A DNA stretch of 64,000 bases from Devosia aurantiaca. GTDB taxonomy: Bacteria; Pseudomonadota; Alphaproteobacteria; Rhizobiales; Devosiaceae. Each line of letters opens with the position of its first letter. The stretch's first letter is position 1. Shown one piece after another: positions 1 through 64,000 of this stretch. Made by a program: the position numbers and the translations under genes. Below the pieces are notes generated by a model. The model was not told the DNA's origin and searched no databases. It saw only the letters and a program-made list of their open reading frames with translations. Location: contig NZ_JAALFG010000002.1 of the NCBI RefSeq assembly GCF_011058215.1, positions 62,001-126,000 on the forward strand. Reading direction: 5' to 3'.

Positions 1-1010
1 CCAAGCGTCAGGAACCATCCATCGCCCACGAACTTGCCGGTGATGGCAACCATCGTGTCTGCTGCACCGTCAGGAAGGAAGCTCCAGAAGCGGGCGAGGA
101 TCTGGTCGTTGAGCGCCGAAAGGATGTTCTCGAAATACTTGATCAGCCAGGCACCGATGACCGGCCCGATCAGCGTACCCACACCACCGAGAATGGTCAT
201 CAGCACGACCTCACCCGAGGCGGTCCATTGCATGCGCTCGGCGCCGGCAAGCGGATCGGTGACGGCAAGGAGCGCACCGGCCAGACCCGCATACATGCCG
301 GAAATGACAAAGGCGGAGAGCGCGTAGGGCCGCGTGTTGAAGCCCGTGAACTGCATGCGCGTCTGGTTCGACTTGATGGCCTTGAGCATCATGCCGAAGG
401 GCGAACCGGCAATGCGCTGCGCAAGGAAAAAGGCGAGGATCAGGAAGCCGGCGCAGAAGTAGAAGCCGGCATAGCCCGAGAGCGGCTGGCCCAGAAGATT
501 GGGTACCGGCTGGCCGGCAACGCTCTGGCCGAGAACGGCGTCGAGGCTGCGCGGATCGTTGAGGGTCAGCTGCAGCCCGGTCTCGCCATTGGTGATCGGC
601 GTCAAAACCGAATAGGCCAGATTGTAGCTCATCTGCGCGAAAGCGAGCGTCAGGATCGAGAAATAGATGCCGGAGCGGCGGAGGCAGAGATAGCCGATGA
701 CGAGAGCAAAGAGCCCGGAAATGATCACGGCGAAAAGGATCGCCGGAATGGCATCGAGCGTCAGCAGCTTGAACGACCAAACGGCGGCATAGGACCCGAC
801 GCCGAAGAAGGCTGCGTGGCCGAAGCTCAGATAGCCGGTGAGGCCAAAGAGGATGTTGAAGCCGACGGCAAAGATGCCGAAGATCATGAAACGCTGCAGC
901 AGGTCCGGGTAGCCGGCGCCAAAGGGCGCCAGCCAGATCGGCATGGTGAGGACGACCAGGGTAAAACCGGCAAACAGCAGCAGGTCGTTACGGGACATCA
1001 AATTGGTCAT
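1..1010 (-). CDS. LivM-type ABC transporter permease (partial, C-terminus cut by window edge)
   Basis: Second inner-membrane permease of a branched-chain amino acid type (HAAT) ABC importer. The start codon is at 1008-1010, one base after the stop of the LivH-type gene, so the two are translationally coupled. About 336 codons are visible before the left edge. The protein is almost wholly hydrophobic, with many membrane spans, and carries the family signature [16 protein letters not shown] at residues 57-72. A conserved segment [14 protein letters not shown] sits near residue 275. The ATPase genes of the system should lie to the left of the window. Substrate cannot be read from sequence: this family carries branched-chain amino acids, urea, amides and others. 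Confidence 0.88.
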
Positions 1011-1011
1011 C

Positions 1012-2043
1012 TTAGGCCTCCATGACCCCACGGCGACCGAAGAGGCCTCGCGGACGAACGAGAAGAATGATGACGGCGACCAGGTAGATGATGATCTGGT
1101 CGATGCCCGGGACGATGGCCTTGACCTGGTTCATCGAGGCGAAGGACTGGAGGATGCCAAGGAGGAAACCTGCCGCCACGGCGCCCGGCAGCGAGCCCAT
1201 GCCGCCCACCACGACCACGACGAAGCTGAGGACCAGGAAGTCCATGCCGAGGTGGTAATTGGGCGGCAGCAGCGGCGTATACATGACGCCTGCCATGCCG
1301 GCGACGACCGCCGCGAGCCCAAACATGATGGTGAAGCGGCGATCGATATTGATGCCGAGGAGACCAACCGTTTCCCGGTCCGCCATGCCGGCGCGTACCA
1401 CCATGCCGAACGTCGTGAATTGCAGGAAGGCGAAGACGCCGCCGATGACGACCGCAGCGAAGACGAAATAGATCAGGCGCCAGATCGGGTAGGTGATTAT
1501 GTTTGCCTGCATGCCGAGGAAAGCGCCGATATCGGCTGCGCCCCGCAGGTCGGTCGGCATGGGCTGAGGAATGGGATTGGGTCCGAAGACGGACTTGATG
1601 ACTTCCTGCGCCACGATGGCGAGGCCGAAGGTCACGAGGATCTGCTCGGCATGCGGGCGCTTGTAGAAGTGCTTGATGATGCCGCGCTCAAGCGCGATGC
1701 CCACCAAGAGCATGATCGGGATGGTGATCAGGATCGAGAGCGGGACGGAATAATTGACGAGGACCGCACCAAAATCGCCGAGCCAGGCTTGCACCAGCGG
1801 CTCCCGGATTTCGAGCGGCGATCCCCACGGCGAAAGCTGTTCGGGATCGATGGTCACCGTTTCCATGGTGAGCAGCATGCGCACCGTGACCGCACAAAAG
1901 GCGCCAAGCATGAAGAGCGCGCCATGGGCAAAGTTGACGACGCCCAGCGTGCCGAAGACCAAGGTCAGTCCAAGAGCGATCAGGGCATAGGCGGCGCCTT
2001 TGTCGAGCCCGTTCAGAAATTGAAGAAAGATAACGTCGAACAT
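1012..2043 (-). CDS. LivH-type ABC transporter permease
   Basis: First permease of the same HAAT importer, 343 residues. The frame is open further upstream to 2136, but that extension runs through an intergenic repeat, so I take the ATG at 2043, where the typical hydrophobic N-terminus ([20 protein letters not shown]) begins. The LivH motif [15 protein letters not shown] lies at residues 34-48. A glycine-rich [17 protein letters not shown] segment follows near residue 290. The gene lies between the binding-protein gene and the LivM-type gene, all on the minus strand. The 148-base gap from the binding-protein gene contains a palindromic repeat, which may attenuate expression of the permeases relative to the binding protein. 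Confidence 0.88.
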
Positions 2044-2070
2044 AGGGGCTCCAGGGAATCGAGCATCCAG

Positions 2071-2164
2071 TAGCCTCATGGTGAGCCTGTCGAACCACGA
2101 GGCGTGGTACGGCAGGCTCTGGAGGCACGACCCCACCCTTTGACGGGCTCAGGATGAGGTCTAT
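2071..2164. repeat. Intergenic imperfect palindromic repeat, copy 1
   Basis: The left arm (from TAGCCTCATGGTGAGCC, 2071) and right arm (GGCTCAGGATGAGGTCTA, ending near 2164) are near-complementary and would fold into a long stem with an internal loop. The same arms occur at 51594-51687. Similar GAGCCTGTCGAA / TTCGACAAGCTCAGGATGAGG elements are widespread between genes in alphaproteobacteria. Here it lies between the binding-protein and LivH-type genes. Confidence 0.7.
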
Positions 2165-2191
2165 TGATAGGGCTGGTTCAAAGAACCGGCG

Positions 2192-3550
2192 TTATGCGCA
2201 CATCGGCACGGGTTCTGCCGGGCCTAGGTCGCCGCCGAAAATGGCCGGATCGTAGGTGACCGTATCGCGGTCGATTTCCTGGACCACGTTGAGGACGTCG
2301 AACTCGCTGGTCGGACTCTCGTTACCCTGCACCACAAGCACCTTCTTGATGCACTGGTGATCTTCGGCGCGGTAAATGGTTGGGCCATTGCCCATGCCGT
2401 CGAACTCATGGCCTTCCAGCGCCTTGATGACTTCGGGCGGGTAGAAGGTGCCGGCGCGTTCCACGGCATCGGCATAAAGCAGCGCCTGGACATAGGCGGT
2501 GTGCGCAGCCTGCGACGGCGGAGAACCGTAGGCGGCGCCGAAGGACTTGGTAAAAGCCTGGGAGCCGGCGTCTTGCAGGTTCCAGTGCCAGTTCGAGGTG
2601 CCAAAGATGCCCTTGACGCTTTCGCCGGCGCCCTTTGCCATGAGCTCCGAAATGAGCGGGGTGACGATCTGGAAGTCTTTGCCGTTGGCCTGGCGGTCGC
2701 GCATGCCGAACTGCACGGCCTGGGTCAGCGAGTTGACCATATCGAGGCCGTAATGGTTGAGGATCAGCACGTCGGCGCCGGAGTTGAGGATCGGCGTCAG
2801 GTACTGCGAATAGTCGGTCGCGCCCAGGGGCGTGCGAACCGCTGCGGCAGTCTGCCAGCCGAGCGCTTCGGTGGCATTCTTCATCGATTCTTCCTGGGTC
2901 CAGCCCCAAGTATAGTCGGCGGTCAGGTGATAGGCGACGCGGTCGCTGCCATATTCCTGGCCAAGAACGGGCGCGAGGCCGATGCCGGACTGGTAGGCGT
3001 TGAAGAAGTGGCGGAAGCCGTAGCGGCGCTTGTCCTTGCCGGTCGTGTCATTGGAATGGGTGAGGCCGGCCATGAAGATGACGCCCATTTCCTGGCAAAG
3101 GCCCTGCACGGCGATGGCTTCGCCGGAGGACGAGCCGCCGGTGATCATGATGGCGCCATCGCGCTCGATCATGCGAGTGGCGCCGGCGCGGGCGACGTCT
3201 GACTTGGTCTGGCTATCGGAAGAAACGAAGGCGACCTTCTTGCCTAAGATGCCATTGCCCTTGAGCGCTGACGGCTGCAGCACGTTGAGGAGGCCACCGT
3301 CGCCTTCGCCATTGAGGTGGGCGATCGCGAGCTCGTAGGCCTTTTGTTCGTCGGCGCCTTCCTCGGCGTAAGTGCCTGTCAGTGGGAGATTAAGTCCGAA
3401 GGTGACGGTGTCGCCGGTGGGGTTGTTGCAGAACTCCTGCGCCCAGGCACCCTTGGTGAAAATCATGGGCGCGATGCCCGAGCCGATAATGCCGGCCATG
3501 CCGGTTTGCAGAACCCTGCGGCGGGTCGGGCCGCGCGTGGAAAGTGTCAT
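2192..3550 (-). CDS. Tat-exported ABC transporter substrate-binding protein (Peripla_BP_6 type)
   Basis: Periplasmic ligand-binding component of the adjacent importer, 452 residues. The N-terminus has a Tat-type signal with twin arginines at residues 10-12, then a hydrophobic stretch ending in GAWAQE, with cleavage likely after residue 37. The mature protein begins with a typical type I fold segment (VTFGLNLPLTGTYAEEG). A region with SGGSSSGEAIAVQGLCQ suits ligand contact loops. The sequence is not a clear UrtA (urea) or LivJ/K match, so I leave the substrate open. It is the promoter-proximal gene of the minus-strand operon and is divergent from the XRE regulator at 3730, which might control it; that is inference from position only. 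Confidence 0.88.
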   Translation of the reverse strand: MTLSTRGPTRRRVLQTGMAGIIGSGIAPMIFTKGAWAQEFCNNPTGDTVTFGLNLPLTGTYAEEGADEQKAYELAIAHLNGEGDGGLLNVLQPSALKGNGILGKKVAFVSSDSQTKSDVARAGATRMIERDGAIMITGGSSSGEAIAVQGLCQEMGVIFMAGLTHSNDTTGKDKRRYGFRHFFNAYQSGIGLAPVLGQEYGSDRVAYHLTADYTWGWTQEESMKNATEALGWQTAAAVRTPLGATDYSQYLTPILNSGADVLILNHYGLDMVNSLTQAVQFGMRDRQANGKDFQIVTPLISELMAKGAGESVKGIFGTSNWHWNLQDAGSQAFTKSFGAAYGSPPSQAAHTAYVQALLYADAVERAGTFYPPEVIKALEGHEFDGMGNGPTIYRAEDHQCIKKVLVVQGNESPTSEFDVLNVVQEIDRDTVTYDPAIFGGDLGPAEPVPMCA

Positions 3551-3729
3551 CGATTTCCTCCTTTGGCGCGGGGCTGCTGATGCTTTGCCAGTGGCTCACC
3601 GCGCGTCCAGTATTCGATGCATTTGAAAAGGCGGGCAATAGACCATTGTTAAACAACGAAAATTCTGTAAATTCTTGATCTCGGATTGATGTGGAGGCGT
3701 CAATTCATTGACATGGGAGAGGGTGAAGC
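3551..3729. promoter_or_regulatory. Divergent intergenic region between ABC importer and XRE regulator
   Basis: This 179-base gap separates two divergent genes and becomes AT-rich near 3620-3690. It contains a perfect 11-base palindrome TTGTTAAACAA at 3646-3656, followed by AATTCTGTAAATTCTT. RamB/ScfR-type regulators bind AT-rich repeated half-sites, so this is the natural place for an operator of the regulator at 3730. No promoter boxes are assigned with confidence. Confidence 0.4.
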
Positions 3730-5352
3730 ATGCGTGCGCCGATTGGCTTTCGCATCAGCAACAGGCGGAAATCGCTCAGGATTTCGCAGGCGGAACTGGC
3801 CCGGCTGGTTGGCATTTCGCCATCCTATTTGAACCTTATCGAGAACAATAAGCGTGATATTGGCGGTGCTTTGCTGCAGCGGGTGGCGCAGCATCTGGGC
3901 ATCGAGGTCAACAGCCTGGACGGCTCGGATGAACAAAAGCTGCTGCAAGATCTCGAAGAGGCCTATGCCGATCCGATGATCGAGTCGCTGCCGTTCCAGC
4001 ACGAAGAGCGGCGGCAGGTGGTAGCGCAATATCCGGCAAGTGCCATGGCCATCGCGCGCATGCACCGGGCCTATGTCGATGCCCGCAGTAGCGCCGATGC
4101 TTATGCCCATCGGCTGAGGTCCGATCCACTGCTGAACCAGATGCTGCATCAAATCCTCTCGGGCATCACCGCCGTGCGGTCGAGCGCGGAAATCCTCGAG
4201 GATGTGTCCGATCTTGGGGAAGACGAGCGGCAAAAATTCTTGAGGGCGATCGGCCGGGAGGCGCGCGTGCTGAGCGACGTGGCGCGCAGTCTGATCGGTC
4301 AGTTCGAGGTTACCAGTCAGGCGGCAAAGACCGTGTCGACCCTGCGCGAGATCGACGATCTCATCATCGAGCGGCAAAACTACTTTCCGCAGTTGGAGGC
4401 CGCTGCCGACGATCTCCGGCATAGCGTCGAAGCACATGGGAGTTTCGGACCAGCTGTGCTGGTGGAGGTGCTGGGGCGGCAGTTCGGCATCGTGACCCAG
4501 GTCGGGGGACGCCCGACCGTTCCGGATTTTCCGGGCCAGTATCGCTTCGATGCCGAGAGCCGCACTATGTGGTTTCAGGGCACGACGACGCTGGCCACTC
4601 GGCAGTTCCAGTTGGCACGATTGCTCGGCGAACTGTCTGCCGCCGATGGGATGCGCGATGTGCTCGACAGCGCAGTGCTGAGCAACCCGGCGTCGCGACG
4701 CCTCGCAGCGCGAGCCTTGGCGTCTTACCTCGCGGGCGCCATGGTTTTTCCCTACGCGTCATTTTTGTCTGCGGCTGAAGCTGTTGCCTATGACATCGAC
4801 CAGTTGCGAGAAAGATTTGGCGGCAGCTTCGAACAGGTGGCGCAGAGGCTCGTGTCACTGCGGCGCCCGGGGGCAGAGGGCATCCCGTTTGGCTTCCTGC
4901 GCTCCGATCCTGCCGGTCGCCTCACCAAGCATTTCCCGCTGCCTGGACTGTTGCTGCCGAATTCCGGCCACGCCTGTCCGCTTTGGGCGATTTATGCTGC
5001 CTTCCGCCAACCCGACTCCATCATACGTCAGGTGGTGCAGTTCTCCGACGGCTCGCGCTATCTGTTCCTTGCGCGGTCGCTGCAGCACCGGCCGGGTTCC
5101 TATCGCGCGCAGCCGAACCTTATCTCCATCATGCTGGCCTGTGACGTCCGACACGCCGATCGCACCGTCTATGGCTCCGGGCTCGATCTGATGGATCAGA
5201 GTGCCGACGTTCCGGTTGGCCCAAGTTGCCGTCTGTGTCCACGTCGCGCCTGTCCTGCACGCCAGGAGGAAATGCTGACGCCCGGCGGCGAAGCCTCGGT
5301 GACGCGCCTGCCGCTCCTTCCCAAAGAATTCGGTCTTGGCGATTTGAGCTGA
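3730..5352 (+). CDS. XRE-family short-chain acyl-type transcriptional regulator (ScfR/RamB-like) with DHp-like segment
   Basis: Cytoplasmic DNA-binding regulator of 540 residues. An XRE helix-turn-helix covers residues 6-60 (ISQAELARLVGISPSYLNLIE). The C-terminal half matches the IrrE/M78-like plus DUF2083 architecture of short-chain acyl-responsive regulators: AARALASYLAGAMVFPY, FGGSFEQVAQRL, then a Cys-rich tail with C500, C503 and C508. The HExxH zinc site of M78 peptidases is absent (the site reads QFQLARLLGEL), so no protease activity is expected. Unusually, residues 134-190 resemble a histidine-kinase dimerisation helix pair, with H140 in an H-box-like context (HQILSGITAVRSSAEIL), but no ATPase domain follows. 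A standalone receiver and a sensor kinase lie directly downstream. Family members control acetate, propionate or glyoxylate genes; the target here is unknown. Confidence 0.82.
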   Translation: MRAPIGFRISNRRKSLRISQAELARLVGISPSYLNLIENNKRDIGGALLQRVAQHLGIEVNSLDGSDEQKLLQDLEEAYADPMIESLPFQHEERRQVVAQYPASAMAIARMHRAYVDARSSADAYAHRLRSDPLLNQMLHQILSGITAVRSSAEILEDVSDLGEDERQKFLRAIGREARVLSDVARSLIGQFEVTSQAAKTVSTLREIDDLIIERQNYFPQLEAAADDLRHSVEAHGSFGPAVLVEVLGRQFGIVTQVGGRPTVPDFPGQYRFDAESRTMWFQGTTTLATRQFQLARLLGELSAADGMRDVLDSAVLSNPASRRLAARALASYLAGAMVFPYASFLSAAEAVAYDIDQLRERFGGSFEQVAQRLVSLRRPGAEGIPFGFLRSDPAGRLTKHFPLPGLLLPNSGHACPLWAIYAAFRQPDSIIRQVVQFSDGSRYLFLARSLQHRPGSYRAQPNLISIMLACDVRHADRTVYGSGLDLMDQSADVPVGPSCRLCPRRACPARQEEMLTPGGEASVTRLPLLPKEFGLGDLS

Positions 5353-5407
5353 TTGGGTTCTATTGCTTGCGCTGGCGGAGGGGAGACCGCTTGCACTGGG
5401 GGAGACA

Positions 5408-5773
5408 TTGCCGATCGACATCCTTATTGCCGAGGACGAGCCGAGCATCATGGAATCGCTCGACTTCATCTTGCGGCGCGCCGGCTGGAGCATAGAAGCG
5501 GTGACCGACGGCGCAGCCGCGCTCGAACAGGCGCGACGCCTGCAGCCACGCATGGTGGTGCTCGACGTCATGCTGCCCAAGGCAAGCGGCTTCGATGTGC
5601 TCAAGCAATTGCGCGCCGATGCGGCGACACGCGACATGCCGGTGCTGATCCTCACCGCCAAGGGCCAGCAGCAGGATCGGCGCGTGGCGGAAGACCTTGG
5701 GGCCAGCGGCTTCGTCACCAAGCCCTATTCCAATGCCGAGGTCGTCGAGGCCGTGCGGCGGCTGCTGGGCTGA
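5408..5773 (+). CDS. Single-domain response regulator (CheY-like receiver)
   Basis: A lone receiver domain of 121 residues with no output domain. The acidic pocket is E9/D10, the phosphoacceptor is D53 (VVLDVMLP), T83 is the conserved Thr (LILTAKG), and K105 lies in FVTKPYS. I chose the TTG at 5408 because it follows a GGGGGAGA ribosome-binding site. An upstream TTG at 5363 in the same frame has no such site and would add 15 non-conserved residues. The gene lies between the XRE regulator and a CbrX-like gene plus SSS-family sensor kinase, the likely phosphodonor. With no output domain, it probably acts by protein contact. Confidence 0.85.
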   Translation: MPIDILIAEDEPSIMESLDFILRRAGWSIEAVTDGAAALEQARRLQPRMVVLDVMLPKASGFDVLKQLRADAATRDMPVLILTAKGQQQDRRVAEDLGASGFVTKPYSNAEVVEAVRRLLG

Positions 5774-5774
5774 A

Positions 5775-5996
5775 ATGCATGACCGTCGCAGGCTCGTCGG
5801 CGGTATGTTCCTGCTCACGGCAGCGGGGCTGCTGCTGCTGCTGCCGCCCGTGGTCTACATCTTCAACCGCGATAGCACAGTCTTCGGCATTCCGCAGATC
5901 GTCTTCTACCTCTTCGGTGTCTGGTTGGCGCTGATCGGCGGGACGGCGGCGCTAACGGCGCGGCTTGAGCCAGATCGCGCCGAGGATGAAGGATAG
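5775..5996 (+). CDS. Small membrane protein upstream of SSS sensor kinase (CbrX-like)
   Basis: A 73-residue protein with two predicted membrane spans: residues 7-27 (LVGGMFLLTAAGLLLLLPPV) and about 38-60 (PQIVFYLFGVWLALIGGTAAL). The start follows the receiver stop by one base and its stop abuts the ATG of the kinase (TAGATG), so the three genes are tightly coupled. Pseudomonas CbrX is likewise a short membrane protein encoded just before the SSS-type kinase CbrA. This protein may be its positional and topological counterpart. That link rests on context, size and topology, not on a proven sequence match. Confidence 0.7.
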   Translation: MHDRRRLVGGMFLLTAAGLLLLLPPVVYIFNRDSTVFGIPQIVFYLFGVWLALIGGTAALTARLEPDRAEDEG

Positions 5997-8701
5997 ATGC
6001 TGTCGGCAGATTTCGTCATCGCCACAGCAATTGGCTATGTGTGCCTCCTGTTCGTGGCGGCCTATTTCGGCGACCGGCGTGCGCGCGCCAATCCCCGATC
6101 TTGGCTCAACTCGCCCGCGGTCTATACGCTATCGATATCGGTCTATTGCACCAGTTGGACCTTTTATGGCGCGGTCGGAAACGCAGCCCGCAGCGGCCTT
6201 GAATTCCTCACCATCTATCTCGGCCCAACGCTGGTCTTCGTCGGCTGGTACTTTCTGCTGCGACGGTTGGTCCGCATAAGCCACCTCCATCGCATCACCT
6301 CCGTTGCCGACCTCCTGTCCTCGCGCTTCGGCAAATCCAGCCGCCTCGGCGTGCTCGTCACCTGCATTGCGGTCGTCGGTATCGCACCCTACATCGCACT
6401 GCAGCTCAAAGCCGTCACGTCGTCGATCCAGGCCATTGCCGGCTTTTCAGAATTTGGCCAGGGAAGGCTTGCAGGTATCGACGATGTTGGCCTTGCCTTC
6501 GGCGTGGCCGCAGGCATGGCGCTCTTCACTATCCTTTTCGGCACAAGACATGTGGATGCCAAGGAACAGCATCACGGCGTCGTCGCCGCCATCGCCTTTG
6601 AAGCCGTGGTGAAGCTGGCCGCGCTCGTGGCAGTCGGCGTTTTCGTTGTCTTCATCGGCGGTGGCTTCGAAGCCATCTTCAGCCGTGCAGCGGAGCAGGG
6701 CATCGCCGTCGACACAAGCTCGAGCTTTGACAGCCGTTGGATCACCACGCTGGTGCTCTCGATCGCTGCGATCGTCTGCCTGCCACGCCAGTTCCAGGTG
6801 ACCGTGGTCGAAAACTCCGACGAGAACCATCTGCGCGTCGCCGGCTGGGCTTTTCCAGCCTACATGATGCTGATGAGCGTTTTCATCCTGCCGATCGCCA
6901 TCTACGGGCTGACCGTGATGCCGGCGGGATCGAACCCGGACATGTTCGCGCTGACCGTGCCTCTGGCCGCCGGGCAGAATGGCCTGGCGCTCTTTGCTTT
7001 TATCGGCGGTTTTTCCTCGGCGACCTCGATGATCATTCTGGAATCGATCGCGCTCTCGATCATGGTTTCAAACCACATCATCATGCCGCTGGTCCTGCGC
7101 TTCAGTGCGGCGCCGCAGGGGGCGAGGGGCAGGGGGTGAGCCGCCTGCTGCTGACCGCCCGCCGCATCTCCATCGTGCTGATCCTGTCGCTCGGTTTCTT
7201 CTACTTCTTCTTCACGCGGGACTCAGACGCTCTGGCGCCGATCGGGCTGATCTCCTTCACCGCCATTGCTCAATTTTTCCCGGCGCTGCTCGCAGCGATC
7301 TTCTGGCGCGATGCATCGCTGAAGGCTGTTTCGGCGGCGATCCTCGTCGGTTTCATCGCCTGGGCCTGGTGCTGCTTTCTGCCTTCGTTCGAATCGGTCT
7401 CTCCAGCAGTGTCGGACCTGTTGCAGGCCGGGCCATGGGGCATTTCGTGGCTACGGCCGGAGGCCATGTTTGGGCTCGGAGGCTGGGATCCGCTGGCTCA
7501 CGCCGCGTTCTGGAGCCTTTCCGCCAATGTGCTGATCCTGACGCTTGGCTCGTTGCTCACGACGCCATCGGCGCTCGAGCGCATCCAGGCCAATGCTTTT
7601 GTCGATGTGTTCCGCCGCTCGACGCCGCAGCACAATTTCGTTCGCGGCTCTGCCACGGCCAACGACCTCTATTTCATCGCCGAACGCGTGCTGGGCGAGC
7701 GACGGGCGGCTGCCTTGTTCGAAGCGGAAGCGCTGGAGACTGGTGTCGACCCGGCCGTGCTCGATCCGACGCCGCATTTTATCGGCCGACTGGAGCGCGA
7801 ACTCGCGGGCTCGATTGGCGCCGCATCGGCCCATGTCATGCTGTCCAAGGTTGTGGCGGGAAGCGACGTGTCGCTAGAAGAAATGATGCAGATGGCCGAC
7901 GAGACCCAGCAGGCCATCGAATATTCCCAGCAGCTCGAGCGGACCTCCGCCGAATTGCGCCTGACCGCACGCAAGCTCGAGGACGCCAATGCGCAGTTGC
8001 GCGAACTCGACAGCCAGAAGGACGAATTTCTGAGCCAGGTCAGCCACGAAGTGCGCACGCCGATGACGTCCATCCGGTCGTTTTCCGAAATCCTGCTCGA
8101 GCCTGATGACTTGGACCAAGGCCAGCGGCAGCGCTTTGTCTCGACTATTCACCAGGAGAGCCTGAGGCTCACCAAGCTACTCGATGAGATCCTTGATCTT
8201 AGTGCTCTCGAACGAGGCGAGCGCAATTGGCAGGCAGCGCCGTTTGACGCCGAGGCAGCCCTCGACCGCGCCATACTCGTTTGCGACGCGCTGCTTCGAC
8301 AAAAGGGAATGCGGGTCGATACAGGCAAGAGGGCGGGGGCGACAATGGTCGACGGCGATGCCGACAGGCTCTGCCAGGTCTTCATCAACCTCATTTCTAA
8401 TGCCGTTAAATACAACGATGCTGCCGATCCAGTGGTGCGGATCAGCTCTGCGCTGCGCAGCGGCAGCTATGTCGTGGATATCGCCGACAACGGTCCGGGG
8501 ATAAGCAAAAGCGAAGGCAAGCTTATCTTCGAAAAGTTCTGGCGCGGCGTTTCCGGCAGTGGCGACCAGGGCGGGGCGGGACTTGGCCTTGCGATCAGCC
8601 GCCAAATCGTTGCCCGAATGGATGGCACGCTTGAACTCGTGCCCGGCAAGCTTCCCGGGGCGTGCTTCCGGGTCAAGCTGCCGCTCGCCGGTCGCGCTTA
8701 G
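5997..8701 (+). CDS. SSS transporter-like sensor histidine kinase (CbrA-like), frame broken near 7118-7136
   Basis: Membrane sensor kinase of about 901 residues once a -1 shift is corrected. The N-terminal half (about 500 residues) is a sodium:solute symporter fold with roughly 13 membrane spans (SISVYCTSWTFYGAVGNAAR near residue 47; FIGGFSSATSMIILE near 340). A coiled-coil linker follows, then a HisKA domain with SHEVRTPMTSIRSFSEIL (His near residue 683). The HATPase domain has NLISNAVKYN, DNGPGIS and GAGLGLAISRQIV. The open frame from 5997 stops at 7139, and the remainder continues in the -1 frame. GGGGG runs at 7118-7122 and 7132-7136 mark the likely missing base. It probably phosphorylates the receiver at 5408. 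CbrA-family kinases sense or import amino acids or other carbon sources. Confidence 0.85.
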
Positions 8702-9510
8702 CCCTGGCCCTCGTCGGGAATGTTGAGCAGGTGCCCGCAGGCTTTGCAATGAACGGCATCAGGCTCGTGGCGCGAGAGGCCGCATTGCGGGCAAGGGAAC
8801 GTGATCTTGTTGGGGCGGAAGATCAGCTGCGCCAAGCGAACGAAGAGCGAAATGCCGATGATCATGATGACGATCGACACCAGTTTACCGAAGGTTCCGG
8901 GCAGGGTGATGTCGCCGAAACCGGTCGTCGTCATCGTTGTGACAGTGAAGTAGAGCGCGTCGACATAACCGTCGATGCCTTCGCGCCCTGTGAAGGCGGT
9001 GTAGACGAAGCCGGTGACGACGAAGATGAAGACCAGCAGGTTGATGACCGCCTGTATGGTATCGCGATTAGACGCAAGCCCTCTCTTTTCCAAAGGTCGC
9101 CAAACGAGGCTCGTTCGCGTTAGCGTCCAGAGGCGCAAGATGCGCAGGAAGCCAAAGTTAAAGAAAAAGGTGGGAAAGAGCAGCGTCGCCAGAATGACTA
9201 TGTCGATCAGGACCGGCATTTGACGCAACCAGCGCATGGGGTGGCTTGTTGCCAGGCCTCGAGCGACCAGATCCAACGCCAGTATGGCGGCAATGGAGTA
9301 GTCGACCCAAAGGAAGGTTTCTGTGTCCCGGATCAATGGCGAGGCGATGAAGAAAGCAATAATCGCGAGATCGACGATCAGGATCGTTGCCTGGAAGCGC
9401 AGTGCACCTGCGGATTGACCATGGTAGAGAATTCGGAGCTTCGATCGGAGATGGTCGAACCAGCTGCGGCCTTTATCGCTCTTTGCCGATGATTTAAGAG
9501 TGTCCGACAT
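8698..9510 (-). CDS. Voltage-gated-type potassium channel with C-terminal zinc ribbon
   Basis: Inner-membrane ion channel of 270 residues. Membrane spans occur from about residue 40 onwards, an arginine-bearing S4-like segment reads FLRILRLWTLTRTSLVWRP, and the pore carries the K+ selectivity filter TTTGFGD. After the last span the tail ends in a CPQCG...CKACG four-cysteine zinc-ribbon-like knuckle, which is unusual for this family. The ATG at 9510 is preferred over one three codons earlier. The gene is convergent with the sensor kinase, and the two stop codons overlap in TTAG (8698-8701). A GGGCAGGG octamer lies inside it on the opposite strand. Confidence 0.85.
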   Translation of the reverse strand: MSDTLKSSAKSDKGRSWFDHLRSKLRILYHGQSAGALRFQATILIVDLAIIAFFIASPLIRDTETFLWVDYSIAAILALDLVARGLATSHPMRWLRQMPVLIDIVILATLLFPTFFFNFGFLRILRLWTLTRTSLVWRPLEKRGLASNRDTIQAVINLLVFIFVVTGFVYTAFTGREGIDGYVDALYFTVTTMTTTGFGDITLPGTFGKLVSIVIMIIGISLFVRLAQLIFRPNKITFPCPQCGLSRHEPDAVHCKACGHLLNIPDEGQG

Positions 9511-9584
9511 GAAGTCCAATCTGCGAGTCGCAGAGAAACGAGACAGATGATGGACCGTTCCGCGCTCTCGCTGAAGGATCTTCT

Positions 9585-10085
9585 ATGAGCCTGTCGCTTT
9601 ACGACGTCACGTTGCCGGTGTTCACCCGCATGCTGGCCAATCTCTTGGTCTTTCTCGACAAGGCGGAGGCCGATGCGGCTGCACGCAAGTACTCGACCGA
9701 GGCGCTTGCAGATGCGCGGCTTGCGCCGGACATGATCCCGTTTCGCGGGCAGGTGATGATCGCGACCGATCACGTCAAAGGCTGCGTCAGCCGCCTGGCT
9801 GGGCAGCCCGTGCCGTCATGGCCGGACGAAGAAAAGACCTTCGACGAACTGCGGGCCCGCGTGCAGAAGGCGCTCGATCTTCTCGTCACGATCACGCCAG
9901 AGGCTATGCAGGGCAGCGAGACGCGCGAGGTGACGCTCAAGACCCGCACCGGCGAGGTGACGCTCAGCGGCCTCGATTACGTGAACCAGCGCGCCATGCC
10001 GAACTTTTATTTCCACGTCACCACGGCCTATGACATCCTACGCCACAATGGCGTGCCGCTGGGCAAGTCGGATTTCATCGGCTGA
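9585..10085 (+). CDS. DUF1993 family protein
   Basis: A 166-residue cytoplasmic, mostly helical protein of the DUF1993 family, related in fold to DinB-like four-helix proteins. The start SLSLYDVTLPVFTRMLANL, the central MIPFRGQVMIATDHVKGCVSRLAG and the C-terminal ALPNFYFHVTTAYDILRHNGV-like segment (with M for L) are characteristic. The biochemical role is unknown. It stands alone, divergent from the K+ channel and 78 bases upstream of the glycosyltransferase. No regulatory signal was recognised. Confidence 0.8.
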   Translation: MSLSLYDVTLPVFTRMLANLLVFLDKAEADAAARKYSTEALADARLAPDMIPFRGQVMIATDHVKGCVSRLAGQPVPSWPDEEKTFDELRARVQKALDLLVTITPEAMQGSETREVTLKTRTGEVTLSGLDYVNQRAMPNFYFHVTTAYDILRHNGVPLGKSDFIG

Positions 10086-10163
10086 GGCGGTGTTGCCGCG
10101 CAACGGCGACCGCGCTATGTGCAGCGCCAGGACGCGCCGGGATCGCATCGGCAAGGGGACCGC

Positions 10164-10907
10164 ATGAAGCTTGCTTTCGTCATTCCGGCGTATAACGAAG
10201 AAGCGCTGATCGGCAAATGCCTGACCTCGGTCTTGGCCGAGATCAAGCGCTCCGGCGCCGATGCGGACGTGATCGTCGTCAACAACGCCTCCAAGGACCG
10301 GACCGGTGAGATCGCCCGCAGCTTTGCCGGCGTGCGCGTCGTCGACGAGCCCAAGAAGGGTCTTGTGAACGCCCGCGATGCCGGCTTTGCCGCCAGCGAA
10401 GGCTATGAGCTGGTCGCTAATATCGACAGCGACACGATCGTGCCCGAAGGCTGGCTGGATACAGTGCTGAGCGAGTTCGGCAAGGATCCCAAGCTCGTCT
10501 GCCTCAGCGGTCCCTACGTCTACTACGACATGAAGCCGCATAATCGGCTGTTGATCGGCATGTTCTATGGGCTGACCTGGCTGATTTACGTGCTCAACCG
10601 CTTCATCCTGCGCGTGGGCTCGGTGGTGCAGGGCGGAAATTTCGTGTTCCGTCGCGAGGCCTGGGCTTCGGTAGGCGGCTATGACCGCAGCATCGACTTC
10701 TTCGGCGAGGATACCGACGTCGCGGTGCGCCTGAGCAAGGTCGGCAAGGTCAAATGGACCTTTGCGCTCAAGATGATGACCTCCGGAAGGCGGCTTGAAC
10801 AAGAGGGCGTGTTCCGCACCGCCGGTACTTACACGCTCAACTTCTTCTGGGTCACCTTCCGCGGCAAGCCGGCCACGAAAAAGTATACCGACATCCGCCC
10901 GCACTAG
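10164..10907 (+). CDS. Family 2 glycosyltransferase
   Basis: GT-A fold glycosyltransferase of 247 residues, probably membrane-associated through a hydrophobic stretch near residues 130-155. Motifs in order are VIPAYNEEALIGKC (nucleotide-sugar site), VNNASKDRTGEIA, the metal-binding NIDSDTIVPEGW (DxD at about residue 92), GGNFVFRREAW and the acceptor-site FFGEDTDVAVRL. The ATG at 10164 begins directly with the conserved KLAFVIPAYNEE strand, so I prefer it to the in-frame extension from 10119. The donor, the acceptor and the polymer are not evident. The next gene encodes an ExoD-like protein, which hints at exopolysaccharide or surface glycan work. Confidence 0.88.
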   Translation: MKLAFVIPAYNEEALIGKCLTSVLAEIKRSGADADVIVVNNASKDRTGEIARSFAGVRVVDEPKKGLVNARDAGFAASEGYELVANIDSDTIVPEGWLDTVLSEFGKDPKLVCLSGPYVYYDMKPHNRLLIGMFYGLTWLIYVLNRFILRVGSVVQGGNFVFRREAWASVGGYDRSIDFFGEDTDVAVRLSKVGKVKWTFALKMMTSGRRLEQEGVFRTAGTYTLNFFWVTFRGKPATKKYTDIRPH

Positions 10908-10958
10908 GTGTAATCTCCTGCAATGCACCGCTGCTCGTCATGCGGTGGTGGGGTGGCA

Positions 10959-11644
10959 ATGGCAGACGCAAGCGAGACGAATGAACTAAGCGCATCTTCT
11001 GCGCCGATTGGTTTTGCGCCCGATGAACCGGCGGAACGGCTTTCCGATATTTTGACGGCCATCGCCTCGGATACGCAGCGCGACCGGATTTCGATCGGCT
11101 ATCTGCTGCAGGCGCTCGAACATCGTGCCGTCGGCGCGCTCATGTTCATCTTCGCCATCCCCAATGCCATACCGGTGCCGCCCGGCGTTTCCGCCGTGCT
11201 TGGCGCACCGCTGATTTTCCTGTCTTTCCAGATGATGCTCGGACAGCGGCCATGGCTGCCCAAGATCATCACGAATCGCTCTTTGTCGCGCGGCGAGTTC
11301 GAAAAGGTTGTGAGTCTTACCGCCCCCTGGCTGGCGCGTGCCGAGCGGCTGATGCGGCCGCGTTTGAGCTTTTTGGCGCGCCCGCCGATGGAGTATGTGG
11401 TGGGCGCGATCTGCCTTCTGCTTTCGATCATCCTGTTTCTGCCGATCCCGCTGGGCAACATGCTGCCGGCTTTCACCATCTGCGTGCTGGCGCTGGGCGT
11501 GCTGGAGCGCGACGGGCTCTGGGTTAGCATCGGCGTCATCTGCTCCATCGTGGCGGTGCTGATCGTCTGGGGGTCGTGCTGGCGCTGTTGTGGAGCGCGC
11601 TCTTCGTGATCTCCAACGTCTTCAACTGGACGCTGCCGATCTAG
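10959..11644 (+). CDS. ExoD family exopolysaccharide synthesis protein, frame broken near 11569-11573
   Basis: Membrane protein of about 228 residues related to rhizobial ExoD. The N-terminal cytoplasmic part (ERLSDILTAIASDTQRDRIS) is followed by hydrophobic spans with AIPNAIPVPPGVSAVLGAPL, a family hallmark, near residue 75. The frame from 10959 runs into a false stop at 11609. Adding one G to the GGGGG at 11569-11573 gives VLIVWGVVLALLWSALFVISN and ends at the TAG at 11642-11644. The ATG at 10959 follows a GGTGGGG site and is preferred over 10923. ExoD affects exopolysaccharide production and alkali tolerance in Sinorhizobium; the exact activity is unknown. Confidence 0.8.
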
Positions 11645-11658
11645 AGCCGGGCGCGCAG

Positions 11659-12668
11659 ATGAGCATCTCCTCGCGCCTTCCGCCCGTTCAACTTACCACG
11701 GGCAAGGCGCTCGCGCCCAACACGGCGGCCTCACCCGCCCAGCCTGTTCAAAGCGCGGCACCTGCATCATCGCGGCAAACAGCTTTGGCGCAGATGATCC
11801 AACAGGCGCTGGGCGCACAGGACAGCATTGTTGGGCTGACCTCGGCGCTGACCGCTGCCGCGGGAAAGACGGCGCTACCGGAGCCGGTTCTGCAGGCAGC
11901 CCAGCAAATAATCGCGCACCAACTCCAGCTCAACAGCGGCAAATTAAACGGAGCCGCCGTCAAGCAGGCGATCCTGAATTCGGGTCTCTTCCAGGAAGCC
12001 AAGCTTGCTGCAGGACAGGCTCCTTCGGCCGCCACCGACCTGAAGGCGACGCTGCTTGGCTTGCAAAAAGTCTGATGGCTTGGCTGGGCCCGCCGACACA
12101 TCAGAGTCGTTTGTCGACCTTGCCGCCGCCGCTCAGAGGGACTTCGCCTAGAGCTCGCTCTGCGGATGCACCGGCACCCGACCTTCCCGATGACCCCATC
12201 AAGGCGGGAAAGGTGCTGCAGGAGCGAACTGAAGGCGCCCTTTCACGGTTGCGCCTTCACCAGAGCGCTTCCTTGCCCGAGGAGGGTCAGACACACGACG
12301 CGCAGTGGAGCCTTGACCTGCCCACAGTCATTGCGGGCCAACAGCATCTCCTGCACATCCAGATTCACCGGGATGCCGAAAACGCCGCTGCTGAGGCGAG
12401 TGAGCGCGGCTGGCAGATGCGCTTTGCCATCCACCTTGGCGACACGGGCGAGGTGAGCGCACAGATCGCTCAACGGGGAGCTTCGACGGGCGTCATGATC
12501 TGGGCTGACGATCCGCACACGGCATCGCTGCTGACCGGCAATCTTGCGGGTTTGCGACAGGACCTCCTGGCAGTCGGGCTACAGCCCGGCTCCGTCCTGG
12601 TGCGCAACGGCGCTCCACCCGCGGCGGCGAATCGCGCGACACAGCATATCCTGGACGAAAGCCGATGA
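11659..12668 (+). CDS. FliK-like flagellar hook-length control domain protein, apparently split by a -1 shift near 12065-12072
   Basis: Two consecutive frames look like one protein of about 336 residues. The first (11659-12075) is low-complexity, Ala/Gln-rich and helical (QMIQQALGAQDSIVGL). The second frame begins at the first one's stop and contains a FliK C-terminal (Flg_hook) domain: WSLDLPTVIAGQQHLLHIQI, then AIHLGDTGEVSAQIAQRG and LAGLRQDLLAVGLQPGSV. One extra A in the AAAAA run at 12065-12069 would join them as LQKSLMAWLG. FliK measures hook length and switches export specificity through FlhB, and an FlhB-tail gene follows directly. No other flagellar gene is in the window. Fusion is inference. 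Confidence 0.68.
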
Positions 12669-12937
12669 GCGATGACACCGCCAAGGCTCGTGCTCTTGCC
12701 GTCGCGCTCACCTATGAAAAAGGCTCGCGCGAGGCGCCCAAGGTCGTGGCCAAGGGCAGGGGACTCGTGGCCGACCGGATCGTGGCACTAGCGGAAGAAA
12801 ACGGCGTGATCATCGAGACCAATCCAATGCTGGCCGAAGCCCTCAGCGGCGTCGATCTGGACGACACTATCCCACTCGAACTCTACGAAGCGGTCGCCGT
12901 CGTCATCGGCTACGTGCTGCGTCAAACGGGTCGCTGA
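12665..12937 (+). CDS. FlhB C-terminal domain-like protein (FlhB/HrpN/YscU/SpaS family)
   Basis: A 90-residue soluble protein matching only the cytoplasmic tail of the type III export switch FlhB. It shows AVALTYEKGSREAPKVVAKG, GLVADRIVALAEENGV and IPLELYEAVAVVIGYVLR in the family order. There are no membrane spans and no NPTH autocleavage motif, because the sequence starts just after that point. Its ATG overlaps the stop of the FliK-like gene by four bases (ATGA), indicating a coupled pair. Stand-alone FlhB tails (FhlX/YlqH type) occur beside FliK-like genes in several bacteria, and some can replace the cleaved FlhB C-domain. Confidence 0.82.
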   Translation: MSDDTAKARALAVALTYEKGSREAPKVVAKGRGLVADRIVALAEENGVIIETNPMLAEALSGVDLDDTIPLELYEAVAVVIGYVLRQTGR

Positions 12938-12993
12938 ACTTGCACGCGGTCAATGGCGTTCCCATGTCGTAGCAACAGCAAGGGAGAAGGCCA

Positions 12994-13578
12994 ATGATGA
13001 GACAGGAAGACCAGCGCGCCATCGAAGACCTCTTCGATCGCCTTGAAAACGTCGAGCGCAACAGCGCGCCGAGAGACGAAGAAGCCGAAGCGCTGATCCG
13101 CGAAAAGCTTCGGCAAAATCCCGGCGCCGCCTATTTCATGGCGCAGACCATCATCGTCCAGGAAGCAGCGTTGCGCGAGCAGCAGGCGCAGCTCGAGCAG
13201 GCCGAACAGCGACAGGAGCGAGGTCGCGGCGGCTTTCTCGACAGCATTTTCGGCGGCGGCAACAATGACGAACAACGCCGTCAACCGGCACGGCAATACC
13301 AGCAGCCGCAGCAGGCGCCTGTAGAGGGCCGTCGAGGACCCTGGGGCGGACAACCTGGCGGCGGTGGTTTTCTGGCTGGCGCCGCGCAGACCGCGCTGGG
13401 TGTGACCGGTGGTGTGCTGCTTGGGTCAGCGATCGCCGGCATGTTCAGCACGCCGGCTGAAGCCGGGGAGCTTCCCGCGGAGGAGCCGCAAGACACTGGA
13501 GCCGATGACACCATGGACGATAGTAGCGGCGATTTCGGTGGGGACGGCGGCGACTTCGATATGGGCGGCGACTTTTAG
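12994..13578 (+). CDS. DUF2076 family protein
   Basis: A 194-residue protein of the DUF2076 family. The N-terminal helical region (residues 3-75) has the hallmarks EDQRAIEDLFDRL and NPGAAYFMAQTIIVQEAAL, with a coiled-coil tail rich in Gln and Glu. A Gly/Gln-rich linker follows. A hydrophobic glycine-rich stretch FLAGAAQTALGVTGGVLLGS lies near residue 125, and the C-terminus is strongly acidic (DDSSGDFGGDGGDFDMGGDF). A good ribosome-binding site (AGGGAGAAGG) precedes the ATG. It is often called a periplasmic ligand-binding sensor protein in databases, but its role is not established. It is convergent with the SleB-type lipoprotein, three bases apart. Confidence 0.82.
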   Translation: MMRQEDQRAIEDLFDRLENVERNSAPRDEEAEALIREKLRQNPGAAYFMAQTIIVQEAALREQQAQLEQAEQRQERGRGGFLDSIFGGGNNDEQRRQPARQYQQPQQAPVEGRRGPWGGQPGGGGFLAGAAQTALGVTGGVLLGSAIAGMFSTPAEAGELPAEEPQDTGADDTMDDSSGDFGGDGGDFDMGGDF

Positions 13579-13581
13579 CGC

Positions 13582-14055
13582 CTAGCGTACCGAGCGCTTC
13601 TCGTAAAACTCGTTGCCGCCCGCTTCAAGGACATAGAACATATTGTTGTAGGGAAAGCGCAGCCCGGCTGTGTGGAAATGCTGAGCATTCTGCACGCCGG
13701 GGTGGCGCTGCCCCCGCATGACCTGATCAGCAACCTGCGAGGCAAGCACGGCACCGCTATCCGTCATGGGCTTGCTCAGCACGCCCTGCGCAAACTGGTT
13801 TTTCTGCCCGACCACACCGCAAACGGTTTTCGGATAGCGGCTGTCATGCATGCGGTTCATCACCACGGTGCCAACGGCGAGCATTCCCTCCGCGCTCGAG
13901 CGGTTCGACTCGAAATACATCGCCCGCATCAGGCACTCTTTTTCGCTCATCTGGTTCATGGCGAAGTTCATGCCCAGGAAGGAGCACCCGCCCAAGCTCG
14001 TGGCCGCAACGGCCAGTGCTGCGAAGCGGATGATCGATCTGGCGGACAAAAACAT
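13582..14055 (-). CDS. SleB-family cell wall hydrolase, lipoprotein
   Basis: A 157-residue peptidoglycan hydrolase of the Hydrolase_2 (SleB/CwlJ) family, probably a lytic transglycosylase-like muramidase. The N-terminal signal ends in a lipobox (TSLGGC, Cys at residue 24), so the protein should be anchored to a membrane on its periplasmic face. The catalytic region follows: LMRAMYFESNRSSAEGMLAVG, where the Glu of YFES is the usual catalytic acid, then VVMNRMHDSRYPKTVCGVV and QFAQG. The length is that of a single catalytic domain without a peptidoglycan-binding module. It is transcribed toward the DUF2076 gene. Confidence 0.86.
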   Translation of the reverse strand: MFLSARSIIRFAALAVAATSLGGCSFLGMNFAMNQMSEKECLMRAMYFESNRSSAEGMLAVGTVVMNRMHDSRYPKTVCGVVGQKNQFAQGVLSKPMTDSGAVLASQVADQVMRGQRHPGVQNAQHFHTAGLRFPYNNMFYVLEAGGNEFYEKRSVR

Positions 14056-14147
14056 GCAGGCACTCCGGGCTGTGGCGAAAACGCCGCTTGTCCCGAAAAT
14101 GCCTGCACAGGCTTAAGGAAGCCCTGAGCCGCAGGGTGAATGAAGTC

Positions 14148-14597
14148 TTACCGGCGCTTGAACAGCTGCGCGGCAAGCAGGGCGGTGCCGATGATGACGA
14201 TAGCCGGCAGCGGATCGCTTCGCAGCGCCTTGGCACTGCGGCCAGCCTTGTAGGCTGCAAATTCAGCGATCTCGGCCCCACGCCGTGCGGCCTCGCGGCC
14301 GAGTACGGTAAGCTCGTCGCCCCATTCGCTGGCCAGATCGCCTGCCTTGTGGCTCCAGTCGTCGGCGGCATGGCCGGCCGATCGGCTCCAGTCGGTGGCG
14401 GCGGTTCCGGCGGTGCGGCCCCAGTCATTGGCCGTATGGCTTGCCTGCTTGCCCCAGTCATGGGCTGTGTGGCCCGCCTGATGGGACACGGCTTCGCTGA
14501 CGCGGCTGATCTCGCGACGCAACTCGCGCAGTCGCGCTTCCAACGGGCTTTCTTGCCGCCGGCCGGTAAGCTGGGACAACAATTGATCTATGTTCAT
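14148..14597 (-). CDS. Membrane-anchored protein with five 11-residue Trp repeats
   Basis: A 149-residue protein of no recognised family. Residues 38-95 contain five tandem 11-residue units with tryptophan at 48, 59, 70, 81 and 92, exactly 11 apart, in the pattern H/A-A-x-D-W-G/S-x-x-A. Such hendecads form long amphipathic helices, as in LEA proteins. A single membrane span follows near the C-terminus (PAIVIIGTALLAAQLF), ending in basic residues. The topology of a helical soluble part plus a C-terminal anchor recalls ElaB/YqjD (DUF883), but I see no clear sequence match. Function is unknown; membrane-surface association or stress protection are possibilities. Confidence 0.72.
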   Translation of the reverse strand: MNIDQLLSQLTGRRQESPLEARLRELRREISRVSEAVSHQAGHTAHDWGKQASHTANDWGRTAGTAATDWSRSAGHAADDWSHKAGDLASEWGDELTVLGREAARRGAEIAEFAAYKAGRSAKALRSDPLPAIVIIGTALLAAQLFKRR

Positions 14598-14701
14598 GTG
14601 ACGCTCCGATTTTCAGCTAAACGGAAATAAATCTCGGCAAGTTCCCGCGCCCTCTTGAAGCGTTTTCGTCACGCGCCATTTCTAGGCTCTTGGAGGTGCC
14701 A

Positions 14702-15031
14702 ATGAGCAAAAGTGCCGACCGTTTGAACCGGTTGTTCGACAAGCTGGAAAAACGCGTGCCTCCCGTGGTTGCCGGTTGGCTTAACTGGATGAGGCGCCCC
14801 GAAGCGCGGCTGGTGCGTATTCCACTCGGCATCCTGCTCGTGCTCGGTGGCATTTTCAGCTTCTTGCCGGTCCTCGGCATCTGGATGCTGCCTCTGGGCC
14901 TGCTGCTACTGGCGCTTGACCTGATCTTCCTGCAGGCGCCCGTCAACACCGCCATCGTTCGCGGCGGACGCAAGTGGACGACTTGGCAGCGTGGTCGGCG
15001 TGACAAGCGCAATCGGCAAAATCAGCCGTAG
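14702..15031 (+). CDS. Small inner-membrane protein, conserved hypothetical
   Basis: A 109-residue protein with a helical cytoplasmic N-terminus (SADRLNRLFDKLEKRVP), two hydrophobic spans (about residues 40-57, IPLGILLVLGGIFSFLPVL, and 60-78, WMLPLGLLLLALDLIFL) and a very basic tail (RRDKRNRQ). The ATG at 14702 has a GGAGGTG ribosome-binding site. The gene is divergent from the 11-residue-repeat protein and converges with the nucleosidase gene, overlapping it by ten bases. Similar two-span proteins are common in alphaproteobacteria, but no function is known to me. Confidence 0.75.
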   Translation: MSKSADRLNRLFDKLEKRVPPVVAGWLNWMRRPEARLVRIPLGILLVLGGIFSFLPVLGIWMLPLGLLLLALDLIFLQAPVNTAIVRGGRKWTTWQRGRRDKRNRQNQP

Positions 15032-15606
15032 GCTTTTTCGATCAGGTCCACGACCTCGGCCAGCTTTTCGTCGATGATGTGCAGGTATTGCGTCCAACTC
15101 GCCATGCCGGTCAGTTCTTCCTTGCCATCGGAGATGCCGCGCAGCGCCAGCAGCGGAACATCGAACGCCATGCAGGCCCGCAGCACGGCCCAGGTTTCCA
15201 TATCGACCATGTCTTCCTCGATGCGATCATAGGCCGCTCCCGAAACGACATTCGCACCGGTAGAAAGTGTCGCCCCGTCCAGCCCGGACACTAACGGCTC
15301 CAGCGGAAGCGTCGCCGGCAGACCCGTGAATGGCGTTTCGCCCCTTGCAAAGCCCAAGGCCGACGCATCCATGTCTCGATAAGACACCGAGATTGCCTGA
15401 TAGACGTCGCATTGCGTCAACACCCGCGACCCTGCCGAACCGAGCGACACCACCAGCCTCGGCAATTCTCCCTGGCAGGCCGCAAGCGCGCGGGTTGCGT
15501 TGACCGCCGCCTCCACCGGGCCCACGCCAATAATGGTCGGACGGATGCGCGCCCGCAGGTGTGGCCCGTACTCGGCCTCCGCGGCCATGAGGTAAATAAT
15601 GGTCAT
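15022..15606 (-). CDS. 5'-methylthioadenosine/S-adenosylhomocysteine nucleosidase family protein
   Basis: A nucleoside phosphorylase-fold hydrolase of about 194 residues. Family features are the N-terminal IYLMAAEAEYGPHL, IIGVGPVEAA, LVVSLGSAGS and, later, VDMETWAVLRACMAFDVPLLALRGISD, which contains the conserved Met-Glu and Asp used for ribose and base binding. MTA/SAH nucleosidases cleave adenine from methylthioadenosine and S-adenosylhomocysteine in the activated methyl cycle. The protein is shorter than MtnN (about 230 residues) and diverges in places, so substrate is less certain than family. The start is uncertain: I use the ATG at 15606, with 15621 and 15639 also in frame. Confidence 0.72.
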   Translation of the reverse strand: MTIIYLMAAEAEYGPHLRARIRPTIIGVGPVEAAVNATRALAACQGELPRLVVSLGSAGSRVLTQCDVYQAISVSYRDMDASALGFARGETPFTGLPATLPLEPLVSGLDGATLSTGANVVSGAAYDRIEEDMVDMETWAVLRACMAFDVPLLALRGISDGKEELTGMASWTQYLHIIDEKLAEVVDLIEKAYG

Positions 15607-15718
15607 GGGGGAAACTACCATGACTTGGCTACCGGCCAAGCCCTTGTTTGCGCTTCGGTAACCTTGTCATGACCATTCTAATCGCTTCACCGCAGAAGGC
15701 GGTGCATGGACGGCCAGT

Positions 15719-16006
15719 ATGCGTTTTGCCCGAGTTGAAGACAGTTTGGATTGGAGCGAAGTCCCGCCGCGTCGCGAGCCCGTTCGCGTCGTCATGCAGG
15801 CCGATGTCGAGCAGGAAGCGCGGCGCCGTAAACAGGGTCTGGCGATCGACGAATGGCAGTTGCGCGAATTTGTCAGCGGCGTCCCGCTTCCCGATCGCCT
15901 GGTGCAGCTTTGCCGGCAGATCGATCTGGCGTCGGCAGCTCTTTCGCGCATGTCGCCGATCCCAACGAACTTTGCCGACGACATCTATTGGCCGCGCATG
16001 TGGTAG
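15719..16006 (+). CDS. Hypothetical protein
   Basis: A 95-residue soluble protein that I do not recognise. It is charged and Arg-rich in the first half (VEQEARRRKQGLAIDEWQLREFV) and ends in IYWPRMW. No signal peptide, membrane span or known motif is visible. Codon usage resembles that of neighbouring genes, so it looks like a real, resident gene. It stands alone between the nucleosidase and the DUF2934 gene. Confidence 0.6.
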   Translation: MRFARVEDSLDWSEVPPRREPVRVVMQADVEQEARRRKQGLAIDEWQLREFVSGVPLPDRLVQLCRQIDLASAALSRMSPIPTNFADDIYWPRMW

Positions 16007-16030
16007 GCCGGGTCACCCCGGCCAGTCACA

Positions 16031-16201
16031 TTAGGCAGCTTTCTTGGCGCGAGGCGCGCGCTTGCGCGGCTGGGCAATGGTCTTTGCGGCAGCTGAAGCA
16101 AGCTCGGCGGCAGCCTTGAACCAATAGGCCTGGTCTTGGCCATGAGGACGCCCATCGGCATCCCAAAGAGCATAGGCGCGGCGCTGAATTTCATCGTGCA
16201 T
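16031..16201 (-). CDS. DUF2934 family small protein
   Basis: A 56-residue protein with the DUF2934 signature EIQRRAYALWDADGRPHG followed by DQAYWFKAAAEL, then a Lys/Arg/Ala-rich tail (RKRAPRAKKAA) that could contact nucleic acid. DUF2934 proteins are small, common in Hyphomicrobiales and of unknown function. The ATG at 16201 is chosen because GGAGA sits seven bases upstream; a TTG at 16222 in the same frame lacks a site. The 230 bases to the next gene show no recognised element. Confidence 0.75.
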   Translation of the reverse strand: MHDEIQRRAYALWDADGRPHGQDQAYWFKAAAELASAAAKTIAQPRKRAPRAKKAA

Positions 16202-16434
16202 GCGAAAGTCTCCGATCTTCAAGGATGCCCTCAGCCTGCGAGCTTATGGTTTACGCAGTGTGAAGATCGCGCGCATCTTTGCGCAGGGGTGCCATGTCGA
16301 AGCCACGACGAGCGCTTCGTCGAGGCGGTGAAACCCGATGAAGCTGACATCTCCTGTCATCGTCAGCAGCTATCGATTGAGCATCAGCCCGCACCCGCTT
16401 AGGCTCATGCGCCTGCGCGCGGAAGGAAACGACC

Positions 16435-17787
16435 ATGAAGCCATTTCACCATCTTCTTGCGAACAACCTCGTCGCTAATATCACCAACTACACAGTGTGG
16501 TTCGCCGTCACCTTCTGGGTCTTCATCGAAACCGAATCGGTGTTCGCCACGGGTATGATCGCCGGCGTTTACCTCGTGCTGACCGCAGCACTCGGCATCT
16601 GGCTCGGCTCGATCGTCGACCATAATTCCAAACGCCTGGTGATGATGGGCTCGAGCGTCGTCTCGGCTGTATTTTACGCACTCAGCCTTGTCATGGTTCT
16701 GCTCGAACCGGAAGGCGGCTTCACCAACCCCTATGGCCCATACCTTTGGAGCTTCATCCTGCTGGTGATGCTCGGCGTCATTGCCGGAAACATTCGCTCG
16801 ATCGCCCTTGCGACGCTTGTCACTATCCTGATCCCGGAAAGCGAGCGCGACAAGGCGAACGGCCTTGTCGGCATGGTCACCGGCATCGGGTTTCTCACCA
16901 CCTCGGTGATCTCGGGGTTCCTCGTCGCCTATGTTGGCATTCTGGGCGTGCTCGCTTTTTCGCTGAGCCTCACCGTTCTCGTCTTCATTCATCTCAGCTT
17001 CGTCAAAGTCGACGAGGGCCGAGCCGAGGCCGCTGTCGGTGAGAAGGCGGAACCGAAGCGCGTCGACCTTGCCGGCACGATCCGCATTATCGGCGCGGTG
17101 CCGGGCCTCTTCGCGCTGATCCTGTTTGCCTGCTTCAACAATTTTCTTGGTGGCGTCTTCATGGCGCTGCTCGATGCCTATGGCCTGTCGCTGGTTTCGG
17201 TGCAGGTCTGGGGGCTGTTGTTCGGCGGCCTCTCCACTGCGTTCATCATCAGCGGCATCGTCATTTCCAAGACCGGGCTGGGCAAGAACCCGATCCGTAC
17301 GCTGTTGCTCGTCAACGTTATCACCTGGTCGGTCTGCTGCGTCTTCACGCTGCAGTCCTCCATCTGGCTGCTCGCCTTCGGCTGCTTCATCTGGATGCTG
17401 CTCGGGCCCTATGCGGAAGCGGCCGAGCACACGACGCTGCAAAAGGTCGTGCCGCTGGAGCGCCAGGGCCGCGTTTTCGGCTTTGCCCAATCGGTCGAGC
17501 AATCGGCTTCACCACTTACCGCATTCCTGATCGGGCCGCTGACGCAGTTCGTGGTCATTCCGTTCATGACCGATGGGGCAGGGGCCGACGCCATCGGCTC
17601 CTGGTTCGGCACGGGACCGGATCGGGGTATCGCCCTGGTCTTTACCGTGGCTGGCTTCATCGGCCTGATCGTCACGATCTTCGCCTTCAATTCACGCTAC
17701 TACAGGCAATTGTCGGCCGCCTATGCCAATAGCGCCAACGATGACGACGAAAATGGCGGGGCAGCCGCAGTGGCCAACCCCGCCTGA
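16435..17787 (+). CDS. MFS transporter
   Basis: Major facilitator superfamily secondary transporter in the inner membrane, 450 residues with about 12 spans. The N-terminal FHHLLANNLVANITNYTVWFAVTFW and the loop WLGSIVDHNSKRLVMM (the motif A region between spans 2 and 3) support the family. The central VPLERQGRVFGFAQSVEQSASPL and the hydrophilic C-terminus rich in Asn and Asp are also visible. Proteins of this branch are often annotated as drug or macrolide efflux (MefA-like) pumps. The substrate cannot be assigned. The start has an adequate GGAAGGAAA site. Confidence 0.85.
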   Translation: MKPFHHLLANNLVANITNYTVWFAVTFWVFIETESVFATGMIAGVYLVLTAALGIWLGSIVDHNSKRLVMMGSSVVSAVFYALSLVMVLLEPEGGFTNPYGPYLWSFILLVMLGVIAGNIRSIALATLVTILIPESERDKANGLVGMVTGIGFLTTSVISGFLVAYVGILGVLAFSLSLTVLVFIHLSFVKVDEGRAEAAVGEKAEPKRVDLAGTIRIIGAVPGLFALILFACFNNFLGGVFMALLDAYGLSLVSVQVWGLLFGGLSTAFIISGIVISKTGLGKNPIRTLLLVNVITWSVCCVFTLQSSIWLLAFGCFIWMLLGPYAEAAEHTTLQKVVPLERQGRVFGFAQSVEQSASPLTAFLIGPLTQFVVIPFMTDGAGADAIGSWFGTGPDRGIALVFTVAGFIGLIVTIFAFNSRYYRQLSAAYANSANDDDENGGAAAVANPA

Positions 17788-17809
17788 TCGGAAACCTCGT
17801 TGTTACCGC

Positions 17810-19032
17810 TTACGCCGGCAGTGCATCTGCCGGCGGTTCGCTCTGCGTCTTGGGCGGGAAGGCCAGCGCCAGGGCCGCGCCGGCAAGTCCGACACCGGCG
17901 GAAGCCACATAGAGCCAGTGGTAGTCGCCAAAGGTGTCATAGAGATAGCCGCCGCCCACCGGACCGAAAGCCATGCCGATCGATGAAGTCATGGTGATGC
18001 CCCCAGCACCGTCCCCATGACATTGGGTCCGAAATAGTCGCGAGCCAGCACCGAATAGAGCGGCATGACGCCGCCATAAACCAGCCCCAGCACCAAGGCC
18101 AGCAAGTAGAAATGCGGCAACTGGCTGACATAGATATAGCTGTAGATGCCGATGGCCTGGAGCGCGAGGCCGCCAACGATCACGCGTTTGACGCCGATCC
18201 GGTCGGCCAGAAGTCCGAAGAAGACGCGCCCGAAAAGCCCCGCGACGCCCTCGACACTATAGATGCTCGCCGCCGCCAGCGCCGAGGCGCCGCACAGCAT
18301 GGCATAGCTAACGGTGTGAAAGATCGGTCCGGAATGAGCCGCGCAGCAAAGAAAGAACACGCCGGCCAGGACGAAGAACTGCGGAGTGCGGAAGATCGCG
18401 CCCATATTGGTGGGCCTTGGTTCAGCGGGCACCACATCGCTGGCGGGGCTCGGCGCTTCCGCCAAGGCAGCAGGCGCGCGGCGGATCAGGAAGGCAGCCG
18501 GGATGATCAAGGCGGTGGCGACGACGGCCGTCATCAGCATCGATTGCCGCCAGCCGTAATTCGCAATCAGTACGGTCGCAAGCGGCGTGATGATCATCGG
18601 CGCGATGCCGCCGCCGAGCGACACCAGCGAAACGGCAAGGCTGCGATGCTTGTCGAACCATCCTAGCGTCGTTGCGATCAGCGGCGCAAAGAATGCACCA
18701 CCTGCAGCACCCACCAGCCCGCCATAGGCGATCTGAAAGACCAGGATGTCGTTGGCCCGGCTCGCAACGAAGAGCCCGAGCCCCAGGATCACCGCGGCGA
18801 TCAGCACGACGGGGCGGGCGCCGATGCGGTCGGTCAACGTGCCCCAGAGGAAGCCGGCCACGCCCATGACGATGAAGCCGACGGTCATGGCTCCGGAAAT
18901 GCCGGCGCGCGACCACCCGGTGTCATCGGCCATGGGCTGAAGATAAACGGGCAGGGCGAACATCGCGCCCATGGCAAGACAGGTGATCACAGCCCCCGCC
19001 GCAACGATCACCCAACCGTAATTGCGTTCCAT
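17810..19032 (-). CDS. MFS transporter (OFA/monocarboxylate-like), frame broken at 18000-18004
   Basis: Second MFS carrier, about 407 residues after frame correction. It starts MERNYGWVIVAAGAVITCL, has LWGTLTDRIGARPVVL as motif A and a second LFGRVFFGLLADRIGVKRV copy, giving the two six-helix halves. The frame from 19032 terminates falsely at 17989. Restoring one base in the C run at 18000-18004 joins it to the last two spans (ITMTSSIGMAFGPVGGGYLYD), ending at 17810. The pattern (YGWVIV, LYSVLARDYFGP) fits the oxalate/formate antiporter-like group, but the substrate is unknown. The start at 19032 follows a GGAGGAGAG site. Confidence 0.82.
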
Positions 19033-19151
19033 TTGGAGCTCTCCTCCTCGCAGGTTCTCGCTGCCCGACGAATGGAGCGCCGCTGTTTCGACACTGACAA
19101 GCTTTTCTTTTGCAGCCGGCTCGCCCAAAAGAGCCAGTCACCTCCGGATCG

Positions 19152-19687
19152 ATGATGTCGCGCCTTATCCTCTTCAACAAACCCTATGGCGTCCTCACCC
19201 AATTCACCGGTGAGCCGGGAGATCGCACCCTGGCCGAATTTATCAAGGTGCCGGGCGTCTACGCGGCCGGCCGGCTCGACAAGGACAGCGAGGGCCTTCT
19301 GGTAATGACGGATGACGGACGCCTGCAGGCGCAGATTTCGTCGCCCAAGTTCAACAAGGAAAAGACCTACCTGGTGCAGGTCGAGGGCATACCGGACCCT
19401 GCGCAGTTGGCACAGCTGCGCAAGGGCGTCGAACTCAAGGATGGCATGACGCGCCCCGCCAAGGCTACCGTTATCGAACCACCCGCCCTGTGGGACCGTG
19501 ACCCCCGGTGCGCTTCCGCAAGAGCGTGCCCGACAGCTGGATCCGGCTGACCATCACCGAGGGTCGCAATCGCCAGGTGCGTCGGATGACGGCGGCCGTC
19601 GGCGTGCCGACGCTCCGGCTGGTGCGCTGGTCAGTCGGCGATTGGACGCTGGACGGTCTGCAACCTGGCGCGTGGCGGGACGCCTAG
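19152..19687 (+). CDS. 23S rRNA pseudouridine synthase RluE-like, frame broken at 19502-19506
   Basis: RsuA-family pseudouridine synthase without an S4 domain, about 178 residues once repaired. It starts [16 protein letters not shown], has the catalytic aspartate in [17 protein letters not shown], then [11 protein letters not shown], and in the second frame [17 protein letters not shown] and [13 protein letters not shown]. RluE modifies U2457 of E. coli 23S rRNA; the short N-terminus and [15 protein letters not shown] fit RluE better than RsuA or RluB. The CCCCC run at 19502-19506 needs one more C. The stop TAG at 19685-19687 overlaps the convergent VOC gene's stop in the palindrome CTAG. Confidence 0.82.
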
Positions 19688-20079
19688 GCTTTCACCGACT
19701 GTCCGATTGCCCAGGTGACGCCGAAGGGATCGATCAGCTGACCGTAGATGTCGCCCCAGAATTCGGTCTTTAGCGGCTGCGCGATTGTGCAACCCGCGCC
19801 TACCGCTCGATCCCACCACATTTGCGCATCGTCGACGTGGATGTGAAGGTTGAAGCCCTGCGCCGCCACGGACTTGAACCCGTAATCCGGGAAGAAGTCC
19901 GACAAAAATATCGGGCTGCCATTGATGTCGATCTGCGCGTGCATCAGCTTGTCTGAACCTTCCGCCGGCATGCTCGCGCTCTTCGCGCCGAACGCCTGCT
20001 TGTAGAAAGCAATCGCCTCGCGTGCGCCATCGACATTGATGTACGGGGTGACGCCAGATTTTGGACGATACTCGCTCAT
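19684..20079 (-). CDS. VOC family protein (PhnB/glyoxalase-like)
   Basis: A 131-residue cytoplasmic protein of the vicinal oxygen chelate superfamily, PhnB-like subgroup. Features are [23 protein letters not shown], a central [14 protein letters not shown] and [20 protein letters not shown] near the end. The fold serves dioxygenases, glyoxalases and resistance proteins; the usual metal ligands are not clearly conserved, so activity is uncertain. I chose the ATG at 20079 because GGAGG sits five bases upstream, inside a longer open frame from 20091. Confidence 0.83.
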
Positions 20080-20257
20080 GAAATCCTCCATGTCTCGGCT
20101 AGCCTAGCGCTCTCATTTGTGTGCGGCAACTGGAAGTCATCCGAGCCGTTGCCCGGAGCGTAACCACAAAGGCGCAGACCACGCCGTCCCTTGGAATCGA
20201 CGCTTCGGTTCTTCTTGGCGCCGTTCTCGCTGTCGGTATCGACCGCTACCGTCGACG

Positions 20258-20713
20258 CTAGCTGTTCCGCAGACGATCCAGTGCGCCCTGAAGGATGTAG
20301 CTCGCCGCCAGCTTGTCCACCACTTCGGCGCGCCGATCGCGCCGAAGATCAGCCTCGATCATCATCCGCGTCACCGCCGAGGTCGAAAGCCGCTCGTCCC
20401 AGAACGCAATCGGCAGGCCGACCTTCGGCGCGAGATTGCGCGCAAAAGCCCGCGTCGACTGCACCCGTGGCCCCTCTGAGCCATCCATATTAAGCGGCAG
20501 CCCCAGGATAACCGCCACCACATAATTCTGTCCGATTAGCTCGACAATCCGTTCCGCATCCTGCGTAAACTTGGTACGCTTGATCGTCTCGAGCGGCGTC
20601 GCCGAATAGCGCATGGCATCGGACACCGCGACACCAATGGTCTTGGTGCCAAGGTCGAGCCCGATGATGCGGCCGGACGGGGGAATGTTGGCAAGGGGGT
20701 TGTCGTTGTTCAA
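20258..20713 (-). CDS. ruvX: Holliday junction resolvase-like RuvX (YqgF)
   Basis: Putative pre-16S rRNA nuclease/RuvX, 151 residues, RNase H fold. Motifs are RIIGLDLGTKTIGVAVSD (first acidic residue), VVAVILGLPLNMDGSEGPR (hallmark GLPLNMDG), AFWDERLSTSAVTRMM and VDKLAASYILQGALD. In E. coli YqgF matures the 16S rRNA 5' end; a recombination role has been proposed as well. The TTG at 20713 is the apparent start in the context TCTTTGAAC, and an internal start cannot be excluded. In Hyphomicrobiales ruvX commonly lies near gatC, as here. Confidence 0.9.
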   Translation of the reverse strand: MNNDNPLANIPPSGRIIGLDLGTKTIGVAVSDAMRYSATPLETIKRTKFTQDAERIVELIGQNYVVAVILGLPLNMDGSEGPRVQSTRAFARNLAPKVGLPIAFWDERLSTSAVTRMMIEADLRRDRRAEVVDKLAASYILQGALDRLRNS

Positions 20714-20807
20714 AGAACCGCCTACTTAAGGAGAACAAAACAAGATCAAATCTACGTAGTAACACCAATAGTGCTACTACCATCTGGAATCATACGATTT
20801 CAGTTGA

Positions 20808-20830
20808 AATAGTGCGTTGGGCGCACTATT
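20808..20830. promoter_or_regulatory. Perfect inverted repeat upstream of DUF4160 gene (candidate operator)
   Basis: AATAGTGCG at 20808-20816 and CGCACTATT at 20822-20830 are perfect inverted repeats around a 5-base spacer, 13 bases before the TTG of the DUF4160 gene. A second palindrome ATTTCAGTTGAAAT lies just upstream. The surrounding 130 bases are clearly more AT-rich than the neighbours. The position and dyad symmetry fit autoregulation by a toxin-antitoxin-like pair, which is inference. Confidence 0.45.
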
Positions 20831-20843
20831 TGGGAGAGGGTCA

Positions 20844-21078
20844 TTGGCAACTTTGGTGAGACTTACGAGGAGTAGGATCAGAATGTTTGCCGATGATCAC
20901 CGCCCCCCGCACTTTCACGTATGGACGCCGGACGGGGAGGTATTCAGTGGCTATCGATGGATTAAGCATAATGGCAGGAGACATTGATAGACGCGATCTG
21001 CAGGAGGCTCTCGAATGGGCGTCCCAGAACTTGGAACTTTTACAGCAGTACTGGGTAGAACTGAATGACCGGAAGTGA
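20844..21078 (+). CDS. DUF4160 domain protein, frame disrupted near 20940-20945
   Basis: A small protein of about 78 residues read in two frames. The first frame, from a TTG at 20844 after a GGGAGAGGG site, gives VRLTRSRIRMFADDHRPPHFHVWTPDGEV, with the HRPPHFHV signature of DUF4160. The second frame continues SVAIDGLSIMAGDIDRRD and LQEALEWASQNLELLQQYW, the usual C-terminal half. The shift needed is +1/-2, unlike the -1 shifts elsewhere, so real decay is possible. DUF4160 genes commonly precede DUF2442 genes and are suspected toxin-antitoxin-like pairs. The gene overlaps the DUF2442 start by 14 bases. Confidence 0.72.
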
Positions 21079-21541
21079 ACGTGTGGTGGTGGGGCGACGG
21101 TTTCCACGCATAGCAGCCGTTCGGTTCATCAAGGATCGGCTGGTGGAAGTTGACTGGGCCGACGGTAATCGGCAGATGATCGATATCAGCCCGGCGATCT
21201 TGGGTCATCGCCACTTTGTGCGGCTTCGTAATGATCCAAATTTATTTGCCGCGCTTAAAGTCAGCGAGACATCTGACTCTTTAATTTGGCCAACTGGCGA
21301 AGAGCTTTCGGCAGATTGGCTTGAGGAGTTGGCGCCTCTCGCGCTCGATAACGCGGAATTCCGCGACGCCATGGATGAACTGCGGTTTTCATTGGATGGT
21401 ATGGCCGCTCGCCTAGGTGTCGCTCGGCGGCTGATCGCTGAATACCGCAAGGACAAACCGATTCCGCCAGCGATTGCTATGGCAACGCGTTTTCTGGTGC
21501 AACGACATCGCGGCTTGGAACAGCATGGCGAGACGCCTTGA
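21065..21541 (+). CDS. DUF2442 domain protein with C-terminal helical/HTH-like region
   Basis: A 158-residue protein. Residues 10-85 fit DUF2442: PRIAAVRFIKDRLVEVDWADG, IDISPAILGHRHFVRLRNDP and SLIWPTGEELSADWLEELA. The C-terminal 70 residues are helical and look like an XRE-type helix-turn-helix (LDGMAARLGVARRLIAEYRKD), consistent with a DNA-binding antitoxin-like partner for the DUF4160 protein. The frames of both genes overlap, and the downstream gene also overlaps the stop. AT content is higher than in neighbours, suggesting acquisition by transfer between ruvX and gatC. Confidence 0.82.
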   Translation: MTGSERVVVGRRFPRIAAVRFIKDRLVEVDWADGNRQMIDISPAILGHRHFVRLRNDPNLFAALKVSETSDSLIWPTGEELSADWLEELAPLALDNAEFRDAMDELRFSLDGMAARLGVARRLIAEYRKDKPIPPAIAMATRFLVQRHRGLEQHGETP

Positions 21542-22107
21542 AGCTCACTTGGTTTGGCGATCGCAGCTTCCGTTTTCACCTCGGTGGTCAGATCGTTGTG
21601 GTCGAGGCGGACTCGGCTCCCCACCAGGTCGACCGCGCCGAACTGACCAGTGGAGCCGATGTGTTGGTTGGCTTCGACACTGCTTTGCCGAGTGCCGATA
21701 CCCTCACATGGCGGCCGCGGGCGCCGCAAAGGTTGCTCGATGCGGGTGCGGACCTGCGCCCAGCGGACATCGTGTCGGTCGGCGACGGATCGATCCTGAT
21801 CGATGCGGAAGACGAGCGTCCGCTTCTGATCCTCACGTCGAGCATTGGGGCACTCGGTCGCTGGGCGGGAAAAGCCGTGATCATTTTGGTCGGCCGTGAC
21901 CTTGGCGGTCGCGCTGTCCAGCTGGTCGAGTCTTTCGCACCGCCCCTGATCGCATTGGCCGGATCCGAGCCCGAGATCGATGCCGCTTTGCCGTCCTTCG
22001 CGACAGGCGCGATAATACCGGCCTTGTCGCCCTCGAGCCCGGCCTTGCCGTCGAAGTCTGACCTTCGGCCGCCATTTTCATTGTCTTTTGCCCGAGCGCA
22101 TTGCTAG
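21538..22107 (+). CDS. Degenerate MBL-fold-like hypothetical protein
   Basis: A 189-residue protein beginning [25 protein letters not shown], which resembles the start of UPF0173 metal-dependent hydrolases (ITWLGHSAFRI...). In related genomes a UPF0173 gene often lies between ruvX and gatC. The metallo-beta-lactamase HxHxDH motif is absent, and the rest ([37 protein letters not shown]) does not show a zinc site. It is probably a non-catalytic relative or a diverged descendant. A TTG start at 21538 overlaps the DUF2442 stop; the C-terminus is Pro/Ser-rich. Confidence 0.55.
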
Positions 22108-22142
22108 AACGCCAAAAGCCACGCCTTTGCCTTGAGTTTGCC

Positions 22143-22430
22143 ATGTCCGTCGATGCCGCCACCGTCAAGCGTATCGGGCGCCTTGCCCGCATCCGCATCG
22201 AGGAGGGCGAAGTCGCCGGCTACCAGGATGAACTCAATGCCATTCTCGGTTTTGTCGAGCAGCTGAGCGAAGTCGATGTCACCGGAGTCGACGCCATGAC
22301 CTCGGTCACGCCGATGCAGCTGCGGCGGCGCGACGATGTGGTGAGCGATGGCGGCTATGCCGAGAAAATCGTCGGCAACGCGCCGCTTACCGAAGACAAT
22401 TTCTTCATGGTGCCGAAGGTCGTCGAGTAA
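22143..22430 (+). CDS. gatC: Asp-tRNA(Asn)/Glu-tRNA(Gln) amidotransferase subunit C
   Basis: GatC, 95 residues, the small subunit that wraps GatA and GatB in the transamidosome. It has [19 protein letters not shown] near the N-terminus, [19 protein letters not shown] and the C-terminal [17 protein letters not shown], all characteristic. The ATG at 22143 is the first codon consistent with the family. It is followed directly by a GNAT gene and then, after one more gene, gatA, so the gat genes are not contiguous here. Confidence 0.92.
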
Positions 22431-22913
22431 ATGGCCGTCACCATTGCGGTCGAAACGCCGCTCCAGGACGATGTCCGAGCTTTGGTCGAGCGCCTCAACG
22501 ATCACCTCTTGCCACTCTCGCCACTGGAATTTCAGTTTAAGATGACGGTCGAGCAGATGGCCGACAGCGAGACCACGCTCTTCGTGGCGCGCGACGAGAG
22601 CGGCAAGGCCGTTGGCATGGGTGCGTTAAAGCAGCACGGTCCCGAACTTGGCGAAGTCAAACGCATGTATACTGTACCCGAAGTTCGCGGACAGCGAGTC
22701 GGGCGGCAGCTGCTGGAACGCATCGTCGACCTCGCGCGCCAGCGCAATTTGCCAATTGTCATGCTGGAAACCGGAACCGGCGACGGCATGGCGGAAGCGC
22801 ACCGCCTTTACACCCGCTACGGTTTCATGCCGCGCGGACCCTTTCTCGATTACCCGGATAGTGAATGGTCCGCATTCTTTGAAATGCCGATCAAGGTGGA
22901 GCAGGACGCATGA
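22431..22913 (+). CDS. GNAT family N-acetyltransferase
   Basis: A 160-residue acetyltransferase, starting immediately after the gatC stop. The acetyl-CoA site is VKRMYTVPEVRGQRVGRQLLERI (R/Q-x-x-G-x-G/A motif at about residues 80-100). The later GMAEAHRLYTRYGFMPRGPFLDY is the conserved GNAT strand-helix that includes the catalytic Tyr region. The acceptor is unknown. It overlaps the next gene by four bases and so sits in an operon with gatC and gatA. Confidence 0.85.
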   Translation: MAVTIAVETPLQDDVRALVERLNDHLLPLSPLEFQFKMTVEQMADSETTLFVARDESGKAVGMGALKQHGPELGEVKRMYTVPEVRGQRVGRQLLERIVDLARQRNLPIVMLETGTGDGMAEAHRLYTRYGFMPRGPFLDYPDSEWSAFFEMPIKVEQDA

Positions 22914-23449
22914 GAAACATTCTGGCGACGTCGATGTTGCTGCTCGCGACCGGTGCCGTGTGCGCTGATCAGTATGATGCCGTCTATGTTTCTGATCCGG
23001 TCGTGTGCGAGCGGGCAAAGACCGAAAGCGTGCGCGATGTGCTTTTCGATCTGAGCGCGGCGGCCGTGTCGCCGCGCGTCGGCATCTGGATGGGTGAGCT
23101 CGACTGCATCCTCAACGATGTTCGCATGAACCCGTCCAATTGGGGCGAGGTCGAAGAAGTCTACGCGACGGCGCGCTGTGATGGTCCTTATCGCGCCTTC
23201 ATCGATCCGGTTGCGATCACCTCGGACTCGAGCAACATCAATCTGGCCTGGGGCGACCAGGAAGGGGAGCCGCCCGCAAGCGTTGAAATCCTCTCGGTGC
23301 TGCATGGCGAGTCGACGGATGCTGAGCGCGACCCCGAAAGCTATGCCGGCGTCTATACGATCTGCGAAGGGCTGACGGCGGCCGACTTCCTTTTGCCGAT
23401 GCGACCAACTGACCGGCTGCATGATCTGCGCCTGCCAAAGCATAAGTGA
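22910..23449 (+). CDS. Secreted hypothetical protein
   Basis: A 179-residue protein with a signal peptide ([20 protein letters not shown], cleavage likely after residue 18 or 19) and no further membrane span, so it is probably periplasmic. The mature part has four cysteines (VVCERAK, LDCILND, ARCDGPY, TICEG) that could form two disulfides. The family is not recognised. It is coupled to its neighbours by four-base overlaps on both sides, between the GNAT gene and gatA, although nothing links it to aminoacyl-tRNA synthesis. Confidence 0.65.
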
Positions 23450-24942
23450 GTTTTCTGTTGACTGACCTGACCAAGCTGAGCCTCGCAGACGCCCGCAAGG
23501 GGCTTACCGAAAAAAGCTTCACCGCGCTTGAGCTGACCGACGCCTACCTTGGCGCGATTGAGGCCGCCAATCCGTCGCTCAACGCTTATGTCGCCGTGAC
23601 CGCCGACCAGGCGCGCGACATGGCCAGAGCCAGCGACGCAAAGCTCGCGCAAGGGCAGGGTGGCCCGCTCGAGGGCGTGCCGCTTGGCATCAAGGATTTG
23701 TTCGCGACCAAGGGCGTGCATACCCAGGCAGCGAGCCACATTCTCGATGGCTTCAAGCCGGAATACGAATCGAGCGTCACCGCCAATCTCTGGCGCGATG
23801 GCGCCGTCATGCTGGGCAAGCTCAACATGGACGAGTTTGCCATGGGCTCGTCAAACGAGACCTCCTATTACGGGCCCGTCGTCAGCCCGTTTCGCGCCGA
23901 AGGCAGCAATGCCAATCTGGTGCCTGGGGGCTCCTCCGGTGGTTCTGCCGCTGCGGTTTCGGCATGGCTGTGTGCGGGTGCGACCGCGACCGACACGGGC
24001 GGCTCGATCCGCCAGCCGGCGGCGTTTACCGGTACTGTCGGCATCAAGCCCACCTATGGCCGCTGCTCGCGGTGGGGCACCGTCGCCTTTGCGTCCTCGC
24101 TCGACCAAGCCGGCCCGATCGCCCGCACGGTTGAAGATGCGGCCATCATGATGACGTCGATGTCCGGGTTCGATCCCAAGGATTCGACCAGCGTCGACCT
24201 GCCGGTGCCGGACTTTGCGGCGGCCGTCGAGCGCGGCGTCAAGGGTCTCACCATCGGCGTTCCCAAGGAATACCGGATGGATGGCATGCCGGCCGAGATC
24301 GAGCGGCTTTGGACCGAAGGCCTCGAATGGCTTAAAGCCGAAGGCGCGACCGTCAAGGGCATCTCGCTGCCCCACACCAAATACGCTCTCCCAGCCTATT
24401 ATATCGTGGCTCCTGCTGAAGCCTCGTCCAACCTCGCGCGATACGATGGCGTCAAATACGGCCTGCGCGTTTCGGGCAAAGACATCACGGACATGTATGA
24501 GCTGACCCGCGCCGCCGGTTTCGGCCGCGAGGTGAAGCGTCGCATCATGATCGGCACCTATGTGCTGAGCGCTGGCTATTTCGACGCCTATTACGTCAAG
24601 GCACAAAAGGTCCGCACGCTGATCAAGAAGGATTTCGAAGACGCCTTTAACAGCGGTGTCGACGCGATCCTGACCCCGGCGACGCCATCGGCGGCCTTTG
24701 GCATCGGTGACGAGGCTTTGGCGGCGGATCCCGTGGCCATGTATCTCAACGACGTCTTCACCGTCACGGTGAACATGGCAGGCCTGCCGGGCATCGCGGT
24801 GCCTGCGGGCAAGGACGCCGCTGGACTGCCGCTGGGGCTGCAGCTGATCGGCAAGCCATTCGACGAAGAAACGCTGTTTGCCGCGGCGCGCGTCATAGAA
24901 AAGAGCGCCGGTGGCGACTTCGCGCCTAAGCGCTGGTGGTAA
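23446..24942 (+). CDS. gatA: Asp-tRNA(Asn)/Glu-tRNA(Gln) amidotransferase subunit A
   Basis: Catalytic glutaminase subunit of GatCAB, 498 residues, amidase signature family. The Ser-cisSer-Lys triad is K83 ([10 protein letters not shown]), S163 ([12 protein letters not shown]) and S187 ([11 protein letters not shown]). It hydrolyses glutamine and passes ammonia to GatB for amidation of mischarged tRNA. The GTG at 23446 overlaps the previous stop; a TTG at 23458 is an alternative start. Length and motif spacing are normal. Confidence 0.95.
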
Positions 24943-24953
24943 TCACGAGGGGC

Positions 24954-24975
24954 GGCGGCGCTTGCTTGCGCTGCC
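24954..24975 (+). terminator. Stem-loop after gatA
   Basis: GGCGGCGC (24954-24961) pairs with GCGCTGCC (24968-24975) around a 6-base loop, twelve bases after the gatA stop. No U-tract follows, so this may stabilise the 3' end or act with Rho and is not a classical intrinsic terminator. Confidence 0.35.
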
Positions 24976-25062
24976 GATCCGCACTATTTGCGCCTTATGC
25001 ACAAACTAAAACTGGTAGTGACGCGCCCCGTTGCCGCGTCCGGGCCAACAGGAAATCTGCCG

Positions 25063-25380
25063 ATGGCCATTGATCTTTTCTCCTCGCTCGACTGGTCCGA
25101 GCCGCCCAAGGATATGAGTAAGCCGCTGCAGGCGCTCTGGTGGCTCAAGAAAGGCGAGTTCCGCATCGGGCCGGAATGGGAAAAGGCGCACAACATCGTC
25201 CAGTCCATGGAAGGCGTGCAGGCCTTCGACTGGGTCCATGCCCTGATGCACTGGATCGAAGCCGACATGGGCAATGCCGATTACTGGTACCGCCGCGCTG
25301 GCAAGCGCCGCGCTACCGCCAGCGTTTCCGCCGAATGGGAACATATCGCGGCAGCTTTGAGCGACGTCACGCGCCACTGA
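25063..25380 (+). CDS. Conserved alphaproteobacterial hypothetical protein
   Basis: A soluble protein of about 105 residues with LFSSLDWSEPPKDMSKPLQAL, WWLKKGEFRIGPEWEKAHNIV, FDWVHALMHWIEADMGNADYW and YRRAGKRRATASVSAEW. It is tryptophan-rich and recalls a small conserved family in Hyphomicrobiales genomes, without known function. The ATG at 25063 is the start best fitting the conserved region; the frame is open to 24988 and an ATG at 24997 is possible. Its 3' end overlaps the convergent DUF998 gene by 14 bases. Confidence 0.65.
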   Translation: MAIDLFSSLDWSEPPKDMSKPLQALWWLKKGEFRIGPEWEKAHNIVQSMEGVQAFDWVHALMHWIEADMGNADYWYRRAGKRRATASVSAEWEHIAAALSDVTRH

Positions 25381-26026
25381 CAGCACGGCCGAGCGGCCCG
25401 GGCTTGCGATAAAGCGTGATGCCGACGCAGACGAACCAGATCGTCTGCGGCCAGACCGCGAGCCGCTCCATGCTGCCGCGCCCAAAGGGCAAGCCGCCCA
25501 AAGCGTGCCCCAGGCCGGACAACAGGATCACAAATCCCGTCAGCACAGTCCAGAAGGCTAGCCTCGGTCGCAGGTCCCGCAATACCCAAGCGAGCAACAC
25601 GAAGCCGACGCCGGGCGCCGCAATGGCGATTACTGCACCAATGACGTGGATCAGCATGTAGTCGTCGAGCGGAAAGGCGCCGACCATCATCGCGCCGACC
25701 CCGCCCACTGCGATCAGGAACAGCGCCGTCGACGCCAGGCCGCCGGTGGGCCAGAGGTGGCGGGTCAGCCAGATGCCGGCGATGCTGAGCAGGCCATGCA
25801 TGATGATGCCGATGTTGAACAGCAGATGCAGCGGCGAGCACACCGGATCGCTGCCGCCTGACGTCGCGATAGACCAGACCTGGCAGCTCGAAACGCCCAG
25901 AAGGCTGATGTCGTAGAGGAAGATGTCGTAGCCAGGGGAAAAGAGCTGCGTCACGAACTGCGCGGGAAAAAACAAGACGGTCAGCATCATCATGCAGACC
26001 GCCCCAATTCGTATGCTGTCCCCCAT
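25367..26026 (-). CDS. DUF998 family membrane protein
   Basis: A 219-residue inner-membrane protein with six predicted spans. The N-terminal IGAVCMMMLTVLFFPAQFV and the motif YDISLLG precede NIGIIMHGLLSIAGIWL, GAMMVGAFPLDDYMLIHVIGA, LSGLGHALGG and IWFVCVGITL. The conserved FP-loop after the fourth span is typical of DUF998 proteins, whose function is unknown. The ATG at 26026 follows GGGAGAG; a TTG one codon earlier is possible. It is divergent from chorismate mutase. Confidence 0.78.
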   Translation of the reverse strand: MGDSIRIGAVCMMMLTVLFFPAQFVTQLFSPGYDIFLYDISLLGVSSCQVWSIATSGGSDPVCSPLHLLFNIGIIMHGLLSIAGIWLTRHLWPTGGLASTALFLIAVGGVGAMMVGAFPLDDYMLIHVIGAVIAIAAPGVGFVLLAWVLRDLRPRLAFWTVLTGFVILLSGLGHALGGLPFGRGSMERLAVWPQTIWFVCVGITLYRKPGPLGRAVSGA

Positions 26027-26141
26027 CAAACTCTCCCTGTTCGCCGCTAAAATGCCTCAAGGGCGAGCTGCGTTCCGCGGGTTGAAATCGCCAGACGGGC
26101 AGTGCACACCACAGTCACCCAAATCGTCGAGGATCGATCCC

Positions 26142-26456
26142 GTGACCGCTGCAAAAATGCCCGCACACTGCCAGAGCAAGGAAGATGTCCGCGCCGAGAT
26201 CGACCGGATTGATCAGGCGCTGCTGACCCTGTTTGCGGAGCGGCACGCCTATGTGACGCGCATGGCCGAGATCAAAACCGATCCGCATGAGGCCCACGAT
26301 CCGGTGCGGATCGAGGCCGTGATCAAGAAGGTGCGGGAGCGCAGTTTGGACCTTGATCTCGACGAGGATCAGGCCGAACTTATCTGGCGAACCCTGATCG
26401 ATTGGAACATCAATTACGAGAAGGGCATCATCGCTGCGCGGCGCCGCGCCAGGTAG
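26142..26456 (+). CDS. Chorismate mutase (AroQ class)
   Basis: A 104-residue all-helical chorismate mutase. It converts chorismate to prephenate for phenylalanine and tyrosine synthesis. The first helix (VRAEIDRIDQALLTLFAERHAYV) carries the conserved Arg and Asp, the second part has MAEIKT and DPVRIEAVIKKVRERSL, and the end EDQAELIWRTLIDWNINYE contains the active-site Glu/Gln region. The GTG at 26142 with GAGGA upstream is preferred; an ATG at 26157 is an alternative. It is monofunctional, with no prephenate dehydratase domain, and followed by a GNAT gene. Confidence 0.86.
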   Translation: MTAAKMPAHCQSKEDVRAEIDRIDQALLTLFAERHAYVTRMAEIKTDPHEAHDPVRIEAVIKKVRERSLDLDLDEDQAELIWRTLIDWNINYEKGIIAARRRAR

Positions 26457-26466
26457 GAGCCAAACC

Positions 26467-26976
26467 ATGTTGAGCATCCGGATACGCAAAGCGACCATCT
26501 CCGATGCTCCCCGAATGGCGGCAATTGCCTTCGATGCCTGGTCGACCGGCATCCTGCCGATCCTGACGCCGCGCCCCGGCCAGCGCGACCGGGAGCGCCA
26601 GCGCCTGTCGCAGGCCGTCGGCGCCGGCTGGCCGGACTCCATCGTTGCCGACATGCAGGGCATCGTCATCGGCTGGTGCTCACGCGCCAAGGGCCGCAAT
26701 TACATTCCCTACCTCTTCGTCGAGCACGACATGCAAGGCCACGGCATCGGGGCCATGCTGCTCAACCGTATGGAAGCGATGCTGGAGCTCGAAGGCGCCG
26801 AGCGCATCCATCTCGAAACACCCGCAGACCACGTGCGAGCGGTGCGCTTCTATGAGCGGCAGGGCTACAAGATCCTCGCGATGAAGCCCGATGGCCGCGG
26901 TCACCATCCACTGATGAGCGTGCATCTCGAAAAGCGCCTCTCGCCCTTTGTCGGCGATATCGGCGACGACGACTGA
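26467..26976 (+). CDS. GNAT family N-acetyltransferase
   Basis: A 169-residue acetyltransferase. It starts IRIRKATISDAPRMAAIAFDAW, has IPYLFVEHDMQGHGIGAMLLNRM with the acetyl-CoA-binding Q-x-x-G-x-G motif, and HLETPADHVRAVRFYERQGYK as the conserved C-terminal strand and helix. The acceptor is unknown. It lies ten bases after chorismate mutase and may share a transcript. Confidence 0.85.
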   Translation: MLSIRIRKATISDAPRMAAIAFDAWSTGILPILTPRPGQRDRERQRLSQAVGAGWPDSIVADMQGIVIGWCSRAKGRNYIPYLFVEHDMQGHGIGAMLLNRMEAMLELEGAERIHLETPADHVRAVRFYERQGYKILAMKPDGRGHHPLMSVHLEKRLSPFVGDIGDDD

Positions 26977-27056
26977 AGCACGTCCGAACCGTTGCATCAT
27001 GGGGGCAAGGCGGCTAAGCACATAGCCAGTTTGCATGTGTCTTTCAGGACTGCCCA

Positions 27057-28556
27057 GTGACCCTCGTCGATACCCGCACCCCCGACAAGAAACGCCTGAT
27101 CTCCGGCTCGACCGGCGATTGGGAAGTGATCATCGGCATGGAAGTGCACGCGCAAGTCACCAGCGAGTCGAAGCTTTTCTCCGGCTCCTCGACCGCCTTC
27201 GGCAATCCTCCCAATTCCAATGTCAGCTTCGTCGATGCGGCCATGCCCGGCATGCTGCCCACCATCAACGAGGAATGCGTCCGCCAGGCCGTTCGCACCG
27301 GCCTGGGCCTCAAGGCGCAGATCAACAAACGCTCGGTCTTTGACCGCAAGAACTACTTTTATCCCGATCTGCCGCAGGGCTATCAGATCTCGCAGTTCAA
27401 GGACCCCATCGTCGGCGAGGGCAAGATCCTGCTATCGGTCGATGGCGAGGAGATCGAGATCGGCATCGAGCGTCTCCACCTCGAACAGGATGCCGGCAAG
27501 TCGATCCACGACCAGCACCCGAACATGAGCTTCGTCGACCTCAACCGCTCCGGCGTGGCGCTGATGGAAATCGTCTCAAAGCCCGACCTGCGCTCGTCCG
27601 AAGAGGCCAAGGCCTATCTTGGCAAGCTGCGCACGATCCTGCGCTATCTGGGCACCTGCGACGGCAACATGGAGCAGGGCTCGATGCGCGCCGACGTCAA
27701 CGTCTCAGTGCGCAAGCCCGGTGGCGAGTTCGGCACGCGCTGCGAAATCAAGAACGTCAATTCCATTCGCTTTGCCGGCCAGGCGATCGAGTATGAAGCG
27801 CGCCGCCAGATCGACATTCTCGAGGATGGCGGCTCGATCGATCAGGAAACCCGCCTGTTCGACCCCAAGAACGGCGAAACGCGCTCCATGCGCTCCAAGG
27901 AAGAAGCGCACGATTACCGCTACTTCCCCGACCCCGATCTGCTGCCGCTCGAATTCGACGACGCCTTCATCGCCTCGCTGGCCGAGAACCTGCCGGAACT
28001 GCCGGACGAAAAGCAGCAGCGCTTTGTGCGCGACTATGGCGTCACCGCATACGACGCCCACGTGCTGACGCTGGATCGCGAAACTGCCGACTATTTCGAA
28101 GCCTGCGTTGCCCATGGCGGCAGCAAGCGCGACGGCAAGGCCGTCGCCAATATCCTCAATGCCGACGTCGCCGCCTTCGCCAATAGCCAGGGTCTCGCCG
28201 TCTGGGAAACGCACCTGCAGCCAGCCCAGATCGCAGGACTTGTCGACCTCATCGCCAGCGGCACGATTTCGTCAAAGGGCGGCAAGGACGTGCTGCAGAT
28301 CATGATCGCCGAAGAGCCCGAAGGCGACCCGGCGGAGATCGTGGAACGCCGCGGCCTTAAGCAGGTCACCGACCTTGGCGCCATCGAGAAGATCGTCGAC
28401 GAGATCATCGCCGCCAATCCGGACCAGGTCGCCAAGGTTCTCGCCAAGCCGACCATGATCGGCTGGTTTGTCGGTCAGGCGATGAAGGCTTCGGGCGGCA
28501 AGGCCAACCCGCAGGCCCTCAACGACCTAATGAAGCGCAAGCTTGGTATTGAGTAA
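27057..28556 (+). CDS. gatB: Asp-tRNA(Asn)/Glu-tRNA(Gln) amidotransferase subunit B
   Basis: GatB, 499 residues. It activates the side-chain carboxylate of mischarged Glu-tRNA(Gln) or Asp-tRNA(Asn) with ATP and amidates it with ammonia channelled from GatA. The cradle domain has [20 protein letters not shown] and [17 protein letters not shown], followed by [15 protein letters not shown]. The C-terminal helical/YqeY domain ends [16 protein letters not shown]. The GTG at 27057 is the apparent start. The gene is separated from gatA by four unrelated genes, so subunit balance is probably not set by a single operon. Confidence 0.95.
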
Positions 28557-28559
28557 GCG

Positions 28560-28750
28560 CTAGGGCGCCGGGTCGCGGCTCGGCTCGGGGGCAGGTCCGG
28601 GTCGACGGGCAGATCGGGATCCTGCTCGCGCCGCAATGGCGTCGAGTGGGGGTTGTCCGTATCTTCCGTCGGCAAATGCACCGGCATGGTGGGCGCATGA
28701 TCGAGTGGCAGTTCCCGGTTTTCGGGGCGGCGTTCCAGATGATCGCGCAT
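28560..28750 (-). CDS. Small proline-rich protein, frame broken at 28587-28591
   Basis: A 63-residue acidic, Pro/Arg-rich peptide in frame-corrected form (RDHLERRPENRELPLDHAP ... DPDLPVDPDLPPEPSRDPAP). Adding one base to the GGGGG run (plus strand) at 28587-28591 restores the stop at 28560-28562, giving a compact gene that ends clear of gatB. A GGGAGG site sits eight bases before the ATG. It starts one base after the stop of the companion proline-rich gene. No family recognised; likely disordered. Confidence 0.5.
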
Positions 28751-28751
28751 C

Positions 28752-28961
28752 TCAAACCTCCCGCGGTGGCAGTTCGTGCCCTGGCTCAGGCTCGATCTCC
28801 GGCACCACCGGATCAGGATCTTCGACCGGCTGATCGGGCGTCGGAACTTCAGCCGGCTGGGGCGGAATGGGATCAACCGGTTGTGGCTGGGGTGGCTCGG
28901 GCTGCGGCGTGATCTCGGGCACCGGGCGCGGGTCGATGTCGGGCGTCGTGGGTTCGGGCAT
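28752..28961 (-). CDS. Small proline-rich acidic protein
   Basis: A 69-residue low-complexity protein made of P-E/Q/D motifs (PEITPQPEPPQPQPVDPI; PDQPVEDPDPVVPEIEPEP). A strong Shine-Dalgarno GGGAGGAGGT precedes the ATG at 28961, which supports translation. It is predicted to be disordered, with no signal peptide or membrane span. It is the first of a two-gene set with the 63-residue protein. Composition alone gives no function. Confidence 0.6.
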   Translation of the reverse strand: MPEPTTPDIDPRPVPEITPQPEPPQPQPVDPIPPQPAEVPTPDQPVEDPDPVVPEIEPEPGHELPPREV

Positions 28962-29008
28962 GATGGACCTCCTCCCATCTGAACGGGAGGAGGGTGCGAT
29001 CGTTCCGG

Positions 29009-29899
29009 TTAGGCAGGCGAGCGGCGCCAGACCTGGCGAATGCGCCCGTCGATAAACAGCAGCCCGAAAAAGATCACCAGCATCCCCAAAAGCTGGATCG
29101 GCAGGATTGTTTCGCCCAGCACGGTGACGCCGATGATCAGCGCCGAGATCGGCGCGATAAACGTGGTCGTGGCAAAGTTGGTGGCACCGACGCGAGGCAG
29201 AATGCGGTACATAATCTGGAAGGTGAAAGCCGTCGACAGCAAGCCGATGGCAAGCGCCGCACCGTAGGTTTCCGGCCGCGTCATCACCGGCACCCCTTCG
29301 GTAAGAAAGGCCAGCGGAACGGCGACAACAGCAGCTCCCGTCAGCGCCATCGAGGCAAACGCCGTCGGCTCGATATGCTTGTACGACCGTGTGATGTTGA
29401 GCGACAGCGCGTAGCAAAGCGTGGCGCTAAGGCAGGCCGCGATCGCCCAGGCAGCCGAAGTGCCGCCGCCGCTCAATGCAGGCGACACAAGGATTGCCGC
29501 TCCCACGAAACCGATGGCCACGCCGGTGAATTTTGTCGGTGTCGACTTTTCCCCGCCGATCCAGAAATGCGAAATGACCGCGGTGACCATGGGCGTCAAC
29601 GCGTTGATGATCGCCGCAATGCCACTGGCAAGATGCGCCTGCGCCAGCGGAAACAGCGCGAACGGAATGGCGTAGGCAATAACGCCAAGGCCTGCCAACT
29701 GCAGCCAGAGCTTGGGATCGCGCGGCACCGGTTTCTTTAAGGCCAGCATCACCAGCCAGCAGCCAAGGGCACCGATGGACACACGAAGTGCCGTCACCCA
29801 GGTCGGGCCGATCTCACGAATAAGGATGGCGTTGAAGACAAAAGAGCATCCCCAGATCGCACCGAGAAGGATGATCCAGAACCAGTCGCGCAGACTCAT
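29009..29899 (-). CDS. EamA/DMT family transporter
   Basis: Ten-span drug/metabolite transporter of 296 residues. Two EamA repeats are visible: the first from FWIILLGAIWGCSFVFNAILI to GAAILVSPALSG, the second from AIAACLSATLCYALSLNI to IFFGLLFIDGR. The hallmark PLAQAHLASGIAAIINALTPM lies near residue 85. Most members export amino acids or metabolites; the substrate is open. ATG at 29899 is preferred over 29911. Confidence 0.85.
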   Translation of the reverse strand: MSLRDWFWIILLGAIWGCSFVFNAILIREIGPTWVTALRVSIGALGCWLVMLALKKPVPRDPKLWLQLAGLGVIAYAIPFALFPLAQAHLASGIAAIINALTPMVTAVISHFWIGGEKSTPTKFTGVAIGFVGAAILVSPALSGGGTSAAWAIAACLSATLCYALSLNITRSYKHIEPTAFASMALTGAAVVAVPLAFLTEGVPVMTRPETYGAALAIGLLSTAFTFQIMYRILPRVGATNFATTTFIAPISALIIGVTVLGETILPIQLLGMLVIFFGLLFIDGRIRQVWRRSPA

Positions 29900-29996
29900 G
29901 GCAGGCCTCAAGCAGAAGAGGCCGCACGCTACGCCCGGGGAGAACAGAGGTCGAACCGATTTTGACGATGGCCCGCATCAATTGCGGTGATGGACG

Positions 29997-30596
29997 CTAG
30001 TGAAGCGTCGCCGGTATCCTGGCCATGCCATTGGCCAGCATGCGCAGGGCCTCGGGATAGATCCGGTGTTCTTCGACCAGGACGCGCGCCGAAAGCGTTG
30101 CGGCCGTATCGCCAGCCAGTACCGGAACCTTGGCCTGCAGAATCACCGGTCCCTCATCGAGACCGGGCGTCACGAAATGGACGCTGCAACCATGCTCGGT
30201 GGCGCCGTCGGCAAGAGCCCGTTCGTGAGTATGGAGACCTTTGTAGGTCGGCAGCAGGGAAGGGTGGATGTTGATCATCCGCCCCAGCCAGTGATCGACG
30301 AAACTTTCGTCGAGAATTCGCATGAAGCCGGCGAGGCACACAATGTCCGTGCCCCAGCTCTCAAGGATCTGGGTCATCGTGTCTTCGAACATTTCCCGGA
30401 TCGGAAACTTGCTCTGCGCCAGCGAGGCCGTGGCGATGCCATGCGACGCGGCAATGTCGAGCCCGGGCGCCGCCGCCTTGTTGGACAAAACGCCGACGAT
30501 TTCGGCCGGATAGTCCGGTGCCTTGGCGGCCTCAATGAGCGCGGACATGTTGGATCCGCGCCCGGAAATAAGGATCGCGACCTTTGCCTTCTTCAC
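29997..30596 (-). CDS. purN: Phosphoribosylglycinamide formyltransferase
   Basis: PurN, 199 residues, transfers the formyl group of 10-formyl-THF to GAR in purine synthesis. It has [19 protein letters not shown] (phosphate loop), the formyl-THF site [18 protein letters not shown], the catalytic [20 protein letters not shown] (Asn, His) and the Asp in [15 protein letters not shown]. The GTG at 30594-30596 overlaps the purM stop (GTGA), a normal purMN coupling. Confidence 0.93.
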
Positions 30597-31666
30597 AGCG
30601 CCAGCGCGCCGCGGAAGGTCACCGGCTCGCCGCTGCGTTCGGTCAGTCGCCCGACAATGGCGGCCTGTTCGCCCGACTGGACGAGGCTCGCAACCAGCGC
30701 CTCGGCATCTTCCGGGGCAACGGCGACCAGCATGCCCACGCCGCAATTGAACGTGCGCAGCATTTCGCGCTCGCTCATGCCGCCCACCTTGCTCAGCCAG
30801 CCGAAGACCGGTGGCACGGTGATGGCCGAAAGATCGACATCGGCTGCCAGGTCATCGGGTAGCACGCGAGGTATATTGTCGATAAAGCCGCCGCCGGTGA
30901 TGTGCGCCATGGCTTTGATGCCGAGCCCGGCCTTGAGCGCTGCGAGCAGTGGCTTGACGTAAATGCGCGTCGGCTCGAGCAGCGCTTCGGCCAGCGAAGC
31001 CTCGGTAAACGGCGCCTTGTTCGTCCAGGCCAGGCCCGAGAGTTCGACGATCTTGCGCACCAGCGAATAGCCGTTGGAATGCACACCCGACGAGGCGATC
31101 GCGACCAGCGTGTCGCCAGCCGCGATATCCTTGCGTGGCAGGAGGTTTTCGCGCTCCGCGGCGCCGACGGCAAAGCCGGCAAGATCATAGTCATTGCCGT
31201 GATACATGCCCGGCATCTCAGCCGTTTCGCCGCCGATCAGGGCGCAGCCGGCGAGGCGGCAACCATCGGCAATGCCGGTAACGATTGCCGTGCCCTGCGC
31301 CACATCGAGCTTGCCGGTGGCGAAGTAATCGAGAAAGAACAGCGGCTCGGCGCCCTGGACGATCAGGTCGTTGACACACATGGCGACAAGGTCCTGGCCG
31401 ATCGTGTCGTGCTTGCCCGTGTCGATCGCGATCTTGAGCTTGGTGCCGACACCGTCATTGGCCGCGACCAAGACGGGATCCTTGAAGCCGGCGGCCTTGA
31501 GGTCGAATAGCCCACCGAAGCCACCGATCTCGCCATCTGCGCCGGGACGGCGGGTGGAGCGCACCGCCGGCTTGATCGCTTCGACAAGTGCATTTCCCGC
31601 ATCGATGTCGACGCCAGCCTGCTTGTACGACAGCCCGTTTGATGGCAGGTGTGATGCGTCCGACAT
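30593..31666 (-). CDS. purM: Phosphoribosylformylglycinamidine cyclo-ligase (AIR synthetase)
   Basis: PurM, 357 residues, closes the imidazole ring of AIR using ATP. It has the N-terminal [49 protein letters not shown] and [17 protein letters not shown]. Length is normal. It is divergent from the PerM permease (133-base gap with no clear promoter) and coupled to purN downstream. The purM-purN, perM-hdaA-ppk1 arrangement is conserved in Hyphomicrobiales. Confidence 0.95.
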
Positions 31667-31799
31667 GAGCCTCTTGCCATGCTGGGGATTGCGGGCGAAA
31701 GCTGACGCGCGCGACCCGGGTTGATTGAGCTTTTCGGTGCTGGCCGTTATGCGGCCTGATAGCTTTTCGCATACCTAGACGCAAGGGCCGGCCGGCGCC

Positions 31800-32890
31800 A
31801 TGACACTTAGAAATCAAGTCGCGATCTGGATTGCCCTGCTGGTCGCCCTGATCCTTGCCTTGTGGATATTCCGCGGCGTGCTTTTGCCCTTCGTGGTGGG
31901 CGCGGCGCTCGCATACCTCCTCAACCCGCTGGTCAACCAGTTGCAGAAGTGGCGCTTCAGTCGCGCCTGGGCGACCGTCGTGGTCCTGCTGTGCATGCTG
32001 GCCATCGTCGTCGGCCTTTTCTTCATGCTGGTGCCGCTGATCGGCCAGCAGATCATCGGCCTCATCCAGCGTCTTCCAGCCTTGGTGCGTGATCTTCAGG
32101 CGCTCGTCGAACGCTACTCGCCCGAAATCAACGCCTGGCTCGGGCCCGAGCGCGCTGCGCAATTGCAGACCAGCATCAACGACCTCACCCGACAGGCCCT
32201 GGGCTTTATCGCCACCCTGCCAGCCGAACTGGTGAACATCGGCCTCACCGGCGCGTCCGTCGTCGGCTTCACCGTGCTTGCCCCAGTCGTGGCCTTCTAC
32301 CTGCTGCTCGATTGGGAAGGCATGGTGCGCGGCATCGATAGTCTCCTGCCCAAGGTGCACAAGGGCGAGATCAAGGGCATCCTGCTCGAGATCGACCGCT
32401 CCATGGCCGGTGTTATCCGCGGGCAGGGCGGCGTGCTGCTGATCGACGCAGCCTTCTATGCAACGGCGCTGAGCCTCGTGGGCCTCAACTACGGCCTCGC
32501 GGTCGGCCTCATCGCCGGGCTGATGAGCTTTATTCCCTTCGTGGGATTTGCCGTTGGTTTGGGCCTGTCGGTCGGCATCGCCTTCGTGCAGTTCGCGCCC
32601 AATTGGTGGATGGTGGGGCTCGTCGCCGGCATCTTCCTCTTTGGCAGTTCATCGAGGGCAACGTGCTTTATCCAAAGCTTGTCGGATCCTCGATCAACAT
32701 CAACCCGGTCTGGATGATGTTTGCCCTCCTGGCCCTCGGCGCCGTCTTCGGCTTTGTCGGCCTGTTGCTGGCCGTTCCGATGGCGGCGATCGCTTCGGTG
32801 CTGGTGCGCTATGGCGTGCGCAAGTACAAGGAGAGCATGCTCTATCTCGGTCCTGACGAAGCGGCGACGCATGACGATGCCGCTGCCTGA
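31800..32890 (+). CDS. AI-2E/PerM family permease, frame broken near 32645
   Basis: Inner-membrane protein of about 363 residues, AI-2E transporter (PerM, UPF0118) family, with eight or so spans. The first frame covers FRGVLLPFVVGAALAYLLNP, a long periplasmic helical domain and the LVAGIFLFG segment. The second frame supplies QFIEGNVLYPKLVGSSININP and VWMMFALLALGAVFGFVGLLLAVPMAAI, the best-conserved family block. Restoring one C in GGCAG near 32645 (GGCCAG) joins them. The 3' end overlaps hdaA. Confidence 0.88.
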
Positions 32891-33602
32891 AGGCGGCCCC
32901 CGCCAGCTACCGCTGGACTTCGGCCATCAACCTTCCCACGCGGAAGACGACTTCCTGGTCGGTGACGGCAACGCCCTGGCGCATGCCCGCATCCTCGCCT
33001 GGCCGCATTGGCCCGACGGCGTAACCCTGCTGATCGGGCCGACCGCGTCAGGCAAATCCCATCTCGGCCGCATCTTCGCCGAGCGCAGTAGTGCCTTGGC
33101 CGTCACGCCAGAATCGATTGCCGAAATTGCAGCGGGGCAGGGGCGTCAGCCGCTGCTGATCGAAGATGCAGATGCGCTTGACTACGACGAGCACCACCTC
33201 TTCCATCTTCTCAACCAGGCTTTGCGCGGCGAACGCACGCTGTTGCTGACAGCGCGTGACGAGGTTGTGCATTGGCCGCTGGCCACCGACGACGTGCGTT
33301 CACGCATTCGCCGCGCACCAGTTTTTCGCCTCGAGATCAGTGACGACATCGAACTGTCACAGATGTTCGTGAAATTGTTCGCCGATCGGCAGATCAAGGT
33401 CGATCCCAAGGTCATCGGCTACGTGGTGCCGCGCATGGAGCGCAGCGCCGAGGAAGCCGCTGCCCTGGTCGATCTTATGGACAAGCTCGCCCTTGCCAAG
33501 GGCGGGGCAATTACCCGCACTATAGCGGCGGAAGCCTTGGCGCATCGGCAGGATGCGCTGGGGACTGACCGGCAAACGGATTGGGACGCAGACGATGAAT
33601 GA
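32871..33602 (+). CDS. hdaA: HdaA, DnaA regulatory inactivator homologue
   Basis: A DnaA-related AAA+ protein of 243 residues without a DNA-binding domain IV. The N-terminus has RQLPLDFGH, a clamp-binding motif like that with which Hda contacts the DNA polymerase beta clamp. The Walker A is [10 protein letters not shown] (residue about 59) and the Walker B-like strand reads [18 protein letters not shown]. In Caulobacter, HdaA stimulates hydrolysis of DnaA-ATP after initiation. Start at 32871 or 32877. Follows PerM and overlaps ppk1 by eight bases. Confidence 0.87.
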
Positions 33603-35760
33603 GATGAGCGAATTCGCCGAAGCCGAAGGCGCGGTGCCGGATATCGAGGCGCTGCGCAAAAGCCCGGCACGGTTCGTCAATCGTGAAGTCAGCTGGCTTC
33701 AGTTCAACATGCGCGTGCTCGAAGAAGCCGGAAATGAAAACCATCCGCTTTTGGAGCGGCTTCGTTTCGTTTCGATCTCGGCCAACAATCTCGACGAATT
33801 CTACATGGTCCGCGTCGCTGGCCTGAAAGGCCAGATTCGAGCTGGCCTTGCCAAGCAAAGCGCCGACGGCCTTTCGCCGACCGAACAGCTCGAGGAAATC
33901 GCGACGCTGGCCCAGCACCTCCAGCTCGAGCAGCAGGACCATTGGCAGAACCTGCGCGAAGAGCTGTTCGCGCAGAACGTCGTCATTCATGAAAGCGACG
34001 ATCTCACCACCGAGCAGATCGCCTACCTGCAAAAGCTGTTCCGCGAAGAAATCTTTCCGGTTCTGACGCCGATCGCCGTCGATCCGGCGCATCCTTTCCC
34101 CTTCATTCCGAACTTAGGCCTAGCGCTGGCCTTCGAGCTCAAGCGTCCAGACAGCGACCTGCCGCTGACTGCTCTAGTGCGTATCCCCGGCAATCTTGAC
34201 CGCTTCATCAGCCTGCCCTCGAGCCTCGTCTCCGAAGGCCGGAGCGAGGTTGTGACCATCGACACGCTGGTCAAGCTCTTCTTCCACAAGATGTTCCCGG
34301 GCCACGAGGTCGTCGGCTCCGGCGCCTTCCGCATCATCCGCGACAGCGAAATCGAAATCGACGACGAAGCGGCCGATCTCGTGGTCGAATTCGAGACGGC
34401 CCTGCGCCAGCGCCGCCGCGGACAGGTGATCCGGCTCGAAATCGAACGCTCCATGCCGCGCGCGCTCAAGCGCCAGATCGGGGAACAGCTCGGCGTCAAA
34501 GAAGCCGACGTCTTCGAGGTCCAGGGCTTCCTCGGACTCGCCGACGCGCGCAAGGTTTGTGATGTCGATCGCGCCGACCTCAAATTCCCGCCCTATCACG
34601 CCCGGTTCCCCGAACGCATCCGCGACTACAATGGCGACAGTTTTGCCGCTATCCGCGCCAAGGACATCCTCGTCCATCATCCGTTCGAAAGTTTCGACGT
34701 CGTCGCGCAGTTCCTGATGCAGGCGGCGCGCGATCCCGACGTCGTCGCCATCAAGCAGACCCTGTACCGCACCTCCGCCGATAGCCCGATCGTGCGCGCC
34801 CTGATCATGGCCGCCGAAGCCGGCAAGTCGGTGACCTGCCTCGTCGAGCTCAAGGCGCGCTTCGATGAAGAAGCCAATATCCGCTGGGCCCGCGACCTCG
34901 AACGCGCCGGCGCGCAAGTCGTCTTCGGCTTCATCGAGCTCAAGACCCACGCCAAGCTCAGCCAAGTGGTGCGGCGCGAAAAGGGCAAGCTCGTCAGCTA
35001 CTGCCATATCGGCACCGGCAACTACCACCCGATCACGGCCAAGATCTATACTGACCTCAGCTACTTCACCATCGACCCCTCGGTGACCCGTGACGTGGCC
35101 CGCGTCTTCAACTTCATCACCGGCTATGCCCGTCCAACCGAACTCGAGACCATTGCCGTGTCGCCGGTCAACCTGCGCCAGACACTGGTCGACAACATCG
35201 CCCGCGAAATTGAACTCGCCCGCAGCGGTCAGCCAGCACATATCCTGCTCAAGATGAATTCCCTGGTTGATCCGCAGGTTATCGACGCGCTCTATGATGC
35301 CAGCCAAGCTGGTGTGAAGGTCGATCTTATCGTCCGCGGCATTTGCTGCCTGCGCCCCGGAATTCCAGGCTTTTCCGACAATATCCGGGTCAAGTCCGTG
35401 GTCGGTCGCTTCCTCGAACACAGTCGCATCTATTGCTTCGGCAATGGCGAGGCCATGCCGTCCACGCGTGCCAAGGTCTATATTTCCTCAGCCGACATCA
35501 TGGGCCGCAACCTCGATGGCCGCGTCGAAGTCATGGTGCCGATCCTCAATAAGACCGTGCACAAGCAGATCCTCGATCAAATCCTGGTTGCCTATCTCAA
35601 GGACAATCAGCAAAGCTGGGAAGTGCTGCCGGATGGAAGTTCGCACCGCGTCCGGTTGGCCGAGGGTGAGGAACCCTTCAACGCACATAACTATTTCATG
35701 ACGAACCCATCACTGTCCGGTCGCGGCCGGGCAGGTTCGGATGAAAGCGACGAGGGCTGA
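33595..35760 (+). CDS. ppk1: Polyphosphate kinase 1
   Basis: PPK1, 721 residues, reversibly makes polyphosphate from ATP. The N-terminal domain begins [20 protein letters not shown] and [14 protein letters not shown]. The two catalytic domains carry [35 protein letters not shown], the phospho-accepting histidine in [14 protein letters not shown], and [21 protein letters not shown]; the second His is in [13 protein letters not shown]. The start at 33595 overlaps the hdaA stop. It lies directly before ppx, so synthesis and breakdown of polyphosphate are in one operon. Confidence 0.95.
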
Positions 35761-37296
35761 GTTTGACGCAATTTTGGGGGTCGACGCCGACCCGACTGCG
35801 CAGGGCCGCATCAAAGGTGCTCGTCCCGTTGCCGTGCTCGACATCGGGTCCAACTCGGTTCGTCTTGTAGTCTATGAGCGGCACGCCCGTTCGCTCACCC
35901 CCTCTACAACGAGAAGTCCGCCTGCGCCCTCGGACGCGGGATCGCCAAGAGCGGCAAGCTCTCCGAAGCCAGCATGAGCCAGGCCATCGAAGCCATCAAA
36001 CGCTTCGCACTCGTGGCGCGCATGATGCGCGTCGGCAAGGTCTATATCCTGGCGACCTCCGCCGTGCGTGACGCCAGCAACCGTGCCGAATTCGTTTCCG
36101 CAGTCGAAGCGATCATGGAAACCGACGTCAATGTGTTGAGCGGGGAGCAGGAGGCCCATTTCGCAGCTCTGGGCGCCGTCGCCGGCATTCCCGGCTTCAG
36201 CGGCATTGTCGGCGACCTGGGCGGCGGCAGCCTTGAGTTTTCGGCCATCGATGCGGGCCACGACGCTAGCGGTGAATCGTTCGAACTCGGCGCCATCCGC
36301 CTTCAGGACGACTCGGATTCATCGCCTGTCCGTGCCGCCGAGCTCGTGCGCGGCAAGCTCAAGCACTCCATTCTGAGCAAGGCAGAACCGGACCTGCAGT
36401 TTGCGGCCATCGGCGGCACTTGGCGTTCTCTTGCCAAGCTGCACCAGATATCGACCGGCTATCCGCTGCACATGGTGCAGGACTACACCGTCCCAGCCGC
36501 TGAAATGATCTCGTTCTGCGACAGCATCGTCGCGAACAACTCTACCAAGAACTATGCCGGTGCTAGCGACGTCAGCAGTTCCCGCCGGGAACTCGTGCCT
36601 TTCGGCGCCGCCGCCATGAGTGAACTGTTGAAAGCCGGTCGGTTCGAAAGCGTCGTCTTCTCAGCGCTTGGGGTCCGCGAAGGCTTCCTCTATGGCCTGC
36701 TCGACGAACGCGAGCAGAACATCGACCCCCTGATCCAGGGCGCCGAAGAGCTCTCTACCCTGCGCTCGCGCTCGCCTGCCCACGCCCACGATTTGATCGA
36801 ATTCACCGGCCAGTACATCAATGTGGCCGGCTTGGAGGAAACCGGCGCAGACCGTCGGCTGCGCATCGTTTCCTGCCTCCTGGCCGACATCGGCTGGCGC
36901 TCCCATCCCGACTACCGCGGCCCCCAAAGCGTCGACAATGTCGCGTATGGCTCGCTGACCGGCGTCGATCACCCGGGCCGCTCGTTTCTCGCCCAGGTCA
37001 TGGCTATTCGCTACGACGGGCTGAAGAGCAAATCGGCGCATGATCTCATCGGTCTCGGGGCGCCGGCATTAACTGCACGCGCCCGCCTGATCGGCGCGAT
37101 GTTCCGTGTTGCCTATCCGATGACCGCTGCCATGCCTGGCATCCTGCCGCGCATCCGCTTCTCCATCGACGGCAAGACGCTGCTCCTGCACCTGCCGACC
37201 GATCTCGCCTTTCTCAACGGCGACCACCTCCGCAACCGCCTCCGCCACTTCGCAGAAGAAGCCGGCTACGACGCTTCAAAGGTGCAGGTCGGCTAG
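35741..37296 (+). CDS. ppx: Exopolyphosphatase/guanosine pentaphosphatase family protein, frame broken at 35898-35902
   Basis: Ppx/GppA phosphatase of about 518 residues, actin-like ATPase fold. It begins [17 protein letters not shown], and the restored frame continues through [13 protein letters not shown] into [39 protein letters not shown] and [10 protein letters not shown]. The CCCCC run at 35898-35902 lacks one C. It abuts the rnd stop (CTAGCTA), convergent and non-overlapping. It likely degrades polyphosphate from Ppk1. Confidence 0.9.
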
Positions 37297-38466
37297 CTAC
37301 TCGGCGGCCTCGGTCTGCCCGACGGCGAACTCGATCACGCCCTTGCGGGTGGCCACGAGCCCGATGCGGCCGTGCTTGATCGCCAAAGCCTTTTCGCCAA
37401 ACAACTTCCGGCGCCAGCCTTTGAGCGCCGGCACGTCGGCGTCGTCGTCCAGCACCAAGGCATCGATTTCATCGGAGGTGGCGATGATCCGGGCGGCCAC
37501 GCCATGCTGCTCGGCGACGGCCTTCAGCAGAACACGCACGAGATCGCCCACCGCGCCCTTAGGCGAGGGGCCGCGATAGCGCTCCGGCATGTCGGGCAAG
37601 GCCGACTTGGGCAGCGCCTCGACATCCTTCATCAGCGCGATGATCTCGGCGGCGGCAGCGCTTCGGCCGAAGCCACGCGGTACGGCGCGAAGCTTCTCGA
37701 AGGCGTCCGGCGTCAGCGGACGCTGAGTCGCCAGTTCATTGAGCACATCGTCTTTAAGAATACGGCTGCGCGGCTGATCGGTTTCCTGCGCACGCCGCTC
37801 GCGCCATTGCGCCAGGACCTTGACCGCTGCAAGATCGCGCGGCCGGTTGAACTTCATCTTGAGCCGTTCCCAGGCCTGCTCGGGCTGCACCACATAGGTG
37901 TCGATGCTGCGCAGGATTGCGAGTTCGTCCTCGACCCAGTCCCAGCGCCGCGTCTGTTCGACCTGCTGGCGCAGCTCGCGATAAATGTCACGCAGATAGG
38001 TGACGTCCGCCAAGGCATACGTCATCTGCTTTTCGCTGAGCGGCCGTGCCGACCAGTCGGTAAAGCGCGACGACTTGTCGAGCTCGACCTTGCAGATCGC
38101 CCGCACCAGGCTGTCATAGGACGCACTGTCGCCAAAGCCGCAGACGCTCGCGGCCACCTGGGTGTCGAAGATATTATGCGGCACAGCCCCCGTCATCTTG
38201 ACGAAGATTTCGATGTCCTGCCGCGCCGCGTGGAACACCTTGGTGACGTTCGGATTGGCCAGCAGCGCCATGAACGGCGCGAGCTTTATGTCGGGGGACA
38301 GCGGATCGATCAGCACCGCTTCATCGTCGGTGGCGACCTGAATCAGGCAGAGGCGGGGCCAGTATGTGGTTTCGCGCAGGAATTCCGTATCGACCGTCAC
38401 GAATTCAAACTGTGCAGCGCGCTCGCAGAAAGCGGCGAGTGCGTCTGTGGAAACAATCACATCCAT
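37297..38466 (-). CDS. rnd: Ribonuclease D
   Basis: RNase D, 389 residues, a 3'-5' exoribonuclease that trims tRNA precursors. The DEDD catalytic residues are D26 and E28 (VTVDTEFLRE), D84 (FHAARQDIEIF) and the Asp in QMTYALADVTYLRDIY. An HRDC domain follows, from about residue 210 (RPRDLAAVKVLAQWRERRA). The start ATG at 38466 is unambiguous. It is divergent from aspS. Confidence 0.94.
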   Translation of the reverse strand: MDVIVSTDALAAFCERAAQFEFVTVDTEFLRETTYWPRLCLIQVATDDEAVLIDPLSPDIKLAPFMALLANPNVTKVFHAARQDIEIFVKMTGAVPHNIFDTQVAASVCGFGDSASYDSLVRAICKVELDKSSRFTDWSARPLSEKQMTYALADVTYLRDIYRELRQQVEQTRRWDWVEDELAILRSIDTYVVQPEQAWERLKMKFNRPRDLAAVKVLAQWRERRAQETDQPRSRILKDDVLNELATQRPLTPDAFEKLRAVPRGFGRSAAAAEIIALMKDVEALPKSALPDMPERYRGPSPKGAVGDLVRVLLKAVAEQHGVAARIIATSDEIDALVLDDDADVPALKGWRRKLFGEKALAIKHGRIGLVATRKGVIEFAVGQTEAAE

Positions 38467-38649
38467 ACCGTCTACCGTCTCAAAATAGTCAAGTTTCTCC
38501 TTAGCAGGTGGCGCGCCCGAGCACTACCGCGGATTTCCCTTGCGGTTAGCGGCCTAAAGCCGGTATGCCGCCTCGCTTGACAAGCGGGGACTGCCATGCG
38601 CTTTTCCCGCCCGAGAATCTGGCCTTTTTCCTAGCGTTTCGAGCACATC

Positions 38650-40440
38650 ATGACCCTACATCGCTACCGTTCCCACACCTGTGGCGCTCTGACGGCGAAT
38701 GATGCTGGCAATAGCGTGCGCCTCTCCGGCTGGGTGCATCGCGTGCGCGACCATGGCGGCCTGCTCTTTATCGACCTGCGCGACCACTATGGCATTACCC
38801 AATGCGTCATCGACCCTGATTCTGCTGCCTTCTCGGCGGCTGAAAAGGTGCGCTCGGAATGGGTGCTGCGCATCGATGGCGAGGTGAAGCTGCGCGACGC
38901 CGCTGCGGTGAACACCAACATCCCGACCGGCGCCGTCGAAGTCTTCATCCGCGACATCGAAGTGCTGTCCGCCGCCAAGGAACTGCCGCTGCCGGTCTTT
39001 GGCGATGCCGAATATCCCGAAGACATTCGCCTGCGCTATCGCTTCCTCGATCTGCGCCGCGAGAAGCTCCACAACAACATCGTCAAACGCACCAAGATCA
39101 TTTCGGCCATGCGCGCTGGCATGGGTGGGGCAGGGTTTACCGAGTTCTCGACCCCGATTCTCACGGCGTCTTCGCCCGAGGGCGCGCGCGACTTTCTTGT
39201 GCCCAGCCGCATTCATCCCGGCAAGTTCTTTGCCCTGCCGCAGGCGCCCCAACAATATAAGCAGCTTCTGATGGTCGCCGGCTTTGACCGCTACTTCCAG
39301 GTTGCGCCCTGCTTCCGAGACGAAGACCCGCGCGCCGATCGCCTGCCGGGCGAATTCTATCAGCTCGACCTCGAAATGAGCTTCGTTACCCAGGAAGACA
39401 TCTGGGCCACGGTCGAGCCGGTGATGACCGAGGTGTTCGAAAAGTTTGCCGAAGGCAAGCGCGTCACCCGCAACTGGCCGCGCATCCCTTACGACACGGC
39501 CATCCGCAAGTATGGCTCCGACAAGCCGGACCTGCGCAACCCGATCGAGATCGAAGGCGTCACCGAGCATTTTGCCGGCTCCGGCTTCAAGGTATTCGCC
39601 AACCAGATCGAAGCCGATCCAAAGGTCGAAGTCTGGGCCATTCCGGCCAGGAACAAGCCCGGCGCGGAGCCGATCGGCCGCGCCTTCTGCGACCGCATGA
39701 ACGCCTGGGCGCAGGGCGAAGGACAGCCCGGCCTTGGCTATATCTTCTTCAAGGAAGGGCAGGGCTCTGGCCCGATTGCCAAGAATATCGGTGAAGAGCG
39801 TACCGCCGCACTCAAGGCGCAGCTTGGCCTCGACGACGGCGATGCCGTCTTCTTCGTCGCTGGCCGCCCGGAAAAGTTCTACAAGTTTGCTGGTGAGGCC
39901 CGCACCAAGGTCGGTACTGATCTCGGCGTCGTCGACACCGAACAGTATGCTTTGTGCTGGATCGTCGACTTTCCGTTCTACGAATGGAGCGAGGAAGAAA
40001 AGCGCATCGATTTTGCGCACAACCCCTTCTCCATGCCGCAGGGTGGCATAGAAGGCCTCAACGGTCCCGACCCGCTCTCGCTTAAGGCCTACCAGTACGA
40101 CGCCGTCTGCAACGGCTTTGAAATCGCCTCCGGTTCGATCCGTAACCAGGAGCCCGAAACCATGGTCAAGGCTTTCGAGCTCACCGGCAAGTCCCGGGCC
40201 GAGGTCGAGGAACAGTTCGGTGGCCTTTACCGTGCCTTCCAGTATGGCGCCCCGCCGCATGGCGGCGCTGCCTTCGGTATCGACCGCATCGTCATGCTGC
40301 TCTGCGGTGTCGCGAACCTGCGCGAAATAACGGCCTTCCCGATGAACCAGCAGGCCGAAGACCTGTTGATGGGCGCGCCGAGCCCGGCCGACAACAAGCA
40401 GCTGCGTGAGTTGAGCATCCGTCTCAACGTCCAGAGCTGA
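38650..40440 (+). CDS. aspS: Aspartyl-tRNA synthetase
   Basis: Class II AspRS, 596 residues, with the N-terminal anticodon-binding OB fold ([20 protein letters not shown]), motif 2 around [22 protein letters not shown], the bacterial GAD insertion from about residue 290, and motif 3 [13 protein letters not shown]. Because the genome encodes GatCAB, the enzyme may be non-discriminating and also charge tRNA(Asn). That is a likely but unproven inference. Confidence 0.95.
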
Positions 40441-40450
40441 CTTGAACCAC

Positions 40451-40475
40451 ATGGTGGGGCCACGGGCCCCATCAT
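40451..40475 (+). terminator. Strong stem-loop after aspS
   Basis: ATGGTGGGGCC, loop ACG, GGCCCCATCAT forms an 11-bp stem (one G-U pair), starting ten bases after the aspS stop. There is no U-tract after it, so it is a 3'-end structure and at best a Rho-assisted terminator. Confidence 0.5.
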
Positions 40476-40561
40476 GGTTAGCGGCGATTAACCAGCATTA
40501 ATCGTCCGTTAAAGCCTGCGGCGCTAATCCTCGGAAACAAAGTTCCGGGCGGATTCGCGGC

Positions 40562-42163
40562 GTGAAGTCAAAGCTGACCAATGTCCTGATGCTGATCGGC
40601 GCCATCCTGGCGTTCGCGCCGATCGTTGCCGTGGACTATTTGCTCGATACCTATATCCGCTATCGCGAAAAGGCTGTCGTCCAGGAGTATGTGGCGACGG
40701 TCAGCGCCCATATCGACGCCTCGGCGATGGACGCCGTGTCGGCGCTGCGCAAGGTCATCGCCGACAGCCCCTCGCTTTGCACCCCGACCTTCGTTACCAA
40801 TGCCCAGGCTGCGATCGAAAGCAGCATCAACATCAAGCAGTTCCTGGTCGAGAACATGGATGGCGTGCAGTATTGCGACGCCTATGGCCGCATTGTCAGC
40901 CACTCGCCCCTAAGCCAGCCCCTGCCGGTACCGGGCCTCACCGAAACCATCTCGGTGGTAAAATTTGGCGACATGGCCATGCCAGCGCTCAAGATCACCC
41001 AGACCTTCGGCGAGACCCGCCGCATCTCCGCGTTCGTGCCACTCCTCGGCCAAAGCGAAGCGGCCATCTCCGCCACCATGCGCCCCGCCGCCATGATGCG
41101 CGTGACGCTGACCAACGGGCTCGACATCGTCACCATCGGCGATCCGGCAGCCTTCGACCGCCGTGACAGCAATGCCGACTATATCAGCGCCCAGGGTTAC
41201 GCCGGCCAATTCCCGATCCGCGTCGAAGAAGCCGTTCCTTTCGCCATGGCCCGAGCCGGCTATGCCGATCTCGACGTCGCCTTCACCGTCCTTGCCTGCA
41301 TCGCCAGCGCCGCCTTCCTCCTTTTCAGCCTCCGCTACGTGCGCCGCTCCCGCGTGCCGGCCTTCAATCTCGAACGCGCCATCGAGCGCAACGAGATCAA
41401 GCCCTACTACCAGCCGGTCATCAACCTGCGCACCGGCGGCCTTGTCGGCTGCGAAGTCCTTTGCCGCTGGGAAAAGAAGAACGGCCAGGTCATCCCACCG
41501 GGCGCCTTCATCGATTATGCCGAAGTCACGGGCCTTGCCATTCCGATGACCGTGTCGCTGATGGAGCAAGTCCGCAACGACCTCGGGGAGCTCTCCAAAA
41601 CCATCCCCGACATGAAGATCTCCATCAACCTCTTCGAAGGCCACTTCCGCGACGTCGGCATCGTCGAGGACGTGCAGGCAATCTTCGGCTCCTCACCGAT
41701 CAGCTTCCGTCAGCTCGTGTTCGAAATCACCGAGCGCCGCCCGCTCAACAATTCCAGCGTCACCACCAGCGTCATCTCCGGCCTCCATGCCCTCGGCGCC
41801 CGCCTTGCCATGGATGACGCCGGCACGGGTCACTCGAACCTCGCCTACCTCGCCACGCTTGGCGTCGATGTCATCAAGATCGACCGCATCTTCGTCGACA
41901 TGATCAAGCCCGGCACCACCCAGGTCCCGGTGCTCGATGGCCTTATCGCCATGGGCAAGGATCTTGACTGCGAAATCATTGCCGAAGGCGTCGAGACTGA
42001 AGAACAGGCGCTATACCTGCGTTCCCGCGGCGTGCTTCATGCCCAGGGCTATATCTTCGCCCCCGCACTCAGGATCGGTGCCTATAAGGACCTGGCGCTG
42101 GCCCTCCATGCTACCACCAGCCCGCAGCCGCGCATCGTCGCCCCCGCTGCCAAGGCCGCTTAA
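40562..42163 (+). CDS. EAL-domain cyclic-di-GMP phosphodiesterase with periplasmic sensor domain
   Basis: Membrane-bound c-di-GMP phosphodiesterase, 533 residues. One span near residues 8-26 and a second near 239-260 flank a periplasmic sensor region with two cysteines (SLCTPTF, VQYCDAYG), as in CSS-motif sensors. The EAL domain starts IKPYYQPVINLRTGGLVGCEVLCRW, so the signature is EVL. The catalytic set is present: ISINLF, EITERR, MDDAGTGHSNLAYL, VIKIDR and AEGVETEEQ. Starts at a GTG at 40562. It lowers c-di-GMP; the ligand is unknown. Confidence 0.88.
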   Translation: MKSKLTNVLMLIGAILAFAPIVAVDYLLDTYIRYREKAVVQEYVATVSAHIDASAMDAVSALRKVIADSPSLCTPTFVTNAQAAIESSINIKQFLVENMDGVQYCDAYGRIVSHSPLSQPLPVPGLTETISVVKFGDMAMPALKITQTFGETRRISAFVPLLGQSEAAISATMRPAAMMRVTLTNGLDIVTIGDPAAFDRRDSNADYISAQGYAGQFPIRVEEAVPFAMARAGYADLDVAFTVLACIASAAFLLFSLRYVRRSRVPAFNLERAIERNEIKPYYQPVINLRTGGLVGCEVLCRWEKKNGQVIPPGAFIDYAEVTGLAIPMTVSLMEQVRNDLGELSKTIPDMKISINLFEGHFRDVGIVEDVQAIFGSSPISFRQLVFEITERRPLNNSSVTTSVISGLHALGARLAMDDAGTGHSNLAYLATLGVDVIKIDRIFVDMIKPGTTQVPVLDGLIAMGKDLDCEIIAEGVETEEQALYLRSRGVLHAQGYIFAPALRIGAYKDLALALHATTSPQPRIVAPAAKAA

Positions 42164-42245
42164 AGTCGTATTTCGCTGGCGAGCACTTTTCATTCCTCGC
42201 ATTTGGTGGCACGTACGCGACCACTAGGCCGGAGGAAGGTTTCGC

Positions 42246-44531
42246 ATGTCGAGCGACATCAACGAACAGCGCAGGGTGCTTCGTGAGGCGGCGCTGCATT
42301 TCCATGAGTTTCCCAAGCCTGGCAAGCTCGAGATCCAGCCGCTGAAGCCGCTCGGCAATCAGCGCGACCTGGCGCTCGCCTATTCCCCCGGCGTCGCTGC
42401 GCCCTGCGAGGAAATCGCAGAAAATCCGGAATCAGTCGCCCGCTACACCTCGCGCCAGAACCTCGTCGCCGTCATCTCAAACGGCACCGCCGTTCTCGGC
42501 CTGGGCAATATCGGTGCGCTGGCCTCCAAGCCGGTGATGGAGGGCAAGGCCGTCCTCTTTAAGAAGTTCGCCGGCATCGACGTCTTCGATCTCGAAATCG
42601 ACGAGATCAATCCGGCCAAGTTCATCGAAGCCGTGGCGCCGCTCTGGCCCACCTTCGGCGGCATCAATCTCGAAGACATCCGCGCGCCCGACTGCTTCGA
42701 GATCGAGGAAGCTTTGCGCGAGCGCATGCCGATCCCGGTCTTCCATGATGATCAGCATGGCACCGCCATCATCGTCGGCGCCGCCGTCCTCAACGGTCTC
42801 GAGCTTTCCGGCAAGCGCATCGAAGACGTCAAGATCTGCACATCCGGGGCAGGGGCAGCGGCCATTGCCTGCCTCAACGTCCTTGTCGCCCTGGGCGCCA
42901 AATACGAAAACATCTGGGTTGCAGATAAGGATGGCCTCGTCACCCACAAGCGCAATGACGTCAACGACAAGTGGCGCGGTCAATTCCGCCGTGTCAGCGA
43001 AGCGACGACGCTGGCGGAAGTCATCGACGGCGCCGACGTCTTCCTCGGCCTTTCCGCTGCCGGTGCGCTCAAGCCCGAAATGCTGGCCAAGATGGCGCCC
43101 AAGCCGCTGATCCTGGCGCTGGCCAATCCCAACCCCGAGATCATGCCCGAACTCGCCAAGGCCACGCGCCCCGACGCCATGGTCTGCACCGGTCGCTCGG
43201 ACTACGCCAACCAGGTCAACAACGTCCTCTGCTTCCCCTTCATCTTTCGCGGCGCGCTCGATGTGCATGCGACGACGATCAATGAAGAAATGAAGCTCGC
43301 TGCCGTGCGCGCCATCGCCAAGCTGGCGCATGAGCCGGGACTCGAAGTGTCGCCCTCCGGCCAGCCGGCCGTGTATGGTCCCGAGCACATCATTCCCAAT
43401 CCCTTCGACCAGCGCCTGATCTTGCGCATCGCGCCGGCCGTCGCCCGTGCGGCTATGGAGTCCGGCGTCGCCAAGAAGCCGATCGAAGATTGGGACGCCT
43501 ATCTCGATAGCCTCAACCGCTTCGTCTTCCGCTCTGGCCTCGTCATGAAGCCGATCATCGACCGCGCGCAGGGGCAGGGCAAGCGCATCGCCTTTGCCGA
43601 TGGCGAGGACGAGCGCGTGCTGCGCGCCGCCCAGGTATTGCTCGAAGAGCGCATTGCGCGCCCCATCCTGATCGGCCGCCCGCAAGTGCTCGAAGCCCGC
43701 ATCGAACGCTTCGGTCTCGGCATCCGCCCAGGCGTCGATTTCGAGGTCATCAACCCCGAAGACGATCCGCGCTACCGCGATTATGTCAGCCTTTTCCATT
43801 CGCTGGTCGGCCGCAACGGCGTCACGCCCGACACCGCCCGCACCATCGTTCGCACGAACACCACCGTCATCGGCGCCCTGGCCGTCAAGCGCGGCGAAGC
43901 CGATGGCCTGATCTGCGGCCTCCAGGGTCGCTACATCAAGCACGTCCGCGACATCCGCTCGATCATCGGCCTGCAGGACGGCGTCAGCGACGCGTCAGCG
44001 CTTTCCATGCTGATCATGCCGCGCGGCGCCTTCTTCCTCACCGACACATACGTCAATCAGAACCCCAGCGCCGACGAGATCGTCTCCATCGCGCTCCAGG
44101 CCCGCGACCACCTCAAGCGCTTCAACCTGGAAGCCCGCGCCGCGCTCCTCAGCTACTCGAACTTCGGTTCGCGCGACGGCGACAGCGCCTACAAGATGCG
44201 CGAGGTCTACGAAAAGCTCAAAGCCGCCGCGCCCGACCTCATCGTCGAAGGGGAAATGCAGGGTGACCTGGCGCTCAACGAAACGCTGCGCGAGCGCTAC
44301 ATCCCGGACACAGCACTCCGAGGCGAAGCCAATCTCCTGATCTTCCCCGATCTCGATGCTGCCAACCTTTCCATGACGCTGCTCAAGGAAATGAACAACG
44401 CTCTCGCCGTCGGCCCCATCCTCATGGGCACCCGCGCGCCGGCCCATATCCTTGCCCCGTCCGTCACCAGCCGCGGCATCGTCAACATGGCTGCCATTGC
44501 CGCCAATGAAGCCGTGGGTGCCGAAGCATGA
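42246..44531 (+). CDS. maeB: NADP-dependent malic enzyme (malic-PTA fusion)
   Basis: MaeB, 761 residues, decarboxylates malate to pyruvate. The malic N-domain ([16 protein letters not shown]) and NAD(P)-binding domain ([22 protein letters not shown]) take up about 430 residues. The C-terminal part is a phosphotransacetylase-like domain ([20 protein letters not shown] to [13 protein letters not shown]), which in this class is regulatory and inactive as PTA. It supplies pyruvate to the nearby pyruvate dehydrogenase and NADPH. A GGAGGAAGG site precedes the ATG. It overlaps the Dabb gene by four bases. Confidence 0.94.
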
Positions 44532-44818
44532 TCCGCCACACCGTCGTCTTCAGCCTCAAGCACGCATCGGGCTCAGCTGACGAACAGGCTTTCCTCGACG
44601 CCGCCCTGGTGCTGGCCGATATTCCCGGCGTCGAGAAGTTCGAGCGCCTCCGGCAAGTCAGCCCCAAGGCCAATTACGCCTTCGGCTTCTCCATGGAATT
44701 CGCCGACCAGGCAGCCTACGCGGCCTACAACGATCATCCCGACCACGTGGGCTTCGTGCGTGACCGCTGGGTGCCGGAAGTGGCAAGTTTTCAAGAGATA
44801 GACTACGTCGCGCTCTAG
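44528..44818 (+). CDS. Dabb family (stress-responsive alpha/beta-barrel) protein
   Basis: A 96-residue Dabb-fold protein. It starts [21 protein letters not shown], has GVEKFERLRQVSPKANYAFGF and AYNDHPDHVGFVRDRWVPEV, which are typical. Dabb proteins are dimeric and include heme-degrading or polyketide cyclase relatives; the role is unknown. The four-base overlap with maeB suggests co-translation. Confidence 0.82.
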   Translation: MIRHTVVFSLKHASGSADEQAFLDAALVLADIPGVEKFERLRQVSPKANYAFGFSMEFADQAAYAAYNDHPDHVGFVRDRWVPEVASFQEIDYVAL

Positions 44819-44879
44819 CGCTTCAACCCGCCCTTAACCCATTCTCAGCCATAGTGAACCGTCTCTACCTGGTTCGCCA

Positions 44880-45278
44880 ATGCCCACCCGTCTTAAACGT
44901 CCATCCATCTGGCGACCGCTGGCTCTGACGGTGACCTTGCTCGCGTGCCAGGGCTACCTCGGCTATTCGGCGCTCAACGGGCAGTTCGGCATCGAAAACC
45001 GAGCCCAGATCGAAGCCGATATCGAAGTTCTGCAGGATCGCAGCTCCGCGCTCCAGGCCGAAATCGACGCCTTCGAGCATCGGGTCAACCTGATGAACCC
45101 CAAGCACCTCGATCCTGATCTCGTCACCGAGCGCGCACGCGCTTTGCTCAATATGGCGCATGCCGACGATTTGCTGATCATGGTCGACCCAAAGAGCGGT
45201 AAACCAATATCTGGTCAATTCGAAGAATTAATCGATGATCAGTTAATGCAGATAATACAAGCGGATTCAACGCTCTAG
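44880..45278 (+). CDS. FtsB/DivIC-like septum formation initiator
   Basis: A 132-residue bitopic membrane protein: a span near residues 13-32 (PLALTVTLLACQGYLGYSAL), then a coiled coil (IEADIEVLQDRSSALQAEIDAFEHRVNLM in pieces) and LDPDLVTERARALLNMAHADD, matching FtsB/DivIC. FtsB works with FtsL and FtsQ in the divisome. In alphaproteobacteria it typically lies just before pdhA, as here. Named by family only. Confidence 0.82.
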   Translation: MPTRLKRPSIWRPLALTVTLLACQGYLGYSALNGQFGIENRAQIEADIEVLQDRSSALQAEIDAFEHRVNLMNPKHLDPDLVTERARALLNMAHADDLLIMVDPKSGKPISGQFEELIDDQLMQIIQADSTL

Positions 45279-45391
45279 TCGCTTATGGCACTGGCTGCGG
45301 CCGCAATGTTATTGCCACAAAGCTTGCAGTATAGTGCGCCGCATGGCCTGATTGGCCCCTAGCGGTTTCCTGATCTTAAGCGGAGTGCATC

Positions 45392-46411
45392 ATGGCGCGC
45401 AATGCGACGGCCACCAAGGCCACCACGCAGCCCAACGTTCCCCAGTTCACCCAGGAGCAGGATCTCGCCGCGTTCCGCGAAATGCTGCTGATCCGGCGCT
45501 TCGAGGAAAAGGCCGGCCAGATGTATGGCATGGGCCTGATCGGCGGCTTCTGCCACCTCTATATCGGCCAGGAAGCCGTCGTCACCGGCATCACCATGGC
45601 CTCCGAAAAGGGCAAGGATGCCCAGATCACCGGCTATCGCGACCACGGCCACATGCTGGTCATGGGTCTTGATCCAAAGGGCGTCATGGCTGAGCTCACC
45701 GGCCGCCAGGGCGGCTTGTCGAAGGGCAAGGGCGGCTCGATGCACATGTTCTCCAACGAGCATCGCTTTTATGGCGGCAACGGCATCGTCGGCGCCCAGG
45801 CCTCGCTCGGCACCGGCCTTGCCTTTGCCAGCAAGTACAAGGGCGATGGCTCCGTTTCGATCGCCTATTTCGGCGACGGCGCGGCCAACCAGGGCCAGGT
45901 CTACGAGAGCTTCAACATGGCCAAGCTCTGGAACCTGCCGGTCGTCTACATCATCGAAAACAATAAATACGCCATGGGCACCTCGATCGAACGCGCCGCT
46001 GCGACGACTGATTTCTCCATGCGCGGCGCTTCCTTCGATATCCCTGGCGAGCAGGTCGACGGCATGGATGTGCGCATGGTCTACGATGCCGCCCAGCGCG
46101 CCATCGAACATGCCCGTTCCGGCAAGGGTCCCTACATCCTTGAAATGCTGACCTACCGCTATCGCGGTCACTCCATGTCCGATCCGGCCAAGTACCGCAC
46201 CAAGGACGAAGTGACCAAGTATCGCCAGGAACGCGATCCGATCGAGCAGGTTCGTGCTCGTCTCCTCGAAGGTGGCAAGATCACCGAGGAACAGCTCAAG
46301 GATATCGAGACCGAAATCCGCGCCATCGTCACCGAGGCCGCCGATTTCGCCACCAACGATCCCGAGCCCAACCCGTCCGAGCTTTGGACCGATATCACGA
46401 TCGAAGCATAG
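45392..46411 (+). CDS. pdhA: Pyruvate dehydrogenase E1 subunit alpha
   Basis: E1-alpha, 339 residues, thiamine diphosphate-dependent decarboxylation of pyruvate. The TPP motif is GDGAANQGQVYESFNMA with IIENNKYAMGT, and the phosphorylation-loop-like region is YRYRGHSMSDPAKYR. It is the first gene of the pyruvate dehydrogenase cluster. An extra small membrane-protein gene lies between it and pdhB. The 113-base upstream gap probably holds the promoter, but I assign no boxes. Confidence 0.95.
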   Translation: MARNATATKATTQPNVPQFTQEQDLAAFREMLLIRRFEEKAGQMYGMGLIGGFCHLYIGQEAVVTGITMASEKGKDAQITGYRDHGHMLVMGLDPKGVMAELTGRQGGLSKGKGGSMHMFSNEHRFYGGNGIVGAQASLGTGLAFASKYKGDGSVSIAYFGDGAANQGQVYESFNMAKLWNLPVVYIIENNKYAMGTSIERAAATTDFSMRGASFDIPGEQVDGMDVRMVYDAAQRAIEHARSGKGPYILEMLTYRYRGHSMSDPAKYRTKDEVTKYRQERDPIEQVRARLLEGGKITEEQLKDIETEIRAIVTEAADFATNDPEPNPSELWTDITIEA

Positions 46412-46419
46412 CCGCCTCG

Positions 46420-46764
46420 ATGAGCATTCTGCTTGGCGTCGTAATGGTGTTTGCCGTTCTGTCCGGGGCTGTTGCCGCGGCCCAGGCCGTGGCGATCAAC
46501 CGCGTGCCCGCCGGGCAATGGCGGGGCTGGCTTCTGGGCTGGTGGCGCTTCGGCGAAATCGAGCAGCGCGCCGGCGCTGCCGAAGCCAGCCGGGTTAACA
46601 TCTACAAGCGCGCCGTCATCGCCTGCCTGATCTTTGTCGTCTTCGGCCTGATTCTTAGCGGCTGGGCCACCAGCCAACGTTCTGATGGCGGTCTTGCCGC
46701 CGCAACAAACCTCAATCTCCGCTCTGTGGCCACCATGCCCGGCGCGACCTCGCTGGAGAGCTGA
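46420..46764 (+). CDS. Small membrane protein between pdhA and pdhB
   Basis: A 114-residue protein with two spans: residues 3-24 ([21 protein letters not shown]) and about 65-84 ([19 protein letters not shown]). A tryptophan-rich linker ([19 protein letters not shown]) joins them, and the tail is hydrophilic. It starts nine bases after pdhA and ends one base before pdhB, so it is fully embedded in the operon. No known family is recognised, and no other pdh operon member is a membrane protein. Function unknown. Confidence 0.6.
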
Positions 46765-46765
46765 T

Positions 46766-48154
46766 ATGCCCCAAATCCTGATGCCCGCTTTGTCGCCCAC
46801 CATGGAAGAAGGCAAGCTCGCCAAGTGGCTGGTCAAGGTCGGCGACACCGTCAAGTCCGGCGACGTCCTGGCCGAAATCGAAACCGACAAGGCGACCATG
46901 GAGGTCGAGTCGGTCGATGAAGGCGTGGTCCGCGAAATCCTGATCGAAGAAGGCACCGAAGGCGTCAAGGTCAACGCCCCGATCGCCTTCATTCAGGGCG
47001 AAGGCGAAGAAGTGGGCGAAGGCAATCGGCCCGCCGCCCAGGTTTCGACCTCGGACCCGGAAAAGGAGTCGCCGGTCGTCGCCACCACCCACGCCGAGCC
47101 CAAGTCTTCGTCCGCCGAAGCCCCCAAGTTCACGGCGCAGAGCGATCCCGATCTTCCCGAAGGCGTGGAAATGGTCGAAATGACCGTCCGTCAGGCGCTC
47201 AACGAAGCCATGGCCGAGGAGCTGCGCCGCGACAAGGACGTCTTCGTCATGGGCGAGGAAGTCGCCCAGTATCAGGGCGCCTATAAGATCACCCAGAACC
47301 TGCTGGAAGAATTCGGCCCCGAACGCATCATCGATACGCCGATCACCGAGCATGGCTTTGCCGGTCTTGCCGTGGGTGCCGCCTTTGCCGGCCTCAAGCC
47401 GATCGTCGAATTCATGACCTGGAACTTTGCCATGCAGGCAATCGACCAGATCATCAACTCGGCCGCCAAGCAGCTCTATATGTCCGGCGGCCAGGTCACC
47501 GCACCCATGGTGTTCCGCGGCCCCAACGGCGCTGCCGCTCGTGTCGGTGCGCAGCACAGCCAGGACTATTCGGCCTGGTACAGCTCGGTTCCCGGCCTCA
47601 CCGTGATTGCGCCCTATAGCGCCGCCGACGCCAAGGGCCTGCTCAAGGCCGCCATCCGCTCGCCCAACCCGGTCGTTTTCCTCGAAAACGAAATCCTGTA
47701 CGGCTCCACCGGCCTTGTCCCCAAGATGGACGATTTCGTGCTGCCGATCGGCAAGGCCCGCATTGCTCGCGAAGGCAAGGACGTGACCATCGTCTCCTTC
47801 TCCATGGGCATGCGCTACGCGACCCAGGCGACTGAAAAGCTGGTTGGCGCCGGCGTCGACGTCGAACTTATCGACCTGCGCACCCTGCGCCCGCTCGACA
47901 TCGATACGGTCATCGCCTCGGTCAAGAAGACCGGCCGCCTCGTGACCGTCGAAGAAGGCTGGCCGCAGAACGGCATCGGCGCCGACATCTCAGCCCGCGT
48001 CATGGAACAGGCTTTCGACTATCTCGATGCCCCGGTCCTGCGCGTCACCGGCAAGGACGTTCCCATGCCCTACGCCGCCAACCTCGAAAAGCTGGCGCTG
48101 CCCAACGTTGATGAAGTGATCGCGGCCGTCAACGCCGTGACGTATCGGTCTTAG
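46766..48154 (+). CDS. pdhB: Pyruvate dehydrogenase E1 subunit beta with N-terminal lipoyl domain
   Basis: E1-beta, 462 residues, with an extra N-terminal lipoyl domain as in other alphaproteobacteria. The lipoyl lysine is K42 ([13 protein letters not shown]). A Ser/Pro/Glu-rich linker runs to about residue 135. The catalytic part has [57 protein letters not shown] and [17 protein letters not shown]. Start at 46766 excludes an in-frame extension into the upstream gene. Confidence 0.95.
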
Positions 48155-48165
48155 GGAGATCCGGG

Positions 48166-49551
48166 ATGCCAATCGATATCACCATGCCGGCGCTCTCCCC
48201 GACGATGGAAGAGGGCAAGCTCGCCAAGTGGCACGTCAAGGAAGGAGATAGCGTCTCCTCCGGTGACGTGATCGCCGAAATCGAAACCGACAAGGCCACG
48301 ATGGAAGTCGAAGCCGTCGACGAAGGCAAGATCGGCAAGATCCTCGTCGCCGAAGGCTCGGAAGGCGTTAAGGTCAACGCCGTCATCGCCGTGCTGCTGC
48401 AAGACGGCGAAGATGCTGCCTCTATCGGCTCCAAGCCGGCAGAAACGCCCAAGCCTGAAGCCAAATCGGAAGCGCCAGCGGCCGAAACTGCCAAGGGCGA
48501 TGCCGGCACGCTGCAATATGACAAGGGCACGTCGACAACCTCCACCGACCCTGTTGGCAACAGCAATAGCGGTTCGAGCGCTCCCAAGCCTGTTCCTGCA
48601 CCAGCTAAAGCCGAAGCCGGTCGTGTCTTCGCGTCCCCGCTGGCCCGTCGTCTCGCCAAGGACGCCGGCATCGACGTCTCGACCGTTGCCGGTTCCGGTC
48701 CTAAGGGCCGCGTCGTCAAGGCCGACATCGAAGCGGCAAAGGCCGGCAAGGGCGCAACCAAATCTGCCCCAGCCTCCGCAGCCGCGACTTCTGCCACGCC
48801 GGCTACCGGCATGAGCAAAAACCAGGTCATGGCGCTCTATGAGGAAGGCACCTACGAAGTCGTCCCCAATGACGGCATGCGCAAGGTCGTCGCCGCCCGC
48901 CTGACCGAGTCCAAGCAGACCGTTCCGCACTTCTACCTGACGCTTGATTGCAAGATCGACGCGCTGATGGCCGCCCGCGAGCAGATCAATGCCGGTGCCC
49001 CCAAGTCCAAGGACGGCAAGCCCGCCTACAAGCTCTCGGTCAACGACTTCATCATGAAGGCCTGGGCCATCGCGCTGCAGCGTGTGCCCACCGCCAACGC
49101 CACCTGGGCCGGCGACTCGATCCTCTATCACAAGCGCTCCGACGTCGCGGTCGCCGTTTCGGTGCCCGGTGGTCTCTTCACCCCGGTGGTGAAATCGGCC
49201 GACACCAAGACCCTGCGCGAGATTTCCGAGGAAGTAAAAGACCTCGCCACCCGCGCCCGTAACAAGAAGCTCGCGCCGCATGAATACCAGGGCGGATCGA
49301 CCTCGGTTTCGAACCTGGGCATGTTCGGCATCAAGCACTTCGCCGCCGTGATCAACCCGCCGCATGGCACCATCCTTGCGGTCGGCGCCGGTGAAGAGCG
49401 CGTTTATCCCGAAAATGGCCAGATCAAGATCGGCCAGTTCATGACCGCCACGCTCTCCTGCGACCACCGCGCCGTCGATGGCGCCCTGGGTGCCGAGGTG
49501 CTGGGCGTGTTCAAAGGCCTGATCGAAAACCCGGTGATGATGCTGGCTTAA
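48166..49551 (+). CDS. pdhC: Pyruvate dehydrogenase E2, dihydrolipoyl acetyltransferase
   Basis: E2 core, 461 residues. One lipoyl domain (K43, [13 protein letters not shown]), a flexible linker, a peripheral subunit-binding domain near residues 160-195 (FASPLARRLAKDAGIDVSTV) and a catalytic domain. The active-site motif is CDHRAVDGALGAE near residue 440 (His, Asp). It forms the oligomeric core that takes acetyl groups to CoA. Confidence 0.95.
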   Translation: MPIDITMPALSPTMEEGKLAKWHVKEGDSVSSGDVIAEIETDKATMEVEAVDEGKIGKILVAEGSEGVKVNAVIAVLLQDGEDAASIGSKPAETPKPEAKSEAPAAETAKGDAGTLQYDKGTSTTSTDPVGNSNSGSSAPKPVPAPAKAEAGRVFASPLARRLAKDAGIDVSTVAGSGPKGRVVKADIEAAKAGKGATKSAPASAAATSATPATGMSKNQVMALYEEGTYEVVPNDGMRKVVAARLTESKQTVPHFYLTLDCKIDALMAAREQINAGAPKSKDGKPAYKLSVNDFIMKAWAIALQRVPTANATWAGDSILYHKRSDVAVAVSVPGGLFTPVVKSADTKTLREISEEVKDLATRARNKKLAPHEYQGGSTSVSNLGMFGIKHFAAVINPPHGTILAVGAGEERVYPENGQIKIGQFMTATLSCDHRAVDGALGAEVLGVFKGLIENPVMMLA

Positions 49552-49560
49552 GGCAGGGCG

Positions 49561-50148
49561 ATGACCATCCCCTATGACATCCGGCCGGCCCGCAAGTCCG
49601 ACGCCGCCGAGATCGCGCTGCTGATCAGCATCGCGGTGCATGGCGACATGTGGGAAGAAGAAAAGGACGAGCAGGCCGGCGAAGTCTCGGGCCCGATCGA
49701 GGTCGGTCGTCTCGATCTCCTCAGTGAAGACGGTACTTTTTCCTGGTCGGACGCCTTCATGGCAGAGGCCAATGGCGAAGTCGCCGGCATGATCCTCGGC
49801 TACCGTAAGCCGGACGCCCGCCAGCCGGCGCCCCCAAACCTCTGGGCGCCCCTTGTGCCCCTGCAGGAACTCGAAGCCGAAAGCGCCGGGCTTTGGTATG
49901 TCGCCATGCTCGGTGTCCACAAGAACTGGCGCAGCCAGGGTGCGGGCTCGGCCCTCCTCGAACATGCCGACCAGCAAGCGCGCCGCACGAACGCCCGGGG
50001 CCTCGCCCTCGTCGTCGACGACGGCAACGGCGGTGCACGCAAATTATATGAGGGCCGCGGTTTCGTTGTACGCGACAGCCGTCCGATCGTCCCCTTTCCC
50101 GACAGCAAGCAGGACGGCAGCAATTGGCTCTTGATGGTGAAGGAATAA
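49561..50148 (+). CDS. GNAT family N-acetyltransferase inside the pdh cluster
   Basis: A 195-residue acetyltransferase, ten bases after pdhC and four bases before lpd. It starts YDIRPARKSDAAEIALLISIA and has LWYVAMLGVHKNWRSQGAGSALL with the acetyl-CoA site and KLYEGRGFVVRDSRPIV at the end. The family acetylates small molecules, peptides or lysines. Placement beside the acetyl-CoA-generating complex is suggestive, but a link is not shown. Confidence 0.82.
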   Translation: MTIPYDIRPARKSDAAEIALLISIAVHGDMWEEEKDEQAGEVSGPIEVGRLDLLSEDGTFSWSDAFMAEANGEVAGMILGYRKPDARQPAPPNLWAPLVPLQELEAESAGLWYVAMLGVHKNWRSQGAGSALLEHADQQARRTNARGLALVVDDGNGGARKLYEGRGFVVRDSRPIVPFPDSKQDGSNWLLMVKE

Positions 50149-50151
50149 ACC

Positions 50152-51590
<1,439 letters not shown>

Positions 51591-51593
51591 CCG

Positions 51594-51687
51594 ATTAGAC
51601 CTCATTGTGAGCCCGTCGAATTACGAGGTTGGGCACACCGATCCTGCCACGATCTCGTCCTTCGATAAGCTCAGGATGAGGTCTAAT
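51594..51687. repeat. Intergenic imperfect palindromic repeat, copy 2
   Basis: Perfect 12-base ends ATTAGACCTCAT (51594-51605) and ATGAGGTCTAAT (51676-51687), with further pairing inside (GAGCCCGTCGAATTACGAG against CTCGTCCTTCGATAAGCTC). It belongs to the same family as the element at 2071-2164. It follows lpd and may stabilise its mRNA 3' end. Confidence 0.75.
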
Positions 51688-51713
51688 GAGGTGTTCCGAA
51701 AGGAGTTATCCAC

Positions 51714-52752
51714 ATGGTCAAAGCCATTCAGATCGGGCTCGGAGCCTGGGGTTTTAGCTGGTCCAAGGACGTTATCCCCAATGTTCCCAGTGTCGAGATG
51801 GTGGGCTATGTGGATACGAGCCCCGAGGCGCAGCAGCGCGTCCAGACCGAACTCGGCATCGACCCCAAGCTTTGCTATTCGAGCCTTGAAGACGCGGCCC
51901 ACAGGGCAGGGGCTGTCCTCGCCATCTGCACCCTGCGCACCGAGGCGCATTACCCGGTCGTAAAGCGCTGCCTCGAGCTCGGCCTCCATGTTCTGGTCGA
52001 AAAGCCTTTCACCACCACCATTGCCCAGGGCAAGGAGCTGGTGGCGCTCGCCAAGGCGCAGAACAAGCTCCTGATGGTCAGCCAGAACTATCGCCACCAG
52101 CCGGCGCCGATCGCTGCCGCCAAGCTCGTGGCGTCCGGAAAGTTCGGCCCGCTCAGCATGGTGTCCATCGATTTCCGCCGCCACGGTCCGAGCCAGGGCT
52201 ACCGCTATTGGGATATGCCCGACCCCCTGCTTGCGGATATGTCGATCCACCATTTCGACCTCATGCGCTATGTGCTCGGGGACGAGGCCAAGCGCCTTTC
52301 CGCCCGCACCTGGAACCCGCCCGGCAGCCCCTTCCAATTCGATCCCACCGGCGTCGTCACCATCGAATTTGCCAAGGGCACCATGGTCACTTATCGCGCC
52401 AGCTGGATGAGCTCGCAGCCGGTCACCCCTGGGCCGGCGAATGGGTCATGGACGGCGCTGAGGGCACCATCTCCTGGACCTCCCGCATCATTTCCGCGAC
52501 AAGCGCGGCCCCGAAAAGCTGGCGCTGCGTCCGCTCGACGGCGAGGTCGAACCGGTCGCGCTCGACGCAATCCAATACCCGGACCGCACCGGCACGCTGT
52601 CCACCATCGCCCGTGTTATCGAAACCGGCGAAATCCCGGTCGGCTTCAGCTCCGGCGAAGACAATCTCGGCTCGCTGGCCCTCGTGCAGGCATCGATCCT
52701 TTCGGCCTCCCGCGGCGGCGATTGGGTCGAGGTCGCCGAGGTCATCGGCTGA
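51714..52752 (+). CDS. Gfo/Idh/MocA family oxidoreductase, two -1 shifts (52426-52429 and 52491-52493)
   Basis: NAD(P)-dependent oxidoreductase of about 346 residues. The Rossmann start IQIGLGAWGFSWSKDVIP and VLVEKPFTTTIAQGKELVALA support the family. The catalytic-type segment LLADMSIHHFDLMRYVLGD is the EKP/HxxD region. The C-terminal half is spread over two further frames: WAGEWVMDGAEGTISWTSR, then RDKRGPEKLALRPLDGE through to VIG. One C and one T are missing. The substrate is unknown. It lies between lpd and lipA without a clear link to lipoate. Confidence 0.85.
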
Positions 52753-52840
52753 CGCATAGAACGTAAGCACGAGGGTAGGGCGGGTTGAACCGGCCACCCA
52801 AGGGAGCGATATAACGGGCACCTGCCCAGCAAGGACTTTC

Positions 52841-53791
52841 ATGGTCACGCTCATCGACATCGATGCCCGCCCGCGGCATCCCGAAAAGGCCAACCGCCCC
52901 GACAGCATCGTCCTGCGCAAGCCGGACTGGATTCGCGTCAAGGCGCCCGGCTCGCCGGTCTACAAGGAAACCCAGCAGATCGTGCGCGAGAACGGCCTCG
53001 TCACCGTCTGCGAGGAAGCCGGCTGCCCCAATATCGGCGAGTGCTGGAGCAAGAAGCACGCGACCATGATGATCATGGGCGAAATCTGCACTCGCGCGTG
53101 CGCCTTCTGCAACGTCCGCACCGGTCTGCCGACCGCGCTCGATCCGAACGAACCCGAAAACGTCGCCAAGGCCGTCGAAAAGCTCGGTCTTGAACACGTC
53201 GTTATCACCTCGGTCGACCGCGACGACCTGGCCGATGGCGGCGCGCAGCATTTTGCCGACGTCATCCGGGCCATCCGCGCCCGCAATCCGCGCACCACGA
53301 TCGAAATCCTGACGCCGGACTTCCTGCGCAAGGATGGCGCCCTCGAAATCGTCGTCGCCGCCAAGCCCGACGTCTTCAACCACAATCTCGAAACGGTCCC
53401 GAGCAAGTACCTGAAGGTCCGCCCCGGCGCCCGCTACTTCCACTCGATCCGCCTGCTGCAGCGGGTCAAGGAACTCGATCCCACCATTTTCACCAAGTCC
53501 GGCATCATGGTGGGCTTGGGCGAAGAGCGCAACGAAGTGCTCCAGCTCATGGACGACCTCCGTTCCGCAGAAGTCGATTTCCTGACCATCGGCCAGTACT
53601 TGCAGCCAACCAAGAAGCACTATCCGCTGCAGCGCTTTGTGACGCCGGAAGAATTCAAGTCCTTTGCCACCGTTGCGACGGCCAAGGGGTTCCTTCTGGT
53701 GTCCTCGAGCCCGCTGACCCGCTCGTCCCACCATGCCGGCGAAGACTTCGCCCAGCTGCGAGCGGCCCGTATGGCAAGGCTCGGCCACTGA
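52841..53791 (+). CDS. lipA: Lipoyl synthase
   Basis: LipA, 316 residues, radical SAM enzyme that inserts two sulfurs into octanoyl-lipoyl domains. Two clusters are visible: auxiliary C57, C62, C68 ([12 protein letters not shown]) and radical SAM C83, C87, C90 (CTRACAFC). The C-terminal [15 protein letters not shown] carries the RSSxHA serine motif. It modifies PdhB and PdhC, encoded nearby. The ratA gene follows with no gap. Confidence 0.96.
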
Positions 53792-54238
53792 ATGAAGCGT
53801 TTTTTCGAGCGGCACGTGCCGCACCTGCCGCAACGCATGTTCGAGATCGTGTCGGACATGGAAGACTATCCGCGCTTCATCCCCAACTGCCGGGCAATGG
53901 ACCTCCGTCCGGAGCCGGCGGCGCCTGCCGGCACGAACGTCAAGCTCGCCAAGATGACGCTCTATTTCGGCCCCATCACCCAGGCCTATACCAGCCGCGT
54001 GACCCTAGACCCGGTGGCGCGCACCGTTCGCGCCAAGGCGGTCGACGGCCCCTTCAGCTACCTCGACTCCGTCTGGAGCTTCGACCCCGAAGGGCAGGGC
54101 ACGCGCGTCCGCTTCGAGATCGACTTCAAGATTTCCAACCCTTTCATCGCCGCCATTGCCGAACCGGCCTTCGCCATGAAGCAGGAAGAAATTATGCAGG
54201 CTTTTATTGACGAGGCCGATCGACGGTTTGGCGCCTGA
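53792..54238 (+). CDS. RatA/COQ10-family START-domain protein
   Basis: A 148-residue polyketide-cyclase/START-fold protein. HVPHLPQRMFEIVSDMEDYPRF and IPNCRAMDL open the domain; FSYLDSVWSFDPEGQGTRVRF and FEIDFKISNPFIAAIAEPAFA complete it. The group includes mitochondrial COQ10, which handles ubiquinone, and E. coli RatA. In alphaproteobacteria the lipA-ratA order is common; ubiquinone handling is the likelier role. Confidence 0.85.
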   Translation: MKRFFERHVPHLPQRMFEIVSDMEDYPRFIPNCRAMDLRPEPAAPAGTNVKLAKMTLYFGPITQAYTSRVTLDPVARTVRAKAVDGPFSYLDSVWSFDPEGQGTRVRFEIDFKISNPFIAAIAEPAFAMKQEEIMQAFIDEADRRFGA

Positions 54239-54248
54239 TACGAGCAAA

Positions 54249-54435
54249 ACACCCCTTCCTAGCGCCGCTAGGCTCCTCCGTCGCCAAGCTATGCTTGCCT
54301 TCCCCTCTGAGGGGGAAGGTGGGCATCGTGCATTGTCCACGATAGTGCCACAGCCACCCCGTTCACCTTCCCCTTGAGGGGAAGGCAAGCAAAGCTTAGG
54401 CACCCCGCGCCTTAGCGCAGCTCGGAAGGGGGTGT
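54249..54435. repeat. Large hairpin intergenic repeat
   Basis: A nested inverted repeat of about 187 bases. The outer arms are ACACCCCTTCCTAGCGCCGC and, at the other end, CGCAGCTCGGAAGGGGGTGT. Inner arms are GCTTGCCTTCCCCTCTGAGG with its near-exact complement near 54364-54399 (CCTTCCCCTTGAGGGGAAGG), and a small central hairpin (ATCGTG/CACGAT). CTTCCCCT/AGGGGAAG elements of this kind recur between genes in many alphaproteobacteria. Confidence 0.65.
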
Positions 54436-54484
54436 CGGCCTCTTCACGAACTCAATCTATCCCGTTTGTCCTCTCCCCCAGACT

Positions 54485-54785
54485 CCTCCGCTACATTCAC
54501 CCCATCAGCCGGGTGGAGATGGGGTTGCAACGATCAACCGTCCGGCGACAGCCGGGAGGACTCTGTATCGTTACGGAGTCTGGGTCCGTGGACGGGGAGG
54601 CGAAATCTTCCCCTAAGACGCTGCCTGCCAGAAAACCCGGCGCTCCGAGACGTCTTGCGTCTCACATATAAAACTATTCACGAGGCGAAAGCCGTCTCGG
54701 GGCTCCATCACCTGATCATCAACCGGCGCCAGCCCCGACCGGCGCTTCGGCCTGCCTAGAGGCAGGCGGAACGTTCTTTGAACCC
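54485..54785 (+). ncRNA. Candidate structured RNA in a gene-free block
   Basis: No convincing protein gene is seen between 54239 and 54786. The 300 bases after the hairpin repeat contain successive stem-loops: ACCCCATC/GATGGGGT (54499-54525), an outer stem CCGTCC/GGACGG (54538-54543, 54590-54595) enclosing GACTCTGTA/TACGGAGTC (54559-54580), GGGGAGG/CTTCCCC (54594-54613), CCGAGACG/CGTCTCGG (54645-54652, 54693-54700) and the perfect GCCTGCCT/AGGCAGGC (54750-54767). Two stems use G-U pairs that work only for + strand RNA. The last hairpin, then GGAACGTTCTTT, could be a weak terminator. It matches no RNA family I can name. Confidence 0.4.
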
Positions 54786-54786
54786 T

Positions 54787-55293
54787 TCAGTCCGGCTCGC
54801 TGGTCAGCACCTGCATGACCAGGTCAAGCGCCGCATCCACCGTCGCGCGCCGGATCGCATCGCGGCCTAGATCGCCGAACCGATGCTCGATCACCACGGT
54901 CGCAAGGTCCGAAGACACCGCTACATAGACGAGGCCGACCGGCTTCTTCTCCGTGCCGCCATCCGGACCGGCAATGCCGGTCACCGCAACCGCCAAGTCG
55001 ACCTTTGCCGTGTTGCGCGCGCCATCGGCCATCGCCCGCGCCACCTGGTTGCTGACTGCGCCATAGTCGCCGATCAGCCGTGGCTGCACCTGGATCATGC
55101 GCGACTTGGCCGTGTTGGCATAGGTAATATAGCCGCCATAAAACACGGCCGAGCTACCCGCCACATCCGTCAGCGCGGCGGCGATCATGCCGCCAGTGCA
55201 GCTTTCGGCAGTGACCAGCGTCAAATTGCGCTCGGCGAGAAGGTCGATGATCTGCTGGTTGAGAGGCGGCACGGCCTGGGTCTTGATGGTCAT
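54787..55293 (-). CDS. CinA-family C-terminal domain protein (nicotinamide-nucleotide amidohydrolase)
   Basis: A 168-residue CinA C-domain protein, PncC type, converting nicotinamide mononucleotide to nicotinic acid mononucleotide. Motifs are LTLVTAESCTGGMIAAALTD (nucleophilic Ser), VFYGGYITYANTAKSRM and AVAVTGIAGPDGGTEKKPVG. No N-terminal MoCF domain is present. Start overlaps the ispDF stop by one base, so the two are one operon. Confidence 0.88.
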   Translation of the reverse strand: MTIKTQAVPPLNQQIIDLLAERNLTLVTAESCTGGMIAAALTDVAGSSAVFYGGYITYANTAKSRMIQVQPRLIGDYGAVSNQVARAMADGARNTAKVDLAVAVTGIAGPDGGTEKKPVGLVYVAVSSDLATVVIEHRFGDLGRDAIRRATVDAALDLVMQVLTSEPD

Positions 55294-56498
55294 CAGTCGA
55301 GCCCCGGCACTTCCACGCTTGCACTCGCTATGGCCACGATCCCTTCCTCCCGCCCGATGAACCCGAGCTTTTCATTTGTTGTTGCTTTTACCGCCACGCG
55401 GCTTGCAGAAACACCGAGAACTTCAGCGATCGCTGCACACATGGCGGGCACATGCTTTGCAATTCTCGGCGCTTCCGCAACGATTGTCACGTCAAGATTG
55501 ACGATCCGACCGCCCCGCTGCTTCACCAGCTCGCCGGCATGGCGCAGGAAGACGCTCGACGCCGCCCCTTTCCACTGCATGTCGCTGGGCGGAAAATGCA
55601 TGCCGATATCGCCTTCGCCGATCGACCCGAGAATGGCGTCGGTTAGCGCATGCAGCGCAACGTCGGCATCCGAATGGCCCTGCAGCTTGGCATGGTGCGG
55701 GATCTTGACCCCGCAAAGCCACACGCCATCGCCCGGCTCGAATGGATGCACGTCATAGCCGGTGCCGATGCGGGTTTCCATTCTGCTCTGTCCTTGAAGA
55801 ATGCGTTCGGCCCGGGCAAAATCCTCGGGATGGGTGATCTTGATATTGTCCCGTTCGCCCTCGACCATGGCCACCCTCAATCCCGCCCATTCGGCGATCT
55901 CGGCATCGTCGGTAAACTCCCGCCGCACCGTGCCGCTGCGCATATGGGCCGAAATGATCGGTCCGAAGCGGAACCCCTGTGGCGTCTGCGCGGCAAAAAG
56001 CTGCTGGCGATCTTCCGTCGTACTTACAGAGATGCCATCGAGCGATCGCTTGATCGTATCGGTCACCGGCAAAACGGGCAGGGCGCCATCATGCTGATCG
56101 AGCGCCGCAATGACCTCGCCGATCAGCTTGGCCGACGCAAACGGCCGTGCCGCATCCTGGATAAGCACCCGGTCCGGCCGCGACGGCGCCAAGGCCTTTA
56201 AGCCCTCGAGCACCGAAGCCTGCCGGCTTGCGCCACCCGTCACCGGCGCCAGCAACCGAGGATCATCTAGGCCCAGAGCTCTATACTTCTCGGCATGGTC
56301 CGCATGGATCACGGGAACGATCTGCGTCACCGCCTCGACCGCGAGGAACGCCTCGATGGTCCGTTGCAACACCGCACGCCCACCGACTTTCCGATACTGC
56401 TTGGGATCAGCATGGCCGCCAGCGGCACGCTCGCCCTTGCCCGCCGCAACAATGATCACGGCTATCGACCTGGCTGGCATAAACTTGGGCACTCGCAT
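55293..56498 (-). CDS. ispDF: Bifunctional IspD/IspF (MEP pathway)
   Basis: Fused enzyme of about 401 residues in the MEP isoprenoid pathway. The IspD half (cytidylyltransferase) has VIIVAAGKGERAAGG, HADPKQYRKVGG, VLIQDAARPF and the GPIISAHMRSG region. The IspF half (cyclodiphosphate synthase) starts RIGTGYDVHPFEPGDG, with GHSDADVALHALTDAILGSI, zinc ligands Asp and His, and IGMHFPPSD. The fusion is typical in alphaproteobacteria. Start is uncertain: 56498 or 56480. The gap before dusB is 157 bases. Confidence 0.94.
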   Translation of the reverse strand: MRVPKFMPARSIAVIIVAAGKGERAAGGHADPKQYRKVGGRAVLQRTIEAFLAVEAVTQIVPVIHADHAEKYRALGLDDPRLLAPVTGGASRQASVLEGLKALAPSRPDRVLIQDAARPFASAKLIGEVIAALDQHDGALPVLPVTDTIKRSLDGISVSTTEDRQQLFAAQTPQGFRFGPIISAHMRSGTVRREFTDDAEIAEWAGLRVAMVEGERDNIKITHPEDFARAERILQGQSRMETRIGTGYDVHPFEPGDGVWLCGVKIPHHAKLQGHSDADVALHALTDAILGSIGEGDIGMHFPPSDMQWKGAASSVFLRHAGELVKQRGGRIVNLDVTIVAEAPRIAKHVPAMCAAIAEVLGVSASRVAVKATTNEKLGFIGREEGIVAIASASVEVPGLD

Positions 56499-56655
56499 CG
56501 AAATGTCGTAAGGCTCATGCTCTAACCGCCGCCTCGGCATGCGGCAAGAGCAGGGCTGATTTCCACCGCCGAACGCTGGAGAACCCGTTGCACCAATCAA
56601 CCAAATGATTATTGTGCGGGCAGAACTTAATCGCTGAACAATTCTGGGGCAGTCG

Positions 56656-57656
56656 TTGGCAGTGAATGCCCGCACATTGAGCATCGGCGGTCACGCCCTC
56701 CGCAACCGAGCCATTCTCGCACCCATGGCTGGCATCACCGACCGGCCCTTCCGCGAGATCGCTGAGTGCTTCGGTGCCGGCCTCGTGGTTTCGGAAATGG
56801 TCGCCAGCGCGGCCCTCACCACCGGTCACCAGGACATGGTTCGCAAGCTCGGCAAGTCCGGCACTCTGCCGCACATGGTCCAGCTTGCCGGTTGCGAACC
56901 GGTCTGGATGGCGGAAGGCGCGCGCATCGCGGAAGCGGGCGGCGCCGACATCATCGACATCAATTTCGGCTGCCCCGCCAAGCGCTCACCAACGGCTATG
57001 CTGGTTCCGCCCTGATGCGCGTGCCAGACCAGGCGCTCGCGATCGTCGAGGCAGTCTCGGGCGCGACCAGCAAGCCGGTCACCGTCAAGATGCGGCTCGG
57101 TTGGGACGACGACAGCCTCAACGCACCGGAAATCGCACAGCTCGCGGTCAGCGCCGGCGCGCAGATGATCACCGTCCATGGCCGCACCCGCCAGCAGTTC
57201 TACAAGGGCCACGCTCGCTGGTCCCTCGTGCGGCAAGTCGTTGAAGCGGTAGATGTGCCGGTCGTCGTCAACGGCGATATTCTTGATCACGAGGATGCTG
57301 CTACGGCTTTGCAGGAGTCTGGTGCTGCTGCCGTCATGCTCGGTCGTGGCGCTCAAGGCCAGCCTTGGCGCGTTGGCCAGATCGGCGCCATGCTGGACGG
57401 ACAAAAGCCATCCCAGGCTCCCCAAGGCCTTGAGCTTGCTGAGCTGATCCAGCAGCACTACGACGACATGCTGATCGAATACGGCAAGGAAGTCGGCCTC
57501 CGCGCCGCCCGCAAGCATCTCGATTGGTATGCCGAGGCGGCCAACCTCAACCTCGACAAACCCACCCGTCGGCAACTGCTCGACAACGAAGATCCCAAAG
57601 CCGTGCTCGCCCTGATCGGCACGCTCTTTTCAGGCGAATGGAGTGCCGCCGCATGA
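56656..57656 (+). CDS. dusB: tRNA-dihydrouridine synthase B, frame broken near 56984
   Basis: DusB, about 333 residues, FMN-dependent reduction of uridines in tRNA. The TIM barrel has [33 protein letters not shown] with the catalytic Cys, [15 protein letters not shown] and [18 protein letters not shown]. Between CPAKR and [12 protein letters not shown] one base is missing. In alphaproteobacteria dusB (nifR3) is the first gene of the ntrBC operon. Its stop overlaps the ntrB start. TTG at 56656 or GTG at 56662 are the start candidates. Confidence 0.92.
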
Positions 57657-58792
57657 ATACGGCGATGCTGATGGACATCGACTCGGTTCCGGCCCGTGCC
57701 GTGCTGCAGGCCTTGCCGCAACCCATTCTGGTGCTCGGTGAGGACCGGCAGGTCCAATTCGTCAATTACGCGGCAGAAGCCTTCTTCGGCGCCTCGCTCA
57801 GTGTCCTCACACGTCAGACGCTCGATGATCTCATCGCCTTCGGCTCGCCCATCATCAGCCTCGTCGAAAGCGTCGTGCAGCGTCGCGCACCGATGACCGA
57901 ATATCGCGTCCGCGTCGGCTCCTCCCGCTTCGGCGACGAACGCATTGCCGACGTCTTTGCCAGCCCCATCTCCGACACGGATGGACGTGTTGCGGTCCTG
58001 ATCCAGGAGCGCACCATGGCCGACAAGATAGACCGGCAGATGGTGTCGCGCGGCGCACACCGCTCCGTCACCGGGCTCGCCTCCATGCTCGCCCACGAGA
58101 TCAAGAACCCGCTCTCCGGTATCCGTGGCGCCGCGCAACTTCTGGAGCAATCGGTCCCCGCGGAAGAAGTGCCGCTTGCCCGCCTTATCCGCGATGAAAC
58201 CGATCGCATCGTGCACCTGATCGACCGTGTCGAAGTCTTCGGCGACGAGCGCCCGATGGAGCGCGAACCGATCAATATCCACGTCATCCTCGATCGCGTT
58301 AAGCTGCTCGCCCGCAACGGTGTTGCCCGCGGCATCTCGTTCTACGAGGAATACGATCCGTCGCTCCCGCCGGTTTATGGCAACCGCGACCAGCTCATCC
58401 AGGTTTTCCTGAACCTGATCAAGAATGCCTCCGAAGCCCTTGAGCGCACACAAAAACCCGAAATTCGCATCTCGACAGCATTCCGCCCTGGCATTCGCAT
58501 CAGCGTCGCTGGCGTCTCCGAGCGTATTTCATTGCCGCTCGAGATCGTCATCGAGGACAATGGCCCCGGCGTGCCACCCGACATCCTGCCGTTCCTGTTC
58601 GATCCGTTCGTCACAACCAAGACAAATGGCTCGGGCCTCGGACTTGCGCTTGTCGCCAAGATCATCGGCGACCATGGCGGCGTGATCGACAGCGACAGCC
58701 GCCCCGGCCGCACCCGGTTCCGAATTCTGCTGCCGGTCGCGAGCGGCGCCTTCCAGACACCTTCCGAAGACGAAGAAAGTTCAGCCAAATGA
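57653..58792 (+). CDS. ntrB: Nitrogen regulation sensor kinase NtrB
   Basis: NtrB/GlnL, 379 residues, cytoplasmic. A PAS domain ([29 protein letters not shown]) is followed by HisKA with the phospho-His in [21 protein letters not shown], then an ATPase with [18 protein letters not shown] and [21 protein letters not shown] proteins are the usual input. It phosphorylates NtrC encoded just downstream (four-base overlap). Confidence 0.94.
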
Positions 58793-60234
58793 GTCACGTG
58801 GTTTTGCTGGCTGACGACGACGCCGCCATCCGCATGGTGCTGAACCAGGCGCTGACGCGCGCCGGCTACGAAGTTCGCCCCACCGGCAACATCTCTACCA
58901 TGTGGAATTGGGTGAGCCGCGGCGAGGGCGACATCCTGATCACCGACGTGGCCATGCCCGACGGCAATGCCTTCGAGGTCATGGCCAAGATCAAGAAGAT
59001 CCGGCCGGACCTGCCGATGGTCGTCATGAGTGCGCAAAACACGTTCATGACCGCCATCCGGGCCTCCGAAGTAGGCGCCTACGAATACCTACCCAAGCCC
59101 TTCGACATCACCGAAGTGCTTTCCGTCGTTTCGCGTGCTCTGGCCGACGCCAAAAAGCCAACTGTCGCCGATCGCAAAGCGGAAGAGCCGGGCGAGACCA
59201 TGCCGCTGGTGGGTCGCTCGACCGCCATGCAGGACATCTACCGCGCCCTGGCGCGCCTGATGCAGACCGACCTCACGGTGATGATCACCGGCGAAAGCGG
59301 AACCGGCAAGGAACTGGTCGCCCGCGCCCTCCATGACTTCGGCAAGCGTCGCAACGGGCCCTTCGTAGCCATCAACATGGCCGCCATTCCTCGCGACCTG
59401 ATCGAAGCCGAGCTCTTCGGCCATGAAAAGGGGGCCTTTACCGGCGCTAATACCCGCTCCTCGGGTCGCTTCGAACAAGCCGAAGGCGGCACGTTGTTCC
59501 TCGACGAAATCGGCGACATGCCGATGGACGCCCAGACCCGTCTCCTGCGCGTGCTGCAGGAAGGTGAATACACCATGGTCGGTGGCCGCAACGCCATCAA
59601 GACCAATGTTCGCATCGTGGCGGCAACGCACCGCGACCTCAGCCAAATGATCCGCCAAGGCCTCTTCCGCGAGGATCTCTACTATCGCCTCAACGTCGTC
59701 CCGATCCGCTTGCCGCCGCTGCGCGAGCGTATCGATGACATCACCGATCTCGTCCAGCACTTCATGCGCATGGCGCAGCGCGAGGGTGAACCAGCCAAGA
59801 GCGTGACGCCCGAAGCCATTCGGCTGATGCAGAATTATTCCTGGCCCGGCAACATCCGCGAGCTCGAAAACCTCGTCCGCCGCCTCTCCGCGCTTTACGC
59901 AGACGAGCAGATCTCCGCCGAAATCGTTCAGAACGAACTCAACATTGCCGACCGCCCGGCGGTCACCGGCGGGGCAGGGCCCGTCGACATTTCGATGGCT
60001 GTCGAAACGCATGTCGGCCAGCTTTTGCGCGAGTATGAGCCGAACCTGCCGCCAAACGGCATGTACCAGGCCGTGATCGACAAGGTGGAAGCGCCCCTGA
60101 TCGCCATGGCGCTCAACGCCTGTGGCGGCAACCAGATCAAGGCTGCAGACTTGCTAGGCCTTAATCGCAACACGCTCCGCAAGAAGATCCGCACGCATTC
60201 GATCGAGATCGTCAAGCACAGCCGCCGCAACTAG
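58789..60234 (+). CDS. ntrC: Nitrogen regulation response regulator NtrC
   Basis: NtrC/GlnG, 481 residues, a sigma-54 activator. Receiver D53 ([11 protein letters not shown]); AAA+ Walker [11 protein letters not shown], sigma-54-contact GAFTGA (residue about 216), Walker [10 protein letters not shown]; the C-terminal Fis-type [22 protein letters not shown]. The stop is at 60232-60234 and overlaps that of the convergent EamA gene in CTAG. Confidence 0.95.
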
Positions 60235-61133
60235 GGCACCTGCGCGACTTCTCTGCGGTTGCGCCGCTCGCTGAGCGCCAGCGTCAGGCCTGCGGCAACG
60301 ATCAGGAAGGCGCCGACATAGACCGTCGGCGCCGGCATTTCGGCCCAGAACAGATAGCCAAAAATGAAGCTCCACATCAGGGCTCCATATTCCACCGTTC
60401 CGAGCACGCTGGCGGGCACGACCCTTGCGGCCTCCACCAAGGTGAATTGTCCGCACCCGCCTACAAGGCCAGCACCGATGCAAAGCGCGATGTGCCAGCT
60501 TTCCATCGCCTGCCAAAGCGGCACCGAAATGACGCCCATCACCAAGGCATGCAGCAGATTCTGAGCAAAAACCTGAACCAGAGTGCTGTCGCTTTTCGAA
60601 ATCGTGCGCATCAGGATCATCGCCACGGCCCAGGATAGCGCCGCAGCCAGAACCATGATGACGGGAAGGCTGAGCGAAAAGCCAGCCGGATTGGCGGCCA
60701 CAAGCACGCCGAAGAAGCCGATCGACGCTGCCCCGATCCGCGCCAGCGTCAACTGCTCCTTGAGGAAGATCACCGCAAGAATTGTCGTCAGCACCGGCGC
60801 GAAATAATAGAGCGTCGTCATCTCGGCCAACTGCAGCTCGCGACCGGCGCTGTAATACATGGTCCACGCCGCAAGGGTCAGCAGCCCTCGGCCCAAGATC
60901 AGCATGCGATTGGGAGATGCCACAAGATCGGCAAAGAGGTTTCGGCGCCCGACCATGAAGCAGATGGCGAGGATGACAAGGCTGCGGACGAATAGGATCT
61001 GCGGCGCCGGCAAATCTGAAATGACGCTTTTGACCATGGCGTCGTGCAGGGAAAAGCAGGAATGGGCGAAGATGCCAAGCGCCATGCCCTTAAGACTGGC
61101 CGTTTCGATCCGCTCGGCTGGAAAAGAAGTCAT
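60231..61133 (-). CDS. EamA/DMT family transporter
   Basis: A ten-span exporter-like protein of about 300 residues with two EamA repeats ([19 protein letters not shown] onward and [20 protein letters not shown] onward). It resembles RhaT/YdcZ-type DMT exporters. Substrate unknown. Start at 61133 chosen; 61163 is also in frame. It is divergent from ntrY and unrelated in function to the flanking ntr genes. Confidence 0.84.
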
Positions 61134-61327
61134 CGGTGAACTCGGTAGGAGAATACCGTCCATGCTCCCGGCTTAGAGGCTTGTCCAGAGCTTCTAAAGA
61201 GCCTGTCACATACCAGTGTCACATTTTGGCAACATTTATCTTGAAGGGTCAGCCGAATTAGGCCACGCTTTGTGTTCCGCCACTGGCTGCAGGCCGGGCG
61301 GAAGAGCGAGGCAGTTCTAGGGGGCGC

Positions 61328-63654
61328 ATGACCGATCTGGTCTCCAACGAGACGAGCATGGAAGATCGCACGGCTGAAAAGCGGCCGGCGCGTTCCTTGC
61401 TGCACTTCGGCCAGCACCAGTCCTTGCGCGTTTTGGGCTTCGTCGTCGTCTTCGCCTCGGTGTTGATGTCGTCGCTGTCCTTCCTGATCCTTTCCGGGTT
61501 CACCAACATCGAGCCGTCGACCGAGGTCTGGACGATCATCTGGATCGTCACCGGTATCCTGGTCCTTCTGGTGTTCGCCCTGGTCGTCACCGAAGCCGTG
61601 CTGTTGATCCAGGCGCGCATCAAGCGCCAGCCGGGGCAGGGCTGCAGGTGCGCATGGTGGCCATGTTCGCCTTCGTCGCTGCCGTTCCCGCGGCCTTGGT
61701 GGCCGTCATTGCCACCATTGCCTTGAACCAGGGCCTCGATCAGTGGTTCTCGGACCGCACGCGCGCTATGGTGGAAAGCTCACGTCTCGTTGCGCGCTCC
61801 TACATGCTCGAACATGCCCAGGTGCTGCGCGACGACATCATCTGGGTCGCCACTGAGCTCGAACAAGCGCTGGCAACTTATCAAAGCGACCCCGACCGTT
61901 TTGGCCGCATCCTGACAGCGCTGGCGGTGACCCGCTCGCTGCCCTTTACATCGCTGATCAATTCCACCGGCGAAACCATCATCCGTGCGCAGATCAACGT
62001 CGCCGGCACTTATCCCAAGCTTCCGGAGAACATCACCCAGGGCGTGGTGGAAGGCATCCCAACCGCTATCGCGCCGGGCACGACCAACCTCGTGGGTTCC
62101 GTCGTAAAGCTCCGCGGCTACGACGACCTTTTCCTCTTCGTCGCCCGTCCCGTCGATGCCGAAGTGCTTCAATACATGCGGCTAACCGACGAAAATATAA
62201 CAGAATATCGCGAATACGCGTCAAACCGGCTCGTCTTCCAAATCACCTTCACCATTATGTATGTCGGTCTGGCCGTGGTGTTGCTTCTGGCGGCTCTCTG
62301 GATCGGCATCGCGCTTGCGAACCGCTTCGTCGACCCCATCCGAAACCTCATGGTTGCCTCGCGCCGGGTCAGCGGCGGCGACCTCAATGTGCAGGTTCCG
62401 GTGCAGGAGGGCAGGGGCGATCTGCGCGATCTCTCCAATGGCTTCAACCGCATGACGCTACAGCTGCGCAGCCAGCGCGAAGAACTGCTCAAGGCCAATG
62501 AGGTCAACGAAAAGCGCCGCCAGTTCACCGAAGCCGTGGTGGAAGGCGTGTCCGCCGGCATCATCGGTCTCGATCCCTTCGGTGCCATCACCCTGGTCAA
62601 TGCGCGCGCCTGCGAAATGCTGGGCCGCACCGAAATCGAGCTGATGGGCGAACGCATGGAAATCATCATGCCCGAGATCGCGCCAACCATGGAAAAGGCC
62701 CGCTCCGCCCGCCGCGGCCAGGTGCGCGACCAGATCCAGCTCGGCAACGAAACCGACCGCCGTATCTACCAGGTGCAGCTCACCCGCGAAGGCTCGATCA
62801 CCGAATCCAAAGGCTATGTGCTGACCTTCGATGACATCACCGATCTCGAATCGGCACAGCGCACCAGCGCCTGGGCTGACGTCGCCCGTCGCATCGCCCA
62901 CGAGATCAAGAACCCGCTGACCCCTATCCAGCTTTCCGCCGAACGCCTCCGCCGCCGCTACGGCAGCAAGCTCGAGGACGATCGCGAAGTCTTCGACAAA
63001 TGCATCAACACCATCGTGCGTCAGGTCGGCGACATCGGCCGCATGGTCGACGAATTTTCCGCCTTTGCGCGCATGCCGGAATCAGCGCCGGAGATCGCCG
63101 ATCTCAGCGACACAATTCGCCAGGCCGTGTTCCTCGAAAGCGTGCGCCTGCCCGAAGTCCAGGTCGTCACCCAGCTACCGGAAGAAAACATTTACGCGTG
63201 GTTCGACAACCGCCTCATCGCGCAGTCGCTCACCAACCTGATCAAGAACGCCGTCGAGGCCTTCGAAGACGTCCAGATGTCACCCGATTGGCAACCGACC
63301 ATCACCGTCGAAGCCCATGACGAAGGCAACGCCGCCCGCGTCTCGATCTCCGACAACGGCAAGGGCTGGCCCAAGGAAAACCGTCAGCGCCTGCTTGAGC
63401 CCTATATGACCACACGCGACAAAGGCACGGGCCTTGGTCTCGCCATCGTCGCCCGCATCATCGAGCAACATGGCGGCATCGTCGAACTGATCGATGCCGA
63501 GCCCGACGAGACGGGCCGCGTCGGCGCCTGCGTCACCTTCACCCTGCCTTTGCAGTCTCCCGCGAAGACGGCGACCAATGACGAGGGCCCCGCGGCTCCC
63601 GAAAACCAACCCCACCAGGAGGAATCGCGGCTCGCTGCGATTGTGCGTTACTAA
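61328..63654 (+). CDS. ntrY: Nitrogen regulation sensor kinase NtrY, frame broken at 61633-61636
   Basis: NtrY, about 775 residues. Membrane spans are near residues 37-62 and 78-99, another in the second frame near 110-130, then a periplasmic sensor domain and a further span (FTIMYVGLAVVLLLAALWIGI). A HAMP domain, a PAS domain (GIIGLDPFGAITLVNARACEML), HisKA with [19 protein letters not shown] and HATPase with GTGLGLAIVARIIEQHGG follow. Adding a G in GGGG at 61633-61636 (before CAGGG) joins the two frames. It signals redox and nitrogen status to NtrX. Confidence 0.93.
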
Positions 63655-64000
63655 TGGCACTGGACATTCTGATTATCGACGACGAGGACGATATCCGCGA
63701 CCTGATCGCGGGCATTCTCGAGGACGAAGGCTTCGAAACCCGCCGGGCGCATGACGCCGATAGCGGCCTTAACGAAATCGCGCGCCGCCGTCCGACCCTG
63801 GTGTTCCTCGACATCTGGATGCAAGGCTCCCGCCTCGACGGTCTGCAACTGCTCGACGTCTTCCAGAGCCAGCACCCGGACATGCCGGTGGTGATGATTT
63901 CCGGTCACGGCAATGTCGAGACCGCCGTCTCGGCCATCCGCCGCGGCGCCTACGACTATATTGAAAAGCCGTTCAAGATCGACCGCCTGCTCCACATCAC
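63654..64000 (+). CDS. ntrX: Nitrogen assimilation response regulator NtrX (partial, right edge)
   Basis: NtrX receiver domain, 115 codons visible. It begins LDILIIDDEDDIRDLIAGILE, has the phosphoacceptor Asp in LVFLDIWMQGSRLDG, the T/S in VMISGHGNVETA and K in YDYIEKPFKI. AAA+ and HTH domains should continue to the right of the window. Its ATG overlaps the ntrY stop (TAATG). Confidence 0.93.
   Translation, partial: MALDILIIDDEDDIRDLIAGILEDEGFETRRAHDADSGLNEIARRRPTLVFLDIWMQGSRLDGLQLLDVFQSQHPDMPVVMISGHGNVETAVSAIRRGAYDYIEKPFKIDRLLHI

Follow-up and report, generated by a model that had tools for sequence, protein, structure and literature searches.

The locus and its reading as an RNA

A block of about 300 nucleotides in the genome of Devosia aurantiaca, lying between two recognisable genes in the window (the whole stretch of 64,000 nucleotides that was analysed), raises the question of whether it encodes a structured RNA and, if so, whether that RNA belongs to a gene or to a mobile intergenic element. 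The RNA extends from 54503 to ~54780 on the plus strand and is flanked by a RatA-like gene (53792-54238, plus strand) and a CinA/PncC-type gene (54787-55293, minus strand); the top NCBIfam model for the former was the RatA family toxin, with a score under the curated cut-off. The 5' end was placed from a -10-like box and the 3' end from a terminator-like hairpin, and the block of 54485-54785 proposed in the initial annotation is thereby changed only slightly: the RNA itself probably begins at about 54503, with a conserved box 5' of it at 54466. The surroundings had been described as conserved synteny, which holds for the two genes, ratA being recognised beside cinA at 25 of 30 cinA loci, but not for the element, which was found beside cinA at only three of the 30.

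When the whole window was searched with Rfam 15, which includes models for tmRNA, RNase P, SRP, 6S, HEARO and the group II intron, no match reached the gathering threshold, and 10 loci carrying subfamilies B, C, D, E and other relatives likewise gave no Rfam 15 family at the gathering score. An E-value search of 54200-54900 against Rfam returned weak matches only, far under gathering scores and mostly to microRNA models, and ARAGORN found no tRNA or tmRNA gene in the same interval; tmRNA, RNase P, SRP and 6S had been set aside from the start, and the Rfam and ARAGORN negatives agree. The opposite-strand frame that had been suspected of arising by chance does exist (54613-54711, 32 amino acids from a GTG, with MEPRDGFRLV after it); a coding role was rejected because aligned copies carry indels there that are not multiples of three, and we read it as probably a chance frame. 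A search of openly licensed papers on RNA elements and repeats in Devosia found no description of this RNA family, which is apparently undescribed.

Covariation of the helices and a kissing-loop core

The segment 54485-54785 folded with a z-score of -4.64 on the plus strand and -3.28 on the minus strand, and none of 100 shuffled sequences was as stable on either strand; thermodynamics alone favoured the plus strand only mildly. RNAalifold, applied to 16 subfamily A copies, predicted 51 pairs, 21 of them with double changes. A named structure of 52 pairs in seven helices, kissing loops included, was then scored on the same 16 copies; it had 96.5% of cells paired (shuffled mean 90.0), 21 pairs with two-sided change (shuffled mean 8.6) and a covariation score of 0.290 (shuffled 0.158), and 0 of 500 shuffles reached the observed value for any of the three measures, the reference structure being, as in the ortholog-pairing tests below, derived from the sequences that were scored. 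Sliding the helix partners by 1 to 3 columns left at most 49.5% of cells paired.

The individual helices, all on the plus strand, were supported to different degrees. The P1 hairpin (54508-54546; arms 54508-54514 and 54540-54546, alignment columns 6-12 with 38-44) showed two-sided change in four of its seven pairs, with 97.3% of cells paired. P3, the closing helix (54551-54641; arms 54551-54556 and 54636-54641, columns 49-54 with 145-150), was paired in 92.7% of cells and showed two-sided change in no pair, and is therefore weakly tested. In the P4 hairpin (54558-54581; arms 54558-54565 and 54574-54581, columns 56-63 with 72-80) seven of eight pairs changed on both sides, as did three of seven in the P5 stem (54583-54629; arms 54583-54591 and 54621-54629, columns 82-90 with 130-138), whose arms enclose a variable domain. 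The long P6 hairpin (54642-54703), with an AU-rich loop at 54664-54681, coincides with inverted repeat I2 and has 18 pairs, six with two-sided change. A tail hairpin, P7 (54723-54745; CCGGCGC ... ACCGGCGC), follows, and similar, weakly conserved tails follow P6 in other copies. The stems of which the initial annotation had counted at least five are thus supported by comparison of copies. As a side observation, in two otherwise nearly identical copies, L147 and L156 of genome G273, both arms of P1 were seen by eye to have diverged strongly, the changes in one arm compensating those in the other. The possibility that the tail is a repeat of its own was rejected, because it gave a single further match better than E 0.01 in its own genome, the copy in L002.

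The loops of P1 and P4 are complementary to each other: the segment AACGAT in the P1 loop (54529-54534) pairs with ATCGTT in the P4 loop (54567-54572). This kissing pairing was present in 100% of cells in subfamily A, where one of six pairs showed two-sided change, and it covaries between subfamilies; one relative carries AACGAC/GTCGTT, and other copies carry GCGAC/GTCGC, GGCGAA/TTTGCC or CAGCGAA/TTCGCTG. A motif search placed the loops in 100 of 125 copies, the 25 unplaced ones being 14 of subfamily E or its relatives, which takes in nearly every E copy, and otherwise D, truncated copies and some variants; a kissing pair score of at least 5 was obtained for 52 of 55 unique cognate combinations versus 199 of 550 non-cognate ones. 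The pairing is shown for subfamilies A, B and C. Within the P1 loop, the pairs drawn by RNAalifold differ from GGTTG/CAACC, which the sequence also permits.

The strand was indicated by the wobble pairs. G-U cells outnumbered A-C cells on the plus strand in all of five alignments (141:29, 215:37, 164:22, 161:11 and 91:3). A fold computed on the plus strand favours G-U by itself, and the complement served as a control; there the bias was weaker or reversed (36:58, 88:107, 165:59, 129:25 and 29:16, in the same order). The consensus fold was also more stable on the plus strand than on the complement in five of five alignments. The claim of a structured RNA read from the plus strand is thus supported, covariation against shuffled controls and the G-U bias being in agreement.

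Upstream box, tail and upstream palindromes

The RNA is preceded by a -35-like box, TTGTCC (54466-54471, plus strand; family consensus TTATCC), called promoter-like solely for its conservation, and by a -10-like box, CTACATT (54491-54497, plus strand), in place of which other copies have CATACT and similar sequences. Of 63 subfamily A and B sites, 50 had TTATCC within 70 bp 5' of the RNA; in an equal-length far-upstream control the count was 0 of 63. The pattern TTNTCC - 14 to 22 bp - NANNNT occurred in 88 of 125 copies, a set that contains some genome copies twice, and the spacing was 19 in 49 of the 88. Such a spacing of 19 bp is long for sigma-70, and a sigma-70 consensus scan of the window copy found no promoter. 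In L259 (G008) and L218 (G027), read by eye, the final codons of the preceding gene run into the upstream box.

At the 3' end lies a terminator-like hairpin with a T-rich tail (54746-54779, plus strand), found both as an inverted repeat and by a terminator scan. The terminal hairpin claimed initially is present as an inverted repeat of 54746-54757 with 54760-54771, 92% complementary over 12 nt; 54752-54769 plus the tail scored as terminator-like on the plus strand, one of two such sites on both strands of the region where 0.5 were expected.

Adjacent to the RNA but outside it is a palindromic MITE-like repeat (54252-54431), whose arms, 54252-54307 and 54376-54431, are 75% complementary. Of 63 A and B sites, 27 had palindromes with arms of at least 10 bp in the 170 bp on the upstream side of the RNA, whereas the downstream side gave 0 of 63 and a far control 4 of 63; these palindromes are of several kinds. 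A repeat similar to that at 54252-54431, of ~180 bp, was also seen 5' of the copies in L002, L161, L163 and L182. The distance from palindrome to TTATCC was often 17 to 38 bp, and in the set L161-L265 the linker sequence was common to different loci.

A family of copies in Devosia and related genera

BLAST against the own genome (G000) found five close copies, the window copy included, with 76 to 100% identity; the proposed search for repeats of the block was therefore positive, with 5 matches, as was the proposed covariation search on homologous copies, in which 21 pairs changed on both sides. For more distant copies two covariance models, R1 and the broader R2, were used; both describe the P6 3' hairpin domain only, so that genomes lacking this domain are missed, and the hairpin is nearly palindromic, so that both strands can count. 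At E <= 0.01, R1 gave 18 matches in the own genome, comprising five subfamily A copies, nine of subfamily E and four opposite-strand matches of A copies. The nine E copies, although diverged, keep the layout of an upstream TTATCCCC box, P1, core and long 3' hairpin.

BLAST had suggested that the relatives are mostly reduced to a 70-bp 3' hairpin; this was rejected, since diverged 5' domains in the same layout were present in most of 21 loci. Two of the 21 inspected, L018 and L033, have the upstream box and the 3' hairpin without the P1 region and are possible pseudogenes (the L019 sequence was too short to judge). Four subfamily A copies of G001 (L037, L038, L039 and L040) carry an insert on the scale of 80 bp, with a palindrome of its own, in the variable part or in P6. 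The variable domain between P4 and P6 had the appearance of interchangeable modules: the one that sets L230 and L234 apart from other G028 copies recurs in G015, G010 and G008, which suggests shuffling between paralogs.

R1 matched 63 of 75 genomes of the genus, the highest number of hairpin matches in a genome being 38, a figure in which both strands can again have been counted; R2, built on the same hairpin, matched 89 of 136 genomes of Devosiaceae in 8 of 16 genera. The remaining 12 of the 75 genus genomes had no match with either model, and the RNA may therefore be dispensable or diverged there. Among 297 genomes drawn across the order Hyphomicrobiales, nine matched under stricter filters, all nine in the same family. 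The matches in L149 and L151 were borderline, and the 5' core was not recognised in them. An exact-pattern search returned 16 stretches, 10 in Devosia records, four in a Rhizobiales isolate, one in an Alphaproteobacteria MAG and one in a MAG labelled Opitutus. The last (L064, JANPZY010000001.1, labelled Opitutus sp.) resembles L032 of the Devosia genome G010 closely in both the copy and its nearest flank; JANPZY010000001.1 is probably a mislabelled MAG. A blastn search against plasmid and phage collections gave no match, nor did viral contigs with one exact 21-base pattern.

Shared loci and replacement of subfamilies

In order to compare positions between species, 88 copies from nine genomes were compared by their flanks with the elements masked; they comprise every copy found in G000 and in its near relative G072 (14 each; CinA 99% identical) and, from the seven other genomes, the stronger matches among those listed. 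Intergenic position was checked with simple ORF calls and by reading rather than by annotation. Nine sites held the same subfamily in G000 and G072 (four A, five E), whereas at two of the 11 shared sites, where the flanks are conserved, G000 has E and G072 has A, and three of the 14 sites on each side had no partner. The window locus is common to G000, G072 and G001. Among the 88 copies listed, at least 19 loci were shared between species, and nine of the 19 held different subfamilies in different genomes; beyond G000/G072, 34 of 64 cross-species pairs differed in subfamily. In 58 of these 64 pairs the RNA resembled the best paralog of both genomes more closely than it resembled its ortholog, as it did in 3 of 11 G000/G072 pairs (L210/L236 was left out of the count as a doubtful locus match). 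Because loci are shared while similarity follows the genome in this way, we reasoned that the places are old and that the sequences were replaced or homogenised within genomes. The same hot spots may also have been hit independently. Orientation was the same in 62 of 69 cross-genome pairs matched by flank; six of the other seven represent one locus and one is doubtful, and the single opposite-orientation locus speaks for at least one independent hit or an inversion.

Several alleles lack the RNA. At the site of L163 (G072), the G000 allele is without both RNA and upstream palindrome but keeps the tail, and at the site of L176 (G000) the G072 allele retains the last part of the tail; these alleles look like deletion scars, not pristine sites. 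At the L258 site the RNA is present in G010, G006 and G095 and absent from six other genomes examined, and in the G008 and G015 alleles the ends of the missing segment are imprecise.

Pairing was preserved between orthologous copies. Across eight loci in G000 and G072 (eight of the nine same-subfamily loci, L178/L188 having been left out for a large deletion), 77 substitutions broke seven pairs; another 23 pairs were altered in one base and stayed paired, and three in both bases; when the 77 were placed at random a mean of 24.8 pairs was broken, with a minimum of 15, and 0 of 1000 simulations was as low as observed. Among six B ortholog pairs, 199 substitutions broke 17 pairs, versus a random mean of 61.7 (minimum 48). 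The structures tested came from the same alignments, which helped the observed values, and the E alignment is without P1. Conserved pairing could also arise if copies derive from a small number of active units, in which case the individual copy need have no function.

Origin and role of the family

The evidence leans towards the block being a gene-like unit that specifies a structured non-coding RNA, ~280 nt long and on the plus strand; it would belong to a multigene family, present in Devosia and related genera, under concerted evolution. By comparison of copies, P1 and P4 are held by loop kissing, the P5 stem and P3 helix close the core, and the long P6 with its AU-rich loop follows. Subfamilies replace one another in place, by concerted evolution or in-place replacement, so that copies remain alike within a genome. 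Transcription of each copy may begin at a conserved promoter-like box of its own and stop at the terminator-like tail. At a guess from the pattern, the folded RNA would then act in trans, probably in the form of a dose-dependent RNP or a protein-binding RNA; a role in trans is suggested by the conservation of fold without conservation of sequence, and by flanking genes that vary in both orientation and identity. A housekeeping role is opposed by the missing matches in 12 of 75 genus genomes, and the partnerless sites (three of 14 on each side), the one opposite-orientation locus and the truncated copies without P1 are points against the RNA-gene reading as a whole.

Close behind it, and not exclusive of it, stands the possibility that the family is a selfish non-autonomous element of MITE-like or SINE-like type, mobilised by an enzyme that the host encodes, with the RNA or single-strand fold serving that end; we regard this as plausible, if the less probable of the two. 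Likewise plausible, and to the same degree, is that the subfamilies are successive waves, which re-hit the same intergenic hot spots so that newer elements displace older ones. Dispersed copies, as many as 38 hairpin matches in a single genome, several subfamilies side by side, gain or loss between close species with RNA-lacking alleles, the other subfamily at two of 11 G000/G072 shared sites, the opposite orientation at one locus and the restriction of palindromic repeats to the upstream side (27/63, against 0/63 downstream and 4/63 in the far control) are all what such an element would leave. Yet the aligned copies, viewed by eye and with exact unit ends not fixed, showed no shared terminal inverted repeat, and no target duplications were recognised; two RNA-lacking G000/G072 alleles keep part of the tail in the manner of deletion scars; loci are common to several species, with the same orientation in 62 of 69 pairs; pairing is conserved in orthologous copies; and plasmid and phage collections gave no match, nor did viral contigs for one exact pattern. 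Of the initial proposal, the structured RNA is supported, and the family has features of both a non-coding RNA and a mobile intergenic element: copies are dispersed, gained or lost between close species, and absent from 12 of 75 genomes of the genus, but occupy old shared loci and conserve their pairing.

Two further explanations appear far less probable. An attenuator, riboswitch or 3' UTR stabiliser acting in cis on neighbouring genes would suit those copies that directly follow a gene end and the overlap of the box with the end of the preceding frame in L259 and L218; however, a leader should keep a constant orientation and position, whereas simple ORF calls at 88 sites gave flanking orientations close to random (28 ++, 22 -+, 20 --, 16 +- and 2 ?+) and downstream genes, by eye, vary within one locus group, which makes a cis role very unlikely. 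Equally improbable is a structural repeat at the DNA level, a protein-binding or cruciform site in which DNA and not RNA pairs: the long P6 palindrome and the palindromic repeats nearby would fit it, but the excess of G-U over A-C that all five alignments show on one strand, the covarying kissing loops and the more stable consensus fold on the plus strand in five of five alignments argue for RNA. A more speculative version of events, rather unlikely as it stands, is that these RNAs are a kind of genetic unit not recognised before, cassettes at fixed chromosomal addresses across a bacterial family, with versions overwriting one another so that the whole set is rewritten without moving, possibly via RNA copying or the upstream palindrome; the folded RNA, besides being the product that is conserved, would then drive its own replacement.

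Comparison with known systems

This large structured RNA, which Devosia-type soil bacteria carry in tens of copies, has strong comparative support, is confined to one bacterial family as far as seen and lacks an Rfam entry; it presents a new target for studies of RNA function, and the swapping of subfamilies at shared loci offers a testable case for concerted evolution of RNA genes in bacteria. The line between selfish repeat and RNA gene is blurred here, since the same copies look mobile by their distribution and functional by their conserved pairing.

Sibling small RNAs of the LhrC and NgncR_162/163 type have few copies and are base-pairing regulators. According to excerpted accounts, they resemble the Devosia family in having several related RNA genes per genome; the latter differs in its many copies, large rigid fold and in-place replacement. 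The bcr1-bcr18 repeats of the Bacillus cereus group are described in excerpts of PMC3446304 as lineage-specific dispersed intergenic repeats, some of them transcribed; bcr10 and bcr18 have conserved secondary structure and were proposed to be functional RNA, whereas bcr1-bcr3 are MITE-like (PMC3446304). The Devosia family is, like them, multicopy, intergenic and lineage-specific with conserved secondary structure, but it comes from an unrelated lineage, its core is built on kissing loops, the box upstream of it is conserved and its orientation is independent of its neighbours; subfamily swapping at shared loci is a feature of the Devosia family for which the excerpts of PMC3446304 hold no counterpart among the bcr repeats. 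BRE / bprJ of Bordetella and other Betaproteobacteria also has numerous intergenic copies, overlaps small RNAs and varies in copy number (PMC3110155, in excerpt), but is ~90 bp long, sometimes has several copies per locus and belongs to an unrelated lineage.

The class of 'Mobile/repeat sequence candidates' in a 50-genome ncRNA survey covers multicopy motifs whose orientation to surrounding genes is inconsistent, and is defined partly by association with a transposase, integrase, nuclease or helicase (PMC11109978, in excerpt); the Devosia family shares the inconsistent orientation and differs in having loci common to several species. Animal tRNA genes are multicopy, multiply like mobile elements and evolve in concert (PMC4981973, in excerpt), though they are another RNA from another domain of life and essential, while the Devosia RNA is dispensable as far as seen. 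REP/BIME elements consist of a palindrome of 20-40 bp as the whole unit, whereas the Devosia unit exceeds 200 nt and contains several covarying helices.
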